DNA of 64,000 nucleotides from Nocardia speluncae NBRC 108251 (lineage in GTDB: Bacteria > Actinomycetota > Actinomycetes > Mycobacteriales > Mycobacteriaceae). Below the pieces are notes generated by a model, which was not told where the DNA came from, ran no database searches, and saw only the letters and a program-made list of their open reading frames with translations. The translations under genes and the position numbers were made by a program. This document shows positions 1 through 64,000 of this stretch, one piece after another; within the stretch, counting starts at the first letter, position 1; each line of letters opens with the position of its first letter. The stretch lies in contig NZ_BDBZ01000007.1 in assembly GCF_001613245.1 (NCBI RefSeq), forward strand, positions 124,001 through 188,000. The letters are read 5' to 3'.

Positions 1-720
1 GCCCGCTTGATTACCGATCCGGCCGTAGGAGTCCGGGCTGTCGACCTTGGTGAGTTTGCCGTCCCGGTAGACCAGGACACCGTTCTCGCAGCCGACGACC
101 AGGGTGTCACCGGCAGCAGTGGCCTCGCCGTGCACCCCGGGACATTTTTCGTTGCGGGCGGTCTCCTTGCGGGCGGTGTCCAGGATCATCATCCCGGTCC
201 GCTCCTCCTCGTTACCGAGGGTGACGGCCAGTTCACCGCTTTCCAATTCCACGGCCACACCGTGATGCGGTTCGGCGGCCTGGTATTCGGTGGTCTCCGG
301 GGCGCCGTCGGCGAGATCGGCCGGAGCGAACGAGATCACTTGTCCGGTGCCGTCCGAGAAAAGCACCGTGCGACCGGCATGTCGGACGACATGCCCCGGT
401 TTCGGACCGGGGAATTCGATATCGGTGAATTGTGCTCCGGCAGCATCGAGCACTTCGAAACCGTTCGTGGTGGAGACGATCACATGCCGATCGTCCCCGG
501 CGGGATTGACCCGGTTGAATCCGCTGAGTTCCACCCCGCCGCCCCGCTCCAAGGTGGTGCCGTCCAGCAGATGGATCCCGCCGTCGTAGGTGACGGCCAG
601 CGGTTCGGCAATCGCGGTCTGGTCGCCGGAGTCGGCGCCGCCGCAGCCGCTCAACGCAACCACTGCGGTGAACAGGCCGGACAGTGCGACCGCTCTTCTG
701 GTGCCGGATCGGTTGTGCAT
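1..720 (-). CDS. aztD: AztD-type periplasmic zinc metallochaperone (partial, runs off left edge)
   Basis: The first 240 residues are visible; the gene continues beyond base 1. The start at 720 gives a lipoprotein signal with lipobox LSGC (Cys26), so the protein should be anchored outside the membrane. The mature part has short beta-propeller-like repeats, and the stretch CPGVHGEA followed by GCENGVLVY is typical of AztD. In the Paracoccus system AztD binds zinc and passes it to the binding protein AztC. It lies 61 bp downstream of aztC on the same strand, and that gap holds a 7-bp GC hairpin (748-771). It is probably co-transcribed with aztB and aztC. The C-terminus cannot be judged. Confidence 0.8.
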   Translation of the reverse strand, partial: MHNRSGTRRAVALSGLFTAVVALSGCGGADSGDQTAIAEPLAVTYDGGIHLLDGTTLERGGGVELSGFNRVNPAGDDRHVIVSTTNGFEVLDAAGAQFTDIEFPGPKPGHVVRHAGRTVLFSDGTGQVISFAPADLADGAPETTEYQAAEPHHGVAVELESGELAVTLGNEEERTGMMILDTARKETARNEKCPGVHGEATAAGDTLVVGCENGVLVYRDGKLTKVDSPDSYGRIGNQAG

Positions 721-781
721 TGTGTTCCCTCATCTTCTTCTTGCTGCCCCGCGGCGGCGATCCACCGCGGGTGTTCTCGGG

Positions 782-1699
782 TCAGGCGGGTGTCAGGCCC
801 GTCACCATTGCGGTGGTGTTGGCGCGCATCATTTCCAGGTAGGTGGCGGCACCTGCGCCGGGCTCGGTCAGGGATTCGGAATACAAACCGACGATCCGCA
901 CCCGGACGCCGGACTGTTCGGCCAGCGCTTGCGCCAGCCGGTCGGGCCGGGACGAATCCACGAATATCGCGGGCACCCCGGTGGTGCGGATGGCGCCGGC
1001 CAGGTCGGCGAGGTCGGCGGCGCTCGGTGAGGCCAGGGTGGTGCCGCCGGGGATTACGGCGCCCACCACTTCGAGATCGAAACGCTGGGCCAGATAACCG
1101 AATACGTGATGGTTGGTGACCAGTTTGCGGTGCTCGGGTGCCACGGTCGCGAAACGCTCGGTCATCCATCGCTGCAGGGCGTCGAGTTCGGTGAGATAGC
1201 GGTCGGCGTTCGCGCGTACGGCGGCGGTATCGATATCGGGTACCGAGGCGATCACCTCGTCGCGGATCACCTCGACCGCCCGAGACACCCGCTGCGGGTC
1301 GGTCCAGAAATGCGGGTCGAGTGTGCCCGCGGAGTCGCCGGTCCGGTAGGGGAGCGGGTCGATCCGGTCACCCACCGGCAGTGCCGGTACCCCGGCCTCG
1401 GCGGCCGCCGTCACATGCCGGGCCAGACCTTCTTCCAGGCCCAAACCGTTCTCGACGACGAGATCGGCCTTGTCGAGCACCGCGGCGTCCTGCGCCGAGA
1501 GTGCAAAGGAATGGGGATCGGATCCGGGCGGCATCAGCACCGCGACCGGCGCCGTATCGCCGACCACGGCGCGGGTGATATCGCCGAGGATATCGGTGGT
1601 CACCACGACCCCGCCGCCCCCGGAATCGGTGATACCGCAGCCGCTCAACGCGAGCACGCCGGCGACGAAGACGGCGCAGATACGGGTGATCGTGGTCAT
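782..1699 (-). CDS. aztC: Zinc ABC transporter substrate-binding lipoprotein AztC
   Basis: A cluster A-I zinc/manganese binding protein of 305 residues. The lipobox LSGC places the lipidated Cys at residue 21. The expected zinc ligands are in place: His63 (SDPHSF), His130 (LDPHF), His197 or His198 (TNHHVFG) and Asp248 (FVDSSRPD), the three-His-plus-Asp set known for AztC. There is no ZnuA-like His-rich loop, which fits a protein loaded by a chaperone. Its ATG overlaps the stop of the upstream permease gene (ATGA), so translation is probably coupled. It should capture zinc and hand it to the AztB permease domain. Confidence 0.88.
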   Translation of the reverse strand: MTTITRICAVFVAGVLALSGCGITDSGGGGVVVTTDILGDITRAVVGDTAPVAVLMPPGSDPHSFALSAQDAAVLDKADLVVENGLGLEEGLARHVTAAAEAGVPALPVGDRIDPLPYRTGDSAGTLDPHFWTDPQRVSRAVEVIRDEVIASVPDIDTAAVRANADRYLTELDALQRWMTERFATVAPEHRKLVTNHHVFGYLAQRFDLEVVGAVIPGGTTLASPSAADLADLAGAIRTTGVPAIFVDSSRPDRLAQALAEQSGVRVRIVGLYSESLTEPGAGAATYLEMMRANTTAMVTGLTPA

Positions 1700-4092
1700 C
1701 GGCCGGTCTCCACCATCAGGTCGGGGTCGATATCGAAGGAGAAGGTGCGTGCCACGCGCAGATCGTCGGCGTAGTCGATTTCGTGGACCTCGCGGCGGGC
1801 CGGATCGTTGAGGTAGGCGCGCTCGGAATCCACCAGCAGTACCGGTGCCACAGCCGGATCCACGGGTGCGGAAAGTACGCGGTGGTAGGCGGTTTCGGCG
1901 CCGGTGGCCGGATCGTAGGCGTGCAGTACACCGTCGGGAGTGAGGGCGAGAATCGCGGTCCCCGCACCCGCCGTGGTCGCGGCGGTCACCGGTCCGGTCT
2001 CGACCGGCCGCCAGGCCCGCCGGGCGATATCGAGTACCAGAACCCGCGAATCCCGGACCGTCACCAGGACATCGCTGCCCGGACGGTGGTGGAAATCGGC
2101 GACGCTCCCGGTCGTCCCGGCGGGATACGGCAGCTTTTCGGCCGTGAAACGGTCGTCGCGCTCGGTCACCAGCAAGGCTCCGTCACCGCAGGAGAAGACC
2201 GCGCCGCGCCGGGTCACCGTGGTTCCGCCGGGATCGGGGCACGGCGGTGTCAACGTCTCGACGGGCTCGTTCTCCCGGGTGCGGACCTCGACCTGCGCCG
2301 ACCCCGGGGCCGCGACGAGCAGGTGTCCACCGTAGGGAACCGCAACTCCCTTCACCACCGGGCCGGTACGCAGCTCCCCCTCATCGAGAGCTGCGCGGTC
2401 GGCCGGCACGGTGGATCCGGTATCGAGTACCGCGGCGGACACCACGGGATCGCTGTGCGCCGACCGGACAGATCCGTCGACGACCCCGATCCGGCGCGGC
2501 TGCGTCCGGTAGTAGTGCACATGATCACCGTGGTCGACGACCCAGCTACCGCTGTCCACCACGGTGGTCGCGTCGCCGGCGGCGAGATAGGCGTAACGCC
2601 CGTCACCCGCGACTCCGGTGACGCCCGCGACCGGCTCCAGATCCGCGATCTCCTCGGTCACCACATCGAGTAGCCGGACCGCACCCGAGCTCCGGTCGGC
2701 GATCACCAGACGCGGCTGCGCGCTCGCACTCTCTTCGGCACCCTCCACATACCCGTGCGGGACCGGTTCGGCCGGTTCCTCGCTACCGCAGGCGGCGACC
2801 GGAACCACCAGCAGTCCGGACAATGCCACTCGTGCAAGGGTTTGCCTGCTCAGAGGTCGCGGGGTCCGGCGGGCCCGTCGCGTCTTCCCCGGCGGGGAGG
2901 TGTCGAGCGCGGAGTTACCAACGTGCGGGACGACCGGACCGCAGGAACCGGTCCGGGGGCCCGGTGAACCGAGGCCGTCCATCGCGGCGGCCGCATCGGT
3001 TGCTCGGGGTGTACGACCCGCTACGGGGGCCGCGCCGGCAGCATCTTCATCGCGTCCATCTGATCGGGAGCAGTGCACACCTCCGGCCGCGGCGCTTCCG
3101 CGCCCGGCGGCGCTTCTTCCGGCCGGTTCCGGCGCTTCCGTACCGATGCCGGCTCCGGCCGGTTCGGATACACCCATACCTGTGCTGCCCGGCGCGGAGC
3201 TTCCGGCATCTTTTCTCGCCGGTGCCAGGCCGCCTCCACTGCCTCCTCCGGGGCCGCCGGTTCCGGTGCGCGCCCGCACCGCGCTGCGAACGCGCGCTGC
3301 CAAGGCGGAGAGGAAGAAGACCGTGACCGCGGTCAACGCGATGGTCGCCCCGGCCGCGGTGCCCGCATGCCAGGAGACCAAAAGCCCTACCACGGTGGAC
3401 AGCGCGCCGATTCCGGCCGCCAGCACCATGATCCGTGGGATGCGGTGCGTGAAATAGGTCGCCGCGGCCGGGGGAGCGACGAGTAGGCCCAGGACCAGCA
3501 GGGTGCCCACGATATGGAACGACGCCGCGATCGCCAGCGTGAGCAATGCGAGCAGGGCGACCTGCGCGGCGCGCGGTCGCAGCCCGAGCGTATGGGCGGT
3601 ACGCGGGTCGAAGCTGAGGGCGACGAAGGCGCGATGCCCCGTCACGGTGATCACCAGTGCGAGCACCAGTGCCGCGAGCAGGAAGAGTAGATCGCCGGGC
3701 CGCGTGGCGAGGACATCGCCGAACAGGAATCCGGTCAGGTCGACCGCGAACGATTGCGACCGTGATATCAGGATCACCGCGGTGGCCAGCATCGCCACGA
3801 ACAGCAGCCCGATCCCGGTATCGGTGGACAACCGGCGGTTGCGGCTGAGCACCGATACTCCCGCTGCCATGGCCGACGCGCTCACCAGCGCACCGAGTAG
3901 CAGGTTTCCGCCCAGCAGCGCGGCCACCGCTACCCCGGGCAGCATGCCGTGCGCCAAGGCCTCTCCGAGAAAAGCCATGCCCCGCACCACAACCCACGTA
4001 CCGGCGAGGGCGCACAGGCACGAGACCAGCAGTCCGCCCCAGAGAGCCCGTTGTACGAATGAAACCTCGAACGGGGCGATCAGCCAATCCAT
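1696..4092 (-). CDS. aztB: AztB zinc permease fused to a beta-propeller lipoprotein-like domain
   Basis: One open frame of 798 codons from ATG 4092. Residues 1-275 are a ZnuB/AztB-type permease with about eight membrane segments. Residues 275-415 are a Gly/Ala/Pro-rich, poorly conserved linker. Next comes a hydrophobic stretch ending in the lipobox VAAC (Cys435), then about 360 residues of AztD-like propeller containing the His-rich motif DHGDHVHYY. An even number of membrane segments would leave the linker inside and let the second signal export the propeller. The second half may instead be a separate gene: an in-frame ATG lies at 2982 but has no clear ribosome site. An upstream in-frame ATG at 4125 falls inside the operator and is unlikely. 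The gene looks leaderless, with TACAGT at 4106-4101 close to the ATG. Confidence 0.75.
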   Translation of the reverse strand: MDWLIAPFEVSFVQRALWGGLLVSCLCALAGTWVVVRGMAFLGEALAHGMLPGVAVAALLGGNLLLGALVSASAMAAGVSVLSRNRRLSTDTGIGLLFVAMLATAVILISRSQSFAVDLTGFLFGDVLATRPGDLLFLLAALVLALVITVTGHRAFVALSFDPRTAHTLGLRPRAAQVALLALLTLAIAASFHIVGTLLVLGLLVAPPAAATYFTHRIPRIMVLAAGIGALSTVVGLLVSWHAGTAAGATIALTAVTVFFLSALAARVRSAVRARTGTGGPGGGSGGGLAPARKDAGSSAPGSTGMGVSEPAGAGIGTEAPEPAGRSAAGRGSAAAGGVHCSRSDGRDEDAAGAAPVAGRTPRATDAAAAMDGLGSPGPRTGSCGPVVPHVGNSALDTSPPGKTRRARRTPRPLSRQTLARVALSGLLVVPVAACGSEEPAEPVPHGYVEGAEESASAQPRLVIADRSSGAVRLLDVVTEEIADLEPVAGVTGVAGDGRYAYLAAGDATTVVDSGSWVVDHGDHVHYYRTQPRRIGVVDGSVRSAHSDPVVSAAVLDTGSTVPADRAALDEGELRTGPVVKGVAVPYGGHLLVAAPGSAQVEVRTRENEPVETLTPPCPDPGGTTVTRRGAVFSCGDGALLVTERDDRFTAEKLPYPAGTTGSVADFHHRPGSDVLVTVRDSRVLVLDIARRAWRPVETGPVTAATTAGAGTAILALTPDGVLHAYDPATGAETAYHRVLSAPVDPAVAPVLLVDSERAYLNDPARREVHEIDYADDLRVARTFSFDIDPDLMVETGR

Positions 4093-4109
4093 GATCGAAC
4101 ACTGTAAAC

Positions 4110-4127
4110 TGATAACGATTGTCATTA
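4110..4127. promoter_or_regulatory. Zur/Fur-family operator between aztA and aztB
   Basis: The sequence TGATAACGATTGTCATTA is a near-palindrome of the Zur/Fur type. It sits in the 59-bp gap between divergent aztB (start 4092) and aztA (start 4152). On the plus strand it runs into TACAAG, a possible -10 for aztA; on the minus strand it lies just upstream of TACAGT, a possible -10 for aztB. A repressor here could shut both transcripts. The neighbouring zinc genes favour Zur over FurA or IdeR. It closely matches the box at 20907-20924. Confidence 0.75.
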
Positions 4128-4151
4128 CAAGTTTGTTGCGGGAGTCACTGT

Positions 4152-4823
4152 ATGCGCACGGCGGATATCGAAATCACGGGCCTGTCGGCGGGATACCGGG
4201 ACAACCCGGTGTTGCGCGACGTCACGGCGGCCCTGCCGGGCGGCCGGGTGACCGCGCTGATGGGCCCCAACGGCTCCGGGAAATCCACCCTGCTCGCGGT
4301 GCTCGCGGGCATTCTGGCACCGTCGGCCGGATCGATCGCCCGCCCCGGCGCCCGGCGCCCGGCGCTGGTTGTCCAGCAGCAGTCGGTCCCGCCCACCCTG
4401 CCCATCACGGTCGCCGAAACCGTCGCCATGGGTCGCTGGGCGCAGCGCGGTTTCTGGCGCCGCCTCACCCGCGCCGACCGGGCAGTGGTCGCGGAGTGCT
4501 TGGCGCGCATGGATATCGCCGACCTCGCCGGCCGTCGCCTCGACACCCTGTCCGGTGGTCAGCGCCAGCGTGTCCTGCTGGCTCGCGCACTGGCGCAGCA
4601 ATCGGACCTGCTGCTCCTCGACGAACCGAGCACAGGTTTGGACTCTTCGGCCCAGGAGGCCATCGGTTCCGCAGTCCGGGAGGCCGCGGCATCCGGGGTC
4701 ACGGTCGTGCACGCCACTCACGATCTCGCCGATGTCCGGCACGCCGACCACTGCGTTCTGCTGCGCGGTGGGCGCGTGGTGGGAACGGGTGAACCCGGGG
4801 TCGTTCTCGCCCCGGTGGCGTGA
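4152..4823 (+). CDS. aztA: Zinc ABC transporter ATP-binding protein AztA
   Basis: A 223-residue ABC ATPase with Walker A GPNGSGKST, signature LSGGQRQR, Walker B LLLLDEPSTGLD and an H-loop His in HATHD. It should power zinc import by the AztB permease domain. The ATG at 4152 follows GGGAG at a good distance; an upstream in-frame ATG at 4119 lies inside the operator and is rejected. It is transcribed away from aztB, aztC and aztD, so the transporter is split into two divergent transcripts under one Zur-like box. Confidence 0.88.
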   Translation: MRTADIEITGLSAGYRDNPVLRDVTAALPGGRVTALMGPNGSGKSTLLAVLAGILAPSAGSIARPGARRPALVVQQQSVPPTLPITVAETVAMGRWAQRGFWRRLTRADRAVVAECLARMDIADLAGRRLDTLSGGQRQRVLLARALAQQSDLLLLDEPSTGLDSSAQEAIGSAVREAAASGVTVVHATHDLADVRHADHCVLLRGGRVVGTGEPGVVLAPVA

Positions 4824-4986
4824 AACGCCACGGTCCGCGCAGCCGGGAGCGATGGGCGACAGCGTGGGTCTTGCTCGACCGCTACCCGGGGCGACGGTGG
4901 CCCGTCAAGTCCTGGTGCGACGGTGAGAAGATCCTCTACTGTTTGTCTCACGCAGCGCCCATAAGCGATGACAGGGAGGTCGGATC

Positions 4987-5064
4987 GTGGACTCCAGCGA
5001 GCGTGCAGCGGAACCGGGCCGCCCTGTCCGCGAGCGCCGGAATCCATCGAGGGGAGAGCCGTAG
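4987..5064 (+). CDS. 25-residue leader peptide or truncated gene coupled to the DUF6285 gene
   Basis: A GTG preceded by AGGGAGG opens a 25-codon frame rich in Arg, Pro and Glu (ends RNPSRGEP). Its stop TAG shares a base with the GTG start of the next gene (TAGTG), the usual sign of translational coupling. The composition resembles the disordered N-terminus of a TetR-family repressor, so it could be the stump of a regulator. It could equally be a true leader peptide. No homologue is recognised. Confidence 0.35.
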   Translation: MDSSERAAEPGRPVRERRNPSRGEP

Positions 5065-5360
5065 TGCAGAACAGACCCACGGCAGCCGAGCTGCTGGAAT
5101 CACTCGCCGAACTGCTGGAGGAGACCCTGCTGCCTGCGCTACCCGCCGATCTGCAACATCGCGCGCGGGTCGGGGCGAATCTGGCCCGCATCCTGGGGCG
5201 CGAGGCCGAACTCGGCGCCGCGGCAGCCGCTCGGGAGAAGGAACTGCTCGAGGCTGTTCCGGCCGGTGACGAGGCAGCGCTCTGGCATGCCCTGACCGCG
5301 GTGGTGCGGGCCGATCTCGCAATCGCCAAACCGGGCTACGCCGACTGGGAGGGCGAATGA
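5064..5360 (+). CDS. DUF6285 small helical protein (LvaB-like partner of the acyl-CoA kinase)
   Basis: A 98-residue acidic, helical protein without signal or membrane segment. GTG 5064 is chosen for the GGGGAGA upstream and the overlap with the leader stop. DUF6285 proteins are typically encoded beside an APH-type kinase and an acyl-CoA dehydrogenase, as here. In Pseudomonas levulinate catabolism the small protein LvaB is needed with the kinase LvaA to phosphorylate 4-hydroxyvaleryl-CoA. The size and position match that role; assigning this protein to the LvaB family is inference from context. Confidence 0.7.
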   Translation: MQNRPTAAELLESLAELLEETLLPALPADLQHRARVGANLARILGREAELGAAAAAREKELLEAVPAGDEAALWHALTAVVRADLAIAKPGYADWEGE

Positions 5361-5418
5361 GCGGGGAAGTGGCGACGCGTGATCACGGGTGGCCCTGCGC
5401 GGTAGCCGTGGCGGCGGT

Positions 5419-6420
5419 ATGAGCGCCGACCCCGCCCGTGGCCTCGCCGATTTCCTCACCGGAGAACTCGGTGACCAGGTCACCCTCTCCGATTTCCACT
5501 TTCTGTCCGCCGGTGCGCGGCGCCGCAATATCGCCTTCACAGCAACCGTCGGTGACACCCCGCGCCGCATGGTCGCGACAGTGGTGCCGCCGGCAGTCGA
5601 ACTGATGCCCGTCGAAGCGGAAGCCGGTGTCCGGGAACTGTCGCGCGCACACGGGGTTCCCGTCCCCGAGGTCGTCGCGACCTGCGCAGACACCTCCTAC
5701 ATCGGTGAACCGTTCCTGATCTCCGAACATATCGACGGCGAAACCGTGCCCCGCCGGGTGCTGCGGACCGTCGCCGCCGCGGGCAACGCGGAGTCCACGG
5801 CACGGCAGTGGGGCGCGGCCATGGCCCGGCTGCACGGTATCGATCCGGCGCAGGCCCCGGAATCGGTTCCGGCCGCCGGTGCCGACCCCGCCGCCGAACA
5901 TCTCGCCGAGGTGGCTGCCGTAGTAGGCGAACTCCTGGCCGACCGGCCCGTCTTCTCGCTCGCTCTGCGCTGGCTGGAAAAGCGGCTGCCCGGCCCGCCG
6001 CCGCGGCCCGCGCTCGTGCACACCGATATGCGCAACGGAAACCTGATCATCGGCGCGGACGGATTGCGGGCCGTCCTCGACTGGGAGGGTGCGCAACGGT
6101 TCAGCGACCCCATGCGCGATGTCGCCTGGCCCGCGCTGCGTATGTGGCGGTTCCGCGAAGACGCAAAGGAATTCGGTGGGTTCGCCGACCGCGACACCTT
6201 CGTGCACGGCTACGAGGAGGCGGGCGGAACCTTCGATCCGGACCGCTATCGCTGGTGGAAGGTGATGGGCACCCTGTACTGGGGTGCCGGTCTGGCCCAG
6301 CAGGCGGCCGCCCACCTGGACGGCACCGTCCGCGATATCGTCATGGCCGCCAGCGGGCGGCGTGTCTCCGAGATCGAATGGGATCTGCTCATGCAGATCC
6401 GTCCCGCCGCGAAAGCATAG
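5419..6420 (+). CDS. APH-family phosphotransferase, probable 4-hydroxyacyl-CoA kinase (LvaA/ACAD11 kinase type)
   Basis: A 333-residue aminoglycoside-phosphotransferase-fold kinase. The catalytic loop reads HTDMRNGN (His201, Asp203, Asn208) and the metal Asp is Asp221 in LDWEG. Members next to acyl-CoA dehydrogenases, or fused to them as in human ACAD10/ACAD11, phosphorylate the hydroxyl of 4-hydroxyacyl-CoAs so that phosphate can later be eliminated. It lies between the DUF6285 gene and an acyl-CoA dehydrogenase whose start is 9 bp downstream. ATG 5419 is preferred; a longer frame from 5389 exists. Antibiotic phosphorylation is unlikely in this context. Confidence 0.78.
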   Translation: MSADPARGLADFLTGELGDQVTLSDFHFLSAGARRRNIAFTATVGDTPRRMVATVVPPAVELMPVEAEAGVRELSRAHGVPVPEVVATCADTSYIGEPFLISEHIDGETVPRRVLRTVAAAGNAESTARQWGAAMARLHGIDPAQAPESVPAAGADPAAEHLAEVAAVVGELLADRPVFSLALRWLEKRLPGPPPRPALVHTDMRNGNLIIGADGLRAVLDWEGAQRFSDPMRDVAWPALRMWRFREDAKEFGGFADRDTFVHGYEEAGGTFDPDRYRWWKVMGTLYWGAGLAQQAAAHLDGTVRDIVMAASGRRVSEIEWDLLMQIRPAAKA

Positions 6421-6428
6421 GAGCCACC

Positions 6429-7712
6429 GTGGATTTCGAACTGCCCGCCGACCTACGCGCCTATCTGGCCGAACTCGACGAGTTCATCGAACGCGATATC
6501 GAACCGCTCGAACAGACCGGCGACAATATCCGCTTCTTCGACCATCGCCGCGAGGACGCCCGCACCGATTGGGACCGGGGCGGCCTGCCGAGTGCCGAAT
6601 GGGAGGAACTGCTCGCCGAATCCCGCCGCCGTGCCGACGCCGCCGGTCACTACCGCTACGCCTTCCCGAAGGAGTTCGGCGGCCGCGACGGCACCAATCT
6701 GGGGATGGCAGTGATCCGCGAGCACCTCGCCCGTCGCGGGCTGGGCCTGCACTGCGATCTGCAGAACGAGCACGCCGTCGTCGCCAACAATGTCGGCCTG
6801 CTGCTGATGCTGGAATACGGTTCACCGGCGCAGAAACAGCTGTGGGTGGACGGTCTCGCGGCCGGTACCCGGTTCTTCGCCTTCGGTATCACCGAACCCG
6901 AACACGGTTCCGACGCAACCCATATGGAGACCACCGCCGTCCGCGACGGCGACGACTGGGTGATCAACGGGACAAAGACCTGGAACACCGGGGTCCATAT
7001 CGCCGATGCCAACCTCATCTTCGCCCGCACCTCCGGCAACGCCGGCGACGGCCGGGGCATCACCGCATTCCTGGTGCCGACCGACGCGCCGGGGTTCACG
7101 GTCGAGGAATACCTGTGGACCTTCAATATGCCCACCGATCACGCGCGGGTTTCGCTCACCGATGTCCGGGTGCCGGATTCGGCGATCTTCGGGCAGGAGG
7201 GCCGGGGCTTGGGCGTGGTCCAGCATTTCTTCAACGAGAACCGCATCCGGCAGGCCGCCTCGAGTCTCGGTGCCGCGCAGTACTGCGTGGACCGGGCCGT
7301 CGCCTACGCCAACGAGCGCAAACCGTTCGGCAAACCGCTGTCGTCGAACCAGGCCATCCAGTTCCAGCTGGTCGAACTGCACACGCAGTGCGAGATGCTG
7401 CGCGCCCTGGTGCACAAAACCGCCTGGTCGATGGATAAGTACGGCACGTTCGCGGTATCCGAGCAGGTATCGATGTGCAACTACTGGGCCAACCGCCTCT
7501 GCTGTGAGGCCGCTGACCGTGCCATGCAGGTGCACGGGGGGCTCGGCTACTCCCGCTACACCCCGTTCGAACACATCTACCGCCACCACCGCCGCTACCG
7601 GATCACCGAGGGCGCCGAGGAAATCCAGATGCGCCGGGTGGCGGGCTACCTGTTCGGCTTCATGGACCGCGCCGCGGTGAAGGGCGTCGGTGCCACCAGC
7701 GGGCCGGGGTAG
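6429..7712 (+). CDS. Acyl-CoA dehydrogenase of the ACAD10/11-LvaC type
   Basis: A 427-residue flavoprotein. GTG 6429 follows GGAG eight bases after the kinase stop, so the two are co-translated. Hallmarks are GITEPEHGSD in the middle domain and RYRITEGAEEIQM near the C-terminus, where the flavin-binding helical domain ends. In the Lva and ACAD11 systems this enzyme converts the 4-phosphoacyl-CoA to an enoyl-CoA, feeding beta-oxidation. An ordinary acyl-CoA dehydrogenase role is the alternative. The crotonase 236 bp downstream could take the product onward. Confidence 0.82.
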   Translation: MDFELPADLRAYLAELDEFIERDIEPLEQTGDNIRFFDHRREDARTDWDRGGLPSAEWEELLAESRRRADAAGHYRYAFPKEFGGRDGTNLGMAVIREHLARRGLGLHCDLQNEHAVVANNVGLLLMLEYGSPAQKQLWVDGLAAGTRFFAFGITEPEHGSDATHMETTAVRDGDDWVINGTKTWNTGVHIADANLIFARTSGNAGDGRGITAFLVPTDAPGFTVEEYLWTFNMPTDHARVSLTDVRVPDSAIFGQEGRGLGVVQHFFNENRIRQAASSLGAAQYCVDRAVAYANERKPFGKPLSSNQAIQFQLVELHTQCEMLRALVHKTAWSMDKYGTFAVSEQVSMCNYWANRLCCEAADRAMQVHGGLGYSRYTPFEHIYRHHRRYRITEGAEEIQMRRVAGYLFGFMDRAAVKGVGATSGPG

Positions 7713-7948
7713 GCGTCGGCGGCTTCCCGCCGCATGCCCTCGGCGCGGCTGTCTTGTGGACGGACCACGGATACGGCGGATCGTCGCCGGCCCGCCGAGC
7801 GGAGTATCTCGACACGATCGCCCAGGGGCCGGCCGTGTTCCGGCGGCCCCGGTTGCCGTGCATCCCGCGGCAACGGAAGGCTGGTTGTGCCCGTCCACCG
7901 TCGGTATGTTCCGCGTAGCGTAGGGATCCAAACAGGCAAGGAGCTTCC

Positions 7949-8725
7949 ATGACACTTCCGGCAGTACGTATCGAACGAAGCGGCCCGGTTTTCACGGTGA
8001 TTCTGTCGCGGCCCGAAGCGCGCAACGCGGTGGACGGACCCACCGGCGCGGCGCTGTACGAGGCGTTCACCGAGTTCGACAACGACGAGTCGGCGGCAGT
8101 GGCTGTGCTGTGGGGAGAGGGCGGCACCTTCTGTGCCGGTGCGGATCTGAAATCGGTGGGTACCGACCGGGGTAACCGGCTCGCGGCCGCCGGCCCCGGC
8201 CCGATGGGGCCGAGCCGGATGCGGCTCGGTAAACCCGTGATCGCCGCGGTCGCCGGGCATGCCGTCGCCGGTGGTTTGGAACTGGCGATCTGGTGCGATA
8301 TGCGAGTCGCGGCCGAGGACGCGGTATTCGGGGTCTTCTGCCGTCGCTGGGGAGTGCCGCTGATCGATGGCGGCACCGTGCGCCTGCCCCGGCTGATCGG
8401 CACCGGCCGGGCCATGGACCTGGTACTCACCGGCCGACCGGTGGACGCAGCGGAAGCCCTGTCGATGGGATTGGTGAACCGGGTCGTGCCCGCCGGTGAG
8501 GAACGTGCGGCCGCCGAGGAACTGGCCGCCGAGATCGCCCGCTTCCCTCAGACCTGTGCCCGCCAGGACCGGCTCTCCCTGCTCGAACAGGAAGGAATGG
8601 CCGAGTCGGAAGCCCTGGCCAACGAATGGGAACACGGCCGGATATCTGTTACCGATGCCGTGGCGGGAGCCCGGCGCTTCGCCGAGGGCGCAGGCCGCGG
8701 CGGGTCCTTCGCCGACTTGGGCTGA
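7949..8725 (+). CDS. Enoyl-CoA hydratase/isomerase (crotonase family)
   Basis: A 258-residue crotonase. The oxyanion-hole segments are visible as GTFCAGADLKSV near residue 60 and the glycine-rich HAVAGGLELAIWCD near residue 105. The Asp in the last motif and the lack of a clear catalytic Glu pair make the exact reaction (hydration, isomerisation or thioester hydrolysis) uncertain. The ATG follows AAGGAG. It lies downstream of the kinase-dehydrogenase module and probably works with it, although the 236-bp gap allows its own promoter. The gap itself holds no convincing gene. Confidence 0.8.
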   Translation: MTLPAVRIERSGPVFTVILSRPEARNAVDGPTGAALYEAFTEFDNDESAAVAVLWGEGGTFCAGADLKSVGTDRGNRLAAAGPGPMGPSRMRLGKPVIAAVAGHAVAGGLELAIWCDMRVAAEDAVFGVFCRRWGVPLIDGGTVRLPRLIGTGRAMDLVLTGRPVDAAEALSMGLVNRVVPAGEERAAAEELAAEIARFPQTCARQDRLSLLEQEGMAESEALANEWEHGRISVTDAVAGARRFAEGAGRGGSFADLG

Positions 8726-8791
8726 CAGACCGGGCAGAGTCCACTGCACCGCGTTCCTGGATTGTCCTGGGTGGACGTTGTGCGGGGACCC

Positions 8792-9727
8792 TCAGCCCGG
8801 CAGGTGTGGCCTGACCTCGGCCGCGAACAACTCCATGGTCGCGGCCGCCTGTTTCGCCCCGGTCATGAAGATCACCGAATCGATTCCCTGCCCTGCGTGT
8901 TCGGCCAGCCGGTCCACCACCATGGCCGGCGTGCCGACGTACCCTTCGTCGAGGGCGAACGCTTCGGCCCCGTAATGCTGTCGCGCCCGGGCCTGGACTT
9001 CGGGTAGTTTGCGCTCGTTCTCGGCGATCGCCAGTATCGCCTGGTGGGAGCGGCGGATCGATGCGGGGTCGCGGTCGATGCGGGCGCACTCGGCGTCCAG
9101 CAGTTCGGCCGACCGGCGCCGGCCGCGCAGGCCGTAGGTGGGAACATTCCAAACGTCGGCGTAGCGCGCGACCAGTGGCAGCGTGTACTTCGGACCGGTG
9201 CCGCCGATATGGATCGGCGGCCGCGGGCGCTGAATCGGTCCGGGCACGTTGGCGATATCGCTGACCTGGTAGTGCTTGCCTTCGAACGAGGTTCGCTCGC
9301 GGGCGAACATCGAGGTGATGATTTCGAGTGCCTCACCCAGCCGCTCGGCTCGTTCTCCCGCCGAGCCCCAGGGCAACCCGGTCTGCTGGTGTTCGCCGGG
9401 AATCGAACCGCTGCCGAGCCCGAATTCGAGCCGCCCGCCGGAGATCACGTCCAAAGAGGTCGCCATCCGGCCGAGAACCACTGGGTGCCGGAAGTTGTTG
9501 CACAACACCAGGGCGCCCACCCGCAATGTTGTGGTACCGGCGAGCAGCGCGGTCGCCGCGGTCCATGCTTCCAGAGCGGGATGCTCGGGCAGTCCGGGTG
9601 ACCAGAGATGGTCGAAGAGCCAGAAATTGGTGAATCCGGTGCGTTCGGCCGTTTTCGCGAGGTCCAGTAGGGGCTGGTACTCCGAAACCATCTGCGGTAC
9701 ATAGATTCCGAATTCCGGCACGCTCAC
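8792..9727 (-). CDS. LLM-class F420-dependent oxidoreductase
   Basis: A 311-residue luciferase-like monooxygenase-fold protein starting at GTG 9727. The N-terminus (FGIYVPQM), the WLFDHLW segment and the motif LEFGLGSG, followed by an insertion and SFEGKHY, are typical of actinobacterial F420-dependent hydride-transfer enzymes. These act on diverse substrates, so none can be named. It converges with the crotonase gene, from which it is separated by 66 bp. It is monocistronic as far as can be seen. Confidence 0.8.
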   Translation of the reverse strand: MSVPEFGIYVPQMVSEYQPLLDLAKTAERTGFTNFWLFDHLWSPGLPEHPALEAWTAATALLAGTTTLRVGALVLCNNFRHPVVLGRMATSLDVISGGRLEFGLGSGSIPGEHQQTGLPWGSAGERAERLGEALEIITSMFARERTSFEGKHYQVSDIANVPGPIQRPRPPIHIGGTGPKYTLPLVARYADVWNVPTYGLRGRRRSAELLDAECARIDRDPASIRRSHQAILAIAENERKLPEVQARARQHYGAEAFALDEGYVGTPAMVVDRLAEHAGQGIDSVIFMTGAKQAAATMELFAAEVRPHLPG

Positions 9728-9794
9728 AGTGCAATATTCTGCCAGTCCGGAGGCCGGAGAACCTGTCGAACACAGACCGAAGACTCGAGAAACC

Positions 9795-10352
9795 TCAGTC
9801 TTCGAGGACGGCCTCGATGTGGAGACCGATCGTTACCTTTCGGCCGACCACGCTGCCTCTGCCGTCCAGCGGGACGTGAATGCCGAAGTCGCGCCGATCG
9901 ATCACCGCGGTCGCCGAGAATTCGGCGCGTCGGCGGCCGTCGTGGCTCGGCCCGAAGCCTTTGATCACCACCTTCAGTGGGACCGGCCGAGTGGTGCCGT
10001 GCGCGGTGAGTTCGCCGTCGATGATCCAGCCGGTATCGGTGTGCCGGAACCCGGTGGAGCGGTAGCTCATCGCCGGATACTTTTCGACTTCGAGGTACTG
10101 GTCCGAGCGGAGGTGAGTGTCGCGCTTCGCGTTGGCGGTGTCGACAGATGCGGTACGGATCGACGCGGTGACCTGCGAGTAGATCGGATTCTCGGCGGCG
10201 GCGAGGGTGGCGTCGAAGTCCGTGAACCGACCGCGTGTCATCCCGACGGTGAGGAAACGGACGGAGAAATCGATCTCGGAGCGCTCCGGGTCGACCTTCC
10301 AGCGGCCGGCGCGATAGCCCGGTTTCGATACGGTTGTAGGGGTGGTGCTCAT
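9795..10352 (-). CDS. YceI family protein
   Basis: A 185-residue YceI lipocalin-like protein. The N-terminal W-x-D-P-x-S-x-I-x-F pattern (WKVDPERSEIDF) and the later block YPAMSYRSTGF are typical. There is no signal peptide from ATG 10352, so it is probably cytoplasmic, unlike Gram-negative YceI. The family binds isoprenoid-like lipids. It is the last gene of a possible set with the NTF2-like gene and the ECF41 sigma factor; the 124-bp gap upstream may hold its own promoter. The longer frame to 10475 is not supported by a ribosome site. Confidence 0.82.
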   Translation of the reverse strand: MSTTPTTVSKPGYRAGRWKVDPERSEIDFSVRFLTVGMTRGRFTDFDATLAAAENPIYSQVTASIRTASVDTANAKRDTHLRSDQYLEVEKYPAMSYRSTGFRHTDTGWIIDGELTAHGTTRPVPLKVVIKGFGPSHDGRRRAEFSATAVIDRRDFGIHVPLDGRGSVVGRKVTIGLHIEAVLED

Positions 10353-10476
10353 GAGTGGCCTTTTCGGATAGGTTGTCGCAGCTACTCGAGCCGCGGGTTG
10401 TGGGGCCTTCGCCTCCGGTAACAGCGAGGACACACCCCGCCGGAAGGTGAGGCGGCGAAGTGGATGCCGGGGCACC

Positions 10477-10947
10477 TCAGGGTTCCAGGTCTACTGCACC
10501 TCGGCCGCTCGCCATATCGAGTGGCACCGAGACCTGGTCGTGCGCGATCAACCAGGTGCCGTCGATCTTCTGCATGCCATAGGTGACCCGGACCCATATG
10601 CCGTTCGTCGCCGCCCCGCTCTTCAGCGTGCCGCTGAGCCGGGCGAAGGCATACCCGAACGCTACGTCGCCTCCGACGGTTACGCGCAGGTCGCGAACCT
10701 CGTAGGTCACCTGCTCGAAGGTGTGGAACACCCGCGCCCAGTTCTCGAGTTTCGCGGCGGTCCCGGCGTGCTGGAGTGGTGGTTCGATATCGAAGGACAC
10801 GACGTCTGTCGTGTACGCGTCCTGTACGGCCGCGAGATCCCCGGCCTGGAGCCCTTCGATCAGCTTGCCGATCTGGCGGCGGATCGCGGCCTCGTCCGCC
10901 GCGACGCGGTCACTGTGGGAGGGGGAGTCGTTCGATGTCGTCATCAT
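10477..10947 (-). CDS. NTF2-like (SnoaL/DUF4440, SgcJ-EcaC type) protein
   Basis: A 156-residue alpha+beta barrel protein of the SnoaL-like superfamily. The visible order is a helical N-terminus (AAIRRQIGKLIEGLQAGD), then YTTDVVSFDIEPP, then the C-terminal sheet IWVRVTYGMQKIDGTWLIAH. No catalytic residues can be assigned. It begins 48 bp downstream of the ECF41 sigma gene and is probably co-transcribed with it. ECF41 factors are commonly linked to small SnoaL-like or COE proteins, so it is a candidate target or partner of that regulator. Confidence 0.8.
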   Translation of the reverse strand: MMTTSNDSPSHSDRVAADEAAIRRQIGKLIEGLQAGDLAAVQDAYTTDVVSFDIEPPLQHAGTAAKLENWARVFHTFEQVTYEVRDLRVTVGGDVAFGYAFARLSGTLKSGAATNGIWVRVTYGMQKIDGTWLIAHDQVSVPLDMASGRGAVDLEP

Positions 10948-10995
10948 CGGTTCCTTCGGGGTCGCTGTTGCACGTGTCGGTGGCGGGTCGGCGCA

Positions 10996-11937
10996 TCATC
11001 TCGGTGGGTGCCGGTCCTCCGTCCACGAGCGGAGTTTGTCGGGGTTGCGCATGGCCCAGATGCGGGTGATCCGGTCACCGGTGAGGTCGAAGGCGAGCAC
11101 AGTGGCGGCAACCCCGTTGTGCTGCACGACCAAGCCGGGCCGGCCGTTGACCGTGCGTTCGACGATGTCCAGGTTCCCGGGCGCACACGACGCGAGCATG
11201 ACGTAATACCGCGCGATCCGGTCGGCGCCTTCGAGGGGGCCGAGCGCAGCGTTGACGATTCCGCCGCTGTCGGCGATCGCGACGGCGTCGGGGTCGAGGA
11301 GACCGATCAGGGCTTCGATGTCCTTGGCAGCCCATGCTCGTTTGAAGTTGCCGACGATATCGGCCGGTCGGCCGGTCCGGGGCTCGGGAGTTCGTGCTGC
11401 GCGGATTCGCCGGCGCGCCGAGGAAGCGAGCTGCCGGCACGCCGCCGGCGTGCGGCCGACGATTTCGGCGATATCGGCAAACGAGTAGCCGAAGACATCG
11501 TGCAGGGTGAACGCGACGCGCTCGGCCGGGGTCATCGTGTCGAGCACGACCAGAAAAGCCATACTGACGGATTCGTCGAGGGTGATGCGGTCCGCCGGGT
11601 TATCGCTGCGGCCGGTGATCCACTCCGCGGATTCCGGTACCGGTTCCGGTAGCCACTCGCCCACGTAGTGTTCGCGCCGAGCCCGTGCGGAGCCGAGCAG
11701 GTCGAAGCAGATGCGGCTGGCGACCGTCTGCAGCCAGGCGCCGGGGGAGCGGATAACCCCCCGCTGTTGCTCGGACATGGCATACCAGCGGGCGAAAGCC
11801 TCCTGCACCACGTCTTCGGCATCGGCCAGTGAGCCGAGCAGCCGGTAGGCGAGACCGATCAGCTGTGTCCGCTCGCCGAGCAGCACGTCCAGATTCGGGT
11901 CCGGCCGTTCGTCCGGTGGCCGAAATGGGATGGGCAT
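10996..11937 (-). CDS. sigJ: ECF41-family RNA polymerase sigma factor with SnoaL-like C-terminal domain
   Basis: A 313-residue extracytoplasmic-function sigma factor. Sigma region 2 spans about 17-85 (LLGSLADAEDVVQEAF) and region 4 about 125-180 (FGYSFADIAEIVGRTPAACRQ). The ECF41 marker WLPEP is at 95-99 and the C-terminal NTF2-like domain carries NPDKL at 298-302. The other ECF41 signature, usually DGGG, reads DSGG here (223-226). The C-terminal domain replaces an anti-sigma factor and tunes activity. The ATG follows AGGAGG, and an ECF41-type promoter lies upstream, suggesting autoregulation. Confidence 0.88.
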   Translation of the reverse strand: MPIPFRPPDERPDPNLDVLLGERTQLIGLAYRLLGSLADAEDVVQEAFARWYAMSEQQRGVIRSPGAWLQTVASRICFDLLGSARARREHYVGEWLPEPVPESAEWITGRSDNPADRITLDESVSMAFLVVLDTMTPAERVAFTLHDVFGYSFADIAEIVGRTPAACRQLASSARRRIRAARTPEPRTGRPADIVGNFKRAWAAKDIEALIGLLDPDAVAIADSGGIVNAALGPLEGADRIARYYVMLASCAPGNLDIVERTVNGRPGLVVQHNGVAATVLAFDLTGDRITRIWAMRNPDKLRSWTEDRHPPR

Positions 11938-11976
11938 GGGGCGGCCTCCTCAGTTCGTTACGGCTCTCACTTGTTC

Positions 11977-12003
11977 GACGTAATGGAGCGCGTGAATGTG
12001 AGG
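11977..12003 (-). promoter_or_regulatory. ECF41-type autoregulatory promoter
   Basis: On the minus strand the sequence CCTCACA, a 16-base spacer and CGTC lie upstream of the ECF41 gene. The published ECF41 consensus is TGTCACA, 16 bases, CGTC, so spacing and -10 match exactly and the -35 matches at five of seven positions. The -10 ends 40 bases upstream of the start codon. The -35 end touches the left edge of the large hairpin element. Confidence 0.6.
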
Positions 12004-12093
12004 CCGGCCTGCTGCCGCACCTCCCGGTGAACGGCTTCGCCGACAGTACTGACGAAGCCGGGAAGGCACCGGGAGGTGCGGCAGGTCGCCGGC
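12003..12093. repeat. Large hairpin-forming inverted repeat
   Basis: Two 18-base arms are perfect inverted copies: CTGCCGCACCTCCCGGTG at 12012-12029 and its complement at 12067-12084. Inside them is a second perfect 8-bp pair (CGGCTTCG at 12032-12039 with 12053-12060), and outside them GGCCGG/CCGGCC extends the stem. TGAAT occurs just outside both ends (11993-11997 and 12097-12101), like a short target duplication. The element lies in a divergent promoter region, so it is not an ordinary terminator. A miniature mobile element is possible. No other copy was noticed in the window. Confidence 0.65.
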
Positions 12094-12119
12094 CATTGAA
12101 TTCATCCCCGCACAATCCG

Positions 12120-12248
12120 ATGGGCTGGTTCGTCGTAATCATCGAGGGCAAGTCCTGGATTTCGTCACCAGAATCCTTCGGACGATACAAGTTCAACCCT
12201 CGTGAAATCGAAGTAGATGGCTTCGGCAAGAAACGGAGAGAACTATGA
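12120..12248 (+). CDS. Possible 42-residue small protein coupled to the NTF2-like gene
   Basis: An ATG frame of 42 codons (begins MGWFVVIIEGKSW) ends in TGA overlapping the ATG of the next gene (ATGA). The coding strand is less GC-rich than its surroundings and no ribosome site precedes the ATG. The overlap is the main support; chance is a real alternative. No family is recognised. Confidence 0.25.
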   Translation: MGWFVVIIEGKSWISSPESFGRYKFNPREIEVDGFGKKRREL

Positions 12249-12739
12249 GAGACCTGCAGGCGATCGCCGACCGCGTCGAAATCGAGGCGCTGCGCGCCGA
12301 ATTCAGCGATGCCGCGATGATGGGCGACAACGACCGGATCGCCTCGCTGTACACCGAGGACGGCGTGTACCGGATACCCGCGGTGAACATCGAGCACTCC
12401 GGCCGGGAAGCAATACGTGCCGGAATCGAAAATCATGCCGAACTGTGGGAATATTTTGTGCAGAACACACATTCGGGGGCTGTGCACCTCGAGGGTGACA
12501 GGGCGTCGGGTCGAGCGTATATCTGCGAACTCGGCCGCTTGAACGACGGGCGGTCGATCTTCAACTACGCCCTGTTCCATGACTGTTACCGACGCACCCC
12601 GCAGGGGTGGAAGTTCACCGAACGGGTTTATGAGGTCCGGTATTTCGACACCACCCCGCTTGCCGGCTCGCCGGCGGTTGTGTGGGAGACCGCAGGGTCT
12701 GCGGGCGACACGGGCCGAACGGGTCCCGGGCCGTCGTAA
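12245..12739 (+). CDS. NTF2-like (SnoaL_4) protein
   Basis: A 164-residue SnoaL-like protein of the ring-hydroxylating-dioxygenase-beta or dehydratase fold. It has the typical opening (RDLQAIADRVEIEALRAEF) followed by YTEDGVYRIP. The N-terminal cone helix and later sheets are evident, but a His-Asp catalytic dyad cannot be confirmed. GGAGAG lies at proper distance from the ATG. It is divergent from the ECF41 gene, across the hairpin element, and could belong to the same stress response. No ECF41-type promoter was seen in front of it. Confidence 0.75.
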   Translation: MRDLQAIADRVEIEALRAEFSDAAMMGDNDRIASLYTEDGVYRIPAVNIEHSGREAIRAGIENHAELWEYFVQNTHSGAVHLEGDRASGRAYICELGRLNDGRSIFNYALFHDCYRRTPQGWKFTERVYEVRYFDTTPLAGSPAVVWETAGSAGDTGRTGPGPS

Positions 12740-12972
12740 TCCTGCTGCCGCCGCGGTGTTTCGTGCCTTCGACGATCACCGCGGCTCGGTCATCGCTCCA
12801 CGCACCTACATACGTCGCGCCACGGTAGTGGAAGAATTCCGCACACTTATTTTGTTTTCCGTGGGAGCACTGTGGCCGCGCACCGAGACCCGGTGTACGG
12901 CACTCTTTGCGATGCTCGGTGCGCACGTCGAATGGTGCCGTGCGTCGATCCGTGGCCCGCGCCCCCGCTAAA

Positions 12973-12989
12973 ACTACTGGCTGTAGTAG
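12973..12989. promoter_or_regulatory. Imperfect palindrome upstream of the copper-linked operon
   Basis: ACTACTGGCTGTAGTAG contains mirrored ACTAC/GTAGT arms 18 bases before the ATG at 13007. The half-site TGTAGTA resembles the core recognised by BlaI/CopY-family repressors, but the spacing is one base off the usual palindrome. Identity of the regulator is inference. Confidence 0.35.
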
Positions 12990-13006
12990 AGGCTAAGCTT
13001 CTGTGT

Positions 13007-13519
13007 ATGGCGTCGGATGTGAATCGCGTACTGCGTGGTGCATCCGTCGGGGCGCTATCGGCGATTGTCACGGCCGCAGCGCACAGCGCAGGGGGTGGGG
13101 CGCATCCCTCCGAGGCAGGTTCCCTGCTGCTCATGGTTGTCTGCGCCGTCATCGGTTGGGGAGCCGCATCGAAGCGCGAAATATCGCGACACCGGCTGAT
13201 GGGGGCGCTCGTGGCCGCGCAGGCACTCGGTCATCTCGTGCTGTCGGCGATGGACGGACACCCGCACAGTGGCCCGGCCGACAGCCGCATGCTGTGGGCG
13301 CATCTGATGGCGGCGGTCGCGGGAGCGTATCTGATCGGTGCCGCCGAGCGCGGCGCCCGGCGGGCGGCCTCCACACTCCGGCGCGTAGTGCCCGGCCCCG
13401 CGACCGTGCCCTTCGACCGGATACGGTGCGTGCCGGTGACGGGCGATCGGGCCACCCGCACACCGCGCCTTGTCGACCTTTCCAGCACCGGTACCCGCGG
13501 CCCGCCGTCGGCCGCCTGA
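13007..13519 (+). CDS. Small His-containing integral membrane protein, copper-locus associated
   Basis: A 170-residue protein with three to four predicted membrane segments and His-rich loops (AAAHSAGGGAHP near residue 25 and MDGHPHSG near residue 80). The C-terminal 50 residues are polar and Arg-rich. ATG 13007 is favoured because it opens directly into the first membrane segment; the frame extends upstream to 12872. It precedes genes for a PCu(A)C chaperone and a DyP peroxidase on the same strand. Proteins of this kind often accompany them, so a role in copper handling is plausible. No enzyme motif is seen. Confidence 0.65.
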   Translation: MASDVNRVLRGASVGALSAIVTAAAHSAGGGAHPSEAGSLLLMVVCAVIGWGAASKREISRHRLMGALVAAQALGHLVLSAMDGHPHSGPADSRMLWAHLMAAVAGAYLIGAAERGARRAASTLRRVVPGPATVPFDRIRCVPVTGDRATRTPRLVDLSSTGTRGPPSAA

Positions 13520-13739
13520 TCCGCCACACCACCCGGCAGCAGGCCAGAGCTGCCGAGTAGTAGGGCGCAACGACTTCACGAAAACGACAGGACGAGGCGC
13601 ACACGAGGTCTCGTCCCGGCCGGAGCTGCGTATCCCGGTCTCGGGTTGTCCCGTCACTCGATGCCGAGGACTGCGTTCCGCGTACCGCGAGCCGGGGCCA
13701 GTGCACGCTCGCCGACTTCCGATCCGAAAGTGATCACAA

Positions 13740-14294
13740 ATGAAAATTTCGATCCGACACGGTGCCTTCGTGACAGCGCTGTCTTTCGCCGCCGCTTTCG
13801 CGGGTGCATGTTCGGCCGACAACACGGAATCTGCTCACCGCCAGGCCGATTCCGTGGTCGTCCACGAACAGTGGGTGAAGGCCGCTGATACCGGGATGAC
13901 CTCGGCTTTCGCCGAATTCCGCAATTCCGCCGATACCGATGTCCGGGTGGTGGCCGCGTCCTCACCGGCGGCCGGATGGTCCGAACTCCACGAGATCGCC
14001 CCGGGGGATACCGGTGCGCCGGTGATGCGGCCGAAAGCCGGAGGCTTCGTTATTCCCGCCGGCGGCACCTACACACTCTCCGCCGGCGGTGACCACCTCA
14101 TGCTCATGGATTTGCTCGCCCCGCTCACACCCGGTGCGGAAACGGAGATAACTCTCGAATTAGAGGACCGGTCCACCAAGACCTTCACCGCGCAGGTCCG
14201 TGATTTCGCCGGCGCCCAGGAGGACTACCAACCGGGCGGCGGCGATTCCGCCGGTGTCCCGGCCGCCCCTGCTGCCCCCGCACACAGTGGGTGA
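13740..14294 (+). CDS. PCu(A)C-family periplasmic copper chaperone lipoprotein
   Basis: A 184-residue exported protein. A signal peptide ends in a lipobox-like AGAC (Cys24). The Cu(I)-binding pattern of the family is recognisable as ELHEI, then VMRP, then DHLMLMD, supplying His and Met ligands on a cupredoxin-like beta fold. The C-terminus is a short Gly/Pro/Ala tail. The protein should carry copper outside the membrane, for example toward cytochrome oxidase or a detoxification enzyme. It lies between a His-containing membrane protein and the DyP peroxidase, 22 bp from the latter, and is probably co-transcribed with it. Confidence 0.85.
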   Translation: MKISIRHGAFVTALSFAAAFAGACSADNTESAHRQADSVVVHEQWVKAADTGMTSAFAEFRNSADTDVRVVAASSPAAGWSELHEIAPGDTGAPVMRPKAGGFVIPAGGTYTLSAGGDHLMLMDLLAPLTPGAETEITLELEDRSTKTFTAQVRDFAGAQEDYQPGGGDSAGVPAAPAAPAHSG

Positions 14295-14316
14295 GCAGGA
14301 CCCGCGGCGGCGAACG

Positions 14317-15498
14317 ATGACCCGGCGGCGGCTGCTCGGTTCGAGCGCCGCCGCCGTCGGCGCCGTGGGAGCCGGTGCGGGAATCTACGGTGTCGCTGAC
14401 AGTGCCGAGCGCACGGAGGCCGTCACCGGCACCGAGACCGTCGCCTGGGACGGCCCGCGCCAAGCCGGGATCGCGACCGCCCCGCCGCAAGCGCATGCGA
14501 TATTCGTGGGACTCGACCTGTTGCCGAAGGTCGGTGCCGCCGAGTTGACCGGCATCATGAAGGTCTGGACGGCCGATATCGCCCGGCTCACGCAGGGACG
14601 GCCCGCGCTGGCGGATACCGAACCGGAGCTGGCGGCCGCGCCGGCGCGGCTCACCGTGACCGTCGGATACGGCCCGGGTGTTTTCGTGGCGCTCGACCGG
14701 CCGGAGGTAGCGCCGCCGCTGCCCGCATTCGCGATCGATCGCCTCGATCCGGCCTACACCGGTGCGGATCTGGCGCTGCAGGTGTGCGCCGACGATCCGG
14801 TCACCGTCGCGCACGCGGTGCGCGTCCTGGTGAAGAACGTCAGGTCGCTGGTCACCGTCCGGTGGATGCAGCGTGGGTTCCGCCGGGCCCGGGGCGCCGA
14901 GACCCCGGGTACCACGATGCGCAATCTGATGGGGCAGGTGGACGGTACAACCAACCCGGAAGCGGGTACCGCGGATTTCGATTCGCTGGTGTGGGACGAC
15001 GGTACCGACCGGCCGTGGATGCGGGAGGGGACAACGATGGTGTTGCGGCGGATCCGGATCGAACTCGATACCTGGGACGAGCTGGACCGGCCCGGTCGCG
15101 AGCTCAGCGTCGGCCGCACGCTGAGCACCGGTGCGCCCCTGACCGGCGCGTACGAATCCGACGAACCCGATTTTTCGGCGACCGACCGCAACGGCATACC
15201 GGTCATACCGCCGAGTGCGCATATCGCCCGTGCCCGCCATACTCATGCGGGAGAGCGGATCTTCCGGCGCGTCTACAACTACGACGATCCACCGGCGCCG
15301 GGGCAGGTATCGAACTCGGGCCTGCTGTTCGTCTCGTTCCAGCGCGATATCACCACCCAGTTCCTGCCCATTCAACGACGCCTCGACGAATTCGACGCGC
15401 TCAACGAGTGGACCACCCCGGTCGGGTCCGCGGTGTTCGTGATCCCACCGGGAGTCGGTTCGGGCAGCTATATCGGTGAAGGTCTGTTCGGTCGCTGA
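14317..15498 (+). CDS. Tat-exported DyP-type haem peroxidase
   Basis: A 393-residue peroxidase. The N-terminus MTRRRLLGSS is a twin-arginine signal, so the folded, haem-loaded enzyme is exported. The family motif GxxDG appears as GQVDG at 206-210 with the distal-side Asp. The segment AHIARA (His302) is the likely proximal haem ligand, and the C-terminal RVYNYDD and LLFVSFQ blocks are typical. ATG 14317 is chosen for the compact Tat signal; an in-frame GTG at 14287 overlaps the chaperone gene. The PCu(A)C neighbour suggests expression under copper or oxidative stress. Confidence 0.87.
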   Translation: MTRRRLLGSSAAAVGAVGAGAGIYGVADSAERTEAVTGTETVAWDGPRQAGIATAPPQAHAIFVGLDLLPKVGAAELTGIMKVWTADIARLTQGRPALADTEPELAAAPARLTVTVGYGPGVFVALDRPEVAPPLPAFAIDRLDPAYTGADLALQVCADDPVTVAHAVRVLVKNVRSLVTVRWMQRGFRRARGAETPGTTMRNLMGQVDGTTNPEAGTADFDSLVWDDGTDRPWMREGTTMVLRRIRIELDTWDELDRPGRELSVGRTLSTGAPLTGAYESDEPDFSATDRNGIPVIPPSAHIARARHTHAGERIFRRVYNYDDPPAPGQVSNSGLLFVSFQRDITTQFLPIQRRLDEFDALNEWTTPVGSAVFVIPPGVGSGSYIGEGLFGR

Positions 15499-15681
15499 CC
15501 GCACTGGAATACCGGGTGCCCCGTTGCCCACCGGCGATGCCGTCCACGACCTCGGCGTGGCGGGCCTCCGGGGCGCCCGGTCGATATCCGGCCTCCGGAT
15601 TCCGGCGTTCGTCCACCGGCACCGGCCGCTGTCGGGAAGCTCGCCGGACCGGAACGCGAGTACGGTGGCGGCGCTGCGTCC

Positions 15682-16077
15682 CTACAGGATCGGTATATCG
15701 GGTGGTAGTTGCAGCGCCACGGTGATCAGGGAGTGGACGCGAGCGCTGATCAGGGTCAGCAGGCCGTGCACTTCGGAGGGGGCGGTCTCGGCGACCGTGT
15801 GCAGAAGTTTGAGGTCGTCGTCGAGGCGGGTCAGGGCGTCGCCGATATCGCCGGTTCCGGAGGTGAGAGCCTTGGTGATCTCCTCGAGTGACAACCCTTG
15901 GGCTTCGAGTTGCCGGATCAGGTGGACGCGGGCGATATCGGCGTAGTCGTAGAGCCGATAGCCACCGGCGGTGCGTTCGGCCGGGGTCAGCAGTCCCAGG
16001 CTCGTGTAGTAATCGACCGTTCGCGGGCTGACCTCGGCACGTGTGGCGAACTCGCCGATTCTCAGTAGGGACGACAT
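15682..16077 (-). CDS. MerR-family transcriptional regulator
   Basis: A 131-residue MerR protein. The N-terminal winged helix ([22 protein letters not shown] then [13 protein letters not shown]) is canonical, followed by a dimerisation coiled coil. The C-terminal part lacks the Cys ligands of the metal-sensing MerR, CueR or ZntR types, so the signal is unknown. GGGAGG precedes the ATG. It is divergent from the terD gene, with 306 bp between them, and may control the Ter genes, itself, or both. Confidence 0.85.
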
Positions 16078-16383
16078 CGGTCACCTCCCTTCCCGCCAAC
16101 CATACAGTGCTGCGTGCTAGTGTGGGTTCTATGTCCACGTGTGGGACTCCACGACATCACCGGTACGCGATGGCCGACCGGGCGTGTCAGCTGCACACGT
16201 CGACGTTTTCCGCAGTGCGCGGTCTTCGGGCCGCGGGTGCCGGCGCCGCATGACGATGTACTCGACACGGCGGCCCGGCCGGCCGGCAGCGGCGGATTAC
16301 TGTCGCGGCGCACGGTGGTCGCGGGCGAATTCCGGCACATTTGCAGGGCATTCCTCGAACATACGAGATCAGGAGTAGCAGAA
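16078..16383. other. Divergent intergenic region, merR / terD
   Basis: This gap of 306 bp separates the merR start from the terD start. Near the merR end there is AT-richer sequence (CATACAGTGCTGCGTGCTAG) that could hold overlapping divergent promoters. No reading frame with a ribosome site and recognisable product was found. I could not identify a clear MerR-type dyad. Confidence 0.4.
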
Positions 16384-16959
16384 ATGAGTGTCAGTCTCGC
16401 CAAAGGCGGCAATGTCTCGCTGTCCAAGCAAGCGCCGAATCTGACCGCGGTCTCGGTCGGTCTGGGCTGGGATGTCCGCTCCACTACCGGCGCGGAATTC
16501 GACCTCGACGCCAGCGCCATCGCCACCGGCCCCGAACACAAGGTCGTCTCGGACCAGCATTTCGTGTTCTACAACAACCTGCGTTCGCCGGAGGGCAGCA
16601 TCGAGCACACCGGCGACAACCTCACCGGTGAAGGCGAGGGCGACGACGAGGTGATCAACGTCGACCTGGCGAACACGCCCGCAACGATCACCAATATCTT
16701 CTTCCCTGTTTCGATCCACGACGCCGATGCACGCCAGCAGTCGTTCGGGCAGGTTCGTAACGCGTTCATCCGGGTCGTCGACCGCGGTACGGGTGCGGAG
16801 CTGGCGCGCTACGACCTGACCGAGGACGCCTCGACCGAGACCGCGATGGTGTTCGGTGAGCTCTACCGCCACGGTGCGGAGTGGAAGTTCCGCGCGATCG
16901 GGCAGGGCTATGCGTCGGGGCTGGCGGGGATTGCCCGCGACTACGGCGTGAACATCTGA
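16384..16959 (+). CDS. terD: TerD-family stress protein
   Basis: A 191-residue TerD protein starting [15 protein letters not shown]. The calcium-binding and fold-defining blocks are present: [16 protein letters not shown] and DFxFYNN-like [19 protein letters not shown], then GEGEGDDE. Family members bind calcium through these acidic loops and are induced by tellurite, oxidative or envelope stress; their biochemical role is not settled. A second Ter-family gene follows 31 bp downstream and two CNNM transporter genes come next. The very long upstream frame to 16114 has no support. Confidence 0.9.
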
Positions 16960-16990
16960 CGTACCAACCGATAGGAGAAACGCACACCTG

Positions 16991-17671
16991 ATGGGTATCG
17001 ACTACAACAAAAGACCCGCGCCGGGCGCCGGATCGGCGCCCGGCGCCGACCCGGCGGTCAGTTTGCACAAGCTGACCCTGACCAAGACCGAACGCAGCGT
17101 CAACCTCACCAAGGCCGGTGAACGTCAAGGCGTGATGCGGGTCAACCTGAACTGGAGCAACCCGCAACCGGTCAAAACCGGGTTCTTCGCGAAACTTCTC
17201 GGCGGCGGCGGTATCGACCTGGATCTGGGCTGTCTCTACGAGCTCGCCGACGGCACCACGGGCGTAATCCAGGCGTTGGGAAACAGCTACGGCGAGCTGC
17301 ACAAGCAGCCGTTCATCGCCCTGGACCGCGACGACCGCACCGGCACGGTTGCCGGTGGCGAGAACCTGCATATCAACCTCGCCGACCCGGCAGCCTTCCG
17401 CCGGATCCTGGTATTCGCGATGATCTACCAGGGTGCGGCGAACTGGGCTGCGGTCGACGGTGTGGTCACGATGTTCCCGACTGCCGGCCCACAGCTCGAG
17501 ATCCCCCTGGACTCCGCCGTCGACGGCGCCCGGATCTGCGCGGTCGCCATGCTGACCAACACCGGCAGCGGGCTGACAGTTGCACGTGAAGTCGAATACA
17601 TTTCCGGCAGCCAGGCCGACCTCGACCGCGCCTACCAGTGGGGGATGCGCTGGGCAGCAGGCCGCAAATAG
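16991..17671 (+). CDS. TerA/TerD-family protein
   Basis: A 226-residue Ter-family protein, longer and less acidic than the TerD neighbour. It has a low-complexity Pro/Gly/Ala start, then LTLTKTERSVNLTKAG, IDLDLGCLYELADG and IYQGAANWAAVDGVV, typical of TerA-like members. It lacks the full set of acidic calcium loops seen in TerD. It is separated from terD by 31 bp and almost certainly shares its transcript. CNNM-family membrane proteins follow, suggesting a joint membrane-stress or metal role. Confidence 0.8.
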   Translation: MGIDYNKRPAPGAGSAPGADPAVSLHKLTLTKTERSVNLTKAGERQGVMRVNLNWSNPQPVKTGFFAKLLGGGGIDLDLGCLYELADGTTGVIQALGNSYGELHKQPFIALDRDDRTGTVAGGENLHINLADPAAFRRILVFAMIYQGAANWAAVDGVVTMFPTAGPQLEIPLDSAVDGARICAVAMLTNTGSGLTVAREVEYISGSQADLDRAYQWGMRWAAGRK

Positions 17672-17806
17672 CGCCTCCCGGTACCCACCGTTCCCCACCT
17701 TGTTCCTCGGACAAAGAGAGCTGATGAGACGCGCCAAGCGCAAATACCGACAACCCGGTTCGCCCCGTGACGAGCACCGTGGGCGATCTCACCGGCAGGT
17801 GAGGTC

Positions 17807-19171
17807 GTGGTGACCGTGCTCAACATCGTGCTCGGTATCGCCGTGGTGCTGCTGATCACCGCGCTGACCGGGTACTTCGTGGCCCAGGAATTCGCGTATA
17901 TGGCCGTGGATCGCTCCCGGCTCAAAGCCCGCGCCGGCGACGGTGACAAGGCCGCCGGGCGCGCCCTGCGCGTGACGCGCCGGACATCGTTCATGCTCTC
18001 CGGCGCCCAGTTGGGAATCACGGTGACCGGGTTGCTGGTCGGCTATGTCGCCGAACCACTCATCGGCCGTGGCCTCGGCGAACTACTCGGTGGTGTCGGG
18101 ATCCCCACCGCGGTCGGCGTCGGCGTCGGTGCCGTGCTGGCCATCGCGTTCTCGACGCTGGTGCAGATGCTGTTCGGTGAGCTGGTTCCCAAGAACCTGG
18201 CGATCGCCCGGCCCGAACCGGTGGCCCGCTGGCTGGCCGCGTCGACCACGGCGTACCTGAAGGTGTTCGGGTGGCTGATCCGGTTGTTCGACCAGTCGTC
18301 GAACCTGCTGCTGAAGGCGCTGCGCATCGAACCGGTGCACGATGTCGAGCATTCGGCCACCCCACGCGATCTCGAACATATCGTCGCCGCCTCCCGCGAC
18401 GCCGGTGAGCTCCCACCCGAGCTGTCCACGCTGCTCGACCGCATTCTGGACTTCCCGACGAGCACCGCCGAGCACGCCATGATCCCGCGCGCCCGGGTCG
18501 ACACCGTGCATATCGACGACAGTGTCGCCGATGTGCTGGCCCGGATGCGTACCGGGCATACCCGCTATCCGGTCGTCGGCACCTCCACCGACGATCTGCG
18601 TGGGGTGATCCACCTGCACGATCTGCTCGGCGGCGCCGCCGACGGTACGGCGGGGGCACGGTTGCGGCCCGCGGTCCTGGTGCCCGAAACCTTGCCGCTG
18701 CCGGAGGTCGTGAACCGGCTGAGCGCGCAGCGCGAGGAAATGGCGCTCGTCGTCGACGAATACGGTGGCTTCGCCGGCATCGTCACCGTCGAAGATATTG
18801 CCGAAGAACTCGTCGGTGAGATCGCCGACGAACACGATCCGAGCACCGCCGGCGATATCGTCGCCGAGGGCAACGCCTGGCGGATCGCCGGCGATGTGCA
18901 TCTCGACGAAGTCGAACGCCTGCTCGAACTGAGCCTGCCCGCCGGTGATTACGAAACCATCGCCGGTCTGGTCATCGCCGTCTTCAACGGATTGCCCGAC
19001 GTCGGTGCCCGGATCGATATTCCGCTGCCCCGTGACGGCGCCGATTTTCTGGACGACCGGCCGGCACCGCGCCGGAGTGTGACCGCACAGGTGCGTGCCG
19101 TCGAGAATCACGTGCCGTCCTCGGTGTTGCTCACCGTGCGCACCGAATCGGAGGAGGCCGGCGATGAGTAA
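17807..19171 (+). CDS. CNNM/CorC-HlyC family membrane transporter, first copy
   Basis: A 454-residue protein with a DUF21/CNNM membrane domain (about residues 1-195), two CBS domains (about 215-330; RYPVVGTSTDDLRGVIHLHDLL, EYGGFAGIVTVEDIAEELVGEI in part) and a C-terminal CorC_HlyC domain (about 345-440; WRIAGDVHLDEV). CNNM proteins export or regulate magnesium and related divalent cations, and CBS pairs sense nucleotides. Tandem GTG codons at 17807 and 17810 follow GGTGAGG; either may start. The ORF overlaps the next CNNM gene by 8 bp, an operon arrangement common in actinobacteria. Confidence 0.87.
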   Translation: MVTVLNIVLGIAVVLLITALTGYFVAQEFAYMAVDRSRLKARAGDGDKAAGRALRVTRRTSFMLSGAQLGITVTGLLVGYVAEPLIGRGLGELLGGVGIPTAVGVGVGAVLAIAFSTLVQMLFGELVPKNLAIARPEPVARWLAASTTAYLKVFGWLIRLFDQSSNLLLKALRIEPVHDVEHSATPRDLEHIVAASRDAGELPPELSTLLDRILDFPTSTAEHAMIPRARVDTVHIDDSVADVLARMRTGHTRYPVVGTSTDDLRGVIHLHDLLGGAADGTAGARLRPAVLVPETLPLPEVVNRLSAQREEMALVVDEYGGFAGIVTVEDIAEELVGEIADEHDPSTAGDIVAEGNAWRIAGDVHLDEVERLLELSLPAGDYETIAGLVIAVFNGLPDVGARIDIPLPRDGADFLDDRPAPRRSVTAQVRAVENHVPSSVLLTVRTESEEAGDE

Positions 19172-20210
19172 CCCCTGGGTCGTCGTGGCCGTCACCGTCG
19201 GATTGATCGCTGCGAGCGCTTTTTTCGTCGCCGTCGAGTTCGCGCTCATCGCCGCTCGCCGCCACCGCCTCGAAGACGCCGCACCCAACAGCCGGGCGGC
19301 CCGCGCCGCGCTGCGAAGCTCCTCGGAGCTGTCGGTACTCCTGGCCGGATCCCAGCTCGGCATCACGGTCTGCACCCTTGCTCTGGGTGCGACCACCAAA
19401 CCGGCCGTGCACCACTGGCTCACACCCCTGTTCGAGGACTTCGGCGCACCCTTGTGGGCCGCCGATATCGTCGGATTCGTACTCGCGCTGATCATCGTGA
19501 CGTTCTTGCACCTCGTCGTCGGGGAGATGGCGCCCAAGTCCTGGGCCATCGCCCATCCGGAGAAATCGGCCACGATGCTGGCCATCCCGATGCGCGCCTT
19601 CATGTGGCTCACCCGCCCCTTGCTGACCGCGCTCAACCACGCCGCCAACTGGTGCCTGCGCAAAGTCGGGGTCAGCCCTGTCGACGAGGTCGAAACCGGG
19701 CAGGACCCGGCGGCACTGCGGCACCTGGTCGAACACTCGGCCACCGCCGGCACTCTCGACGAGCGCTACCACGGCAACCTCACCAGTGCTCTCGAACTCG
19801 AGCAGCTCACCATCGCCGATATCGTGCACCCCGGCACCGCCCCCAGTACGGTGCCGCCCGATGCCGCGCCCGAGACGATCCAGGCGACCTCGCGCGAGAC
19901 CGGGCACCTGCGGTTGCTGGTCCGCGACGGCACCCGGATCGAGGGAGTCCTGCACGTACGCGACAGTCTGCAGGCCGGCGCCACCACCGCTCGGCAGCTG
20001 ATGCGTCCGGTGCTGAACCTGACCGCCGCAGTTCCCGTGTACGAGGCGCTGCGCACCATGCGCGAAACCCGCAGCCACCTCGCCACTGTCACCGCCCCCG
20101 ATACCGGCGAACTCCTCGGGCTCATCACCATCACCGATGTCCTCCAGCGACTGCTACCCGTGGCCTCCACGGACAAGGCATCACACGCAGGCGGCGTCAC
20201 CCGCCCGTAG
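19164..20210 (+). CDS. CNNM-family membrane transporter, second copy
   Basis: A 348-residue paralogue of the upstream gene. The DUF21/CNNM domain occupies the first 190 residues (FFVAVEFALIAARRHRL, LAGSQLGITVCTLALG), followed by a CBS pair (RLLVRDGTRIEGVLHVRD; LATVTAPDTGELLGLITI). The CorC_HlyC domain of the first copy is missing, so the two are not redundant. ATG 19164 is reached through the overlapping stop of the first gene. The pair may work as a heteromer with domains divided between subunits. Confidence 0.85.
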   Translation: MSNPWVVVAVTVGLIAASAFFVAVEFALIAARRHRLEDAAPNSRAARAALRSSSELSVLLAGSQLGITVCTLALGATTKPAVHHWLTPLFEDFGAPLWAADIVGFVLALIIVTFLHLVVGEMAPKSWAIAHPEKSATMLAIPMRAFMWLTRPLLTALNHAANWCLRKVGVSPVDEVETGQDPAALRHLVEHSATAGTLDERYHGNLTSALELEQLTIADIVHPGTAPSTVPPDAAPETIQATSRETGHLRLLVRDGTRIEGVLHVRDSLQAGATTARQLMRPVLNLTAAVPVYEALRTMRETRSHLATVTAPDTGELLGLITITDVLQRLLPVASTDKASHAGGVTRP

Positions 20211-20906
20211 GAAGCGGCACGCTTGCCGGCAGGAGGACGCGGGATACCCGGCCCCGATTTCGGCACGGCCACAGGGTGACCCGGCAGCCTGGGGTACGTG
20301 CCGCCGCCCTGGCCATCGCAGTCGGCGCCGGTCCGGGTCGGCACGACAGGTTCGCCGAGGGAACACAGGTTGTCGAAACATCCTGGGTCACACGGACCGG
20401 GCGGCGGATTCCGGCGACAAGCGACGCATGTCGTCGAGTCCTTCTCCCGGGGTCACCGGTCGGCGATGCCGGGGAGCGGGATCTTCAGGTGTATCGATGA
20501 CATCGGTGTGATGCTCGGGCAGATACCCGATGCCGAAGACCTGGTAGAAGGTGCCGAGCACAACGCCGCGAGCCCGGAAATACTCGTGGCCGGGCGAGTC
20601 GGATCCGGTAGCCGGTGGTGCGGGTGGTGCTCATCGCAGCGCTCCCGATCGACGGTCGAGCAGTTCGAGCCCTCCACCGCGACCGGGCCGGGGCCGGGAT
20701 AGCGGAAGGGGAGGGTGGGCGATCATGCGGTTGTCCCGATGTGCTCCCAGTCGTCCCGGCTCCGCTCGTTCGTGGAGTCCTCGTCGTGAGGATTCCGATC
20801 GTGCTGTTCACCCGGGTGAGCAGCACCTTCACCTCGGGAGGCCCGGTCGGTGAGGGCTTCGGGTGTTCATTTCGGGGTAGCGAGTGTTGCTGTCGCCGGG
20901 ACTAAC
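20211..20906. other. Long intergenic stretch with decayed coding-like sequence on the minus strand
   Basis: About 700 bp between the CNNM operon and the Zur-like box holds no intact gene. On the minus strand there are coding-like pieces in different frames: an ATG at 20640 opens MSTTRTTGYRIRLARP, and the adjacent frame continues EYFRARGVVLGTFYQVFGIG and on to a stop near 20430. Further upstream another frame reads RNPHDEDSTNERSRDDWEHI and ends in a stop. These look like frameshifted remnants of one or two small genes once reading away from the box at 20907. The family is not recognised. Confidence 0.4.
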
Positions 20907-20924
20907 TGGTAATGATTATCAATA
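20907..20924. promoter_or_regulatory. Second Zur/Fur-family operator, ahead of the FecCD-type import operon
   Basis: TGGTAATGATTATCAATA matches the operator at 4110-4127 at 13 of 18 positions, and both are followed by TACAA on the plus strand. It lies 10 bases before the start codon of the permease gene, overlapping the core promoter. The shared sequence suggests one regulator for both loci. Zur fits because of the azt genes; an iron-responsive Fur-type protein is the alternative. Confidence 0.7.
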
Positions 20925-20934
20925 CAAATAGTGA

Positions 20935-22053
20935 ATGAGGGTACGTGAGTTGACGCCGGATAGCCTTGCCGATTCCCCAGCGGGGGAACGCATCCCCGCC
21001 CCGGTACCACCGTGGGAATCACGCCGGGTTACCGCTGCTCTCGTCGCCCTGCTCGCGCTCGTCCTCGCCGGATCGGCCCTGGTAGCGATCGGTCTGGGGT
21101 CCGCCTCGGTGCCACCTGCGGATACCGCGCGATTCCTGTGGGCATCGCTCACCGGTGGCACGGTGAGCGCCGAGGACGCGACCCGCTACCAGATCATCTG
21201 GCAGATCCGCACTCCGCGGGTACTTCTCGCGGCCGTCGTGGGTGCCGGGCTGAGCGTCGTAGGGGCGGTTGTCCAAACACTGGTCCGCAATTCGCTGGCC
21301 GACCCGTACATCCTCGGCGTCTCCTCCGGAGCGTCGGTGGGTGCCGTCGCAGTTACGCTGCTCGGTGCGCTGTCCGGCCTCGGGATCTACGCCGTATCGG
21401 CCGGCGCCTTCCTCGGTGCGCTGGTCGCGACAGCGCTGGTCTACGCCGTGGCCTACCGGAGGATGGGCGTGACACCGTTGCGGTTGGTGCTGACCGGAGT
21501 CGCCCTCGCGTTCGGCTTCCAGGCCGTGATGAGTGTGCTGATCTATTTCGCACCGAACACCGAGGCCACCAGTACGATCCTGTTCTGGTCGATGGGCTCG
21601 TTCGGCGGGGCGACCTGGGGATCACTACCGGTGGTCGCCGCGATCTCGGTGGCCGGCGGTGTGCTGCTGTTCCGCTACGGCCGGACCCTGGACGTCATGT
21701 CTCTCGGCGACGAGGCCGCTGCCGGCCTGGGCGTCGATACGGCCGGTATGCGCCGGTCGATGTTCGCGATCACCGCGGTGATGACCGGTGCGATGGTCGC
21801 CGTGAGCGGCACCATCGGGTTCGTCGGGCTGATCATCCCGCATATCACCCGCATTCTCGTCGGGGCGGCGCATACCCGGCTGCTGCTGATCGCCCCGTTC
21901 ATCGGCGCGATCCTGGCGGTATGGGTGGATCTGCTGGCACGGACAGTCGTCGCTCCGCGCGAACTTCCGCTCGGGGCGGTCACCGCGTTGATCGGCGTGC
22001 CCGTGTTCATTTTCCTGATGCGCCGTAAGAGCTACGTTTTCGGAGGCGCATAG
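20935..22053 (+). CDS. FecCD/BtuC-family ABC transporter permease
   Basis: A 372-residue permease of the siderophore/cobalamin type, with about nine to ten membrane segments. The family blocks RTPRVLLAAVVGAGLSVVGA, NSLADPYILGVSSGASVGA and the C-terminal GFVGLIIPHITRILVG are all present. No ribosome-binding site precedes ATG 20935, and a TACAAA box ends only seven bases before it, so the mRNA is probably leaderless. The Zur-like box overlaps this promoter. With the next two genes it should form a metal-chelate importer. Confidence 0.87.
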   Translation: MRVRELTPDSLADSPAGERIPAPVPPWESRRVTAALVALLALVLAGSALVAIGLGSASVPPADTARFLWASLTGGTVSAEDATRYQIIWQIRTPRVLLAAVVGAGLSVVGAVVQTLVRNSLADPYILGVSSGASVGAVAVTLLGALSGLGIYAVSAGAFLGALVATALVYAVAYRRMGVTPLRLVLTGVALAFGFQAVMSVLIYFAPNTEATSTILFWSMGSFGGATWGSLPVVAAISVAGGVLLFRYGRTLDVMSLGDEAAAGLGVDTAGMRRSMFAITAVMTGAMVAVSGTIGFVGLIIPHITRILVGAAHTRLLLIAPFIGAILAVWVDLLARTVVAPRELPLGAVTALIGVPVFIFLMRRKSYVFGGA

Positions 22054-22871
22054 TGCAGCTGCGAATTGCGGACCTGGCCGTGGTGGTCGACGGCCGGGAA
22101 ATCGTCAGCGGGGTGACCCTCGAGGCAGGGCCCGGTGAGGTGATCGGGCTCATCGGGCCCAACGGTTCGGGTAAGTCGACGGTATTGCGTTGTCTCTACC
22201 GGGCATCGGCACCGAGCGGGGGCGTCATCCGCTTGGGCGAGCGCGAACTGTCGCTGCTGTCGCGGCGGGAGTCCGCGCAGCATATCGCCGCGCTCACGCA
22301 GGAAGGTGGCGCGGATTTCGATTTCACGGTCGCCGAGGTCGTCGCGCTGGGGCGGGCCCCGTTCAAACACGGCAACCAGCCACTCACCGTCTCCGAACAG
22401 CACCTGGTCCGGCGCGCCATGCGGCAGTTGGATATCGAACATCTCGCACACCGGGGAATTCTCGGACTCTCCGGCGGTGAACGGCAGCGCGTTCTCGTGG
22501 CGCGTGCGCTCGTCCAGGAGCCCCGCATCCTGATCCTCGACGAGCCGACGAACCATCTCGATCTGCGCCATCAAATCGAACTGCTCGCCATGCTGCGCAA
22601 GGCCGCGCCGACCGTCGTGGTCGTCCTCCACGACCTGAACCTCGCGGCCGCCGCCTGTGATCGGATCGGAGTGCTCGCCCGCGGACGTTTGATCACGGTG
22701 GGGACGCCGGAGGAGGTGCTCACCCCCGGGCTGATCGCCGAGGTGTTCGGTGTCGCCGTTTCGGTGGTCGAGCACCCGCTCACCGGAGCACCCCAGATCC
22801 TGTATGCGCTGCCGGACGGTAGTGCACACGCCGACCCCCTCCCCGAGACTGTCGCGAAAGAGCGGACATGA
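22053..22871 (+). CDS. FecE/BtuD-type ABC transporter ATP-binding protein
   Basis: A 272-residue ATPase. Walker A is GPNGSGKST, the signature LSGGERQRV, Walker B ILILDEPTNHLD and the H-loop LHDLNLAA, all of the iron-chelate/cobalamin type. The start abuts the permease stop and its own stop overlaps the start of the binding protein gene, so the three are translated as one unit. The C-terminal 40 residues (VFGVAVSVVEHPLTGAPQIL) are the usual family tail. Confidence 0.9.
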   Translation: MQLRIADLAVVVDGREIVSGVTLEAGPGEVIGLIGPNGSGKSTVLRCLYRASAPSGGVIRLGERELSLLSRRESAQHIAALTQEGGADFDFTVAEVVALGRAPFKHGNQPLTVSEQHLVRRAMRQLDIEHLAHRGILGLSGGERQRVLVARALVQEPRILILDEPTNHLDLRHQIELLAMLRKAAPTVVVVLHDLNLAAAACDRIGVLARGRLITVGTPEEVLTPGLIAEVFGVAVSVVEHPLTGAPQILYALPDGSAHADPLPETVAKERT

Positions 22872-23878
22872 TGACACCGAAGACTGTGCCGGCAACACCG
22901 AGAAGCGTAGTGCTGGCCGTAGCCGGGGCATTTCTGCTGTCGGCATGCGGTGCCCAGATCGACGAAACCACGGGCCCCGATTCCCGTTCGACGGTTCAGC
23001 GCTGTGGTGAGGCCGTGGAGTACACCGTGCCGCAGCGCGCGGTGGTCTACGAGGGCGGAAGTGCCGATAAGTTGTTCGCCCTCGGCCTGGCCGGTCATGT
23101 GCACGGCTATGTCATGCCGCCGGCGAATCCGCCGGTGAGTCAATCGCCCTGGGCGGCCGACTACGAGCGGGTCGAATTCCTGAGCGACGACCTGCTCAAT
23201 CGTGAGCTCGTCGCCGACGCCCAGGCCGATCTCGTTGTCGCGGGCTGGAACTCGGGGTTCTCCGACACTCGGGGCATCACCCCCGAGATTCTGGACACCC
23301 TCGGTATCCAGAGCTTCATGCATGCAGAGTCGTGCTTCAACTACCCCGGTTTTCCGGAGCGGCACACCCCGTTCGAAGGCCTGTACATCGACCTGGAGCG
23401 GCTGGGGAAGATCTTCGGTGTGGAAGGACGAGCCGCCGATGTGATCGCCGGCTACCGCAAACGCGTCACCGAAGTGCAGCAGAAGGCGCCGTCCGGTGAG
23501 CCGGTGCGGGTCTTCCTCTACGATTCCGGGACCGACCAGCCGTTCACGGCGGCGGGCCAGGTGCCGCCGACCGATATCATCCGGTTCGCGGGCGGGGTCA
23601 ACGTTTTCGCCGATGTCGATGCACGCTGGGCCGGCGTGAGCTGGGAGGCGGTGGTGGAATCCGCACCCGAGGTCATTGTCATCCTCGAATACCGTGATGC
23701 GCCCGCACAGGAGAAAATCGACCTTCTGAAGAACCACCCGGCCACAGCGTCCCTCCCGGCGGTGGTGAGCGACAACTTCTTCGTCCTCGACTACAACGAA
23801 GCAATTTCCGGCCCACGCAATATCGACGGTCTGGAGAAGTTCGCGGAGTATCTGCGTGACTACGCAGCCACCGGGTGA
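22868..23878 (+). CDS. ABC transporter substrate-binding lipoprotein (FecB/BtuF-like)
   Basis: A 336-residue exported protein with lipobox LSAC (Cys27). The fold is the two-lobe helical-linker type used for metal chelates, with the characteristic DLVVAGWNSG and VESAPEVIVIL segments. It is of a branch without the usual conserved Arg-dyad glutamates that I can assign with confidence. Its ligand is therefore open: a zincophore, a siderophore or cobalamin. The overlapping downstream MFS gene and the Zur-like operator argue for a zinc-chelate or other metal-chelate ligand. Confidence 0.83.
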   Translation: MMTPKTVPATPRSVVLAVAGAFLLSACGAQIDETTGPDSRSTVQRCGEAVEYTVPQRAVVYEGGSADKLFALGLAGHVHGYVMPPANPPVSQSPWAADYERVEFLSDDLLNRELVADAQADLVVAGWNSGFSDTRGITPEILDTLGIQSFMHAESCFNYPGFPERHTPFEGLYIDLERLGKIFGVEGRAADVIAGYRKRVTEVQQKAPSGEPVRVFLYDSGTDQPFTAAGQVPPTDIIRFAGGVNVFADVDARWAGVSWEAVVESAPEVIVILEYRDAPAQEKIDLLKNHPATASLPAVVSDNFFVLDYNEAISGPRNIDGLEKFAEYLRDYAATG

Positions 23879-25133
23879 CGACCCGCGATCCGATATCGCC
23901 GGACCGCCGCCGGGTCCTTCTCCGGATACCGGCGAGCAGCTCGTCCCCGAACGCCGAATGGTCCGCGACCTCTGGTTGGTCCTGCTGGCCTCGATCATCG
24001 GACTGTTCCCCTTCACGGTCTACTCGACTTTTCTGGTCCCCATTGCCGCCGCTGCCCGAGCACCGGAAGAAGGGATCGGCTTCCTGCGTGGCCTGGGTGG
24101 TCTGGCGGCGCTCCTCGCGGGTATCACGCTGGCGCCACTGATCACCCGATGGGCGAGAAACCGTGTCGCCGCGGCAGGGCTTGTGCTTCTGGCCATTGCC
24201 AGCGCGGTCGCCACGACCGGCACCGTCGCGGCGCTCACTGTCTTCTGCCTGGGAATCGGTTTGGCCACGGCCGTGCTGACACCGGCCCTGCTGACCACGG
24301 CGACCTCGCGATTCACCGGCACCGGCAATATCGGCCGGGCGGCGACCATGGTCACCGCCACGCAGTCGCTGGCGGCGGTGTTCGCCGGGCCGATCATCGG
24401 CGCCCTCGGCGTGTGGTACGGCTGGCAGGGGGCATTGTGGATCACCGCGGCGGTGAGCGCGGCAGTCGCCTACGGTTTTCTCCGCGGTCGAGGCCGGAAA
24501 CAGGATAGGTCGCAGGCATCCACCGGTGCTCCTCCCGGATATGCCGCCTCATTCCGCGCGTTACGGGCGCGACCGGTTCTGCTCGCGCTCATCGTCATCG
24601 CCGCGCTGCGCACCGCATCGTTCATGGGGTACCTGGCGTTCCTGGCAGCGTTCTATCACGACGAGTTCGAGCTTTCTGCCGCGACTTTCACACTCGTATG
24701 GACACTGAGTGGGAGTTCGTTCTTCCTCGGGAACTATCTGACCGGCCGGTGGGTACGCGACCCCGCCACCGGGGCCGGGCGGCACCCGCGCACTGTCCTC
24801 ACCGCCGGATTGTTCGGCGCGCTCGTCGCCGTGCTCGGTGTTTTCCACATCCACGCGCTACTGCCGGCGCTGGCCGCCACCGCCCTGATGGGATTCAGCC
24901 ATGCAGTGGTGGCCGCTCAGGTGACCACGCTGATCGCCGTCCGCAGCGGCGACCTGTCCACGGTCGCGTTCAGCCTGAACGCGGCCGGAATGAGCCTCGG
25001 GGTATTCGGTGGGGCGCTGCTCGGTGGGTTCGGGCTCGCAACGGCGGGTCACACCGGGCTCGCTGTCGCATTGAGCCTGCCCACGCTTCTCGCTCTGCTC
25101 CTCGCCGGTTCGGTGCGGGATCCGGTGCGGTAA
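23856..25133 (+). CDS. MFS transporter associated with the metal-chelate importer
   Basis: A 425-residue twelve-helix major-facilitator protein. The start GTG 23856 overlaps the end of the binding-protein gene by 23 bp, so it belongs to the same operon. The N-terminal 45 residues are a polar tail, then helices begin at WLVLLASIIGLFPF. MFS proteins in such operons usually export a metallophore or release its metal load. There is no synthetase or metallophore gene in the window, so export of a chelator made elsewhere is only an inference. Confidence 0.83.
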   Translation: MTTQPPGDDPRSDIAGPPPGPSPDTGEQLVPERRMVRDLWLVLLASIIGLFPFTVYSTFLVPIAAAARAPEEGIGFLRGLGGLAALLAGITLAPLITRWARNRVAAAGLVLLAIASAVATTGTVAALTVFCLGIGLATAVLTPALLTTATSRFTGTGNIGRAATMVTATQSLAAVFAGPIIGALGVWYGWQGALWITAAVSAAVAYGFLRGRGRKQDRSQASTGAPPGYAASFRALRARPVLLALIVIAALRTASFMGYLAFLAAFYHDEFELSAATFTLVWTLSGSSFFLGNYLTGRWVRDPATGAGRHPRTVLTAGLFGALVAVLGVFHIHALLPALAATALMGFSHAVVAAQVTTLIAVRSGDLSTVAFSLNAAGMSLGVFGGALLGGFGLATAGHTGLAVALSLPTLLALLLAGSVRDPVR

Positions 25134-25232
25134 CGCGGCCGCAGCCGAACCGAAAACGTGCCGGTCGGGCTGCTGCTGGATGCACTCACCGCCGAATTCG
25201 GCGAGTTCTGGGTGCCGCGGGCCGACGATGCG

Positions 25233-26465
25233 CTAGCGGCGACGGCCTTGTTCCGGAACCGGACTCGTCGCCCGGCCGCGTACCCAGGTGGCGAGCAGCG
25301 GGAACAGCAGCACCGTGGTCGCACCCGCGGCGACCAGCGTGGAGGCCATGGTCGCGGTCATGAGGTCGCCCCGCAGCGCGACCTGGGTGACCGCGACGAT
25401 GATCGGCAGGCCTGTCGCCGCGTACAACGCCAGCTGGACCCGCTCACGCGGATATTCGAGATTGGCGCCGTGCGGGACGAATCGTTCGCTCAGCCATACC
25501 GTCGAACCGCGGGCCACCCCGATCGCGACCACGAACAGCACCCACATCAGAGGTTCGGCGACCACGGCCGCGGGGTCGATACCCATACCCGAGGTAACGA
25601 AGAAGATGGGGATGAGCACCCCGTATCCGATGGTTTCCAGAGAATCCTGGATCTCCGGATGCGCTTCGGCAATGAGGCGGCGCAGAATGAGGCCTGCCGC
25701 GAACGCGCCGAGCACCACATCGAGGTCGAAAACCTCCGCCACGGTCATGAGGATCAGCAGCAGTAGGAACACCAGGCGCACCGGGAGCTGGGTGGTCCCG
25801 GTGGCGAGCGCGGCGATCACCCGGTCGACGCCGGGATGGCGGTCCAGGATGCGTTGCGGCACCCACGCCACCACCGCGGCGGCGGCGGCGAACAGGGCCA
25901 GGACCACCACGGAGGCCAGCAGGTTGTGCCCGGTGAGCAGAATGGACATGGCCAGCACCGGCCCCAGTTCGCCCACCGCCCCGTGGGCCAGTACAGCGCG
26001 GCCCAGCGGTTGCTCCAGCACACCGTCCTGTTTCACGATCGGCAGCAGGGTGCCGAGCGCGGTGGAGCTGAGTGCGATGGCCACCGCGATGAGCGCGGTG
26101 AATCCGGCGTCGGTCGCCGCCAGCCACACCAGCAGCAGCGCCAGTGCCAGACCTGCCAGCCAGGTCAGCCAGGCGGTGCGGCCGGGTTTGCCGCCGAGGA
26201 GTTTCGGGTCCAGCTCGTAGCCGGCGAGCAAGAAGAGCATCCCCAGCCCGAGTTCGCCGAGTAGGTCGACACCGCCATCGGTGCCCGCGAACGCCAGGGC
26301 ATGCGGCCCCAGAATGACGCCGAACCCCAGTAACAGGACCACATCGGGGATCACCCCGCGCAGCAGCCGGGAAAACAACGGTGCCGCCACCGCGGCGGCC
26401 GCGATCCAGAACAGCGAGACGATCGCCGACGGTTCCGGCTCCACGGACGCCGCCCATACCGTCAT
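25233..26465 (-). CDS. Kef-type cation:proton antiporter (CPA2)
   Basis: A 410-residue membrane protein with about twelve helices and no C-terminal RCK/TrkA-N domain. The Na_H_Exchanger domain is recognisable from LLLGFGVILGPHAL, LGLGMLFLLAGYELDP and the later LILMTVAEVFDLDVVLGAFAAG. It should exchange potassium or sodium for protons. ATG 26465 is preferred over a longer frame to 26510. It is convergent with the MFS gene; the 99 bp between them have coding-like sequence but no recognised gene. Confidence 0.85.
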   Translation of the reverse strand: MTVWAASVEPEPSAIVSLFWIAAAAVAAPLFSRLLRGVIPDVVLLLGFGVILGPHALAFAGTDGGVDLLGELGLGMLFLLAGYELDPKLLGGKPGRTAWLTWLAGLALALLLVWLAATDAGFTALIAVAIALSSTALGTLLPIVKQDGVLEQPLGRAVLAHGAVGELGPVLAMSILLTGHNLLASVVVLALFAAAAAVVAWVPQRILDRHPGVDRVIAALATGTTQLPVRLVFLLLLILMTVAEVFDLDVVLGAFAAGLILRRLIAEAHPEIQDSLETIGYGVLIPIFFVTSGMGIDPAAVVAEPLMWVLFVVAIGVARGSTVWLSERFVPHGANLEYPRERVQLALYAATGLPIIVAVTQVALRGDLMTATMASTLVAAGATTVLLFPLLATWVRGRATSPVPEQGRRR

Positions 26466-26550
26466 TCGATCATGCTCGCATCGCGGCACCCGCACCCCCG
26501 GCGCCGACACGGCAAAGCGCTCTCATTGTTCCGTGCCGGTCGCCGGTGGT

Positions 26551-27000
26551 TCAGATACGCCGGGTATCCCAGGTGGCGATCGCCCAGATGATGACGATAT
26601 CCAGCGCGATGATCAGAATCGACCACAGCGGGTAGTAGGGCAGCCACAGGAAGTTCACCACGATCGACAGCGCGGCCAGGCCGATGGCTGTGACCCGCGC
26701 CCACGTGGCACCGGTCATCAGCGCGAGCGAGGTGAGGATCAGCAGGATGCCGAAGACGATATGCACCCAGCCCCAACTGGAGAGATCGAGCTCGTAGACG
26801 TACTGGGGGCCGGCGACGAAAACCTCGTCCTCGGCGACCGCTGAGATGCCCTGGAAAAGGGTGATGAATCCCGCGGTGAGCAGCAGCGCGGCGGCGGCGA
26901 TGGTGGCACCGCCGGCCATGGCCTGTTTCACCGGTTGTCCTTCTTCGTGCGCCGCGTGTGCCCCGGTTCGGGGGGTCGGCGCTGCGGGTTGGGTGGTCAT
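26551..27000 (-). CDS. DUF7144-family small membrane protein
   Basis: A 149-residue protein with a Pro/Ala-rich cytoplasmic tail (about 30 residues) and four membrane segments. The block SSWGWVHIVFGILLILTSLA and the later FLWLPYYPLWSILIIALDI are typical of this actinobacterial family. No function is known. ATG 27000 follows GGGAG. It lies 85 bp upstream of the antiporter gene on the same strand and is divergent from the DGPF gene. Confidence 0.85.
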   Translation of the reverse strand: MTTQPAAPTPRTGAHAAHEEGQPVKQAMAGGATIAAAALLLTAGFITLFQGISAVAEDEVFVAGPQYVYELDLSSWGWVHIVFGILLILTSLALMTGATWARVTAIGLAALSIVVNFLWLPYYPLWSILIIALDIVIIWAIATWDTRRI

Positions 27001-27265
27001 AGTGCTCCCTTCGGGACGGGAGGGGCCAACACCGGACCCTGAGAACTGATCGCCGATGACGCCCTCATACGCCACACTTCGATTCCCTTGTTCTGAGGGT
27101 GGATTATGCCACTGGCCAGGTAGTTCGAACAGAACCGAGCGATTTCGGTGCCGAGTCGCGATACTTCGGACAATAATTCCGGCGGGTTGTCGATCCGCCG
27201 GCTCCTCGTTCGACCTATGGGTGAGAGGGTTCGAACAGGGCCCTACGACACAAGGGAGACCGACC

Positions 27266-27685
27266 ATGAAATACATGCTGATCATGCGCGCTACCGACGA
27301 AGCCTTCGCCCAGATGGGGGATATCGATTTCGACCAGATGCTGGAAACGGTCGGCCGGTTCAACGACGAGCTCATCCGGGCCGGAGTGCTGCTCGCCGCG
27401 GAAGGCCTCGACGATGCCGCCGGCGGCGTGGTCGTCGACTATTCCTCCACGGACCCGGTGGTTACCGACGGGCCCTACGGTGAGACGAAAGAGCTTTTCA
27501 ACGGCTTCTACATTCTCAATGTCGCTTCCAAGGAAGAGGCCGTGGAATGGGCCAAGCGGATGCCGATGACAGGGGCAGGGTTCAAAACCGAGGTCCGCCG
27601 GGTCAGCAGTATCGACGAATTCCCGCAGGACAATATCTGGATCCAGAAGGAGCGGGCCTGGCGCGAATCCACCGGTCAGCTCTGA
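27266..27685 (+). CDS. DGPF/YciI-family protein
   Basis: A 139-residue protein starting MKYMLIMRATDE, with the signature VTDGPYGETKELFNGFYIL and the C-terminal FKTEVRRVSS. The fold is a ferredoxin-like barrel with a possible active-site His/Asp that I cannot assign. DGPF proteins are the standard genomic partners of ECF42 sigma factors, and one follows two bases after this stop. They are thought to act with or be controlled by the sigma factor. GGGAGA precedes the ATG. Confidence 0.88.
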   Translation: MKYMLIMRATDEAFAQMGDIDFDQMLETVGRFNDELIRAGVLLAAEGLDDAAGGVVVDYSSTDPVVTDGPYGETKELFNGFYILNVASKEEAVEWAKRMPMTGAGFKTEVRRVSSIDEFPQDNIWIQKERAWRESTGQL

Positions 27686-27687
27686 CC

Positions 27688-28977
27688 GTGCCGACGGTGG
27701 CCGGCCACGAGGGCCGGGAGGCGGTCGCGGCGGTGTGGCGGATCGAATCCGCGCGGATCGTCGGCGCCCTGGCCCGGTACACCGGTGAATTCGCCCTCGC
27801 CGAAGATCTCGCCCAGGAGGCGCTCGCCGAAGCCCTGGTGACCTGGCCCCGGGAAGGTGTGCCACGAAATCCGGCCGGCTGGCTACTCACGGTCGGCAAG
27901 CGGCGCGCCATCGACGGCTTCCGCCGGCGCGCCGCGCTCGACGACCGCTATACCGCTCTCGCCCGCGAGCTGGGGGAGGGCGGTATAGCCGCGGGCAGCG
28001 ACGAGGCGTCGCGGCCGGCGCAGGAGCTGTGGGATCCGGACCGGATCGACGACGATGTGCTGGCCCTGATGTTCATCTCCTGCCATCCGGTGCTGTCGCC
28101 GGAGGCGCGGGTGGCATTGACCCTGCGGGTTGTCGGCGGTCTCACCAGTGATGAGATAGCGCGCGCCTTCCTGGTGCCGACGGCCACCGTGCAGGCACGA
28201 ATCACCCGGGCGAAGAAAACCCTTGCCGCGGCCCGGGTGCCGTTCGAGGTGCCACCCGCCGCCGAACGGCCCGCCCGGCTGGTGTCGGTGCTGCGGGTGG
28301 TGTACGTGATCTTCACCGAGGGCTCCTCGGCGAGCTCTGGCACCGACCTGATCCGCGTAGACCTCGCCGCCGAAGCGCAACGCCTGGCCCGTGTACTGAC
28401 CCGGTTGGTGCCGGACGAACCGGAAGCCCAGAGCCTGCTCGCGCTCCTGGAACTCACCGCCGCGCGTTTCCCCGCCCGCACCGGCCCCGACGGTGCACCG
28501 GTATTGCTGGAGCACCAGGATCGGCGACGCTGGGACCGCAGCGCCATCGGCCGGGGCCGGGCCGCCCTGGCCCGAGCCGGGAAAGCCGGGCGTGGGCTGG
28601 GGATCTACGGTTTGCAGGCCGCGATCGCGGAATGCCATGCTGTGGCGCCATCGGTCCCGGAAACCGATTGGGAGCGGATCGTTGTGCTCTACGAGGCGCT
28701 GGACCGGCTGGCGCCCTCCCCGGTGGTCGAGGTGAACCGGGCGGTGGCGGTATCCATGGCCCACGGCCCGGCCGCCGCCCTGGAGATCGTCGACGAACTC
28801 GTGGCCGCCGGCGCGCTGCCCAACTCGCATCTGCTGCCCAGCGTGCGCGGTGAACTGCTCATCCGTCTCGGCCGCCCTGCGGAAGCGCGCACGGAACTGG
28901 CACAAGCGGTGGCCTGTTGCGGCAACGAACGCGAGCGCGCAGTACTCGAAGGCAAAATTCACCGCCTCGATTCCTAG
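27688..28977 (+). CDS. ECF42-family RNA polymerase sigma factor
   Basis: A 429-residue sigma factor. Region 2 (LAEDLAQEALAEAL, residues about 35-50), region 4 (GLTSDEIARAFLVPTATVQA) and a long C-terminal TPR-like extension (about 190-429) place it in ECF42, also called DUF6596. The extension replaces an anti-sigma factor. GTG 27688 begins two bases after the DGPF stop, so the two genes are coupled. Regulated genes cannot be named. It converges with the EF-G2 gene. Confidence 0.88.
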   Translation: MPTVAGHEGREAVAAVWRIESARIVGALARYTGEFALAEDLAQEALAEALVTWPREGVPRNPAGWLLTVGKRRAIDGFRRRAALDDRYTALARELGEGGIAAGSDEASRPAQELWDPDRIDDDVLALMFISCHPVLSPEARVALTLRVVGGLTSDEIARAFLVPTATVQARITRAKKTLAAARVPFEVPPAAERPARLVSVLRVVYVIFTEGSSASSGTDLIRVDLAAEAQRLARVLTRLVPDEPEAQSLLALLELTAARFPARTGPDGAPVLLEHQDRRRWDRSAIGRGRAALARAGKAGRGLGIYGLQAAIAECHAVAPSVPETDWERIVVLYEALDRLAPSPVVEVNRAVAVSMAHGPAAALEIVDELVAAGALPNSHLLPSVRGELLIRLGRPAEARTELAQAVACCGNERERAVLEGKIHRLDS

Positions 28978-28980
28978 CCC

Positions 28981-29011
28981 GTGGGTCCGGCGACCACCGA
29001 ACCGAACCCAC
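28981..29011. terminator. Weak terminator-like hairpin between convergent genes
   Basis: GTGGGTCCGG at 28981-28990 can pair with CCGAACCCAC at 29002-29011 with one mismatch. It sits just after the ECF42 stop and before the end of the convergent EF-G2 gene. There is no U-tract, as is common in actinobacteria. Confidence 0.4.
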
Positions 29012-29095
29012 GCACCGCCGCTACGTGGCGCGATCGCGGCCTCCTGGCCCCACCACGCCATGGATACCGCCTCGCTCTCCGACACCGTTTTTCCG

Positions 29096-31264
29096 TCAGC
29101 CGGTCGCCACCGTAGCGCCGGCGCGGGCTTTCTCCGCGAGTTGTGTGGGTAAGCGGTCGTGCCGCAGGTACTTCCGGGTGAAGTGCGCGATGCCGTGGGT
29201 GAGTGAACGCAGGTCCACCGCGTAGCGGGCGAGTTCGGACTCCGGCACTTCCGCGCGGATCAGCGTCCGCCCCGACTCGGCCGGTTCGGTGCCGAGGATG
29301 CGGGCGCGGCGGACGGACAGATCGCTCAGCGCCGAACCGAGGTGTTCGTCGGGAACACGGACATCCACCTGGGCGATGGGCTCGAGCAGGTCGATCCGGC
29401 CCTGGACGGCCGCGTCGCGCAGCGCCAGCGCCCCGGCGGTCTGGAACGCCGCATCAGAGGAGTCGACCGAATGCGCCTTACCGTCGACCAGGGTGACGCG
29501 CACGTCGACCAGCGGATACCCGGCCGTCACACCTCGCGCGGCCTGGGCCCGCACCCCCTTCTCCACCGAACCGATGAACTGCCGCGGTACGGCTCCGCCG
29601 ATCACTTTGTCCACGAACTCGATCCCCGCCCCTTCCGGCGCCGGCTCCACTTCGATCTCGCAGACCGCGTATTGCCCGTGCCCGCCGGACTGTTTGACAT
29701 GGCGCCCGCGTCCGGTGGTCTTGCCCGCGAACGTCTCCCGCAGCGCGACCCGGTACTCCTCGATATCCACCGAGACCCCGAACCGGCTGCGTAACCGTTC
29801 CAGCGCAACGTCACGCTGCGCTTCCCCGAGCGACCACAACACCAGCTGCCCGGTGCGTTCGTTGTTCTCCACCCGCAGCGCCGGATCCTCCGCGACCAGC
29901 CGGGCCAGGCTCTGCGAAAGTTTGTCCTCGTCTGCTTTGCTGTGCGCGCGAACGGCGGTGGGCAGTAGCGGATCCGGCATCCGCCACGGTTCGATCAGCA
30001 GCGGTGCACCGGTGCCCGAGAGGGTATCGCCGGTTTCGGCGTGCCCGAGTTTGGTCACGTAGGCGATATCCCCGGCGATCGCCTCGTCGAGCGGGCGTTG
30101 TTCTCGCCCGAAGGGCGCGGTCACGCCCCCGATGCGATCCTCGGCGTCGTGGCCGGTGACCGGGCCGTGCCCGCAGATATGCACCGTATCGTCGGCGTGC
30201 AATGTTCCGGAGAACACCCGGACCAGGGATATCCGGCCCACGTACGGGTCGGACGAGGTGCGGATGACCTCGGCCGCCAGCTCCGCGGCGGGGTCGCAGC
30301 GCAACGCGACCGGTGTCGACCCGTTCGTCAGGTGAACGGCCGATACGGGATGTTCGCTCGGGGTGGGGAAGCCGGCGGTGACGAGGTCGAGCAGTTCGAC
30401 AGTGCCCAGCCCCTGCCTGCCCTCGCCCGTGGCCGGAGCCGCGAACAAGACCGGATGGAAACTGCCGCGTGTCACCGCCCGTTCGAGATCGGCGACCAGG
30501 GCGCCGAGTTCCACGGCTTCCCCGGCGAGGTAGCGGTCCATGAGGGTTTCGTCCTCGCTTTCGGCGATGATGCCCTCGATGAGCCGCTCCCGGGCGCGCT
30601 CGACGCTCGCCGGATCGTCCGGCGAGTCCGGGACCCACCGTCGTTCGCCGGTCGAATAATCGGCCACCCGCTGTTCCAGCAGTTCCACCAGTCCGACGGC
30701 CGGCCGGTGCCCGTCCGCGGCGGCCGTTCCGTACACCGGGAGATGCAAGGGGAGGACGTTCTCGGCCGACCCCCCGCCGAGCAGCGCCTGGCAGGTTCGT
30801 GTCATCTCGTCGAAATCCGCGCGCGCGGTATCCAGGTGGGTCAGCACGATGGCCCGCGGCATCCCGACACGCGCACATTCCTCCCACAACGCCCGCGAAA
30901 CCCCGCCGACCCCCTCGACCCCGTCTGCTGCCGAGACCACGAAAAGGGCGGCGTCGGCCGCGCGCAGACCCGCGCGGAGCTCGCCCACGAAATCCGCGTA
31001 TCCCGGCGTATCGATGAGGTTCACCTTCACCCCGCCCCAGCGCACCGGTACCACCGACAGCTGCACCGACCGGTGCCGGTGCTGTTCGATCTCGTCGTAA
31101 TCCGACAGCGAGGTGCCGTCTTCGACCCGTCCCACCCGGTTCACCGCCCCGGACGCCAGCGCCAATGCGTCCACCAGGGTCGTTTTTCCGGCGCCACTAC
31201 CCCCGACCAGCACCACATTCCGGATATCCACCGGCCGTGGCGCGCCGTTCGCTCTGTCCACCAT
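29096..31264 (-). CDS. fusA2: Elongation factor G-like protein EF-G2
   Basis: A 722-residue translational GTPase. G1 is GGSGAGKTT (about residues 21-29) and G3 is DTPGYADF. The G4 motif is THLD instead of NKxD, and the switch I RGITI motif of true EF-G is replaced by RHRSVQLS, features of the EF-G2/FusA2 branch. Domains III-V follow, ending in THGIAHFTRKYLRHDRLP. The mycobacterial homologue binds ribosomes but does not replace EF-G. It is monocistronic here. Residue changes in G4 suggest altered nucleotide specificity or slow turnover. Confidence 0.87.
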   Translation of the reverse strand: MVDRANGAPRPVDIRNVVLVGGSGAGKTTLVDALALASGAVNRVGRVEDGTSLSDYDEIEQHRHRSVQLSVVPVRWGGVKVNLIDTPGYADFVGELRAGLRAADAALFVVSAADGVEGVGGVSRALWEECARVGMPRAIVLTHLDTARADFDEMTRTCQALLGGGSAENVLPLHLPVYGTAAADGHRPAVGLVELLEQRVADYSTGERRWVPDSPDDPASVERARERLIEGIIAESEDETLMDRYLAGEAVELGALVADLERAVTRGSFHPVLFAAPATGEGRQGLGTVELLDLVTAGFPTPSEHPVSAVHLTNGSTPVALRCDPAAELAAEVIRTSSDPYVGRISLVRVFSGTLHADDTVHICGHGPVTGHDAEDRIGGVTAPFGREQRPLDEAIAGDIAYVTKLGHAETGDTLSGTGAPLLIEPWRMPDPLLPTAVRAHSKADEDKLSQSLARLVAEDPALRVENNERTGQLVLWSLGEAQRDVALERLRSRFGVSVDIEEYRVALRETFAGKTTGRGRHVKQSGGHGQYAVCEIEVEPAPEGAGIEFVDKVIGGAVPRQFIGSVEKGVRAQAARGVTAGYPLVDVRVTLVDGKAHSVDSSDAAFQTAGALALRDAAVQGRIDLLEPIAQVDVRVPDEHLGSALSDLSVRRARILGTEPAESGRTLIRAEVPESELARYAVDLRSLTHGIAHFTRKYLRHDRLPTQLAEKARAGATVATG

Positions 31265-31525
31265 GACTCACCGTCCTCGGGAATCGGCACGCGGTCGTCT
31301 ATGAGCTCCCCTCTATGAGCTTCCCACCCGGACGCACGCAGGTCCACGGCCTGCCGGAATAGATGGGTCGTGATCGCCCGGAGCGCGGGTGGGTGAGCCG
31401 GTGGCCGGCCCGGTCGGTGCACCGTCGCGGCTATGAACTGGATAAATAGCGGTGTAACATCACGGAATGAAAATGTGATCTACCTCCTGATGGCGCAGGG
31501 ACGCGTTCCGAGCAGAGGAGGCACA

Positions 31526-32032
31526 TTGTCCTATCCTTCCGGCGATCAGCCGCAGCATGCCGGCGGATCGCAGGGGTACCGGCCGGGGCAGGACCCACCC
31601 GCCGGCCGGCCTTCGCCGGAATACCGGCCACCTCGGGCGAAGGTGAGATGGCCATGGATCGTCGGGGGGTTTGTGTTGATACTCGTCCTCCTCGCTGCTG
31701 CCGGGTTCATGATCTCGGCGGAAGACAGCGACGACGACGCCGGAGATGAGATCACCGTGACCTACGAGGTGCGCGGTACCGGCTCCGAGGCCGCGGTCAC
31801 TTACCTGGGCCGAGACCAGGGTATGGCGCAGGAAACGGGGGTTTCGCTGCCCTGGAGCAAAGACGTACTCATCAGTGGCTGGGACCGGATAGTGTCCATG
31901 ACCGCCGCCAACGGTCCCGCCGGCGGCGACATCACCTGCCGCATCCTGGTCGACGGCCGGGTGATGACCGAACAGACCTCCAGCGGTCCCTACGCCTCGG
32001 CGAGTTGTTCAGGTGATGCCGGGGAGCAATAG
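31526..32032 (+). CDS. MmpS-family membrane-anchored protein
   Basis: A 168-residue protein with a 42-residue Pro/Gly/Gln-rich cytoplasmic tail, one membrane helix (about 43-63; WIVGGFVLILVLLAAAGFMI) and an exported beta-sandwich domain (ITVTYEVRGTGSEAAVTY). MmpS proteins assist MmpL lipid or siderophore exporters, but no mmpL gene is nearby. The start is taken as TTG 31526 because AGGAGG lies five bases upstream; in-frame ATGs at 31433 and 31490 lack such a site. A small ATCAC/GTGAT inverted pair lies upstream (31459-31479). Confidence 0.8.
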   Translation: MSYPSGDQPQHAGGSQGYRPGQDPPAGRPSPEYRPPRAKVRWPWIVGGFVLILVLLAAAGFMISAEDSDDDAGDEITVTYEVRGTGSEAAVTYLGRDQGMAQETGVSLPWSKDVLISGWDRIVSMTAANGPAGGDITCRILVDGRVMTEQTSSGPYASASCSGDAGEQ

Positions 32033-32085
32033 GGTGCCCACGGCCGTCGTACGCTGAGTCCCGGACGTGCAGGAAGGATATCGAG

Positions 32086-32772
32086 GTGGCCCAGGCGACG
32101 ACGAACCCGGCAACCGTGGCCGATGTGATGGCCCGATTGGCCGTGCTCGAGGATCCGAGGATCCGCGCGGTGAACGAGAAACACGGCGATGACCACGGGG
32201 TCAAGCTCACCGAGCTGCGCGCGCTCGCGAAACAGCTGAAAACCCGGCACGAACTCGCCCGGGAACTCTGGGCCACCGCCGACGGCTCAGCGCGACTGCT
32301 CTCGCTCCTGATCTGCCGCCCGAAGGCGTTCGGCCGCGCCGAATCGGACACCATGTTGCGTCAGGCCCGCACCCCCAAAGTCCAGGACTGGCTGGTCAAC
32401 TACGTGGTGAAGAAGAACCCGCACGCCGAGGAACTACGGGTGGCCTGGTTCGCCGACCCGGACCCGGTGGTGGCGAGCGCCGGCTGGGCACTGACCACCG
32501 AGCGGGTGGCGAAGAAACCCGAGGGCCTCGACCTACGCGGGCTGCTGGACACCATCGAGGCGGAGATGAAAACAGCGCCGGACCGGCTGCAATGGGCGAT
32601 GAACCACTGTCTGGCCCAGATCGGGATCGACCACGCCGAGCACCGCGCCCGCGCCATCGAGATCGGTGAGCGTCTGGAGGTCCTGAAGGACTACCCGACA
32701 CCGCCGAACTGCACCTCGCCGTTCGCGCCGATCTGGATTACCGAAATGGTGCGCCGGCAAGAAGGCAAGTGA
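32086..32772 (+). CDS. DNA alkylation repair enzyme-like HEAT-repeat protein (AlkD family)
   Basis: A 228-residue helical protein starting at GTG 32086. The N-terminal block (VKLTELRALAKQLKTRHELA) and the central WLVNYVVKKNPHAEEL and DRLQWAMNHCLAQIGI match AlkD-like HEAT-repeat proteins. AlkD enzymes remove bulky or cationic alkylated bases from DNA. The catalytic Asp and the aromatic clamp of characterised AlkD cannot be verified by eye, so a glycosylase activity is likely but not certain. It follows the MmpS gene by 53 bp. Confidence 0.8.
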   Translation: MAQATTNPATVADVMARLAVLEDPRIRAVNEKHGDDHGVKLTELRALAKQLKTRHELARELWATADGSARLLSLLICRPKAFGRAESDTMLRQARTPKVQDWLVNYVVKKNPHAEELRVAWFADPDPVVASAGWALTTERVAKKPEGLDLRGLLDTIEAEMKTAPDRLQWAMNHCLAQIGIDHAEHRARAIEIGERLEVLKDYPTPPNCTSPFAPIWITEMVRRQEGK

Positions 32773-32806
32773 GCGATCTGTGGCTACTCGTCGAGTCGTA
32801 CGACGG

Positions 32807-33976
32807 TCAGCAGTCCGGCTGGAATGGGAAACAGGCGGTCGGGGGTGAGGGTGGTGTCGTTTTCGGCGCGGGCGGCGCCGGTGGCGGCGCACCGGTCTGC
32901 TCGGTGACCGCGCTGTTCTGGTGTTGACCGGTGGTGTCGCGTGGTTCGGTTCGGCCGTTACCGAGCTGGGCCACCAGCCAGATCCCGGCGGCCAGGACAC
33001 CGATTGCCGCGAATGCCGCGGCGGTCTGTACAGGGCGGCGACGCCGGTCGTCGACGGCTGTGGGAGCCGGGGGTAGTGGTGCAGCCGGAATCGGCAGTGG
33101 TGCAGCCGGAATCGGCGGAGCCGGGGTGGGTTCGGCCGGTTCCGGAACCGGGGTCTCACGCGGGAGTGGTAGCGGGGGTTCCGCAGGGGCCGGACGCGGA
33201 CTATCCGGCCGGGGTGCCGGCGGCGGCAGCGCGGGCCGGGAAGCCGGTGGCCGGGTGGGAATTGCGGGTAGTGGCGCCACCTCGATCGGCGGCGTGGTGG
33301 CCGGTGCTGCCGGTTCCGCAGGGGGCGCGGCCGGGCTGGGCGTTGCGGCCGGGGGCGATGGCGCTTCCATCGGAAACCCTTCCGCGGCCAGGCCGGCGAC
33401 GCTGGTGCTGTCACCGTGTTCCAGCGCTTCGATCAAGGCGTATGCCTGTTCCGCAGTCCACACGACAGCGGCGCGGTGGTGGGCGCGATGGAACCAGGCG
33501 CGCAGCGGGTTCTGCGTATTGCACAGTAGGACATCGCAACCCTGCGGCGCCGACTTCTTGTCGAGTCGCAGATTCGACCCGCGCGGCGGGACCACGACCA
33601 CCAGACCGGTGACGAACGCGGGCCCACCGGCGCGTGCGGCCGCGTTCTTCACCTTGAAAACGCCGTCCCTGACCTGGTCGTAGGGTGTGGTGTCGTTCTG
33701 CCGTACACCGACCGGGTCGCCCTCGAACCCCGATACCTTCCACCGGCTGTTGCTGGTGCAGTGCAGGACACCGCTGGTGACCCCTGGATTCAATCCCTTG
33801 ATCTCGCATACGACGGTGGTGTACGGGGTGATGATCACCAGATCGACTTCCTGCCCGGAAACGAAACAGTTCGCAATCGCCACACCGGGAACCCGGTAAT
33901 CGTCCTGCCATTTCCGCAGCCAGGAGACCACCCGCTTCTCCGCCCCGGATCTGAGCTTGTCGGCGATGACGAGCAT
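32807..33976 (-). CDS. NERD-domain nuclease-like protein with Pro-rich linker and C-terminal membrane helix
   Basis: A 389-residue protein. Residues 1-200 are a NERD domain with PD-(D/E)xK-type residues Asp45 and Glu58-x-Lys60 (QEVDLVII, VVCEIKG). About 115 residues of Pro/Ala-rich linker follow, then a membrane helix (about 317-338) and a 50-residue outer tail ending CFPFQPDC, which could form a disulfide. The gene contains a 2x21-bp tandem repeat at 33075-33116 encoding part of the linker. The start ATG 33976 follows GGGAGGGG. A nuclease tethered facing the cytoplasm is the simplest reading; its target is unknown. Confidence 0.72.
   Translation of the reverse strand: MLVIADKLRSGAEKRVVSWLRKWQDDYRVPGVAIANCFVSGQEVDLVIITPYTTVVCEIKGLNPGVTSGVLHCTSNSRWKVSGFEGDPVGVRQNDTTPYDQVRDGVFKVKNAAARAGGPAFVTGLVVVVPPRGSNLRLDKKSAPQGCDVLLCNTQNPLRAWFHRAHHRAAVVWTAEQAYALIEALEHGDSTSVAGLAAEGFPMEAPSPPAATPSPAAPPAEPAAPATTPPIEVAPLPAIPTRPPASRPALPPPAPRPDSPRPAPAEPPLPLPRETPVPEPAEPTPAPPIPAAPLPIPAAPLPPAPTAVDDRRRRPVQTAAAFAAIGVLAAGIWLVAQLGNGRTEPRDTTGQHQNSAVTEQTGAPPPAPPAPKTTPPSPPTACFPFQPDC
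33075..33116. repeat. Tandem repeat, two perfect 21-bp units inside the NERD gene
   Basis: The 21-base unit beginning AGTGGTGCAGCC is repeated exactly in tandem (33075-33095 and 33096-33116). On the coding strand it adds seven residues of the APLPIPA type per copy to the linker, so copy number can vary without breaking the frame. Confidence 0.85.
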
Positions 33977-34226
33977 CGAGCCCACCCCTCCCTTCGCTGG
34001 TGATGTCGCCACCATAGCCGTCGTGGCCGTCTCACTTCGAGAACGATTGGGAGAGAAGCTATTCCTGGACGACCCCGTGGCGCGTTCGAGCCAGTGTCCA
34101 GTAACGCCATCGGGGGAGGTGGTTGAGCCCATGAATGCCGATATGCGGCGGGCGGTTTCGTCAGGCGACGGCATGCCACATGCAGCGGGCTCCGGGCCGT
34201 GCGGGTTCAGTTGCCGCCGACCGGAA

Positions 34227-34946
34227 TCAGCCGGTCTCCCGTTCAGCCGAAGCGATCAGGCGTTCGATCGTATGGGTCACCTCGGTAATCATGTGTTCGA
34301 AGAGGCTGTCGGCGTCGAAACCGATAGTGGCCGCCGCGCGATGGAGGGGGAGTTCGAGGTCGCTGTGGTGGTCGAGCCAGGCCGTTGGGGCGGAGTATTG
34401 CGTGTCCACCGGGGCGCCGGTGTCGGCCCGGTGATCGACGAGCAATACGAAACCGTAGATCCGGATCATCACATCCGCGTGTACGAGCAGGGCATCGTCG
34501 AGTTCGACCCCGATATCGGTCAGGAACTGCAGGAATGCCTCGGGGGCGGTGAGCCGCTGGGCGGGTACGCGCGTATCTCCGACCTGTTCGTCCAGCGAAA
34601 CCAGCAGCGCGCGGGGATGGCGGCGCGCGATGCTGCGATGCAGCCGGCAGAACTCCCGCAGGCTCACCCGCCAGGTTGCGGGGTCGAGCTCGGGGTCGGG
34701 CCATTGCGACAGCCACAGCTGGACGGCCCGGTCCACGACTTCTGCCCGGTCCTGGACGTGCCGGTACAGCGCCCGCACGGTGACACCGAGGTGACCGGCG
34801 AGATCCTGCATCGTCACCGCTCGGAATCCGCGCCGGCCCGCCAGCTCGAGCATGGTGGCGGCAATGGAATCGGCGGTGAGCGTGGCACGTCCGGCGCGGG
34901 TACGCGGGCTGCGGCGCCGACGGCCCGGCGGGAGCGGTTCGGACAC
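34227..34946 (-). CDS. TetR-family transcriptional regulator
   Basis: A 239-residue TetR protein with an Arg-rich N-terminal extension, the helix-turn-helix at about residues 40-65 (AVTMQDLAGHLGVTVRALYRHV) and a TetR_C-type ligand domain. It is divergent from an O-methyltransferase gene 120 bp away and is its most likely regulator. The gap contains TGTTGACGTTCAC and TTGACATCA half-sites, but no clean palindrome. The inducer is unknown. Confidence 0.85.
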   Translation of the reverse strand: MSEPLPPGRRRRSPRTRAGRATLTADSIAATMLELAGRRGFRAVTMQDLAGHLGVTVRALYRHVQDRAEVVDRAVQLWLSQWPDPELDPATWRVSLREFCRLHRSIARRHPRALLVSLDEQVGDTRVPAQRLTAPEAFLQFLTDIGVELDDALLVHADVMIRIYGFVLLVDHRADTGAPVDTQYSAPTAWLDHHSDLELPLHRAAATIGFDADSLFEHMITEVTHTIERLIASAERETG

Positions 34947-35066
34947 CGGCTGGACACTACCTGTGACTGTTGACGTTCACAACCTATTGACATCAAGGTG
35001 GGTCGCTCGGACACTGAGGTGCCGCCGCCTGTGGTGGTGCCGAACCGCGCGACCGAAAGGCCCACG

Positions 35067-35759
35067 ATGAACTCCAGCCCCCTGCAGAACCCTGATCTCG
35101 ACCGGTTCGTCGCCGAGCTGCACCAGCGAAGCTCGGATCAGGTCACTGGGATCACCACGTATTTCGCCGATCGCGCCGATCGCGGCAACGCCGCCGACCT
35201 CAGCGACCTCGATACCGCAGCCAACGAGTTCCTCGCCGATAAGCTCATAGCCCTCGAACACGACAAAGCGCTGCTGTGTCACCGGCTGTGCCTGGCGCTG
35301 CGGGCACGCCGGGTCGTGGAGGTCGGGACGTCCTACGGGGTTTCCACGCTCTACCTTGCCCAGGCTGTAAGGCTGGTCACCGAATCCGACGGTGGCACCG
35401 GCGTGGTGATCGGCACCGAGCAAGAACCCGGCAAAATCGCGGCCGCCGAGAAAAACTTCCGCAGAGCCGGAGTGGAAGCCTATGTCGACCTGCGTGCAGG
35501 AGATCTCCGAGAAACCCTCGTAAACCTGCAAGCGCCCATCGATCTGGCATTGATCGATATCTGGCCGGTCATGGCGCGACCGGCGCTGGAGCTGATCACA
35601 CCGAAGCTCCGGCCCGGTGGGTTGATCCTGATCGACAACACCGAGAACCATTCCGAAAGCTACCGCGAAGCCTTCGAATTCATCGAGGACCCCCGGCACG
35701 GCCTGCTGACCCAGACTCTGCCGTTCCGTGGGGGTCTGGAATTGGTGATCAAACGCTGA
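35067..35759 (+). CDS. SAM-dependent O-methyltransferase (family 3, CCoAOMT-like)
   Basis: A 230-residue methyltransferase. The SAM-binding glycine loop is VVEVGTSYGVSTLYLA (about residues 90-105), followed by the acidic residue in VIGTEQEPGK and the catalytic-metal region DLALIDIWPVM. The C-terminus GLLTQTLPFRGGLELVIKR is typical. It should methylate a catechol or other small hydroxylated compound. GAAAGG precedes ATG 35067. It is controlled, probably, by the divergent TetR gene. Confidence 0.85.
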   Translation: MNSSPLQNPDLDRFVAELHQRSSDQVTGITTYFADRADRGNAADLSDLDTAANEFLADKLIALEHDKALLCHRLCLALRARRVVEVGTSYGVSTLYLAQAVRLVTESDGGTGVVIGTEQEPGKIAAAEKNFRRAGVEAYVDLRAGDLRETLVNLQAPIDLALIDIWPVMARPALELITPKLRPGGLILIDNTENHSESYREAFEFIEDPRHGLLTQTLPFRGGLELVIKR

Positions 35760-36357
35760 CTCTGCTGGTTCGCGGGGCGGCCCGGTCGCGTGAGCCCACC
35801 GGATCGGCGGTACAACGCGCCGCATTGATCGCCGGGCCGCCACGCCGGCCGATTTGCTGCGTGAGGCCGCCCCCGCGACACCGGTTCCCACCAGTCCAGG
35901 AGGAGATCGCCTACCGCGCCGGGGGGTCGATCGCTGCCGCCGGCCGGCCACGAACAGAATCGGCGCGCCTTGTCATCGGACGCTTCCGTCGAATAGCCGG
36001 CGGCCGAGCGATACCGGTTGTTACTGGTGGCAGCCGGTGTGAGGTCGGTCGGCATGGCAGAGCCGCAATGTGCAGCGCTAGCGAAGACGCCGCTGACGGC
36101 ACGTCTCCGGATTGCTCGGCTGGAGGGGGCTCGGGAGCGGCGGCCGGCCCGGCGGCGCCGGTGCTGCGGCACTGCGCTCACCAGGGCGGTTGATAGTGGG
36201 TATTGCGGAGCGGCGGGCGGTGCGGTATTCGAATTAGAAGTGCAATCTACAATAAAGAGAGTGATATTTCCGAACCAGGAAGCAATGTTACCCATGGCGT
36301 TGATCCGTCGGCGTGTGCTCCGGCTTCCCGAGACCCCTAGCGAAGTGAGCCGACCAC
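35760..36357. other. Intergenic stretch of about 600 bp without a recognised gene
   Basis: Open frames here are long but have no ribosome sites and no recognisable product on either strand. The last 120 bp, from about 36225, are clearly AT-richer (TACAATAAAGAGAGTGATATTTC) and probably carry the promoter of the downstream acyl-CoA dehydrogenase. A decayed gene cannot be excluded for the first 450 bp. Confidence 0.5.
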
Positions 36358-38775
36358 ATGCTTTTCGATACCACCGATGACCAGGAGTTCTTCCGCTCCA
36401 CCACGGCGAAGTTCCTGACGGCTCGCGCACGGCGGGACGAGATTCGCGAGTTGCGTCACGACGAGCACGGATTCGCGGTCGGCTACTGGCGCAGTGGGAC
36501 CGATCTGGGCTGGACGTCCCTGCTGGTGAGCGAGGAGGCCGGTGGTGGATCGATCAGTGGGCGCCCCGTCGAGGATCTGACGCTGATCGCCTATGAATTC
36601 GGGCGGCATGCGGCGCCCGGGCCGCTGGTGCCGGCGAATATCGTGGCAGCCGCGTTGTCCGATAGTGAAACGCACGCGGAGGTTCTCGGCGAACTCCTGT
36701 CGGGGCAATCCCTTGCGACCTGGTGTCATGCCGAGCCGGCGCCGCGGTGCGGGGTCGAGCTCGATATCCGTGTGGACGGTGCCGAACTGGTGCTCAACGG
36801 TCGCAAGCAGCCCGTCGAGTCCGCTGGGATAGCTCGATATCTGCTGGTCACCGGTTTGTGCGAGGGGAGGGCCACGCAGGTCCTGATCCCAGCGGAGAGT
36901 GGCGGAGTCACCGTCACCCCGCTGCGCTCGCCCGACCTCACCCGCCGGTTCTCGGCCGTTGCCTTCGACAATGTCCGGGTTCCGCGGAGCGCGCTGGTGG
37001 GGCAGCCCGGGATGGCGGCACAGCAGGTGGCGTGGCAGTCGGAGGTCGCGATTGCCGCGCAGTGCGCGGAAACCGTCGGCGCGATGCAGACCGGTTTCGA
37101 GATGGCGCTGGACTGGATGGGGGACAGGTATTCGTTCGGGCGCCCGCTGGCGTCGTATCAGGCGCTCAAACACCGGATAGCCGATCTGAAATCGTGGCTC
37201 GAGGCGGCGCACGCGATCGCCGACAGTGCCGCCGCTGCGGTCGGCGAACGCCGGGCGGATTCGGGTGAGCTGGTGGCTGTCGCGCAGGCGTTCATCGGCC
37301 ATTACGGGCCGGAGCTGTTGCAGGACTGCGTGCAGCTGCACGGCGGAATCGGGTTGACCTTCGAGCACGACCTGCATTTGTTCCTGCGCCGCGCCACCGT
37401 GAACCGCACGCTGTACGGCACGCCGGCCGAACACCGCCGCAGTCTTGCCGACCGGCTGATCGAACAGGATGGACTACGGGCGCCGCGCCGACAGGCAGCG
37501 GCGGAGAACGCCTACACGGGGCCGTCGTTCGAGCCGGATGAGCAGAGCGTGAGCGAGGACGTCGAGACCTTCCGGCTGCGCGCCCGGGAATGGATACGAG
37601 CCAACCTGGGCCCGTTCCGGCCCGAAGCCGTCGCCGGGCTGCGGAAAGTGACGCGGGAGCAGGAGTTGGCGGCCGTGGGCAATGACCGGCGTTTGCAGCG
37701 CACACTCTACGACGCCGGGTTCGCCGGTATAGCCATCCCGGCCGAATACGGCGGCCGTGGGCTCACCGCCGCGCATCAGCGGGCATTCACCGAGGAAATG
37801 GCCGGGTTCGAATATCCGTCGCGGTGTCAGGTGCCCACGCTGTCGCCGTGTGCGGCGGTGCTGCTGGACTTCGGGACCGACGAGCAGAAGCGCAGGCATA
37901 TTCCGGCGATGCTGCGGGGTGAGGAGATCTGGATGCAGTTCCTCTCCGAACCGTCCGGCGGCTCCGATGTGGCGGGCGCAGTGACGACCGCGGTGCGTGA
38001 CGGTGACGACTGGGTGATCAACGGCGCCAAGATCTGGACCACCGGGGCCTGGTATTCGGATTGGGCGCTGTGCCTGGCCCGCACCGACTGGGATGCGCCG
38101 AAACACCGCGGGCTCACGGTGTTCATCCTGCCCATTCACCAGCCGGGAATCGAGGTCCACCAGATCGAGATGCTCAACGGTGCCCGGGAGTTCTGCCAGG
38201 AATTCCTCACCGATGTGCGGGTACCGGATTCCGACCGGATCGGGGAGGTGAACGGCGGCTGGACGGTCGGGACCGGCTGGATGTCGCACGAACGATTGCT
38301 CGCGGAATCGCCCTACGTCACGGTGCCCGCGAAACCCGCTATCTCCGACCGGTCGCCGGTGGAGATTGCCTGCCGGGCCGGGACCGTCGGCGAACCGGGC
38401 GTGCGCGACCTCATCGGCGAAGATCGGATGCTCGATATCGTCGGTACCGCGCTGCAGCGGCGGCTCGCCACCGGGATGGCCTCCGGTCGTATCCCCGACC
38501 AGTCGGCGGCCATCGGGCGCCTGTTCCGTGGGATCGCCGAATCACGGAGGGCGACCATAGAATTCGAGGTGGCGGGTGACGCGGTGTGGGACGAGGAGTT
38601 CGGCGACGCCGGCGATGTGTTCCTGATGCGGCAGGTGAGTTGTATCGGCGGCGGCACCACCGAAATGGCGCGCAATGTGATCAGCGAACGAGTGCTGGGC
38701 ATGCCCAGGGAAGCGCGATCCGACCATAATGTGCCGTTCCGGGAGGTGCTGCGGGGCGGTCGCCGTAGCTCGTGA
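36358..38775 (+). CDS. Double-domain acyl-CoA dehydrogenase (FadE34-like fusion)
   Basis: An 805-residue protein made of two acyl-CoA dehydrogenase modules. Residues 1-370 include the segment DRYSFGRPLASYQALKH and LHGGIGLTFEHDLHLFLRR. Residues 400-805 include FLSEPSGGSDVAG and VSCIGGGTTEMARNVISERV. In mycobacteria such fusions (FadE34) or the paired two-gene forms act on steroid side-chain or other branched acyl-CoAs as alpha2beta2-like complexes. The C-terminal half keeps typical flavin and substrate motifs; the N-terminal half may be mainly structural. It stands alone, with no steroid genes nearby. Confidence 0.83.
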   Translation: MLFDTTDDQEFFRSTTAKFLTARARRDEIRELRHDEHGFAVGYWRSGTDLGWTSLLVSEEAGGGSISGRPVEDLTLIAYEFGRHAAPGPLVPANIVAAALSDSETHAEVLGELLSGQSLATWCHAEPAPRCGVELDIRVDGAELVLNGRKQPVESAGIARYLLVTGLCEGRATQVLIPAESGGVTVTPLRSPDLTRRFSAVAFDNVRVPRSALVGQPGMAAQQVAWQSEVAIAAQCAETVGAMQTGFEMALDWMGDRYSFGRPLASYQALKHRIADLKSWLEAAHAIADSAAAAVGERRADSGELVAVAQAFIGHYGPELLQDCVQLHGGIGLTFEHDLHLFLRRATVNRTLYGTPAEHRRSLADRLIEQDGLRAPRRQAAAENAYTGPSFEPDEQSVSEDVETFRLRAREWIRANLGPFRPEAVAGLRKVTREQELAAVGNDRRLQRTLYDAGFAGIAIPAEYGGRGLTAAHQRAFTEEMAGFEYPSRCQVPTLSPCAAVLLDFGTDEQKRRHIPAMLRGEEIWMQFLSEPSGGSDVAGAVTTAVRDGDDWVINGAKIWTTGAWYSDWALCLARTDWDAPKHRGLTVFILPIHQPGIEVHQIEMLNGAREFCQEFLTDVRVPDSDRIGEVNGGWTVGTGWMSHERLLAESPYVTVPAKPAISDRSPVEIACRAGTVGEPGVRDLIGEDRMLDIVGTALQRRLATGMASGRIPDQSAAIGRLFRGIAESRRATIEFEVAGDAVWDEEFGDAGDVFLMRQVSCIGGGTTEMARNVISERVLGMPREARSDHNVPFREVLRGGRRSS

Positions 38776-38813
38776 TGGGCCGGGTGCCGGGCGGCAGGTG
38801 CCCGCCCGGCCCA
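38776..38813. terminator. Bidirectional terminator-like hairpin
   Basis: TGGGCCGGG (38776-38784) pairs perfectly with CCCGGCCCA (38805-38813), and the loop can fold further through GGGC/GCCC. It lies directly after the dehydrogenase stop and just before the end of the convergent secreted-protein gene, so it could end both transcripts. Confidence 0.6.
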
Positions 38814-38820
38814 CGACCGG

Positions 38821-39258
38821 TCAGACCGTGACGCTGACCTCGCCCGGATTCGTACTCATCGTGATGACCACCGGGCCCGGGCCGGTATCGGCCAGCGCCC
38901 GCTGGAAACCGTGGTCGGTCGGGAACCAGCCGCCGGGGGCGGGGACCGACGAGACGGCGACTTCCTCGGACCCGGTGGCACCGGTTGCGGTATTGCGCCA
39001 GGACACCGTCGCCGACAGGGTGCACGACGGGTCCGGGCGGTCCGCTCGGAACAGCACCGACACCCCGACGCCTGCGATATCGGTGGGCAGCGGAGTGACG
39101 GCTACCTGGCTGCGAACCGTGCCGGCGCATCCGGGTGCGACGTCGACGCGGGCGTCCTGGAAATCGGCGGCCGTCTGGGCACCCGCGGGTGCCGCGACCG
39201 GGAGCAGGGCGGTTGCGGCAATAGCGCCTACAGCAAACGGTCGCAAGAACTTTCGCAA
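38821..39258 (-). CDS. Small secreted protein of unknown function
   Basis: A 145-residue protein with a clear Sec signal peptide (MRKFLRPFAVGAIAATAL, cleavage after AGA-Q near residue 27). The mature 118 residues contain two Cys (near 44 and 79) that could pair, and an Ig-like beta-sandwich is suggested by the alternating pattern. No family is recognised. It is alone, with the ZapE gene 114 bp upstream on the same strand. Confidence 0.75.
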   Translation of the reverse strand: MRKFLRPFAVGAIAATALLPVAAPAGAQTAADFQDARVDVAPGCAGTVRSQVAVTPLPTDIAGVGVSVLFRADRPDPSCTLSATVSWRNTATGATGSEEVAVSSVPAPGGWFPTDHGFQRALADTGPGPVVITMSTNPGEVSVTV

Positions 39259-39372
39259 GAGAACATTCCTCTCAAAAAACGGGGTTCCGGGCCGGTTACC
39301 CCGGGAGTCGCCACGGGTAAACCCTTTGCTGGGTAGGTCCGGGAACGGACGCGCCCGCCGCGGATGCCGACC

Positions 39373-40485
39373 TTACAGCCGTCCGGGGGTGCGGGGGGTG
39401 GATCCGCGTGATCCCGGTGAGCGACCTGCGGCCGCGGCGGTATCCGCGGCGCCCGGCAGCAGGGCCAGGCGGCTGGCCGTGCGGTGGATATCCGGCGGTA
39501 GGTGGTCGCCGGACAGGCATTCGCGCAGCGGGGCAGCGGCGATCAGGTTCAGCGGTATCTGCCGGTCGCACAGGACGTCGATCAGGTTGGCGAAACGTTG
39601 CACGGCGTCACGGTCGGCTGTCGCCAGGACGGGCAGACCCGACAGTGTCCAGTGGCGGTACCGGTCGGCCAGGTGCAGGTAGTCGATGGTGGAGTAGGGC
39701 CGGTCGCACAGGTCCGTGAAGTCGAACCAGATCTCCGTACCGTGTACCGCCATCGCGTTCACGCTGCGTGTCCCGAATGCGACGCTCCGGCGTTCGGACG
39801 GCACCGGGATACGTAGTCCGGCAGCCGCGAGCTGGGCGTTGTCGCCGGGCCACAGGTAGCGGCCGCGACCGAATCCGGTGGCGGGCGCCGGCGCGCTCTG
39901 CCGGTAATCGTGCGGGCCCGCCACTTCGATGATGTCCAGGGCGGTTTCGAGCGCGGCCGTGACCGGTTCGATCAAATGATGGAACAGCGGGTTCGGTAGC
40001 AGGCCCGATGGCGGATAGTTCGAGGTCGCGACCAATGTGATGCGCCGTGCGAACAGGGCGTTCACGACCTTGGCGAGAATGGTGGCGTCACCGGGATCGT
40101 GCACATGGAATTCGTCGAAACAGACCAGCCGGGCCTCGCCGAGCAGGTCTCGGACTGCACGTTCTCCGGCTCGGGGCCCGTGGCGGTGGGCGGCGTAGCG
40201 GAAATGGAACTCGCGGAAGAATTCGTGAAAGTGGATGCGCCGTTTGTGCTGCACGGGCACGGTGTCGTAGAAAGTATCGACCAGCCAGCTCTTTCCGCGG
40301 CCCACCGGCCCCCAGAGGTAGACGCCACGCGGCGGCGATCCGAAAAGGCGTCGGCGCCCGGCCAATTCGCCGCCGAGGCGGCCGAGCAGGGCGGCGGCGG
40401 TGCGCTGGGACTCGTCGAGGACGAATCCCGCATTGCGTGCGGCATTGTCGAATACCGATCCGAATTCACTGTGTGTTCCCACCAC
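39373..40485 (-). CDS. zapE: ZapE-like AAA+ ATPase (AFG1 family)
   Basis: A 370-residue ATPase starting at GTG 40485, with GAGGAGG five bases upstream. Walker A is GPVGRGKS (59-66) and Walker B VCFDEF (Asp124, Glu125). The blocks HFHEFFREFHFR and VATSNYPP are diagnostic of ZapE/AFG1. In Escherichia coli ZapE is a Z-ring-associated ATPase active late in division and under oxygen-poor stress. The C-terminal 40 residues are Ala/Pro-rich and not conserved. Confidence 0.85.
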   Translation of the reverse strand: MVGTHSEFGSVFDNAARNAGFVLDESQRTAAALLGRLGGELAGRRRLFGSPPRGVYLWGPVGRGKSWLVDTFYDTVPVQHKRRIHFHEFFREFHFRYAAHRHGPRAGERAVRDLLGEARLVCFDEFHVHDPGDATILAKVVNALFARRITLVATSNYPPSGLLPNPLFHHLIEPVTAALETALDIIEVAGPHDYRQSAPAPATGFGRGRYLWPGDNAQLAAAGLRIPVPSERRSVAFGTRSVNAMAVHGTEIWFDFTDLCDRPYSTIDYLHLADRYRHWTLSGLPVLATADRDAVQRFANLIDVLCDRQIPLNLIAAAPLRECLSGDHLPPDIHRTASRLALLPGAADTAAAAGRSPGSRGSTPRTPGRL

Positions 40486-40596
40486 CGGTACCTCCTCGTG
40501 ACCCTCGGGCCAGCCTGGCAGGCCGGCCCCGCCGTGCCCAGAGACGAGACACACATGTGAAAAGGATCGCCTGGTGAGGCGCTGCGACCCAATGGG

Positions 40597-42063
40597 TTAC
40601 GCGGCGGAGGTGAGGCGATAGTCTCGGGGCTCGAGTCTGCGTACCCGGCGCCGGTAGCCCGTGACCGTACCCGGCCAGTTGTTGGTGATTTTCCCGGCCG
40701 CATTGCGATACCAACTGGAGCAGAAGTTCCACGGTGTGCGTTCGAGGCGTTTCTGCAACGCATCGTTGAACGCGCGCTCGGTCTCGGCGCGGACCTCGAG
40801 CATATGGCCCGGTTTATCGGCGAGTAATTGCACAGCCTGACGGATATAGCGGGACTGCGTTTCGATCATGGAGATGATCGACCCCACCCCGAGGTTAGTA
40901 TTGGGCCCGTACACCATGAAGAAATTCGGGAAATCGGGCACCGTTACCCCGTAATACGCGTGCGCCCCGTCCGACCACACCTCGGCCAGTTCCCGGCCGG
41001 CACGGCCGCTGATCCGCATCGGCCACAGGAATTCGGTCCCCTTGAAACCGGTGCCGTAGATGATCACATCGGCCGCGTGCAGCGTGCCGTCGGCGGTACG
41101 CACACCCTCCGGGGTGATTTCGGTGATTGCGGCGGTGTTCACCTCGACGTTCGGCTGGGTGAGCGCCGGGTAGTAATCGCTGGAGAACAGAGTGCGTTTA
41201 CAGGCGATCGGATAGTCGGGGGTGAGTTTTGCCCGCAATCCCGGATCGTCGACATTCTTGCGTAGATTCCGCTGTGCCATCCGCGCCACGAGACGGCTGA
41301 TGATCGGTAGCTCGACCAACCCCAACGAGGAGATCTCGGCCGTCAGCCACCAGCCGAGACGTTCCAGCAGCAGAACGCCGGGAATGCGGGCGAACAGTGT
41401 GTGCTGCACCGGCGAATAGTCGGTATCGAATTTCGGCAGCACCCAGGCGGCGGTGCGCTGGAAAAGGGTGAGCTGTTCGGCCTGCGGCTGGATCTGCGGT
41501 ACATACTGGATCGCGCTCGCGCCGGTGCCGATGCACGCGATGCGTTTACCGGCGAGATCGACCCTGTGATCCCACAGCGCCGAATGGAAAGCCTGCCCGG
41601 TGAAACTGTCCACGCCGGGAATATCCGGCAGCTGCGGGCGGGAAAGCTGCCCGACAGCGGAGATCAGCACATCGGCGGTCCGGGTGGCGCCGTCGGCCGT
41701 GTGGACGGTCCAGCGGCCGGTCTTTTCGTCGAACGTGGCCTCGGTGACCTCGACGCCGAACTCGATGCGATCGAGCAGGTCGTGCCGGCGCGCGACCCCG
41801 CGCAGGTAGTCGTGGATGGCGGCCTGCCCGGAGTAGCGCTGCGGCCAATCCGGCTTCGGCTCGAACGAGTAGGAGTACAGCGGTGACGGCACATCGCAGG
41901 CCGCTCCGGGATAGGTGTTGTCCCGCCAGACTCCACCCAGGTCCTGGGCTTTCTCCACGATGGCGATATCGTCGAACCCGTGGCGCCGCAATTCGACGGC
42001 CACCCCGATACCGCCGAATCCGGCCCCGATCACCAGCGCCGATACCTGGTGTGACCCGCTCAT
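40597..42063 (-). CDS. FAD-dependent Baeyer-Villiger-type monooxygenase
   Basis: A 488-residue flavin monooxygenase. The FAD Rossmann motif GAGFGG lies at about residues 13-18, the NADPH Rossmann motif is GTGASA near 180, and the class fingerprint FxGxxxHxxxW is present as FTGQAFHSALW. This predicts oxygen insertion next to a ketone, using NADPH. ATG 42063 follows GGAGCAGG. The substrate is unknown and no other catabolic gene is adjacent. Confidence 0.87.
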   Translation of the reverse strand: MSGSHQVSALVIGAGFGGIGVAVELRRHGFDDIAIVEKAQDLGGVWRDNTYPGAACDVPSPLYSYSFEPKPDWPQRYSGQAAIHDYLRGVARRHDLLDRIEFGVEVTEATFDEKTGRWTVHTADGATRTADVLISAVGQLSRPQLPDIPGVDSFTGQAFHSALWDHRVDLAGKRIACIGTGASAIQYVPQIQPQAEQLTLFQRTAAWVLPKFDTDYSPVQHTLFARIPGVLLLERLGWWLTAEISSLGLVELPIISRLVARMAQRNLRKNVDDPGLRAKLTPDYPIACKRTLFSSDYYPALTQPNVEVNTAAITEITPEGVRTADGTLHAADVIIYGTGFKGTEFLWPMRISGRAGRELAEVWSDGAHAYYGVTVPDFPNFFMVYGPNTNLGVGSIISMIETQSRYIRQAVQLLADKPGHMLEVRAETERAFNDALQKRLERTPWNFCSSWYRNAAGKITNNWPGTVTGYRRRVRRLEPRDYRLTSAA

Positions 42064-42263
42064 ACCTGCTCCTGTCCCGCCGGCACGAGGTGGCTCGTGC
42101 GTCGTGACGCTCCACCGCCGCCTCCGGGCCCACTCGCTCACGCCCGTGCCCGTGCACTGTGGTCCCTCTCACTGTAGGGCCGCGGCAGGCCTGCGGATCG
42201 ATACTTCGGGCCAAGTGGTCGGGGACGCCTGGCAGCGTCGGGAGGGAGGAGTCACGCCGACGC

Positions 42264-43022
42264 TCAGGCAAGGCCCGGCGCGGAACCGTTCGTGTCTGCG
42301 AGCAGTGCGGCGATCGCGTCGTGCCCGTTCTGCATCGACGCCTCCCAGCCACCCCCGTCGGCGTTCTCGTAGCGCAGAGTGATCCGTTGGGTGCCGTCTC
42401 CGGCGGGTCTGCGCTCTACCGTGTATTCGCGCTCGTCTCCGCTTGCCTGCTCGGCGAGTACGGCGACCGGATCGGCGCCCGCCAGGCCGGCAGCGATCGT
42501 CGCAGCGGTGTCCCCATCGCGGTCGGCGAGGCCGGGTTCGGCGCCGTGGGCCAGCAGCGACCGCACTATTCCGTAGCATCCGCGGCGGGCCGCGCGGGTC
42601 AGCGGTGTGCCCTCGATATTCGGGTCGGCCCCCGCCGCGAGCAACAAGTCCACCGTTTCGAGGTGCCCGTTGCCCGCCGCCCACAACAACGGCGGTGTCC
42701 CCGGGCCGTGCTGCTGCGGATGAGGTGGTTCGGGCAGGTCGGGGTCGGCTCCGGCGGCCAGTAGCGCGGAAACGACGCCGATATGGTTCCAGCAGGCAGC
42801 GGCGCACAGGGGCAGGCCTTCTTCAGGGGGCTCGCTGGGCCGGTTCGGGTCGGCCCCGTACGCCAGCAGCAGGCGGACCAGATCGGCACAACCGCTGACC
42901 GCGGCCTGGTAGAGCGGTGTGGTTCCGTCCTCGTTCGTCTCCTCCGGCGACGCGCCGTCCTTCAGCAGCGATTCGACGGCAGCGGGATCCCGCTGCCGTA
43001 CAGCATCCATCAGGTTCCTCAC
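42264..43022 (-). CDS. Ankyrin-repeat protein
   Basis: A 252-residue protein with about five ankyrin repeats in residues 1-180, each showing the TPLxxAA and VxxLLxxGADP pattern (for example GTTPLYQAAVSGCADLVRLL). The C-terminal 65 residues are a separate small beta-rich segment (EYTVERRPAGDGTQRITLRY). Ankyrin proteins bind other proteins; no partner is evident. It is not exported. ATG 43022 and an in-frame ATG four codons later are both possible starts. Confidence 0.85.
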   Translation of the reverse strand: MRNLMDAVRQRDPAAVESLLKDGASPEETNEDGTTPLYQAAVSGCADLVRLLLAYGADPNRPSEPPEEGLPLCAAACWNHIGVVSALLAAGADPDLPEPPHPQQHGPGTPPLLWAAGNGHLETVDLLLAAGADPNIEGTPLTRAARRGCYGIVRSLLAHGAEPGLADRDGDTAATIAAGLAGADPVAVLAEQASGDEREYTVERRPAGDGTQRITLRYENADGGGWEASMQNGHDAIAALLADTNGSAPGLA

Positions 43023-43203
43023 CTGTCCATTGAAGTCACGGTGTCAACGGGATATGGCTCGAGTGCGTGGTGGCCTGTGCCGGTGAGTTCGCTCGGGCGC
43101 GCTGTCCGGCTCCACCAGCGGGCCGGGGCTAGCCTGAGGGGATGACGATCGGGTTCGGTGGTGCCGGTTCGGCGGGTGGCCGGTGCCCGCCGGGCGAGCG
43201 GTG

Positions 43204-43992
43204 ATGGATTCCGATATCGAGCGCGTGCCCGCCGAGGTGGGGCGCTACCTGTCCGAACTGGTTCAGCGTGCGCGAACCATCTACCGGGACCGGCTGGTGA
43301 GTGTCGGGGCGGTGGGATCGCTGGCCTTGGGTGACTACCGGCACGGACGCAGCGATATCGATATCACCGTTGTTGTCGATCCGGCGCCCACGCGGCTGGC
43401 GCACGAGCTGGCCGATGCGCTGGCACACCCCGGATTGCGCTGCCCTGCTGCCGGACTGGAACTGGTCGTGTACGACGCCGGGTTCGCCGCCTCGGGTGCG
43501 CCGGGGGCGGGGTATCTGCTCAATATGAATACCGGCCCCGTGCTGCCTGCCGTCGTGGACTTCGAATCCGTTGGGGCGCCGGGCTTCTGGTACGTGATCG
43601 ATCGGGCGATCGGGCACCAGAGTGGGTGGACACTGTCCGGTCACCCGATACGGGAGGCGCTCGGTCCGCCCGCGCGTAAGGACCTGCTCGCCGCCGTTTC
43701 GGCGTCGGTGCGCGAGCATGCCTCGGGCGCCGGGCATCTCGCGGACAACAGGATCCTGAACGGTTGCCGTTCGGTGTACTACTGCCGGACGGGTGCCTGG
43801 GTTTCCAAACGGGCGGCCGGGCGGTCGGTCGCCGCTGCTGAGAAGAGGTTTCGTCCGCTTATCGGGGCAGCGATACGGAGTTTCGAACGGCCTCGTGAAT
43901 CGGCGCGCGAACTTTCCGCCGGCGAGGTGGACGAATTCATGGCGTGGGCACGCCGGACCGTCGACCGGATATCCGGCAGCCCGGTTTCCTGA
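43204..43992 (+). CDS. Nucleotidyltransferase with aminoglycoside-adenylyltransferase-like C-domain
   Basis: A 262-residue protein. The N-terminal Pol-beta-type nucleotidyltransferase motif is GSLALGDYRHGRSDID, with the metal-binding Asp pair and a downstream Asp in ITVVVD. The C-terminal helical domain (about 140-262) resembles DUF4111 of ANT(9)/ANT(3'')-type enzymes. It may adenylylate a small hydroxylated compound; a resistance phenotype cannot be claimed. GTG 43201 directly before ATG 43204 is an equal alternative start. An inverted repeat straddles its stop codon. Confidence 0.78.
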   Translation: MDSDIERVPAEVGRYLSELVQRARTIYRDRLVSVGAVGSLALGDYRHGRSDIDITVVVDPAPTRLAHELADALAHPGLRCPAAGLELVVYDAGFAASGAPGAGYLLNMNTGPVLPAVVDFESVGAPGFWYVIDRAIGHQSGWTLSGHPIREALGPPARKDLLAAVSASVREHASGAGHLADNRILNGCRSVYYCRTGAWVSKRAAGRSVAAAEKRFRPLIGAAIRSFERPRESARELSAGEVDEFMAWARRTVDRISGSPVS

Positions 43993-44038
43993 CTCCCGTG
44001 CGTGCGGCCGGATCCCGTGACGGCTGCCGGATATCCGG
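43965..44038. terminator. 16-bp inverted repeat spanning the stop codon of the nucleotidyltransferase gene
   Basis: CCGGATATCCGGCAGC (43965-43980) and its exact complement (44023-44038) enclose a 42-base loop that contains the stop codon at 43990. The right arm is itself part of the perfect palindrome TGCCGGATATCCGGCA. It could act as a terminator or protect the mRNA 3' end. Confidence 0.5.
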
Positions 44039-44242
44039 CACTGATTCCCGGCCGGTGTCCTCGGCGAACGGCGCGCCGGGGCCGAGATCCGGTTCCGATT
44101 CCGGCCCGAGGCCCTCGAACAGGCCTCGGCGGAACCGACCGAGATGGAGGTCGAACTCGAGGACCCGGAACTGCCGGGCCGCACCCTCAGCTGGGAGCCG
44201 CTACACCGAGGCCGTCGAAGCGACCTCGGTGTCGGCGGCCGG

Positions 44243-45244
44243 TCAGCCGATACGCAGCAGGGTGCGGCCGAGGGCGGTGCGCGCTTCGATGGCGGCGTGC
44301 GCCCCGGCGGCCTCGGCCAGCGGGTAGGTCTGACCGATCACCACCTCGATCGCGCCGGTCGCGACCGCGTCGAGGATGCGCGCGGCGGATGCGGCACGGT
44401 GATCGTCACCGGTGTTGGTCAGATCGTGCAAACCCACCACCTCGACACCGCGTTGCCGCGCGTGCTCCGCGGCCGACCCGGCGAATTCGCCGGCAGCCGC
44501 CCCGTATCCGATGAACCGCCCGCCGTCGGCGGCGACCGCGAGTGCGGCGTCGCCCAGGTTTCCGCCCGCACCATCGAGTACCACACGGGGGGCCTGGCCG
44601 TCCGTGGCGGCAAGAACGCGGTCGGTCCAGTTCGGTTCCGAGTAATCGATGCCGGTATGCGCGCCGAGACGTTCGGTGAGCGCGAGTTTCGTCGCGCCGC
44701 GGGCCGCCGCGATCACCTGCGCGCCGGCCTGCCGGGCCAGCTGGATCAGCAGGGTGCCCAGCCCGCCCGCCGCCGCGGTGATCAGCACGGAATCACCCGG
44801 CCGCACCGTGGCACGATCGAAGACAGCGAGCGCGGTGTGGCCGTCGTGGACCAGTGCGGTGGCCTGGTCGAGGCTCACCCCGTCCGGAATCTCGGTGAGT
44901 GTTTCGGCCACCGCGAGCGCCTGTTCGGCGTATCCGCCGATAGGCAGGCCGCCCCCGATCCCGCTGGCTGCCGTACGGGTCGCGACCCGGCGGCCGAGCC
45001 AGCCGGTATCGACACCGGGACCGACCGCGCGCACGGTCCCGCCGATCGCGCCGCCCGGAATGTAGGGCGGCTGGACCGGGAAGAAATCGGTGCCCCAGCC
45101 CGACCGCAGCCGGGTATCGAGGAACATCACATCGGCCGCGGCGACCTGCACCAGGACCTGGCCGGGCCCCGGTTCCGGTACGGGGGCTTCCCGTAGTTCG
45201 AGCACGTCCGGGGCGCCGAATTCGTTGACCAGCACTGCTTGCAC
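44243..45244 (-). CDS. Zinc-binding-dehydrogenase-like quinone oxidoreductase (MDR family)
   Basis: A 333-residue medium-chain reductase. The NADPH-binding motif is AAAGGLGTLLIQLA (about 150-163), preceded by the MDR segment VRPGDSVLITA. Structural-zinc Cys residues are missing, as in quinone oxidoreductases (Qor type). GTG 45244 is preceded by GAGGAGG; the long frame to 45520 is rejected. It probably reduces quinones or enones. It stands alone between the nucleotidyltransferase and a fragmentary epimerase. Confidence 0.85.
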   Translation of the reverse strand: MQAVLVNEFGAPDVLELREAPVPEPGPGQVLVQVAAADVMFLDTRLRSGWGTDFFPVQPPYIPGGAIGGTVRAVGPGVDTGWLGRRVATRTAASGIGGGLPIGGYAEQALAVAETLTEIPDGVSLDQATALVHDGHTALAVFDRATVRPGDSVLITAAAGGLGTLLIQLARQAGAQVIAAARGATKLALTERLGAHTGIDYSEPNWTDRVLAATDGQAPRVVLDGAGGNLGDAALAVAADGGRFIGYGAAAGEFAGSAAEHARQRGVEVVGLHDLTNTGDDHRAASAARILDAVATGAIEVVIGQTYPLAEAAGAHAAIEARTALGRTLLRIG

Positions 45245-45359
45245 GGTGAGCCTCCTCGTTTCGCTGTTCCCGGACCAGCCTGGAACATGAACCATTATTG
45301 AGGTCAAGTCCGGGCGTGTTCCCGGCCGCCATCGAAACCGGCCTTTCCGGTTTGTACCG

Positions 45360-45594
45360 TTGAACATCTGTTCGGGCGGGCCGATCACCATCGGACAGGT
45401 CGCCCGGACCCCCGCCGCCGCGTACGGCGGTCCCGAGCCCGTGCTCACCCGTGATGTCCGGCATATCGTCGCCGACCCCACCCGGACCCGGCAGATGCCG
45501 GGGTTCACCGCCCAGGTCACCCCTCGACACCGGCCTGACCGAATTCGCGACCGCCCCGCTTCGCCCTACCCCCGCTCTCGGCGTATCGACGTGA
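45360..45594 (+). pseudogene. C-terminal fragment of an NAD-dependent epimerase/dehydratase, frameshifted
   Basis: The frame from 45360 reads NICSGGPITIGQVA, then YGGPEPVLTRDVRHIVADP, the usual last part of nucleotide-sugar epimerases such as dTDP-rhamnose 4-epimerase. Near 45520 the homology jumps to another frame, which continues TGLTEFATAPLR, the family's C-terminal end, and stops at 45592. The N-terminal two thirds of the gene are missing. It is a relic, and it may come from the same lost sugar cluster as the fragments near 56 kb. Confidence 0.6.
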
Positions 45595-46153
45595 ACGTCA
45601 TCCGGCTCAGCAACTGGTCACGCAGGAGCAATGTATGAGCCAGTACTGCGCACATATGCGCGGTGAACACCGCCAGAAGACCGAAGGCGAGGAGTGTATG
45701 CAGATCCCTCAGGAGGTGGTACAGATGAGCGCTGTGCGGGGTGATGGCAGGGAGGTGCACGCCACCGAGTAACCGAATCGGTGCCCCGGAGGCCGACACC
45801 AGAGCCCATCCGACGACGGGCTGCGCGACGAAAAGCACGTACATCAGCACCTCGGAGACGGCTGCGACCATTCGTTCCGGGCGACTGATCGACGGGAGCA
45901 TCGGCGGTGCCGGCCGCCGCAACCGGTTACCGATTCGAACGACAGCCAGTATCAGCACGGCTATACCGGTTGTCTCGTGCAGAATCAGCACACGGTGGTA
46001 GTTGCCGAGCGAGCCCACCAGCATCGCACCCAGAAACAGCATCGTGACGATCAGAACCGCCATCGCCCAATGCAAAATTCGGGTGACAACATCGAATCGC
46101 AAAGGCCGATCCGGCGCTACGGACTCCGCCGGATCATTCCCGGGCGCATTCAT
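45566..46153 (-). CDS. Cytochrome b561-type membrane haem protein
   Basis: A 195-residue four-helix membrane cytochrome. Candidate haem ligands are His in RILHWAMAV, in LILHETTG, in LRDLHTLLAF and in FTAHMCAV, one or two per helix as in CybB. It should pass electrons from the quinone pool to an exported partner. Its ATG overlaps the stop of the catalase-like gene (ATGA), so the two are translated together; the pairing of a SrpA-type peroxidase with cytochrome b561 is widespread. Confidence 0.87.
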   Translation of the reverse strand: MNAPGNDPAESVAPDRPLRFDVVTRILHWAMAVLIVTMLFLGAMLVGSLGNYHRVLILHETTGIAVLILAVVRIGNRLRRPAPPMLPSISRPERMVAAVSEVLMYVLFVAQPVVGWALVSASGAPIRLLGGVHLPAITPHSAHLYHLLRDLHTLLAFGLLAVFTAHMCAVLAHTLLLRDQLLSRMTFTSIRRERG

Positions 46154-47196
46154 GCGCGGCCCCCCGCCTCCACCGCGCCCCGCCCGCCGGCTTCGCCGGT
46201 TCGCCGGCGAAACGACTCCGCATACGCTGCGGAACGTGCTGACAGCAGCGGGTCGTCCGATGGCGCGATTCCGTCGGGTAACACCAGTGGATCGAAGTTG
46301 AGGTCGCGGACATTGTCTGCCGTCTCGGTGGTGATATCGGTGAGCACTACGGTGCCCACCGTCACGGTCTTCCGGCCGTCAGGCCATGGAATAGTGGCAT
46401 CATCGGTGCGGTCCACGCCCGGTACTCCCACGACGATCACCATCGCCCAACGCCTCGGCCGCTGCGCGATATCGGCGATCAATCGATCGAAAAGGTAGTG
46501 GGGTCCGCGGTCGACGGCCGGTGCCTTGGTCGTCGTTTCAGGAACCAGTTTCCATCTGACCGGAACCTTCACTCCGTGCGCATTCGTCATTTCGAAGGCA
46601 TTGAGCCCGTTGAAGGTCGTGGTCGTGAATGTCGGAGCAACAGGCGCGGCTTTCGCAATTGCCATAGCCGCCACGGTTCCAGGGTGGGTCGCTAGATAGT
46701 CCGACATTATTCGGGGGTCCGGCTTGCCGGTCGCTGCGTCGGGTGCGAAAGCCAGCATCCTGTCGTAGAAATCCTGAGGTGTCGGATCGAGAAATACGGG
46801 CAGGTTGATCATCGCCAAGCGCCATTGATTGTCGCCGGGAAGCTGAATACACAGGCCCAGCCCGCGGACAGAATCCGCGGCGTCGGCGGCATATGGATTT
46901 CCGCCGGACAACGAAAATCTGCCACTCAGCCGGTATTTCCCGCCCCGGAACACCGACGCCGTACTCAACTCCGCACCCGTGCCGTTGCTTTCGAAATACC
47001 CGCGGACCGCCACACCCTTTGCGTGGTTTCGCCGGAATCCCCGAAAGGTGCCGTTGACCTCCTCGAACCGATCCGCAATTGCGCGGGCAGTGAGCCTGTA
47101 CGGACCGATAATGTTCTCGGTGAAGAGAAAACCGCCCACACTCAGCGCCCCTGCGCCGCCGACTACCAACGCGCGGAGCAATGTACGCCTATCCAT
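46150..47196 (-). CDS. Tat-exported catalase-related peroxidase (SrpA-like)
   Basis: A 348-residue catalase-fold protein. The signal MDRRTLLRAL followed by a hydrophobic region is a Tat type, so it acts outside the membrane. The distal His is likely His58 (RNHAKGVAVRG) and the proximal Tyr lies in RSAAYAESF near the C-terminus. Small SrpA-like catalases use peroxide to oxidise electron donors and lack true catalase activity in some members. ATG 47196 has GAGAAGG five bases upstream; longer starts at 47220 and 47199 are less good. Cytochrome b561 is the probable electron donor. Confidence 0.85.
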   Translation of the reverse strand: MDRRTLLRALVVGGAGALSVGGFLFTENIIGPYRLTARAIADRFEEVNGTFRGFRRNHAKGVAVRGYFESNGTGAELSTASVFRGGKYRLSGRFSLSGGNPYAADAADSVRGLGLCIQLPGDNQWRLAMINLPVFLDPTPQDFYDRMLAFAPDAATGKPDPRIMSDYLATHPGTVAAMAIAKAAPVAPTFTTTTFNGLNAFEMTNAHGVKVPVRWKLVPETTTKAPAVDRGPHYLFDRLIADIAQRPRRWAMVIVVGVPGVDRTDDATIPWPDGRKTVTVGTVVLTDITTETADNVRDLNFDPLVLPDGIAPSDDPLLSARSAAYAESFRRRTGEAGGRGAVEAGGRA

Positions 47197-47395
47197 CATC
47201 ACCTTCTCGATTACGGGCACGTTTTATCAACAACCGATATTGCCGTTCGCGAGAATGGTTTCCAACCGCCACGGCCTTCGGTGTACAACGCTATCCGTCG
47301 AACGCTGGATCAGCGGGCCGAAAGCAGTGACGAAAGTATGACGCCAGGTCTTCTTCGCTCGGGTGACACCCGGGCCCGGTGGTGGAGGCCCGTCG

Positions 47396-47761
47396 CTAAC
47401 TCGAAGGCTGTGTCAACAGTAGTGATGCCGCGGCGCAGGCGAGCAGGACGACCCCGATGCTCACAGCGAGTGCAGGAACGACGTGTATCGGTGCGCGGCC
47501 GTCGACGAACTCGCGCACTCGCAGCCGGTGGTTGCGTCGAGCCGTGGCCAGAATCGCCAGAGCGGGAAACGCGGCGGCCGCGGCTGCACCGACGACCAGG
47601 ACGCCGGGGCCCGGAACTGTGCGGATGAACAGGAGGCACACGGCAACTGCGAGAGCGGCCGTGCGGACCCAGGCGAGCGTGGTCCGCTCCGGTTGCAACC
47701 CGGTATCGTCGTGGACATCGACCGTGGTGTCCTCACCCGGTGTCGATCGGCGCCTTTTCAT
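47396..47761 (-). CDS. DUF202-family membrane protein, second copy
   Basis: A 121-residue protein with the DUF202 opening LQPERTTLAWVRTAALAVAV and three membrane helices. The family is of unknown function. Its ATG overlaps the stop of the other DUF202 gene (ATGA). The pair is common in actinobacteria and probably forms a hetero-oligomer. Confidence 0.85.
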   Translation of the reverse strand: MKRRRSTPGEDTTVDVHDDTGLQPERTTLAWVRTAALAVAVCLLFIRTVPGPGVLVVGAAAAAAFPALAILATARRNHRLRVREFVDGRAPIHVVPALAVSIGVVLLACAAASLLLTQPSS

Positions 47762-48183
47762 ATAAAAGTCTGCGCCGCAACGGTCGCTGCGCAGACGACA
47801 GCGAATACCGCCATGAGGAGCACGACGCCGGGTAACGGCAGCGGCCGGCCGGTGCGCATCGCGATTTCGATCCGAAACCAGCGGGCCAGCGCGACGGCGG
47901 TCAGTAAGACGGCGAAGACGAGCAACGCCACGATCGTCACTCGGTGGGTAGATTCCGCATCGGTCCGGCCGGCCAGTGCTTGCAGTGCAAGCGCCGCAGC
48001 GACGGCACCGAGTGCGGTCCGGATCCAAGCGAGGAAGGTGCGCTCGTTGGCGAGACTGAAGCGGGGGTCGGGATCGGTGCCGGCCCGGAGTGCGCTCGGC
48101 CGCCACCGCCGGCCGGTTGCGGGCCGGGTGACCTGTGGGCCGGGCGTGACGTGGGCGGGTTCGTGCCTGGATATCGGAGACAT
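47758..48183 (-). CDS. DUF202/YidH-family membrane protein, first copy
   Basis: A 141-residue protein with a 40-residue polar N-terminal tail, then the signature FSLANERTFLAWIRTALGAVA and three membrane helices. ATG 48183 is preferred over 48267 because the extra residues are Arg-rich and not conserved in type. It is the first gene of the DUF202 pair and lies 112 bp from the end of the sulfatase gene. No function can be given. Confidence 0.83.
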   Translation of the reverse strand: MSPISRHEPAHVTPGPQVTRPATGRRWRPSALRAGTDPDPRFSLANERTFLAWIRTALGAVAAALALQALAGRTDAESTHRVTIVALLVFAVLLTAVALARWFRIEIAMRTGRPLPLPGVVLLMAVFAVVCAATVAAQTFI

Positions 48184-48295
48184 CTGGGGTTTCCTCGACG
48201 TTGTGCATAGTTCACGGCGTCCGTGGGTTTCCGGCGGCCGGGTGAGCGGTCGCAGCGGACCACCCACCCGGCTCCGGTAGCACGCACGGTGTGGT

Positions 48296-50638
48296 TCAGT
48301 GCGTCGTCAACTCCACCTTCCGGCGTTCGGACTCGGGGACACCGCCGCCCCGCGACAGGTTGATCCGGACCTCGTGCAGCGTGCCGGTGAAGGAGAACTT
48401 TCCGCTGCGCGCGATCTCCTCCGTCACCGGGCTTCCTCTGTCCACGCCGATATCGAGTTGCTCGTTCATGGAGAAGATCGCCCGTGCGGTGCGTTCGATA
48501 CGTTCCTCCGCGGCCTTCACGCCATCGATGAACAGCGTCACCGTGGCACCCTTCCCGATTCCGCCGCCGTCGTAATCGAAGTGCAGTGTTACCTCGCTCC
48601 GCCCTGCCGGAAGGCGTTGCGGGGCACGCACAAAGGTGTGTTCGCGGCCGCAGAAGTTGTAGCAGAACACCGGTTTCGCGTCGAGTACATACAGTGCGAA
48701 GCCGCCGAATCGTCCCCCGATCCCGGCCAGCATGCCTTCGCACGGCGAACCGTCGCTGTCGATCCGTGCGGTGAGCCGCAACGATCGGTTGAAGAACGAC
48801 GGTGCCGCCTTCTCCACCAGGCCTTGCATATGCGGATACAGGGTGATGCTCGTGCGGCCCTCGAACGGGTGCGGGGGGCGGTTCCCCCGGGTGTGCCGTC
48901 CGGCGGTGCGGTCGTCGAGCGGGAGCACGTGATACTTGGCGGCCTCGACCAGAAAGAGCTGCTTCAACCGCGCCAGGACCTCCGGGTGCTCGGCGGCGAG
49001 ATCACGGGCCTGGGACCAGTCGGTCCGCGTGTCGTACAGTTCCCACCGGTCCTCGTCGAGATCGGGGAGTTCCACGCCCGCGGTCGCCATGAGCCAGGGC
49101 GCGCGGTGCGCGGTGACCGCCGTCCACCCCTCGTGATAGATGCCGCGGTTGCCGAAGATCTCGAAGTACTGGGTGGTGTGCCTGTCTTCGGCTGTGGCAT
49201 CGCTGAAGGTGTAGTTCATCGCCACACCTTCCATCGGCATCTGGGCGATACCGTCCACGGTATGCGGCGCCGGTACTCCGGCTGCCTCGAGAATGGTGGG
49301 CGTGAGATCGACGCAGTGGTGCCACTGATGCCGTAGCTCGCCGCGCTCGGCAATACCGGCGGGCCACCGCACGATCAACCCGTTGCGGGTGCCGCCGTAG
49401 TGTGACGCGACCTGTTTGGCCCACTGGTAGGGCGTGTCCAGTGCCAGTGCCCACGCTGCCGGATAGTGCGGATAGCTCGTCGGAGTGCCCAGTTCGTCGA
49501 AACGGTCGAGGATGTCATCGGTCGTGCTCTCGTACCCGTTGAGACCCGCAAGGTAGTTGAACGACCCTTCCAAACCACCTTCGGCCGACGCACCGTTGTC
49601 ACCGAGCATGTACAGCACGAGAGTGTTGTCGAGGGCGCCCAGTTCCTCGATCCGGTCGACGAGCCTGCCGACCTGGTCGTCGGTGTGTTCGAGAAAGGCG
49701 GCGTACAGTTCCATCAGTCGCGCGGATGCCTTCCGCTGCTTCTCGTCCAGCGAATCCCAGTGGGGAAGCCCCGGCGCCCACGGTGCCAGCACCGTATCGT
49801 CCGGTACGACCCCCAGGCGCTTCTGCCGCTCCAAGGTGATCTCACGTTGCCGATCCCAGCCGTGATCGAATTCGCCCCGGTATTTATCGAGGTACACGTC
49901 GGGCACCTGGAGCGGGGCGTGACAGGCACCGAACGGTAGATAGCAGAACCAGGGTTTGTCGGCGTCCACCGCGTTCACGCCCTCGATCCACGCGGCGGCG
50001 CGGTCCACCAGATCCTCGGAAAGGTGGTATCCGTCTTCGGCGCTGCGAGGTGGCTCGACGACGGTGAAATCCTCGTAGAGGACAGGATTGAACTGGTCGG
50101 ATTCGGCGCCGAGGAATCCGTAGAACTTGTCGAAGCCTTCCCGGCACGGCCATCGGTCGAACGGTCCCACCGGCGTGATCTCCCAGGCGGGCGTCTGGTG
50201 CATTTTGCCGAACGCGCCCGTCGCATATCCGTTGCCCTGCAGAATCCGGGCCACCGTCGCCGCTGACGCGGGCCGTGTGCCGTTGTAGCCCGGTGCGGCA
50301 CTGGCCATTTCGGATATCACCCCCATGCCTACGGAATGGTGATTCCGGCCGGTGAGCATTGCGGCGCGGGTCGGGGAACACAATGCGGTCGTGTGAAATC
50401 TCGTGTACCCGAGCCCTTCTTCCGCAAGCCGCTCCGCCGTCGGCGTCCGGCAAGGACCGCCGAATGCGGATGATGCACCGAATCCGACATCGTCGATCAT
50501 GATGACCAGGATGTTCGGCGCCCCCTGCGGGGGACGGACCGGAGCGCTGCGCTGGAAGGGGCGGCTCTGACTGCGATAGTCGAGGGCAGCCGCCGGTTGC
50601 GGGGTATGGGTGACGATCGGCAGCGAATGGCGGTCCAT
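48296..50638 (-). CDS. Arylsulfatase (type I, formylglycine-dependent)
   Basis: A 780-residue sulfatase. The metal-binding Asp pair is in MIDDVGFG (Asp49, Asp50), and the modification site CSPTR (Cys87-Arg91) predicts conversion of Cys87 to formylglycine. The rest is a typical AtsA-like arylsulfatase with an extended C-terminal domain. No signal peptide is seen, so it is cytoplasmic. It is followed upstream, on the same strand after 49 bp, by an MFS gene, and a TetR regulator and a TauD dioxygenase are divergent: a sulfur-scavenging unit. Confidence 0.9.
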   Translation of the reverse strand: MDRHSLPIVTHTPQPAAALDYRSQSRPFQRSAPVRPPQGAPNILVIMIDDVGFGASSAFGGPCRTPTAERLAEEGLGYTRFHTTALCSPTRAAMLTGRNHHSVGMGVISEMASAAPGYNGTRPASAATVARILQGNGYATGAFGKMHQTPAWEITPVGPFDRWPCREGFDKFYGFLGAESDQFNPVLYEDFTVVEPPRSAEDGYHLSEDLVDRAAAWIEGVNAVDADKPWFCYLPFGACHAPLQVPDVYLDKYRGEFDHGWDRQREITLERQKRLGVVPDDTVLAPWAPGLPHWDSLDEKQRKASARLMELYAAFLEHTDDQVGRLVDRIEELGALDNTLVLYMLGDNGASAEGGLEGSFNYLAGLNGYESTTDDILDRFDELGTPTSYPHYPAAWALALDTPYQWAKQVASHYGGTRNGLIVRWPAGIAERGELRHQWHHCVDLTPTILEAAGVPAPHTVDGIAQMPMEGVAMNYTFSDATAEDRHTTQYFEIFGNRGIYHEGWTAVTAHRAPWLMATAGVELPDLDEDRWELYDTRTDWSQARDLAAEHPEVLARLKQLFLVEAAKYHVLPLDDRTAGRHTRGNRPPHPFEGRTSITLYPHMQGLVEKAAPSFFNRSLRLTARIDSDGSPCEGMLAGIGGRFGGFALYVLDAKPVFCYNFCGREHTFVRAPQRLPAGRSEVTLHFDYDGGGIGKGATVTLFIDGVKAAEERIERTARAIFSMNEQLDIGVDRGSPVTEEIARSGKFSFTGTLHEVRINLSRGGGVPESERRKVELTTH

Positions 50639-50687
50639 CTATGAATTCCCTTTCGTTCTGATGCCGGGGATGGGCTGGTGCGGGTGG

Positions 50688-52172
50688 TCAGACGCGTTCG
50701 GCGTGGTGAGCCACCGCGGTTTCTTCCGGGGTCCGCAGTCCGCCGGCGGCCGGCGAGCGGCCGTGCTTCATGGACACGGCGATCACTATGCCGACGGCGC
50801 CGACGAGCGCGGCGGATCCGAAGCCGTAGCCGAAGGCCGAATCCGCGTACATCACGGACCGGCCTCCGGAACCGGCATCGCCGAGGTGACCGGCCATGAC
50901 GGCACCCGTGACAGTGACCGAAACCGCGGACGTCAACTGCATTCCGACACCGGCGATCGTGGAACCCACACCGCTTTGCTCGGACGGGAGGGCCTCCTGC
51001 ACCAGGTTCGCGTTGGACGAGTGCAGGAAGCCGACTGCGACGCCGGCAAGCGCACTGATCAGCACGACCTGCGCCAATGAGGTCGGCATCCCGGCGCCGA
51101 GGAACATGACGAGCACGAACAGCGCACCGGACGCGAGCAGTACCTGGCGCGGGCCGAACCTCCGGGCACAGTAGCCACCGACCGGGCCGGCGAGCATCGC
51201 GCACAGCCCGAGCGCACAGGTCCACAGCGCATACGTTGTGGCGGACAGGCCCGCCCCGTACGAGATGCCGGGGATCCCTGCCGGAGTTTGCAGCAGGGTG
51301 GGCATCATCAGGGCGTGTGCGTTCATCATGTACCCGACGCAGGCGACCGCCAGGACAGTAGGCCCGAATCTGCGACCGAACAGGATGGTGAAGTCGATGA
51401 GGGGGTGGGTCGCGGTGCGCTGGCGCGCAACGAACAACACCAGCATGAGCACACCCACGGTAAGCAGCGCCAGGGTCGTCGTGGACGACCAGCCCCACGC
51501 CGATCCCTTGCTCACGCCGATCAGCAGGACAGCGACGCCGGGGCCGAGCAGTGCGGTGCCGAGGTAGTCGACCGGACGGTCGGCCCGCACCGGGCTTTCC
51601 GGTACCACCGCGGCGTACAGCGGGATCAATGCGGCCACGTAGATCGCCAGGAACCAGAACACCGAACGGAACCCGAAGCCGTCGATCAGCCACCCTGCGA
51701 TGAACGGTCCGGCGACAGCCGACATCCCGATCCCTGTCGCGACCACACCCAGCGCGATCGGCACGAAATCGCGCGGCATGATGTCGCGCACGAGACTGTA
51801 GGACAGCGCCACGATGCCCACCAGTGCACCCTGGGCCGCACGGCCGACGAGCAGGAGGACGAAAGTCGGTGCCACAGCACTGATGAGGCAGCCCAGTACG
51901 AACACGACGGTCAGCGCCATGATGACGCGCTTCTTGCCGACCTTGTCAGCGAGCTTTCCGATCAGCGGCATGAGGGTCGCGCCCGCGAGGGTGACGATGG
52001 AGATCACCCACGCCACGTCGAGGGTCTCGAATTCCTCGGCGATATGCGGAACCGCCGGGTACACCATCAAGATTTCGAAGGTGGCTATTTCCGAGAAGAG
52101 GATGATGACGCCGAGGATGGCGAACAATCGTCGTTTCGATGCACCGGCAGTCGGTGGAGGTGTTTCGTGCAC
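50688..52172 (-). CDS. MFS transporter (DHA2-like, 14 helices)
   Basis: A 494-residue major-facilitator protein with about fourteen predicted helices. The DHA2-type segments PLIGKLADKVGKKRVIMA and ALSYSLVRDIMPRDF are clear. GTG 52172 follows AAAGGAC; a frame to 52370 adds a disordered Arg/Pro-rich stretch and is rejected. It lies upstream of the arylsulfatase and shares its transcript. It may import sulfate esters for the enzyme, or export a toxic product; the sequence does not decide between these. Confidence 0.8.
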   Translation of the reverse strand: MHETPPPTAGASKRRLFAILGVIILFSEIATFEILMVYPAVPHIAEEFETLDVAWVISIVTLAGATLMPLIGKLADKVGKKRVIMALTVVFVLGCLISAVAPTFVLLLVGRAAQGALVGIVALSYSLVRDIMPRDFVPIALGVVATGIGMSAVAGPFIAGWLIDGFGFRSVFWFLAIYVAALIPLYAAVVPESPVRADRPVDYLGTALLGPGVAVLLIGVSKGSAWGWSSTTTLALLTVGVLMLVLFVARQRTATHPLIDFTILFGRRFGPTVLAVACVGYMMNAHALMMPTLLQTPAGIPGISYGAGLSATTYALWTCALGLCAMLAGPVGGYCARRFGPRQVLLASGALFVLVMFLGAGMPTSLAQVVLISALAGVAVGFLHSSNANLVQEALPSEQSGVGSTIAGVGMQLTSAVSVTVTGAVMAGHLGDAGSGGRSVMYADSAFGYGFGSAALVGAVGIVIAVSMKHGRSPAAGGLRTPEETAVAHHAERV

Positions 52173-52328
52173 CAGGGTTGTCCTTTGTTTCGGATGGGCA
52201 GAGGACCGAGGAAGGCCGGTGGCTCGCGGCGGGAGGTCGGCGCGCGCAGGGAGAGGTTCGGATGCCGGAGTCGGTTCCGAGAATGTCGAAGTATGACGGT
52301 AATCACGGATTTGCGTGCTCCGCCTCTC

Positions 52329-52349
52329 GGGTCCCGCTGAGCGGGACCC
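52329..52349. repeat. Perfect 21-base hairpin in the mfs/tetR intergenic region
   Basis: GGGTCCCGCT (52329-52338), one base, and its exact complement AGCGGGACCC (52340-52349) form a 10-bp GC-rich dyad. It lies 157 bp upstream of the MFS start and 118 bp before the TetR start. It could be an operator or a transcription-limiting hairpin. Confidence 0.6.
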
Positions 52350-52419
52350 CTCTCTCGGGGGTGCTCGCACAGCCCGAATTGATTCGAAAGTAATTGCCCA
52401 GCAGGACTTCCAGAGATTT

Positions 52420-52432
52420 AAGACAGTGTCTT
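52420..52432. promoter_or_regulatory. Palindromic operator overlapping a promoter upstream of the TetR gene
   Basis: AAGACAGTGTCTT is a perfect 6-1-6 palindrome. It overlaps a good -35 hexamer, TTGACG (52431-52436), and a -10-like CATATC lies about 17 bases further on, ahead of ATG 52467. TetR-family proteins bind dyads of this kind, so autorepression is likely, and the divergent MFS-sulfatase transcript may be controlled from the same site. Confidence 0.6.
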
Positions 52433-52466
52433 GACGGGAGCGGTTTCGTTCGCATATCGTGGCCCC

Positions 52467-53096
52467 ATGTCGTCGGCAGTCGATTCACGTCAAGCTCTCC
52501 TCGAGGCAGCCGAACAGCTCTATGCCGCACGCGGGCTCGAAGGGGTGTCGATGCGAGATATCGCGGCCGCCGCGGGACATCGCAACAACTCTGCGGTGCA
52601 ATACCACTTCGGAAGCCGGGAAGGGCTTCTGAGGGCGATATTCCGGTTTCGGATGCGCACCATCAATGAGGTTCGGCGTGCCTATCTCGACAACGTCGTA
52701 GGGGCCGGTCGGGAAGGCGACGTCCGCGCCCTTGTCGAGGCCGAGATCCGGCCCCTCACCGAGTTTCTCGCGGAGACCCCGGACGGAAGTTACTACGCAC
52801 GCTTTCTTGCGCGTGTCTCACCGTCCGTGGATTTCACCTTGCCCGAACTCAGTGAGGTCCAGGGCGCCGGCCGCGAAATCGTCCAACGGCTCATCGGCGC
52901 GCTGGGGCACCTGCCACGACGAGTGGCCCTCACCCGAATCGACCTGATGTTCAACATGATCATCTCGGCGCTCGCCCTTGTCGAACAGCGCCGAGCCGAA
53001 GGACGTCCCCAACTCTCGAGCCTCGACGACACCGTCGACCACCTGATCGATATGGCTGTGGGCGCGCTGCTCGCAGACCGGACAGGAGCGTCATGA
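52467..53096 (+). CDS. TetR/AcrR-family transcriptional regulator of the sulfatase locus
   Basis: A 209-residue TetR protein. The helix-turn-helix covers about residues 24-50 (GVSMRDIAAAAGHRNNSAVQYHF) and the TetR_C domain follows. ATG 52467 is chosen because it lies just after the promoter and opens a standard N-terminus; the frame also extends to 52431, inside the operator. Its stop overlaps the start of the dioxygenase gene, and the MFS-sulfatase pair is divergent. It probably senses a sulfate ester or sulfonate. Confidence 0.87.
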   Translation: MSSAVDSRQALLEAAEQLYAARGLEGVSMRDIAAAAGHRNNSAVQYHFGSREGLLRAIFRFRMRTINEVRRAYLDNVVGAGREGDVRALVEAEIRPLTEFLAETPDGSYYARFLARVSPSVDFTLPELSEVQGAGREIVQRLIGALGHLPRRVALTRIDLMFNMIISALALVEQRRAEGRPQLSSLDDTVDHLIDMAVGALLADRTGAS

Positions 53097-54010
53097 CCAG
53101 CACGATATCGTCCCGCACCGTGGTAATCGGTGATCACACAATCGAATTCGGCCCGCGGCTGCTCCGTCGCACGGTCGGCGGCAACGAGTCGGAGCCGTAT
53201 ACAACTCTGCACCTCGACCCGATGACTCCTCATATCGGCGCTACCGTCAGCGGGGTCGATCTTCGCGATCCGCAGGCGGAACAGATCGACGAACTACGCC
53301 GCGCGCTGCTGGAATGGAAGGTGCTGTTCTTCCGCGACCAGGACATCACGGCGGCACAGCATCGAGACTTCGCCGAGCACTGGGGCACATTGGAAGTGCA
53401 CCCGTTCCTCGCCCAAGGTGACGTCCCGGAAGTGGTGCATTTCGAAAGAAGTCAGGACGACCCCGGAACCGAGAATATCTGGCACGTCGATGTCACCTGG
53501 CAGCAGCGCCCGCCGCTGGGGTCGGTCCTGCGGGCACTCGAGGTTCCACCGGCTGGCGGCGACACATTGTGGGCCGATATGGGCAATGCCTACGATTGCC
53601 TCTCCGATGAAATCAAAAGCCGGATCGACACGCTGACCGCCGTGCACGATTTCGTCCCCTCGTTCGGCCGCGGAATGACCCCCGACCGGCTCGAGCAGAT
53701 GAAGGAGACCTATCCACCGGTCCATCATCCGATCGTCCGGGTCCATCCGGAGACGGGACGCAAGACATTGTTCGTGAACAGTCTGTTCACCACACACATT
53801 CCGGATCTCGACCCGGTGGAAGGGCAACAGCTGCTGCGTCACCTGTTCGATCAGGCGAAGGTACCCGATTTTCAGTGCCGGTTTCGCTGGGCGCCCAATT
53901 CCATTGCATTCTGGGACAACAGGGCCACCCAGCATTATGCGGCCAGCGACTACTTCCCCCATCGGCGGGTAATGGAGCGAGTCGCCATCGCCGGCGATGT
54001 GCCGCGCTGA
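53093..54010 (+). CDS. TauD/TfdA-family alpha-ketoglutarate dioxygenase
   Basis: A 305-residue Fe(II)/alpha-ketoglutarate dioxygenase. The iron ligands are His131 and Asp133 (WHVDVT) and the distal His281 (TQHYA), with the ketoglutarate Arg in HRRVMERV (about 291-296). Members of this branch release sulfite or sulfate from taurine, alkyl sulfates and related compounds. The ATG overlaps the TetR stop (ATGA), so expression is tied to the regulator. With the arylsulfatase and transporter it makes an organosulfur-use locus. Confidence 0.87.
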   Translation: MTSTISSRTVVIGDHTIEFGPRLLRRTVGGNESEPYTTLHLDPMTPHIGATVSGVDLRDPQAEQIDELRRALLEWKVLFFRDQDITAAQHRDFAEHWGTLEVHPFLAQGDVPEVVHFERSQDDPGTENIWHVDVTWQQRPPLGSVLRALEVPPAGGDTLWADMGNAYDCLSDEIKSRIDTLTAVHDFVPSFGRGMTPDRLEQMKETYPPVHHPIVRVHPETGRKTLFVNSLFTTHIPDLDPVEGQQLLRHLFDQAKVPDFQCRFRWAPNSIAFWDNRATQHYAASDYFPHRRVMERVAIAGDVPR

Positions 54011-54086
54011 CAGATGAATTCCGCGACGAAACCGATCTCCCCGCCGAAGAATATGCAGTGGATACCCGGCAGCGCTTCGTACGTCG

Positions 54087-55112
54087 CTATCCGGTGTCGG
54101 CGGGTAAACGGATCTCGAAGCGGCAGCCGGCCTCACGATTGGCCGCAGTGATCGCGCCCCTGTGCGCCCGCACCAGGCCCGCCGCGATCGCCAGGCCCAT
54201 ACCGCTTCCGGTCGGCACACCCTCGTCCGCCACGGGTGAGCGGGCCGCGGTGCCCCGGTAGGCGACCTCGAAGATCCGTGGCAGATCGGTTTCCGCGATA
54301 CCCGGACCCGAATCGTCGACCCGGGTCCAGATATGCCCGTTATCGCGCCCGGCGGCGATCACGACCTTCCCGCCGGGCGGTGTATGTGCGATGGCGTTGG
54401 ACACCAGGTTGGCCAGCACCCGGCCCAAAGCGTGGTCGTCGGCCGCGACAGGTAGCGGCGCCGGGGGTTGTTCGGCGGTGAAACCGATGCCCGCCCGGTC
54501 GGCCGTCGCGCGGTGGGCGGCGTAGATCTCGTCGATGAGTTCGCGCAGGTCGAGGGGGCCGAGGTCGAGATGCAGGGCGCCTGCGGAGATCTTCGACATT
54601 TCGAACAGGTCGTCGACCATCCGGGACAGCCGCCGGGTTTCCCGGTCGATCTGCCCGGCGTAGCGGGCGATATCGGCGGGATCGGCGACGACGCCGTCGA
54701 TGAGCGCCTCGGTCATCGCCCGGATACCGGCCAGCGGGGTGCGCAGATCGTGGCTCACCCACGCCACCAGCTCGCGGCGCGACTTTTCCGCGGCGCGTTC
54801 CTGTTCGCGAACCTGCTTTTCCCACACCGTTTTACGGGCCTGCTCCCGACCCAGCAGGACAGCCGCGGGAACCGTGACAGCCGCGACGAGCAGCAGCACC
54901 AGGGAGGTGCGCCGGAACTCGGCGTTGAACATCAAACCGCTCACCCCGGTGATCCCGGCCAGGGTCGCCAAGGTCGGGATGAGTACCAGCACCGCCATAC
55001 TCGCGGTGAGCGAGCGGTCACGCAGCGCGCGCAGTGCCAGCGCACCGACGAACACCACCGGCAGGGAACACGCCAGCGTGAAACCGATGATCTGGAGCAG
55101 GTTCTCAGGCAT
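54087..55112 (-). CDS. Sensor histidine kinase
   Basis: A 341-residue kinase with three N-terminal membrane helices (1-90), no sizeable outer domain, then a coiled coil, H-box [11 protein letters not shown] (His121) and a HATPase domain with N-box [13 protein letters not shown] and G-boxes DSGPGI and [11 protein letters not shown] 55112 overlaps the regulator stop by 8 bp. Without an outer sensor domain it may sense a membrane signal or a partner protein. It ends convergently with the TauD gene. Confidence 0.9.
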
Positions 55113-55818
55113 CCGAGGGCTCCCCGGTGATCTCCGAGCGGCCCCAGGCATAACCGCGACCCCAGACGGTGTCGATCCGGTGCCGCGAACCCAGCTTGGC
55201 GCGTAACCGCTTGATATGCACGGTGACCGTCGACAGATCCCCGAAATCCCAGCCCCACACCTGTTCCAGCAGGCTCTCCCGGCTGTAGACCCGGCCCGGA
55301 TTGCGCAGCAGGAACACCAGCAGGTCGAACTCGCGTGGGGTGAGGGTGAGTGCGGTGTCGTCGACGAACACCAGTTGGGCGGAGGGATTCACCGTGAGGG
55401 GCCCATCACGCAGGATCTGGCGATCGGGGGTCGGCACCGGCCGGGAGCTGCGGCGTAGGACCGAGGCGACGCGCAGGGCGAGTTCGCGCGGGCTGAACGG
55501 TTTGGTGACATAGTCGTCGGCGCCGGCTTCCAGGCCGAGTACCCGATCGTCCTCGTCGCCGAGCGCGGTGAGCAGGATGACCGGCATATCCGGACGCTGC
55601 CCGGCGCGCACCGCACGGCACAGTTCGATCCCGTTGGGCTCCGGCATCATCACATCCAGGACCGCGAGTTCCACGTCGTCGGGTGTGCCGGTGCGGGCGA
55701 GCACGGCATGCGCGGCGCGGCCGTCACCGGTTTCCACGACGGTGCGGCCGTCGCGTTCCAGATACCGGCGCACCACCTCCCGGACCACCGGGTCGTCATC
55801 GGCCACGAGTATGCACAT
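55105..55818 (-). CDS. OmpR-family response regulator
   Basis: A 237-residue regulator with a receiver domain (phospho-acceptor Asp55 in [10 protein letters not shown]; acidic pocket Asp7-Asp9; Lys in [10 protein letters not shown]) and a C-terminal winged helix ([20 protein letters not shown]). It forms a pair with the overlapping histidine kinase gene. It follows a fragment of a membrane protein by 9 bp. Its targets may have included the lost glycan genes. Confidence 0.92.
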
Positions 55819-55827
55819 CGGATCGCC

Positions 55828-56061
55828 TCACCAATTCGTGAACAGTAGATGGACCAGCAGCAGTGTCCCCGCGGTCTGCACCGCCGGCCAGGGACGAGCC
55901 CGAGCGTACGGAAGGTACGCGGTGGCGACGAGCAGCCATATATCGAACGGTAACCAGATCCGCTCGGTTTCGGCCTTGCTGAGGCCGCCCGCGCCGAACA
56001 GCTCCCCGCGTATCCGGCGGCGGGCCGCGGGGGTTTCGATCGGATCCGGCACATCGGCCAC
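55828..56061 (-). pseudogene. C-terminal remnant of a larger membrane protein
   Basis: A 77-codon frame. Its last 55 residues (LSKAETERIWLPFDIWLL, then two membrane segments and the end LLVHLLFTNW) look like the C-terminus of the long integral membrane proteins found beside GT2 and DUF2064 genes in actinobacterial glycan clusters. The first 22 residues are polar and unlike a membrane-protein start. The expected N-terminal 350 or more residues are absent. A genuine small membrane protein is possible, but the next fragment supports deletion. Confidence 0.5.
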
Positions 56062-56166
56062 CCTAGGCCCGGCCGCAGCCGGTCACACCGGATCGATCTG
56101 GTGGACCGATATGGCGTCATCGTTTTGTCACAGGTTTCGAGCCGATTCCGGCCCAGCGTGGCAGCC

Positions 56167-56490
56167 ATGGCGACAGAGGAGAGCGCACCGGCCGGCGTTA
56201 CCGTCGTGATCCCGTGCCGCAACGAAGCCGAAGCGTTGCCCGCCCTGCTCGCTCCGGCCGCCGACGGCGGCCGGTGGGCGCTGGGGCTGCCCGGCCCGCG
56301 CGCCGCCCAACTGCTCGCCGGCATACCTATGTCCACCGACCACACCGGGGAAGCCACGCGGAACGCATTACGGGACAGTGGTTACCGGATCGGCACGCTT
56401 GCGACACTGACCGACGTGGACCATTACACCGATGCGATGGCCGTCGCCGCCGACTGCACCGGCCGGTTCGCCACGTGCAGGTTTCGGTTG
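56167..56490 (+). pseudogene. Fused remnants of a GT2 glycosyltransferase and a DUF2064 protein
   Basis: The frame from ATG 56167 begins like a family-2 glycosyltransferase (GVTVVIPCRNEAEALPALLA). It then jumps directly to the last part of a DUF2064/TIGR04282 protein (WALGLPGPRAAQLLAGIPMS, then LATLTDVDHYTDAMAVAA). In other actinobacteria these are two adjacent genes, so an in-frame deletion has removed most of both and joined the ends. The open frame continues far past the homology, without a proper stop, and cannot be functional. Confidence 0.65.
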
Positions 56491-56628
56491 CCGGTGGCGG
56501 GGTCGTGCAGGGGAGCACGGTCCGCTGTAGGCGCCCGCATGTGGGTGTGCCGATTCGTGTCGGACAAGAACACGATCCGCAAGGAAGCACACGAGATGAT
56601 CGCGCGATGCGGTGCTGCTCCGTACGAG

Positions 56629-57126
56629 TCAGGACGAGGTCGAGCGTTGCTGGGCGAAGCATGCGCGATACAACTCTTCGACCTCCGCGACCAGTTCCTC
56701 GACAGGCCCGTCGGTGACTGCGCCCGGGACGATGTCGCCGATCGGCAGCGCGGCGACCGGCGCCGCAGGGACACCCCATTCGCGCAGCCAGGCCCTGAAC
56801 TGACTGCTGGAAGTGATGTAGACGATGCGCCCCAACCCGACCCAGCCGTGACTTGCGGAGCACATCGGACAGTGCTCGCCAGAGGTGTAGACGGTGGCGG
56901 CGGCGCGCTCTTCCGGGGCCAGATGCCCGGCGGCCCATCGGGAGATCGCGAATTCCGGATGCTGGGTGGCGTCGCCGTCCTTCACTCGGTTGCGGTCTTC
57001 GAACAGCACCGTGCCATCGGCGGCGACCAGGACGGAACCGAAGGGTTGGTCGCCGGCGGCCAGCGCCTCGCGAGCCAGGTCGATGCAGCGGCGGAGATGG
57101 GTCAGATCCTGTTCGGTAATGGTCAT
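56629..57126 (-). CDS. Nucleoside/cytosine-type deaminase
   Basis: A 165-residue zinc deaminase. The zinc-binding set is His56-Pro-Glu58 (QHPEFAIS) and CPMC (Cys86, Cys89), the family's H[AP]E and PCxxC motifs. The substrate could be guanine, a cytosine derivative or another purine; the sequence does not decide. ATG 57126 is preferred over 57177. It lies alone, downstream of the remnants at 56 kb on the other strand. Confidence 0.85.
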   Translation of the reverse strand: MTITEQDLTHLRRCIDLAREALAAGDQPFGSVLVAADGTVLFEDRNRVKDGDATQHPEFAISRWAAGHLAPEERAAATVYTSGEHCPMCSASHGWVGLGRIVYITSSSQFRAWLREWGVPAAPVAALPIGDIVPGAVTDGPVEELVAEVEELYRACFAQQRSTSS

Positions 57127-57259
57127 GCGAACATCCTTGTCGATCGGGGACGAGGCGCAGGTGGTGGGCGGCCGCATGTCCGCCGGATACCGGGTGTCCG
57201 GCCGGTGAACAGTAGACGGGGAACCGGACGTTGCTGCCTTTTCGATGGTGCGAGCCGCA

Positions 57260-57295
57260 CAGGAGGCCGGACCTGTGTGCCGGTCCGGCCTCCTG
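57260..57295 (-). terminator. Strong stem-loop terminator after the cutinase-like gene
   Basis: CAGGAGGCCGGACC (57260-57273) and GGTCCGGCCTCCTG (57282-57295) form a perfect 14-bp stem with an 8-base loop, 31 bp past the stop of the minus-strand cutinase-like gene. No strong U-tract follows, as usual in this group. Confidence 0.75.
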
Positions 57296-57325
57296 TTCAG
57301 TCCTGGCGCGAAGCCGCGTGGCTTC

Positions 57326-59080
57326 TCAACGCGTGGTGTGCGCGACCGAATCGCCGGCCGACCGGGCGGGTGTTTCTGTGGTGGTCTCGGTGGTACGGGG
57401 TGCCGTCGTGGTGGGTGTGGCCGTCGGCGGAGCGGCGTCCTCCGTTGCGGGCGTGGAGCTCGGGGCCACGGTTGCCGAGCTCGGGGGCACAGTTGTCGAA
57501 CTCGGGGGTTCCGTTGTCGACGAGGGCGGCACTGTCGTCTGCTCGCCCGCCGGCGGTGTGGTGGTGGTTGTCTCTTCCGGCGTGGTCGTGGCCGGGGCGG
57601 TGCCCGTCGTGGTCGGTGCCGCTGTAGTGGTGCCGGTCGGCTCGGCGGCGTGGTCGGTGGTCGTCTCCGCGGCCGCCTGGTAGGCGTCGTCCAGGTCTTC
57701 GGGTGTCGGGGTGGACTCCGTATCCACGGGTTCGCCTGCCTGGGCTTGTTTCGCCAGGTGGGTGAGCCAGGCCGCGGCGTATTCGGCGGAGGTCAGTGGT
57801 TTGCCGTTGGCCGGGTCGGCGTCGCGCCAGTAATCGAAGTGGTGGCCGGTGGCGTTCGGGCCCAGCGTCAGGTTGTAGGGGTCGGACAGGATCACGGGGA
57901 TGGTGTTCTGATTCGTCACGATCAGGCCGATGATCTCGTTGAGCACCTTCTGCGGCAGGTAGGCCAGTGGCGCCATCTGGCCGGTCGAGATGGAATCGGC
58001 GGGCCGGTCGCCGGGCGGGGGAGTGGCGCCGGGCTCGTAGCCCGGTTCGGAGACCCGCAGCAGAACCTCGAGGAAGGTTTCGTCACTGGCCATCCAGTTC
58101 GGTTGCGACCCGACATCGGCGAGTGCGAGCAGCGCGACCCGGCTCAGGACAACCGCGACATCCTGTCCGGTAGCCGGGGTGAGCCCGTCGCGTTCGAGCG
58201 CGTCGACGTTCATCTGCCGCGCCACGTTGACCACCAGTTGCAGCAGCGCGATGTTCTCCGGTGCCGCGCAGGTGAGGTCGCCGTCGGAGCAGAACGAGGC
58301 GATCTTCCCGTTCAGTGAACCGAAATCGCCGCCCGTATCCGGGAGCGCGCCCTGTCCCGGAACCGGGTTCTTCCCGTTCTGATAGGCCTGGTCGAATCCG
58401 TCCGGGTTGCCGTGCGGGTTCTCGGCACCCGGGAACGGACCGTCGCCCGGTGCGCGGCCGGAATCGGCGAGGATGACCACGCCGGTGACCTTGTCCGGGT
58501 CGACGATCGCGTAACCGCCGTCCTGCTGTTCCTGGTGCCCGATCTCCATGGCGACCCGGCGCACCACATCGGCGCCTTCGCTGTAGCCGACGATGGCGAA
58601 CCGGGTGTCCGGGCAGGCCTGCGAGATCTCGCGCATCACCTGCTGGGTGTTGGCGACCCCGGCGGTAACCGCATCTTCGTAGGTGGCCATATCCGCCGGG
58701 TAGGCGATATAGACCGCGGCGTAGGAGCCGGGGTCCACAGCGTCGGCGGGGGCGTTGACCACCGGGTCCACCCATTCGCTGCTGTGATCGCCCGACAACG
58801 CCGCGGGCAACGGGTTGCCGTGCGCGTCGACCAGCAGTTTTGTGGTGCCCTCGCGTGGGGTGTCACCGCGGCCCGCGACCGAGACGGTGACCATATCGTG
58901 GCATTCGGTGACCGACGCCTTCAGCTGCGTATCCGCCTGCTGCGAGGGTGCGGTCATCGAATAGGTGGCGCCCACCGCGGCCACCACGCCCAGTACCGCG
59001 GGTGCGGCGATCGCCGCGGCGATCCGGTGCTGGGTGAACCAGCCGCGGGATCGCAGAATCCAGCTACTTCGGAAAGCCAT
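57326..59080 (-). CDS. Cutinase-family secreted serine hydrolase with Thr/Pro-rich tail
   Basis: A 584-residue protein with an N-terminal export anchor (about residues 18-45), an alpha/beta hydrolase domain to about 420 and a 130-residue Thr/Pro/Ser-rich tail. The nucleophile motif GYSEGA fits the GxSxG of cutinases and mycolyl-lipid hydrolases; the His/Asp pair cannot be placed with certainty. The tail resembles wall-spanning or glycosylated linkers. It probably acts on lipid esters outside the cell. A terminator follows the gene. Confidence 0.83.
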   Translation of the reverse strand: MAFRSSWILRSRGWFTQHRIAAAIAAPAVLGVVAAVGATYSMTAPSQQADTQLKASVTECHDMVTVSVAGRGDTPREGTTKLLVDAHGNPLPAALSGDHSSEWVDPVVNAPADAVDPGSYAAVYIAYPADMATYEDAVTAGVANTQQVMREISQACPDTRFAIVGYSEGADVVRRVAMEIGHQEQQDGGYAIVDPDKVTGVVILADSGRAPGDGPFPGAENPHGNPDGFDQAYQNGKNPVPGQGALPDTGGDFGSLNGKIASFCSDGDLTCAAPENIALLQLVVNVARQMNVDALERDGLTPATGQDVAVVLSRVALLALADVGSQPNWMASDETFLEVLLRVSEPGYEPGATPPPGDRPADSISTGQMAPLAYLPQKVLNEIIGLIVTNQNTIPVILSDPYNLTLGPNATGHHFDYWRDADPANGKPLTSAEYAAAWLTHLAKQAQAGEPVDTESTPTPEDLDDAYQAAAETTTDHAAEPTGTTTAAPTTTGTAPATTTPEETTTTTPPAGEQTTVPPSSTTEPPSSTTVPPSSATVAPSSTPATEDAAPPTATPTTTAPRTTETTTETPARSAGDSVAHTTR

Positions 59081-59182
59081 GTCCCATGCTCCATTCCAGA
59101 ACTGATAAATGGACGGACTGGCCCCCCGACGGGCCGTTACGTCAAGGGAGACGTCGCGGCGGGGGTGCGCGGCGTTACGCGA

Positions 59183-60781
59183 TTATTTCGGGTCGAGTGC
59201 GCCGGCGTGGTATTCCACGCTGGGACTCCACAGGAAGAAACTGTCGATCCCGGTGGTGTAGGTCGCCTCGATCTGTGCCCTGACCTGGGCATCCCCGTAG
59301 TCGACGCCGAGGCTGAAATCCTGCAGCCAGGGGATCACCTTCGCGCCCGTGCCTTTGGTCACGGTCCGGAAATCGCGGAGGGAGGCGGCGACGATATCGA
59401 ACGGCTGCCCGTCCGGATTCGCCACACCGTATTCGCCCGGTCCCCAGTGCGAGGGGTAGATCATCGGTGCGACGTAATCCACCTGCGGTGCGATGAGCCG
59501 GATATCCTGCGCGATCTGGTCGGGCCGGCTGGCGGCGATCCCGTAGACCGCGGCACTCTGGTGGGCGCCGGCGGTGTGCACCGGAGCGCGGCTCTGCGCT
59601 AGGAACCCGGCGACGGCTTCGGTCGCGGGACCCTCCAGGCCGGGAAAGCGCATACTCGACAGCCTGCCGTCGGGGCGGCGGACATAGTCGTACATGATCC
59701 CGTCGAAGCCCAGTTCGGCGGCCTCCACCGCGAGCGCGATGTTGTATCCGCGGACCTCGGGGTGCGCGAAATTGGTGAATGCGATCGAACCGTAGTGGCT
59801 GGAATACGGCTGCCCGGCCGGGTTCTGCACCACCCAGTCCGGGCGGCCGTGGTGCCAGGCCCATTCGGCGAGGGTGGGATCGCGGAACGCGACGATCCGG
59901 CCGACCACCTGCACGCCCATATCGTGGAGTTGCCGCAGCGCCGCCCGCGCTTCGTAGATAGGGGTGGCGGCGCCGGTCGAGCGGGCCAGCGGCACCTTCG
60001 ATGCGTAACCGACGACACCGTCCTCGTCCTTGATATCGAGTTGCACGGTATCGATACGTTTCTGGCGGGCCAGATCCAGGACGGCTTCCCGCATCGGGCC
60101 GTACGACCAGGCGTGCGCGGTGACATGCACGGCCCGCATCCGCGGCAGGTCGATACCGGTGGTGAGCGCCCGTGTGGTGGTGTTTCCCGCCGCATCCACC
60201 GCCACCACCTCCGACCCGGTGGGGTTGTGCGGCAGTTCGCTCACGAAACTGCCGTCGGGGCCGGGGGTCACCGAATGCGCACCGATCGAGACCCGTTCCG
60301 CGTCGGGGGCCCGCCCGCGCACGGTGACCGGGTCGCGGTAGGAGGCGACGGTATCCGGTTGGGTCACTTCCAATTCCGGGGCGGTGGTGTCCACGGTGAA
60401 GGTGGTTTCGGTGCCCGGGCCGTCGCGTAGCCGGCCGGTCATCCCGCCGGGTGGTATTTCGGCGGTGAAGGTGTGCTCGCCGTCGGACAGTCCTTCGGGC
60501 TTGTAGACGACCGTATCGCCGTCGACCCGGCCGGTGACGGGGGCACCGTCCACCATGAGCTCTACTGCGTGCGGATCGTGTCCGGCGGCATCGACGCGAA
60601 GAGTGAGATCTTGCAGCGCTACCGCGCCGACGGGTCCGGGTGGGAGGCCGGCCAACGGAAGATCCGGGGCCGGTGAACGGCCGGCCCCGATCCCGGCGAA
60701 TACCAGCACAACGATCACAACAACACCGAATACGAGGACCGCCAACCGTTTTCGGTCGACCGCCCGGTCCCGCACGAGCAC
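59183..60781 (-). CDS. Putative glycoside hydrolase (DUF4015) with Ig-like region
   Basis: A protein of about 532 residues. A cytoplasmic tail and one membrane helix (about 12-35) are followed by Ig-like sandwich domains (about 45-190) and a TIM-barrel DUF4015 domain (about 200-530) with DIKDEDGVVGYAS and GFDGIMYDYVRRPDG. These hydrolases are thought to cleave amino-sugar-containing polysaccharides. The start is either GTG 60781 or GTG 60775. It is divergent from the NodB deacetylase gene and both act outside the cell, suggesting joint use of an acetylated polysaccharide. Confidence 0.8.
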   Translation of the reverse strand: MLVRDRAVDRKRLAVLVFGVVVIVVLVFAGIGAGRSPAPDLPLAGLPPGPVGAVALQDLTLRVDAAGHDPHAVELMVDGAPVTGRVDGDTVVYKPEGLSDGEHTFTAEIPPGGMTGRLRDGPGTETTFTVDTTAPELEVTQPDTVASYRDPVTVRGRAPDAERVSIGAHSVTPGPDGSFVSELPHNPTGSEVVAVDAAGNTTTRALTTGIDLPRMRAVHVTAHAWSYGPMREAVLDLARQKRIDTVQLDIKDEDGVVGYASKVPLARSTGAATPIYEARAALRQLHDMGVQVVGRIVAFRDPTLAEWAWHHGRPDWVVQNPAGQPYSSHYGSIAFTNFAHPEVRGYNIALAVEAAELGFDGIMYDYVRRPDGRLSSMRFPGLEGPATEAVAGFLAQSRAPVHTAGAHQSAAVYGIAASRPDQIAQDIRLIAPQVDYVAPMIYPSHWGPGEYGVANPDGQPFDIVAASLRDFRTVTKGTGAKVIPWLQDFSLGVDYGDAQVRAQIEATYTTGIDSFFLWSPSVEYHAGALDPK

Positions 60782-60894
60782 AGCACACCAACTTCCACGA
60801 ACAGCTTCCCGCCCACTATGGCGAGCCCGCCGCCGCGCCGGCCTGTTTCGCGGAGATGAACCGTAAATCGTTGCCGGCACGTAATATCCGGGCG

Positions 60895-61908
60895 ATGGTG
60901 CGGTACCCGGGGAGATATGTTCGGGTGGTCGCGGCGGCGCTGATCTGCGCGGCGGCCACGGCCTGCGGGGCGACAGGTGAACCCGCCTCGGCGGACACAC
61001 CGCCGCGTACCTCCGCGGCACCCCCGCCGCCGGCGCCCCCGGACCCGGCAACCGTGGGCGCCGACGAGCTGGGGGAGGTCCCGATTCTCATGTATCACCA
61101 GGTGACCGCAGATCCGGCCGGTGAATACGATCAGAGTCCGGGCGAATTCCGAGCGGAACTGGACCGGCTGTATCGCGAGGGGTACCGCCCGATCACCGCC
61201 GCCCAGTACATCACCGGTGATATCGATATTGCGGCCGGAACACATCCGGTGGTGCTCACCTTCGACGATTCCACCGGCAGCCAGCTCCGGTTCACCACGG
61301 ACGGGGCCCCTACCCCGGACTGTGCGGTCGGGGTGCTGGAGCGTTTCGCCGCCGAGCACACCGATTTCCCCGCCCGCGCGACCTTCTACGTCAACAACGA
61401 CCCGTTCGAATCCGATCCCCGCGCCCTGCCCTGGCTGGCCGAGCACGGCTACGAGATCGGGGCGCATACCGCGAGCCATCCCGATCTCGCCGGCCTGGAC
61501 GCCGCCGGTGTGCAACGCGAGCTGGCGCAGAATGTCCGGGCGATCACCGCCGCGGCGCCGGGAACCCCGGTGACCACGATGGCGCTGCCGCTGGGCAGCG
61601 CCCCGGCCGATCCAGCTCTCGCGCTCGCCGGAAACTCGGACGGGACGCCCTACAGATTCGCTGCCGCGATGCTGGTCGGCGCGAACCCCGCGCCCTCACC
61701 GTTCGGTCCGGTGGAACCTGCCGCGGTACCGCGCATCCGGTCCGGGCCGGGCGCGGTACCGTTCGACTCCGCCTACTGGCTCGACCTGCTCGCGGCCGAA
61801 CCGGCCCGCCGCTACACCTCCGACGGCGACCCCGCACGTATCTCTTTTCCGCGTAGCTCGGGGAACCGGCTCGACCCGCGCTGGGCCGATCAGGCACAGA
61901 CCTATTGA
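60895..61908 (+). CDS. NodB-domain polysaccharide deacetylase lipoprotein
   Basis: A 337-residue protein with a signal and lipobox ATAC (Cys22 or near) followed by a Pro-rich linker and a polysaccharide deacetylase domain. The catalytic TFDDS (second Asp binds metal) and HTASH motif (HxxSH) are present as LTFDDSTGSQ and GAHTASHPDL. It should remove N-acetyl groups from a glycan outside the membrane. ATG 60895 is chosen to give a compact signal; an in-frame ATG 60856 exists. The divergent DUF4015 hydrolase is a likely partner. Confidence 0.83.
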   Translation: MVRYPGRYVRVVAAALICAAATACGATGEPASADTPPRTSAAPPPPAPPDPATVGADELGEVPILMYHQVTADPAGEYDQSPGEFRAELDRLYREGYRPITAAQYITGDIDIAAGTHPVVLTFDDSTGSQLRFTTDGAPTPDCAVGVLERFAAEHTDFPARATFYVNNDPFESDPRALPWLAEHGYEIGAHTASHPDLAGLDAAGVQRELAQNVRAITAAAPGTPVTTMALPLGSAPADPALALAGNSDGTPYRFAAAMLVGANPAPSPFGPVEPAAVPRIRSGPGAVPFDSAYWLDLLAAEPARRYTSDGDPARISFPRSSGNRLDPRWADQAQTY

Positions 61909-61922
61909 TGTCTGCACCGGAC

Positions 61923-62120
61923 TCAATCGGGTAGCCGGCGCATCTCGATCACGGTGAGGCCCAGGTTGTCGATACGGGCCAGGACTCCGCGGATACCCGT
62001 CGGATCGGTGACCGGACCCGACAGCACCGTAGTGCCGTGGGTGTGATCGCCGGTGAGTTCGGGAAACGCGGCAAGCGCACGTTCGGAGAGTTCGCCGTCG
62101 ATGGTGAACTGGTATCGCAT
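61923..62120 (-). CDS. Small conserved protein beside a LuxR-type regulator
   Basis: A 65-residue protein (MRYQFTIDGELSERALAAFP, ending GLTVIEMRRLPD) with a predicted beta-alpha-beta pattern. AGGAGA lies at good distance from ATG 62120. Proteins of this short type are frequently next to LuxR/MalT-like regulators in Nocardia, as here. No function is known. Confidence 0.7.
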   Translation of the reverse strand: MRYQFTIDGELSERALAAFPELTGDHTHGTTVLSGPVTDPTGIRGVLARIDNLGLTVIEMRRLPD

Positions 62121-62242
62121 CGCCGTCTCCTGCCTCATCCGGGCCGGGCGCGACGGCAGGTGTCGCCGCGTCGGAATCAAGTGTGGCCCACGGCGTCACC
62201 GCCGCACATCGTCCGGAGCGGGTGAACCGGCTCCGCCGCCGA

Positions 62243-64000
62243 TCAGAGCAGTCCGCTGCGTCGCGCCTCCTGCAGCGCTTCCATCCGGGAGCGGGTACCG
62301 AGTTTGGCGTAGATGCCGCGTAGATGTGTTTTCACCGTATTGATGGAGACACTGAGATCGTCGGCGATGTGCTGGGTTGTGCGACCCGACGGCAGCTGTT
62401 GCAGAATCCGCAGCTCGGTCGCCGTGAGCGGTGGATGCTGCACCCGGCGCCGAGGCCGGTGACCGGCCCGGATGGTATCGGCGAAGGCGCTGCACTGCCC
62501 GAAACAACCGGCGTAGTAGTCGAGTAGGTCGACGGTGCCGGGAACGTCGAAGAACGGCCGGGCCACCCGATGGGCGGCGCCGATCCGCAGGGCGTTGTCC
62601 ACGGCCTCCCGGGTTTTGGAATCGTTGCCCAGCTCGCGGTGGGCGCGGGCGTGCAGGAGCCAGCCGGTGAGCCGGGCGACGGGATGGGCGCCGGAGGTCG
62701 CCGCGAGTACCGGCTCCACCTGACCCAGGACCGTCTGATGGTTCCCTCCTACGGAGGTCAGGGCCGCCGTGGACAGGACGGTGTCGGGGATGAATCCGAG
62801 CACTGCCCGCGCCCGTTCGGTCAGCTGCCGCGCGGCCGAGGTATCGCCCGAGCCCAGCAGTGCCCACACCGCGGCACTCACCAGACTGCCACCGAGTACC
62901 GGCGCGGGGTCGGCATCGAGCAGCCGGCCGATACTGCGGCGTAGCCGGTCGGTGGCGGCCGGGTCGTCACCGCACTGGCAGTCGAGCAGGTTGCCGACCA
63001 CATGCGGCAACCGGCCCGCCACCGGACCCGGGGTTCCGTCGCGGCGGATGTGCTCGGCGCACAGCACCCGGATCTGCTCGGGGTGCGGGTCCGAGCCCTG
63101 CAGGTAGGCGCCGTAGGCCTCGAGCGCGGTGGCGTGCACGGTTTCCGGCAGATCCAGGAGGTCGTGATCACGGGCGATGGCGCAGGCCCGTTCGGCGCGC
63201 TGCCGCATCGTCGTGATCGACCCGGCCAGACCGGCGGTGACGGCGAGCCGGGTCACCGCGATCAATCGCAGCCGGGGGTGGCAGCGGGACCGCGTGCGGC
63301 TCAGGGCGATCCGCAATCGTTCCTCACCCCGGGCGATTTCACCGCGCAGCGCGAGCGCCGTACCGGTGGTGACGGCGAGATAGCCGTCCAGGTCGGGGCG
63401 GTCGGCGGGCGGCATCCGCTGTGGGAAGACGATCGGATCGGAATCGGTGCCGGACGCTACCGCGAGCTCGGCGTCCACCGCCGCGGTCAGGGCCTCCAGC
63501 CGGTAGGGGCCGGCGAGCGAATGCGGGTCGTCGTCGGCGAGCAGGCGTGCGCTGTCGCGGTAGGCCTGCGCCGTACCGCTGCCGCCGCGCAGCAGCGCGT
63601 CGGTGGCCTGCAGCAGACGCAGGAACGGGTCGGTGAGCACATCCGGCGCCGCAGTGGCGAGTGCGTCGAACAAGCTCTCGCCGTGATCGGCGAAAACCAG
63701 TGCCAATGCGTGCTCGGCCAGGAACGACCCCAGCTCACGGTGATCGGGTACCGCGAGCAGATGCGCCAGCGCGGCCTGCAATTCACCGATCGTGGTGAGC
63801 CTGCGAGCGGCCCGCAGATGCAGGTCGGCACACAGATCCGGGCCCAGGCGATTGGCCTCGGCCAGGAAATAGGCCCGCAACATCGGATGGTAGGAGTACC
63901 AGACCTTTCCGCTTCGCGACAGTGAGGTCATCGGGAAATTGATCCGGTCCAGTTCGTAGAGCAGATGCGCGGCACCACCGCCGACGAGATCGTCGGCGAG
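62243..64000 (-). CDS. LuxR-family (MalT/LAL-type) transcriptional regulator, partial
   Basis: The last 586 or so codons of a large regulator are visible; the frame stays open to the right edge. The C-terminal LuxR helix-turn-helix is clear (TATELRILQQLPSGRTTQHI and NTVKTHLRGIYAKLG). Before it comes a long helical repeat region like the TPR-type sensor part of MalT, so the missing N-terminus should carry an ATPase domain. A 65-residue protein gene lies 122 bp beyond its stop. Targets and inducer are unknown. Confidence 0.85.
   Translation of the reverse strand, partial: LADDLVGGGAAHLLYELDRINFPMTSLSRSGKVWYSYHPMLRAYFLAEANRLGPDLCADLHLRAARRLTTIGELQAALAHLLAVPDHRELGSFLAEHALALVFADHGESLFDALATAAPDVLTDPFLRLLQATDALLRGGSGTAQAYRDSARLLADDDPHSLAGPYRLEALTAAVDAELAVASGTDSDPIVFPQRMPPADRPDLDGYLAVTTGTALALRGEIARGEERLRIALSRTRSRCHPRLRLIAVTRLAVTAGLAGSITTMRQRAERACAIARDHDLLDLPETVHATALEAYGAYLQGSDPHPEQIRVLCAEHIRRDGTPGPVAGRLPHVVGNLLDCQCGDDPAATDRLRRSIGRLLDADPAPVLGGSLVSAAVWALLGSGDTSAARQLTERARAVLGFIPDTVLSTAALTSVGGNHQTVLGQVEPVLAATSGAHPVARLTGWLLHARAHRELGNDSKTREAVDNALRIGAAHRVARPFFDVPGTVDLLDYYAGCFGQCSAFADTIRAGHRPRRRVQHPPLTATELRILQQLPSGRTTQHIADDLSVSINTVKTHLRGIYAKLGTRSRMEALQEARRSGLL

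Follow-up and report, generated by a model that had tools for sequence, protein, structure and literature searches.

How a membrane permease and an exported protein came to share one reading frame, and in what form the exported part takes up its place, is the question raised by a gene in a 64,000-nucleotide stretch (hereafter, the window) of the genome of Nocardia speluncae NBRC 108251. The minus-strand frame 4092-1696 encodes a single protein of 798 amino acids, which comprises an AztB permease, a linker, a lipoprotein-type signal and a propeller of predicted AztD fold. The gene probably encodes the permease and a chaperone of an AztABCD-type zinc importer as one natural polyprotein, equipped with a working internal lipoprotein signal. 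The fuller reading, whereby the polyprotein is cut at the internal lipobox by signal peptidase II and the AztD-fold proteins of the locus divide the site-2 donor and site-1 functions between them, is put forward at about even chances. No paper on an AztB-AztD fusion was found in the literature searched.

The joined frame and its locus

The frame is open from position 4125 to a TGA at 1696-1698, and its start at 4092, MDWLIAPFEVSFVQ, is conserved. In DNA so rich in G+C an open frame alone is little evidence, and conservation of phase was used as the argument against chance. The features of the locus are listed in the Table.

Table. Features of the fused gene and its neighbours (positions in the window; residue numbers refer to the fused protein)
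Feature	Position	Strand	Basis
aztD 5' part, second propeller, lipobox ALSGC, runs past window edge	1..720	-	NF038015, 259 bits (aztD truncated)
aztC, zinc-binding protein with a conventional N-terminal lipobox (ALSGC)	782..1699	-	NF040870, 380 bits (cut-off 350)
AztD-like propeller, mature part, residues 436-798	1699..2787	-	AlphaFold2, fold comparison
DHGDHVHYY, residues 520-528, predicted equivalent of AztD zinc site 2	2509..2535	-	Profile alignment with 6cmk, 6ck1
Internal signal of lipoprotein type, residues 417-435, made up of a hydrophobic core and the lipobox VAAC, Arg-rich stretch before	2788..2844	-	Lipobox Cys in 54/54
Low-complexity Gly/Ala/Ser/Pro/Arg-rich linker, residues 266-416	2845..3297	-	Ka/Ks, frame stop counts
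AztB permease domain, ABC-3 family, residues 1-265	3298..4092	-	NF040871, PF00950
Predicted Fur/Zur-type 7-1-7 palindrome TGACAATCGTTATCA, between the divergent aztA and aztB	4110..4124	-	18-32 nt upstream of aztB
aztA, ATPase, divergent	4152..4823	+	NF040873, 266 bits (cut-off 220); same layout in nearly all related loci

Much of what the initial annotation had read from the letters was confirmed. The permease half of the joined frame is AztB, since residues 2-255 match NF040871 with 353.8 bits (cut-off 280), and the other half has the predicted fold of AztD. The second propeller gene, aztD, lies downstream as described, and the low-complexity linker is present, although its length, given as about 140 residues, is 151 by the borders used here. 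The PF00950 match of the AztB domain reaches 202 bits, and its nearest solved chains are PsaC (7kyo/7kyp) and ZnuB (9oko). Both aztA and aztC adjoin aztB and exceed their family cut-offs (NF040873 and NF040870). The start of aztC overlaps the stop of the fusion by 4 nt (ATGA), and aztC, then aztD, run in the same direction as the fusion; the DNA of aztD beyond the window edge was read as L084.

The order aztA (divergent)-aztB-propeller-aztC-aztD is common to nearly all related loci, across which the Fur/Zur-type palindrome also keeps a nearly fixed spacing from aztB. With five mismatches or fewer it was found in 79 of the 80 loci, mostly starting at -28 to -38 from aztB, compared to the 6-8 mismatches usual in shuffled sequences. 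Like the AztABCD system of Paracoccus denitrificans, for which Zur control has been reported (PMC6689063), the locus brings together AztA, AztB, AztC and an AztD-fold zinc protein, with a Fur/Zur-type site upstream. Unlike that system, aztA is divergent, and a single AztD is replaced by two predicted one-site AztD-fold proteins, one of which is fused to AztB. The same genome contains two further ABC-3 type permease matches (G000:C12:73666-74499, 32% identity, and G000:C33:136371-137294, 28%, the latter spanning a TAG); thus, the genome may have metal permeases of this family besides AztB.

Recurrence of the fusion and drift of its linker

Comparison of the locus in related genomes, which the initial annotation had proposed, revealed both fused and split states. 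The propeller was used as the query over GTDB genomes, yielding 80 loci; 33 of these are fused, in addition to the window, and the tree comprised 78 rows, window included, of which 34 are in-frame fusions. The 54 distinct in-frame fusions belong to Nocardia, to Lentzea/Saccharothrix and to single species of Amycolatopsis and Prauserella, and a fusion (L123) was also found in a different genus of the same family as Nocardia. In a sample of 59 Nocardia genomes the propeller was present in 39, where 30 loci read fused, one is cut by a contig and one is split (L093, genome G010). Outside the fused clades, two separate genes are found in many actinobacteria, and in split relatives the propeller usually starts near the aztB stop, often with a 4-nt ATGA/GTGA overlap. 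The fused state requires at least four changes on the tree, three of them forced by well-supported branches, which indicates that the fusion was gained or lost repeatedly. One locus, L070 of Pseudonocardia nigra, was excluded from the trees: its aztB match ends after residue 193 while the propeller frame continues to 9255, possibly reflecting a broken aztB or an assembly error.

The two-gene state of so many actinobacteria might suggest that a sequencing or assembly error has removed a stop, or that two genes were wrongly joined. Such an artefact is, however, ruled out, since independent assemblies give 54 distinct proteins with the same joined frame, and we assign it a negligible probability.

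The linker provides a second line of evidence. It is expanded only in the N. carnea/flavorosea group; elsewhere among the fused species analysed, the equivalent stretch has 11-31 residues. For pairs within that group, the Ka/Ks of the linker is 0.48-1.15, compared to about 0.1 in the permease and propeller; thus, the residues of the linker would hardly matter. Across seven close relatives, its fused frame contains no stop and the two other frames contain 21 between them; because the rows are related, these counts serve as supporting evidence and not as a formal probability. In the cleanest pair (L004-L005), the linker gaps measure 174 nt and 9 nt, each divisible by three. These sequences indicate that the linker drifts almost freely while its frame is kept, and such conservation of phase across relatives makes a chance open frame unlikely. 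The AztB-propeller fusion is, by the same comparisons, real, recurrent and evidently under selection for the in-frame state.

A lipoprotein-type signal inside the fused protein

The complete lipoprotein signal described by the initial annotation was upheld. The lipobox VAAC occupies residues 432-435, with the codon of Cys435 at 2788-2790, and it is the lipobox, rather than the Cys alone, that is kept in all 54 distinct fusions; in the 34 aligned fusions, Cys435 is the sole invariant residue between F259 and P445. In each of the 54, a positive stretch (net charge of at least +2) is followed by a short hydrophobic core (11-20 residues, median 16) and then by the lipobox Cys; the core of split lipoproteins has a median of 14. 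The signal is not N-terminal: it begins at about residue 417 of 798, without a conserved start before it. The retained lipobox and the short core point to lipidation and probable cleavage, and cleavage would free the propeller from the permease.

In an alternative arrangement, the propeller would be exported but left uncut, hanging permanently from the permease, like the binding domains of GlnPQ and OpuA, by a hydrophobic segment that acts as a transmembrane anchor. A conserved, recurrent fusion would be expected in this case as well, fused binding domains being an established design of ABC importers (PMC8025302), and the Cys could carry a lipid without cleavage. A tether of this kind fits less well with the conservation of the whole lipobox in every fusion, with a core that resembles that of the split lipoproteins and not a full-length anchor, and with the presence of Lsp in the genome. 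Cleavage is consequently ranked as more likely, and a permanent tether as unlikely, albeit the foremost of the competing explanations. The initial annotation had envisaged a permease with its own tethered chaperone and an internal export signal: the conserved and recurrent fusion, the invariant Cys and the 11 fusions that lack a usable start argue for this proposal, in which the word "tethered" is the uncertain part.

Those 11 fusions, of which the window's is one, lack an ATG, GTG or TTG at 14-40 codons before the Cys, where every split relative analysed has one. The initial annotation had also suggested that the second part is translated alone from ATG 2982. This codon, 64 codons before the Cys, was rejected as an internal start, having no Shine-Dalgarno match and being replaced by Ile in the three closest relatives. 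With no start near the signal and ATG 2982 not conserved, all of the propeller encoded in the window most likely comes from the fusion. In the Lentzea/Saccharothrix fusions (L017, L022-L027), a shared GTG, preceded by a weak AGGT, lies 25 codons ahead of the lipobox Cys, and a second product by internal start is possible in that clade only. This GTG, along with the two-gene state, start codon and ATGA/GTGA overlap widespread among relatives, could imply that the fusion is made but that most of the propeller arises by internal initiation in the linker, the joined frame being incidental. An incidental frame should be broken by linker indels, yet it is kept; the 11 fusions and the features of ATG 2982 likewise speak against two products, and we consider them improbable.

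The orientation of the permease is consistent with export of what follows it. The alignment of AztB with FecCD permeases extends almost to the C-terminus of the latter, and the C-terminal end of BtuC is cytoplasmic; by homology to FecCD/BtuC-type permeases, by charge and by the logic of the signal, the C-terminus of AztB would be cytoplasmic as well, which fits the Arg-rich tail and the subsequent export signal. In the full-length AlphaFold model, the pLDDT of the permease part is mostly below 60, too poor for topology, and no useful paper on PsaBC topology was found in the literature searched. The favoured scheme of a cleaved polyprotein would thus begin with AztB inserted so that its C-terminus faces the cytoplasm; the Arg-rich linker would remain inside the cell and the internal signal would export the propeller. 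The genome carries one Lgt gene and one Lsp gene, whose products would, respectively, lipidate Cys435 and probably cut before it. From one translation event, permease and propeller would emerge in equal numbers, the propeller as a membrane-anchored lipoprotein beside the transporter.

Parts of this design have parallels elsewhere. In the cytochrome b-c1 polyprotein of Bradyrhizobium (fbcH), a polytopic membrane protein and an exported one reportedly share a precursor that contains an internal signal and is cut by type I signal peptidase, whereas the signal of the Nocardia fusion is of the lipoprotein type. In GlnPQ and OpuA an extracytoplasmic ligand-binding domain is also covalently linked to the transmembrane subunit, but the fused part in Nocardia is a chaperone-type propeller, the binding protein AztC is not part of the fusion, and a full lipobox is retained at the joint. 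AdcA is a further case in which a transporter component carries a fused accessory zinc protein (PMC6689063); the partner there is, however, the binding protein, while that in Nocardia is the permease, and the signal is internal.

Two zinc sites apparently divided over two proteins

The fused propeller (residues 464-789) matches the AztD family NF038015 only weakly, at 54-57 bits against a cut-off of 400, and is described here as AztD-like and not as AztD proper. A phmmer search of the propeller against the PDB gave no match. Its AlphaFold2 model (pLDDT 93.3, pTM 0.91) suggests the AztD fold, the best solved matches being AztD itself (6ck1, 6cmk and 6n01; Z 33 over 341 residues), followed by the next family at Z 23. 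Identity to these structures is about 20%.

The AztD of Paracoccus has two zinc sites: site 1, formed by His124, His167 and His218 in the pore, and site 2, formed by His99, His102, Asp104 and His408 on a protruding extension, from which zinc is handed to AztC; with the exception of His408, the ligands of both sites are present in at least 95% of AztD homologues (PMC6689063). A profile of 79 propellers was aligned to the solved AztDs (hmmsearch against 6cmk and 6ck1), and its invariant HxDHxH aligns with site 2 of both. His86, Asp88, His89 and His91 of the mature propeller are invariant in 79/79; compared to His99-Gly-Asp-His102-x-Asp104 of AztD, the HGDHx motif is shared and a His stands in place of Asp104. 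In the same alignment, the C-terminal ligand His408 has no match in the propeller, the positions of His167 and His218 have no conserved His, and a His near the first site-1 position occurs in 40/79 only. DHGDHVHYY, which the initial annotation took for a likely zinc site, is thereby aligned with one of the sites in the crystal structures, while the other site of AztD is missing from the propeller.

The opposite pattern is seen in the downstream AztD. The protein of the window has the site 1 motifs PGHVV, PHHGVA and CPGVHGEA and, by alignment to 6cmk/6ck1, no site 2 motif. Among the 79 loci, PGHV appears in 77, HHG in 79 and C-x-x-x-HG in 78, and the site 2 motif in none. Both sites are present in single-copy AztDs of other actinobacteria and in the propeller of Nocardia G010. 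In the tree, which is quick and unrooted with some long branches, the clades of the propeller and of AztD both group with two-site proteins, so that each appears to have lost the opposite site. The alignments thus suggest that the sites of AztD are divided over two proteins, site 2 being kept by the fused propeller and site 1 by the downstream AztD. This apparent division is the more surprising part of the finding, and no description of such an arrangement was found in the papers searched. By analogy with site 2 of Paracoccus AztD, AztC would receive its zinc from the fused propeller, and the site-1 function would fall to the separate AztD.

The G010 locus (L093/L138) has a split aztB, one two-site propeller and aztC, and the roughly 4 kb downstream contain no second aztD; it offers a naturally occurring control, with one AztD, for the systems that have two.

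Relative to the known AztABCD importer, we rate as new both the putative permease-chaperone polyprotein and the apparent split of the two zinc sites of AztD. The fusion would fix the permease:chaperone ratio at 1:1. Studies of lipoprotein maturation normally deal with N-terminal signals, and a conserved internal lipobox behind a polytopic permease provides a natural test of Lgt and Lsp acting inside a precursor. If the division of sites is true, the donor (site 2) and site-1 functions sit on different polypeptides, which would make the question of the purpose of site 1, posed for AztD in PMC6689063, testable.
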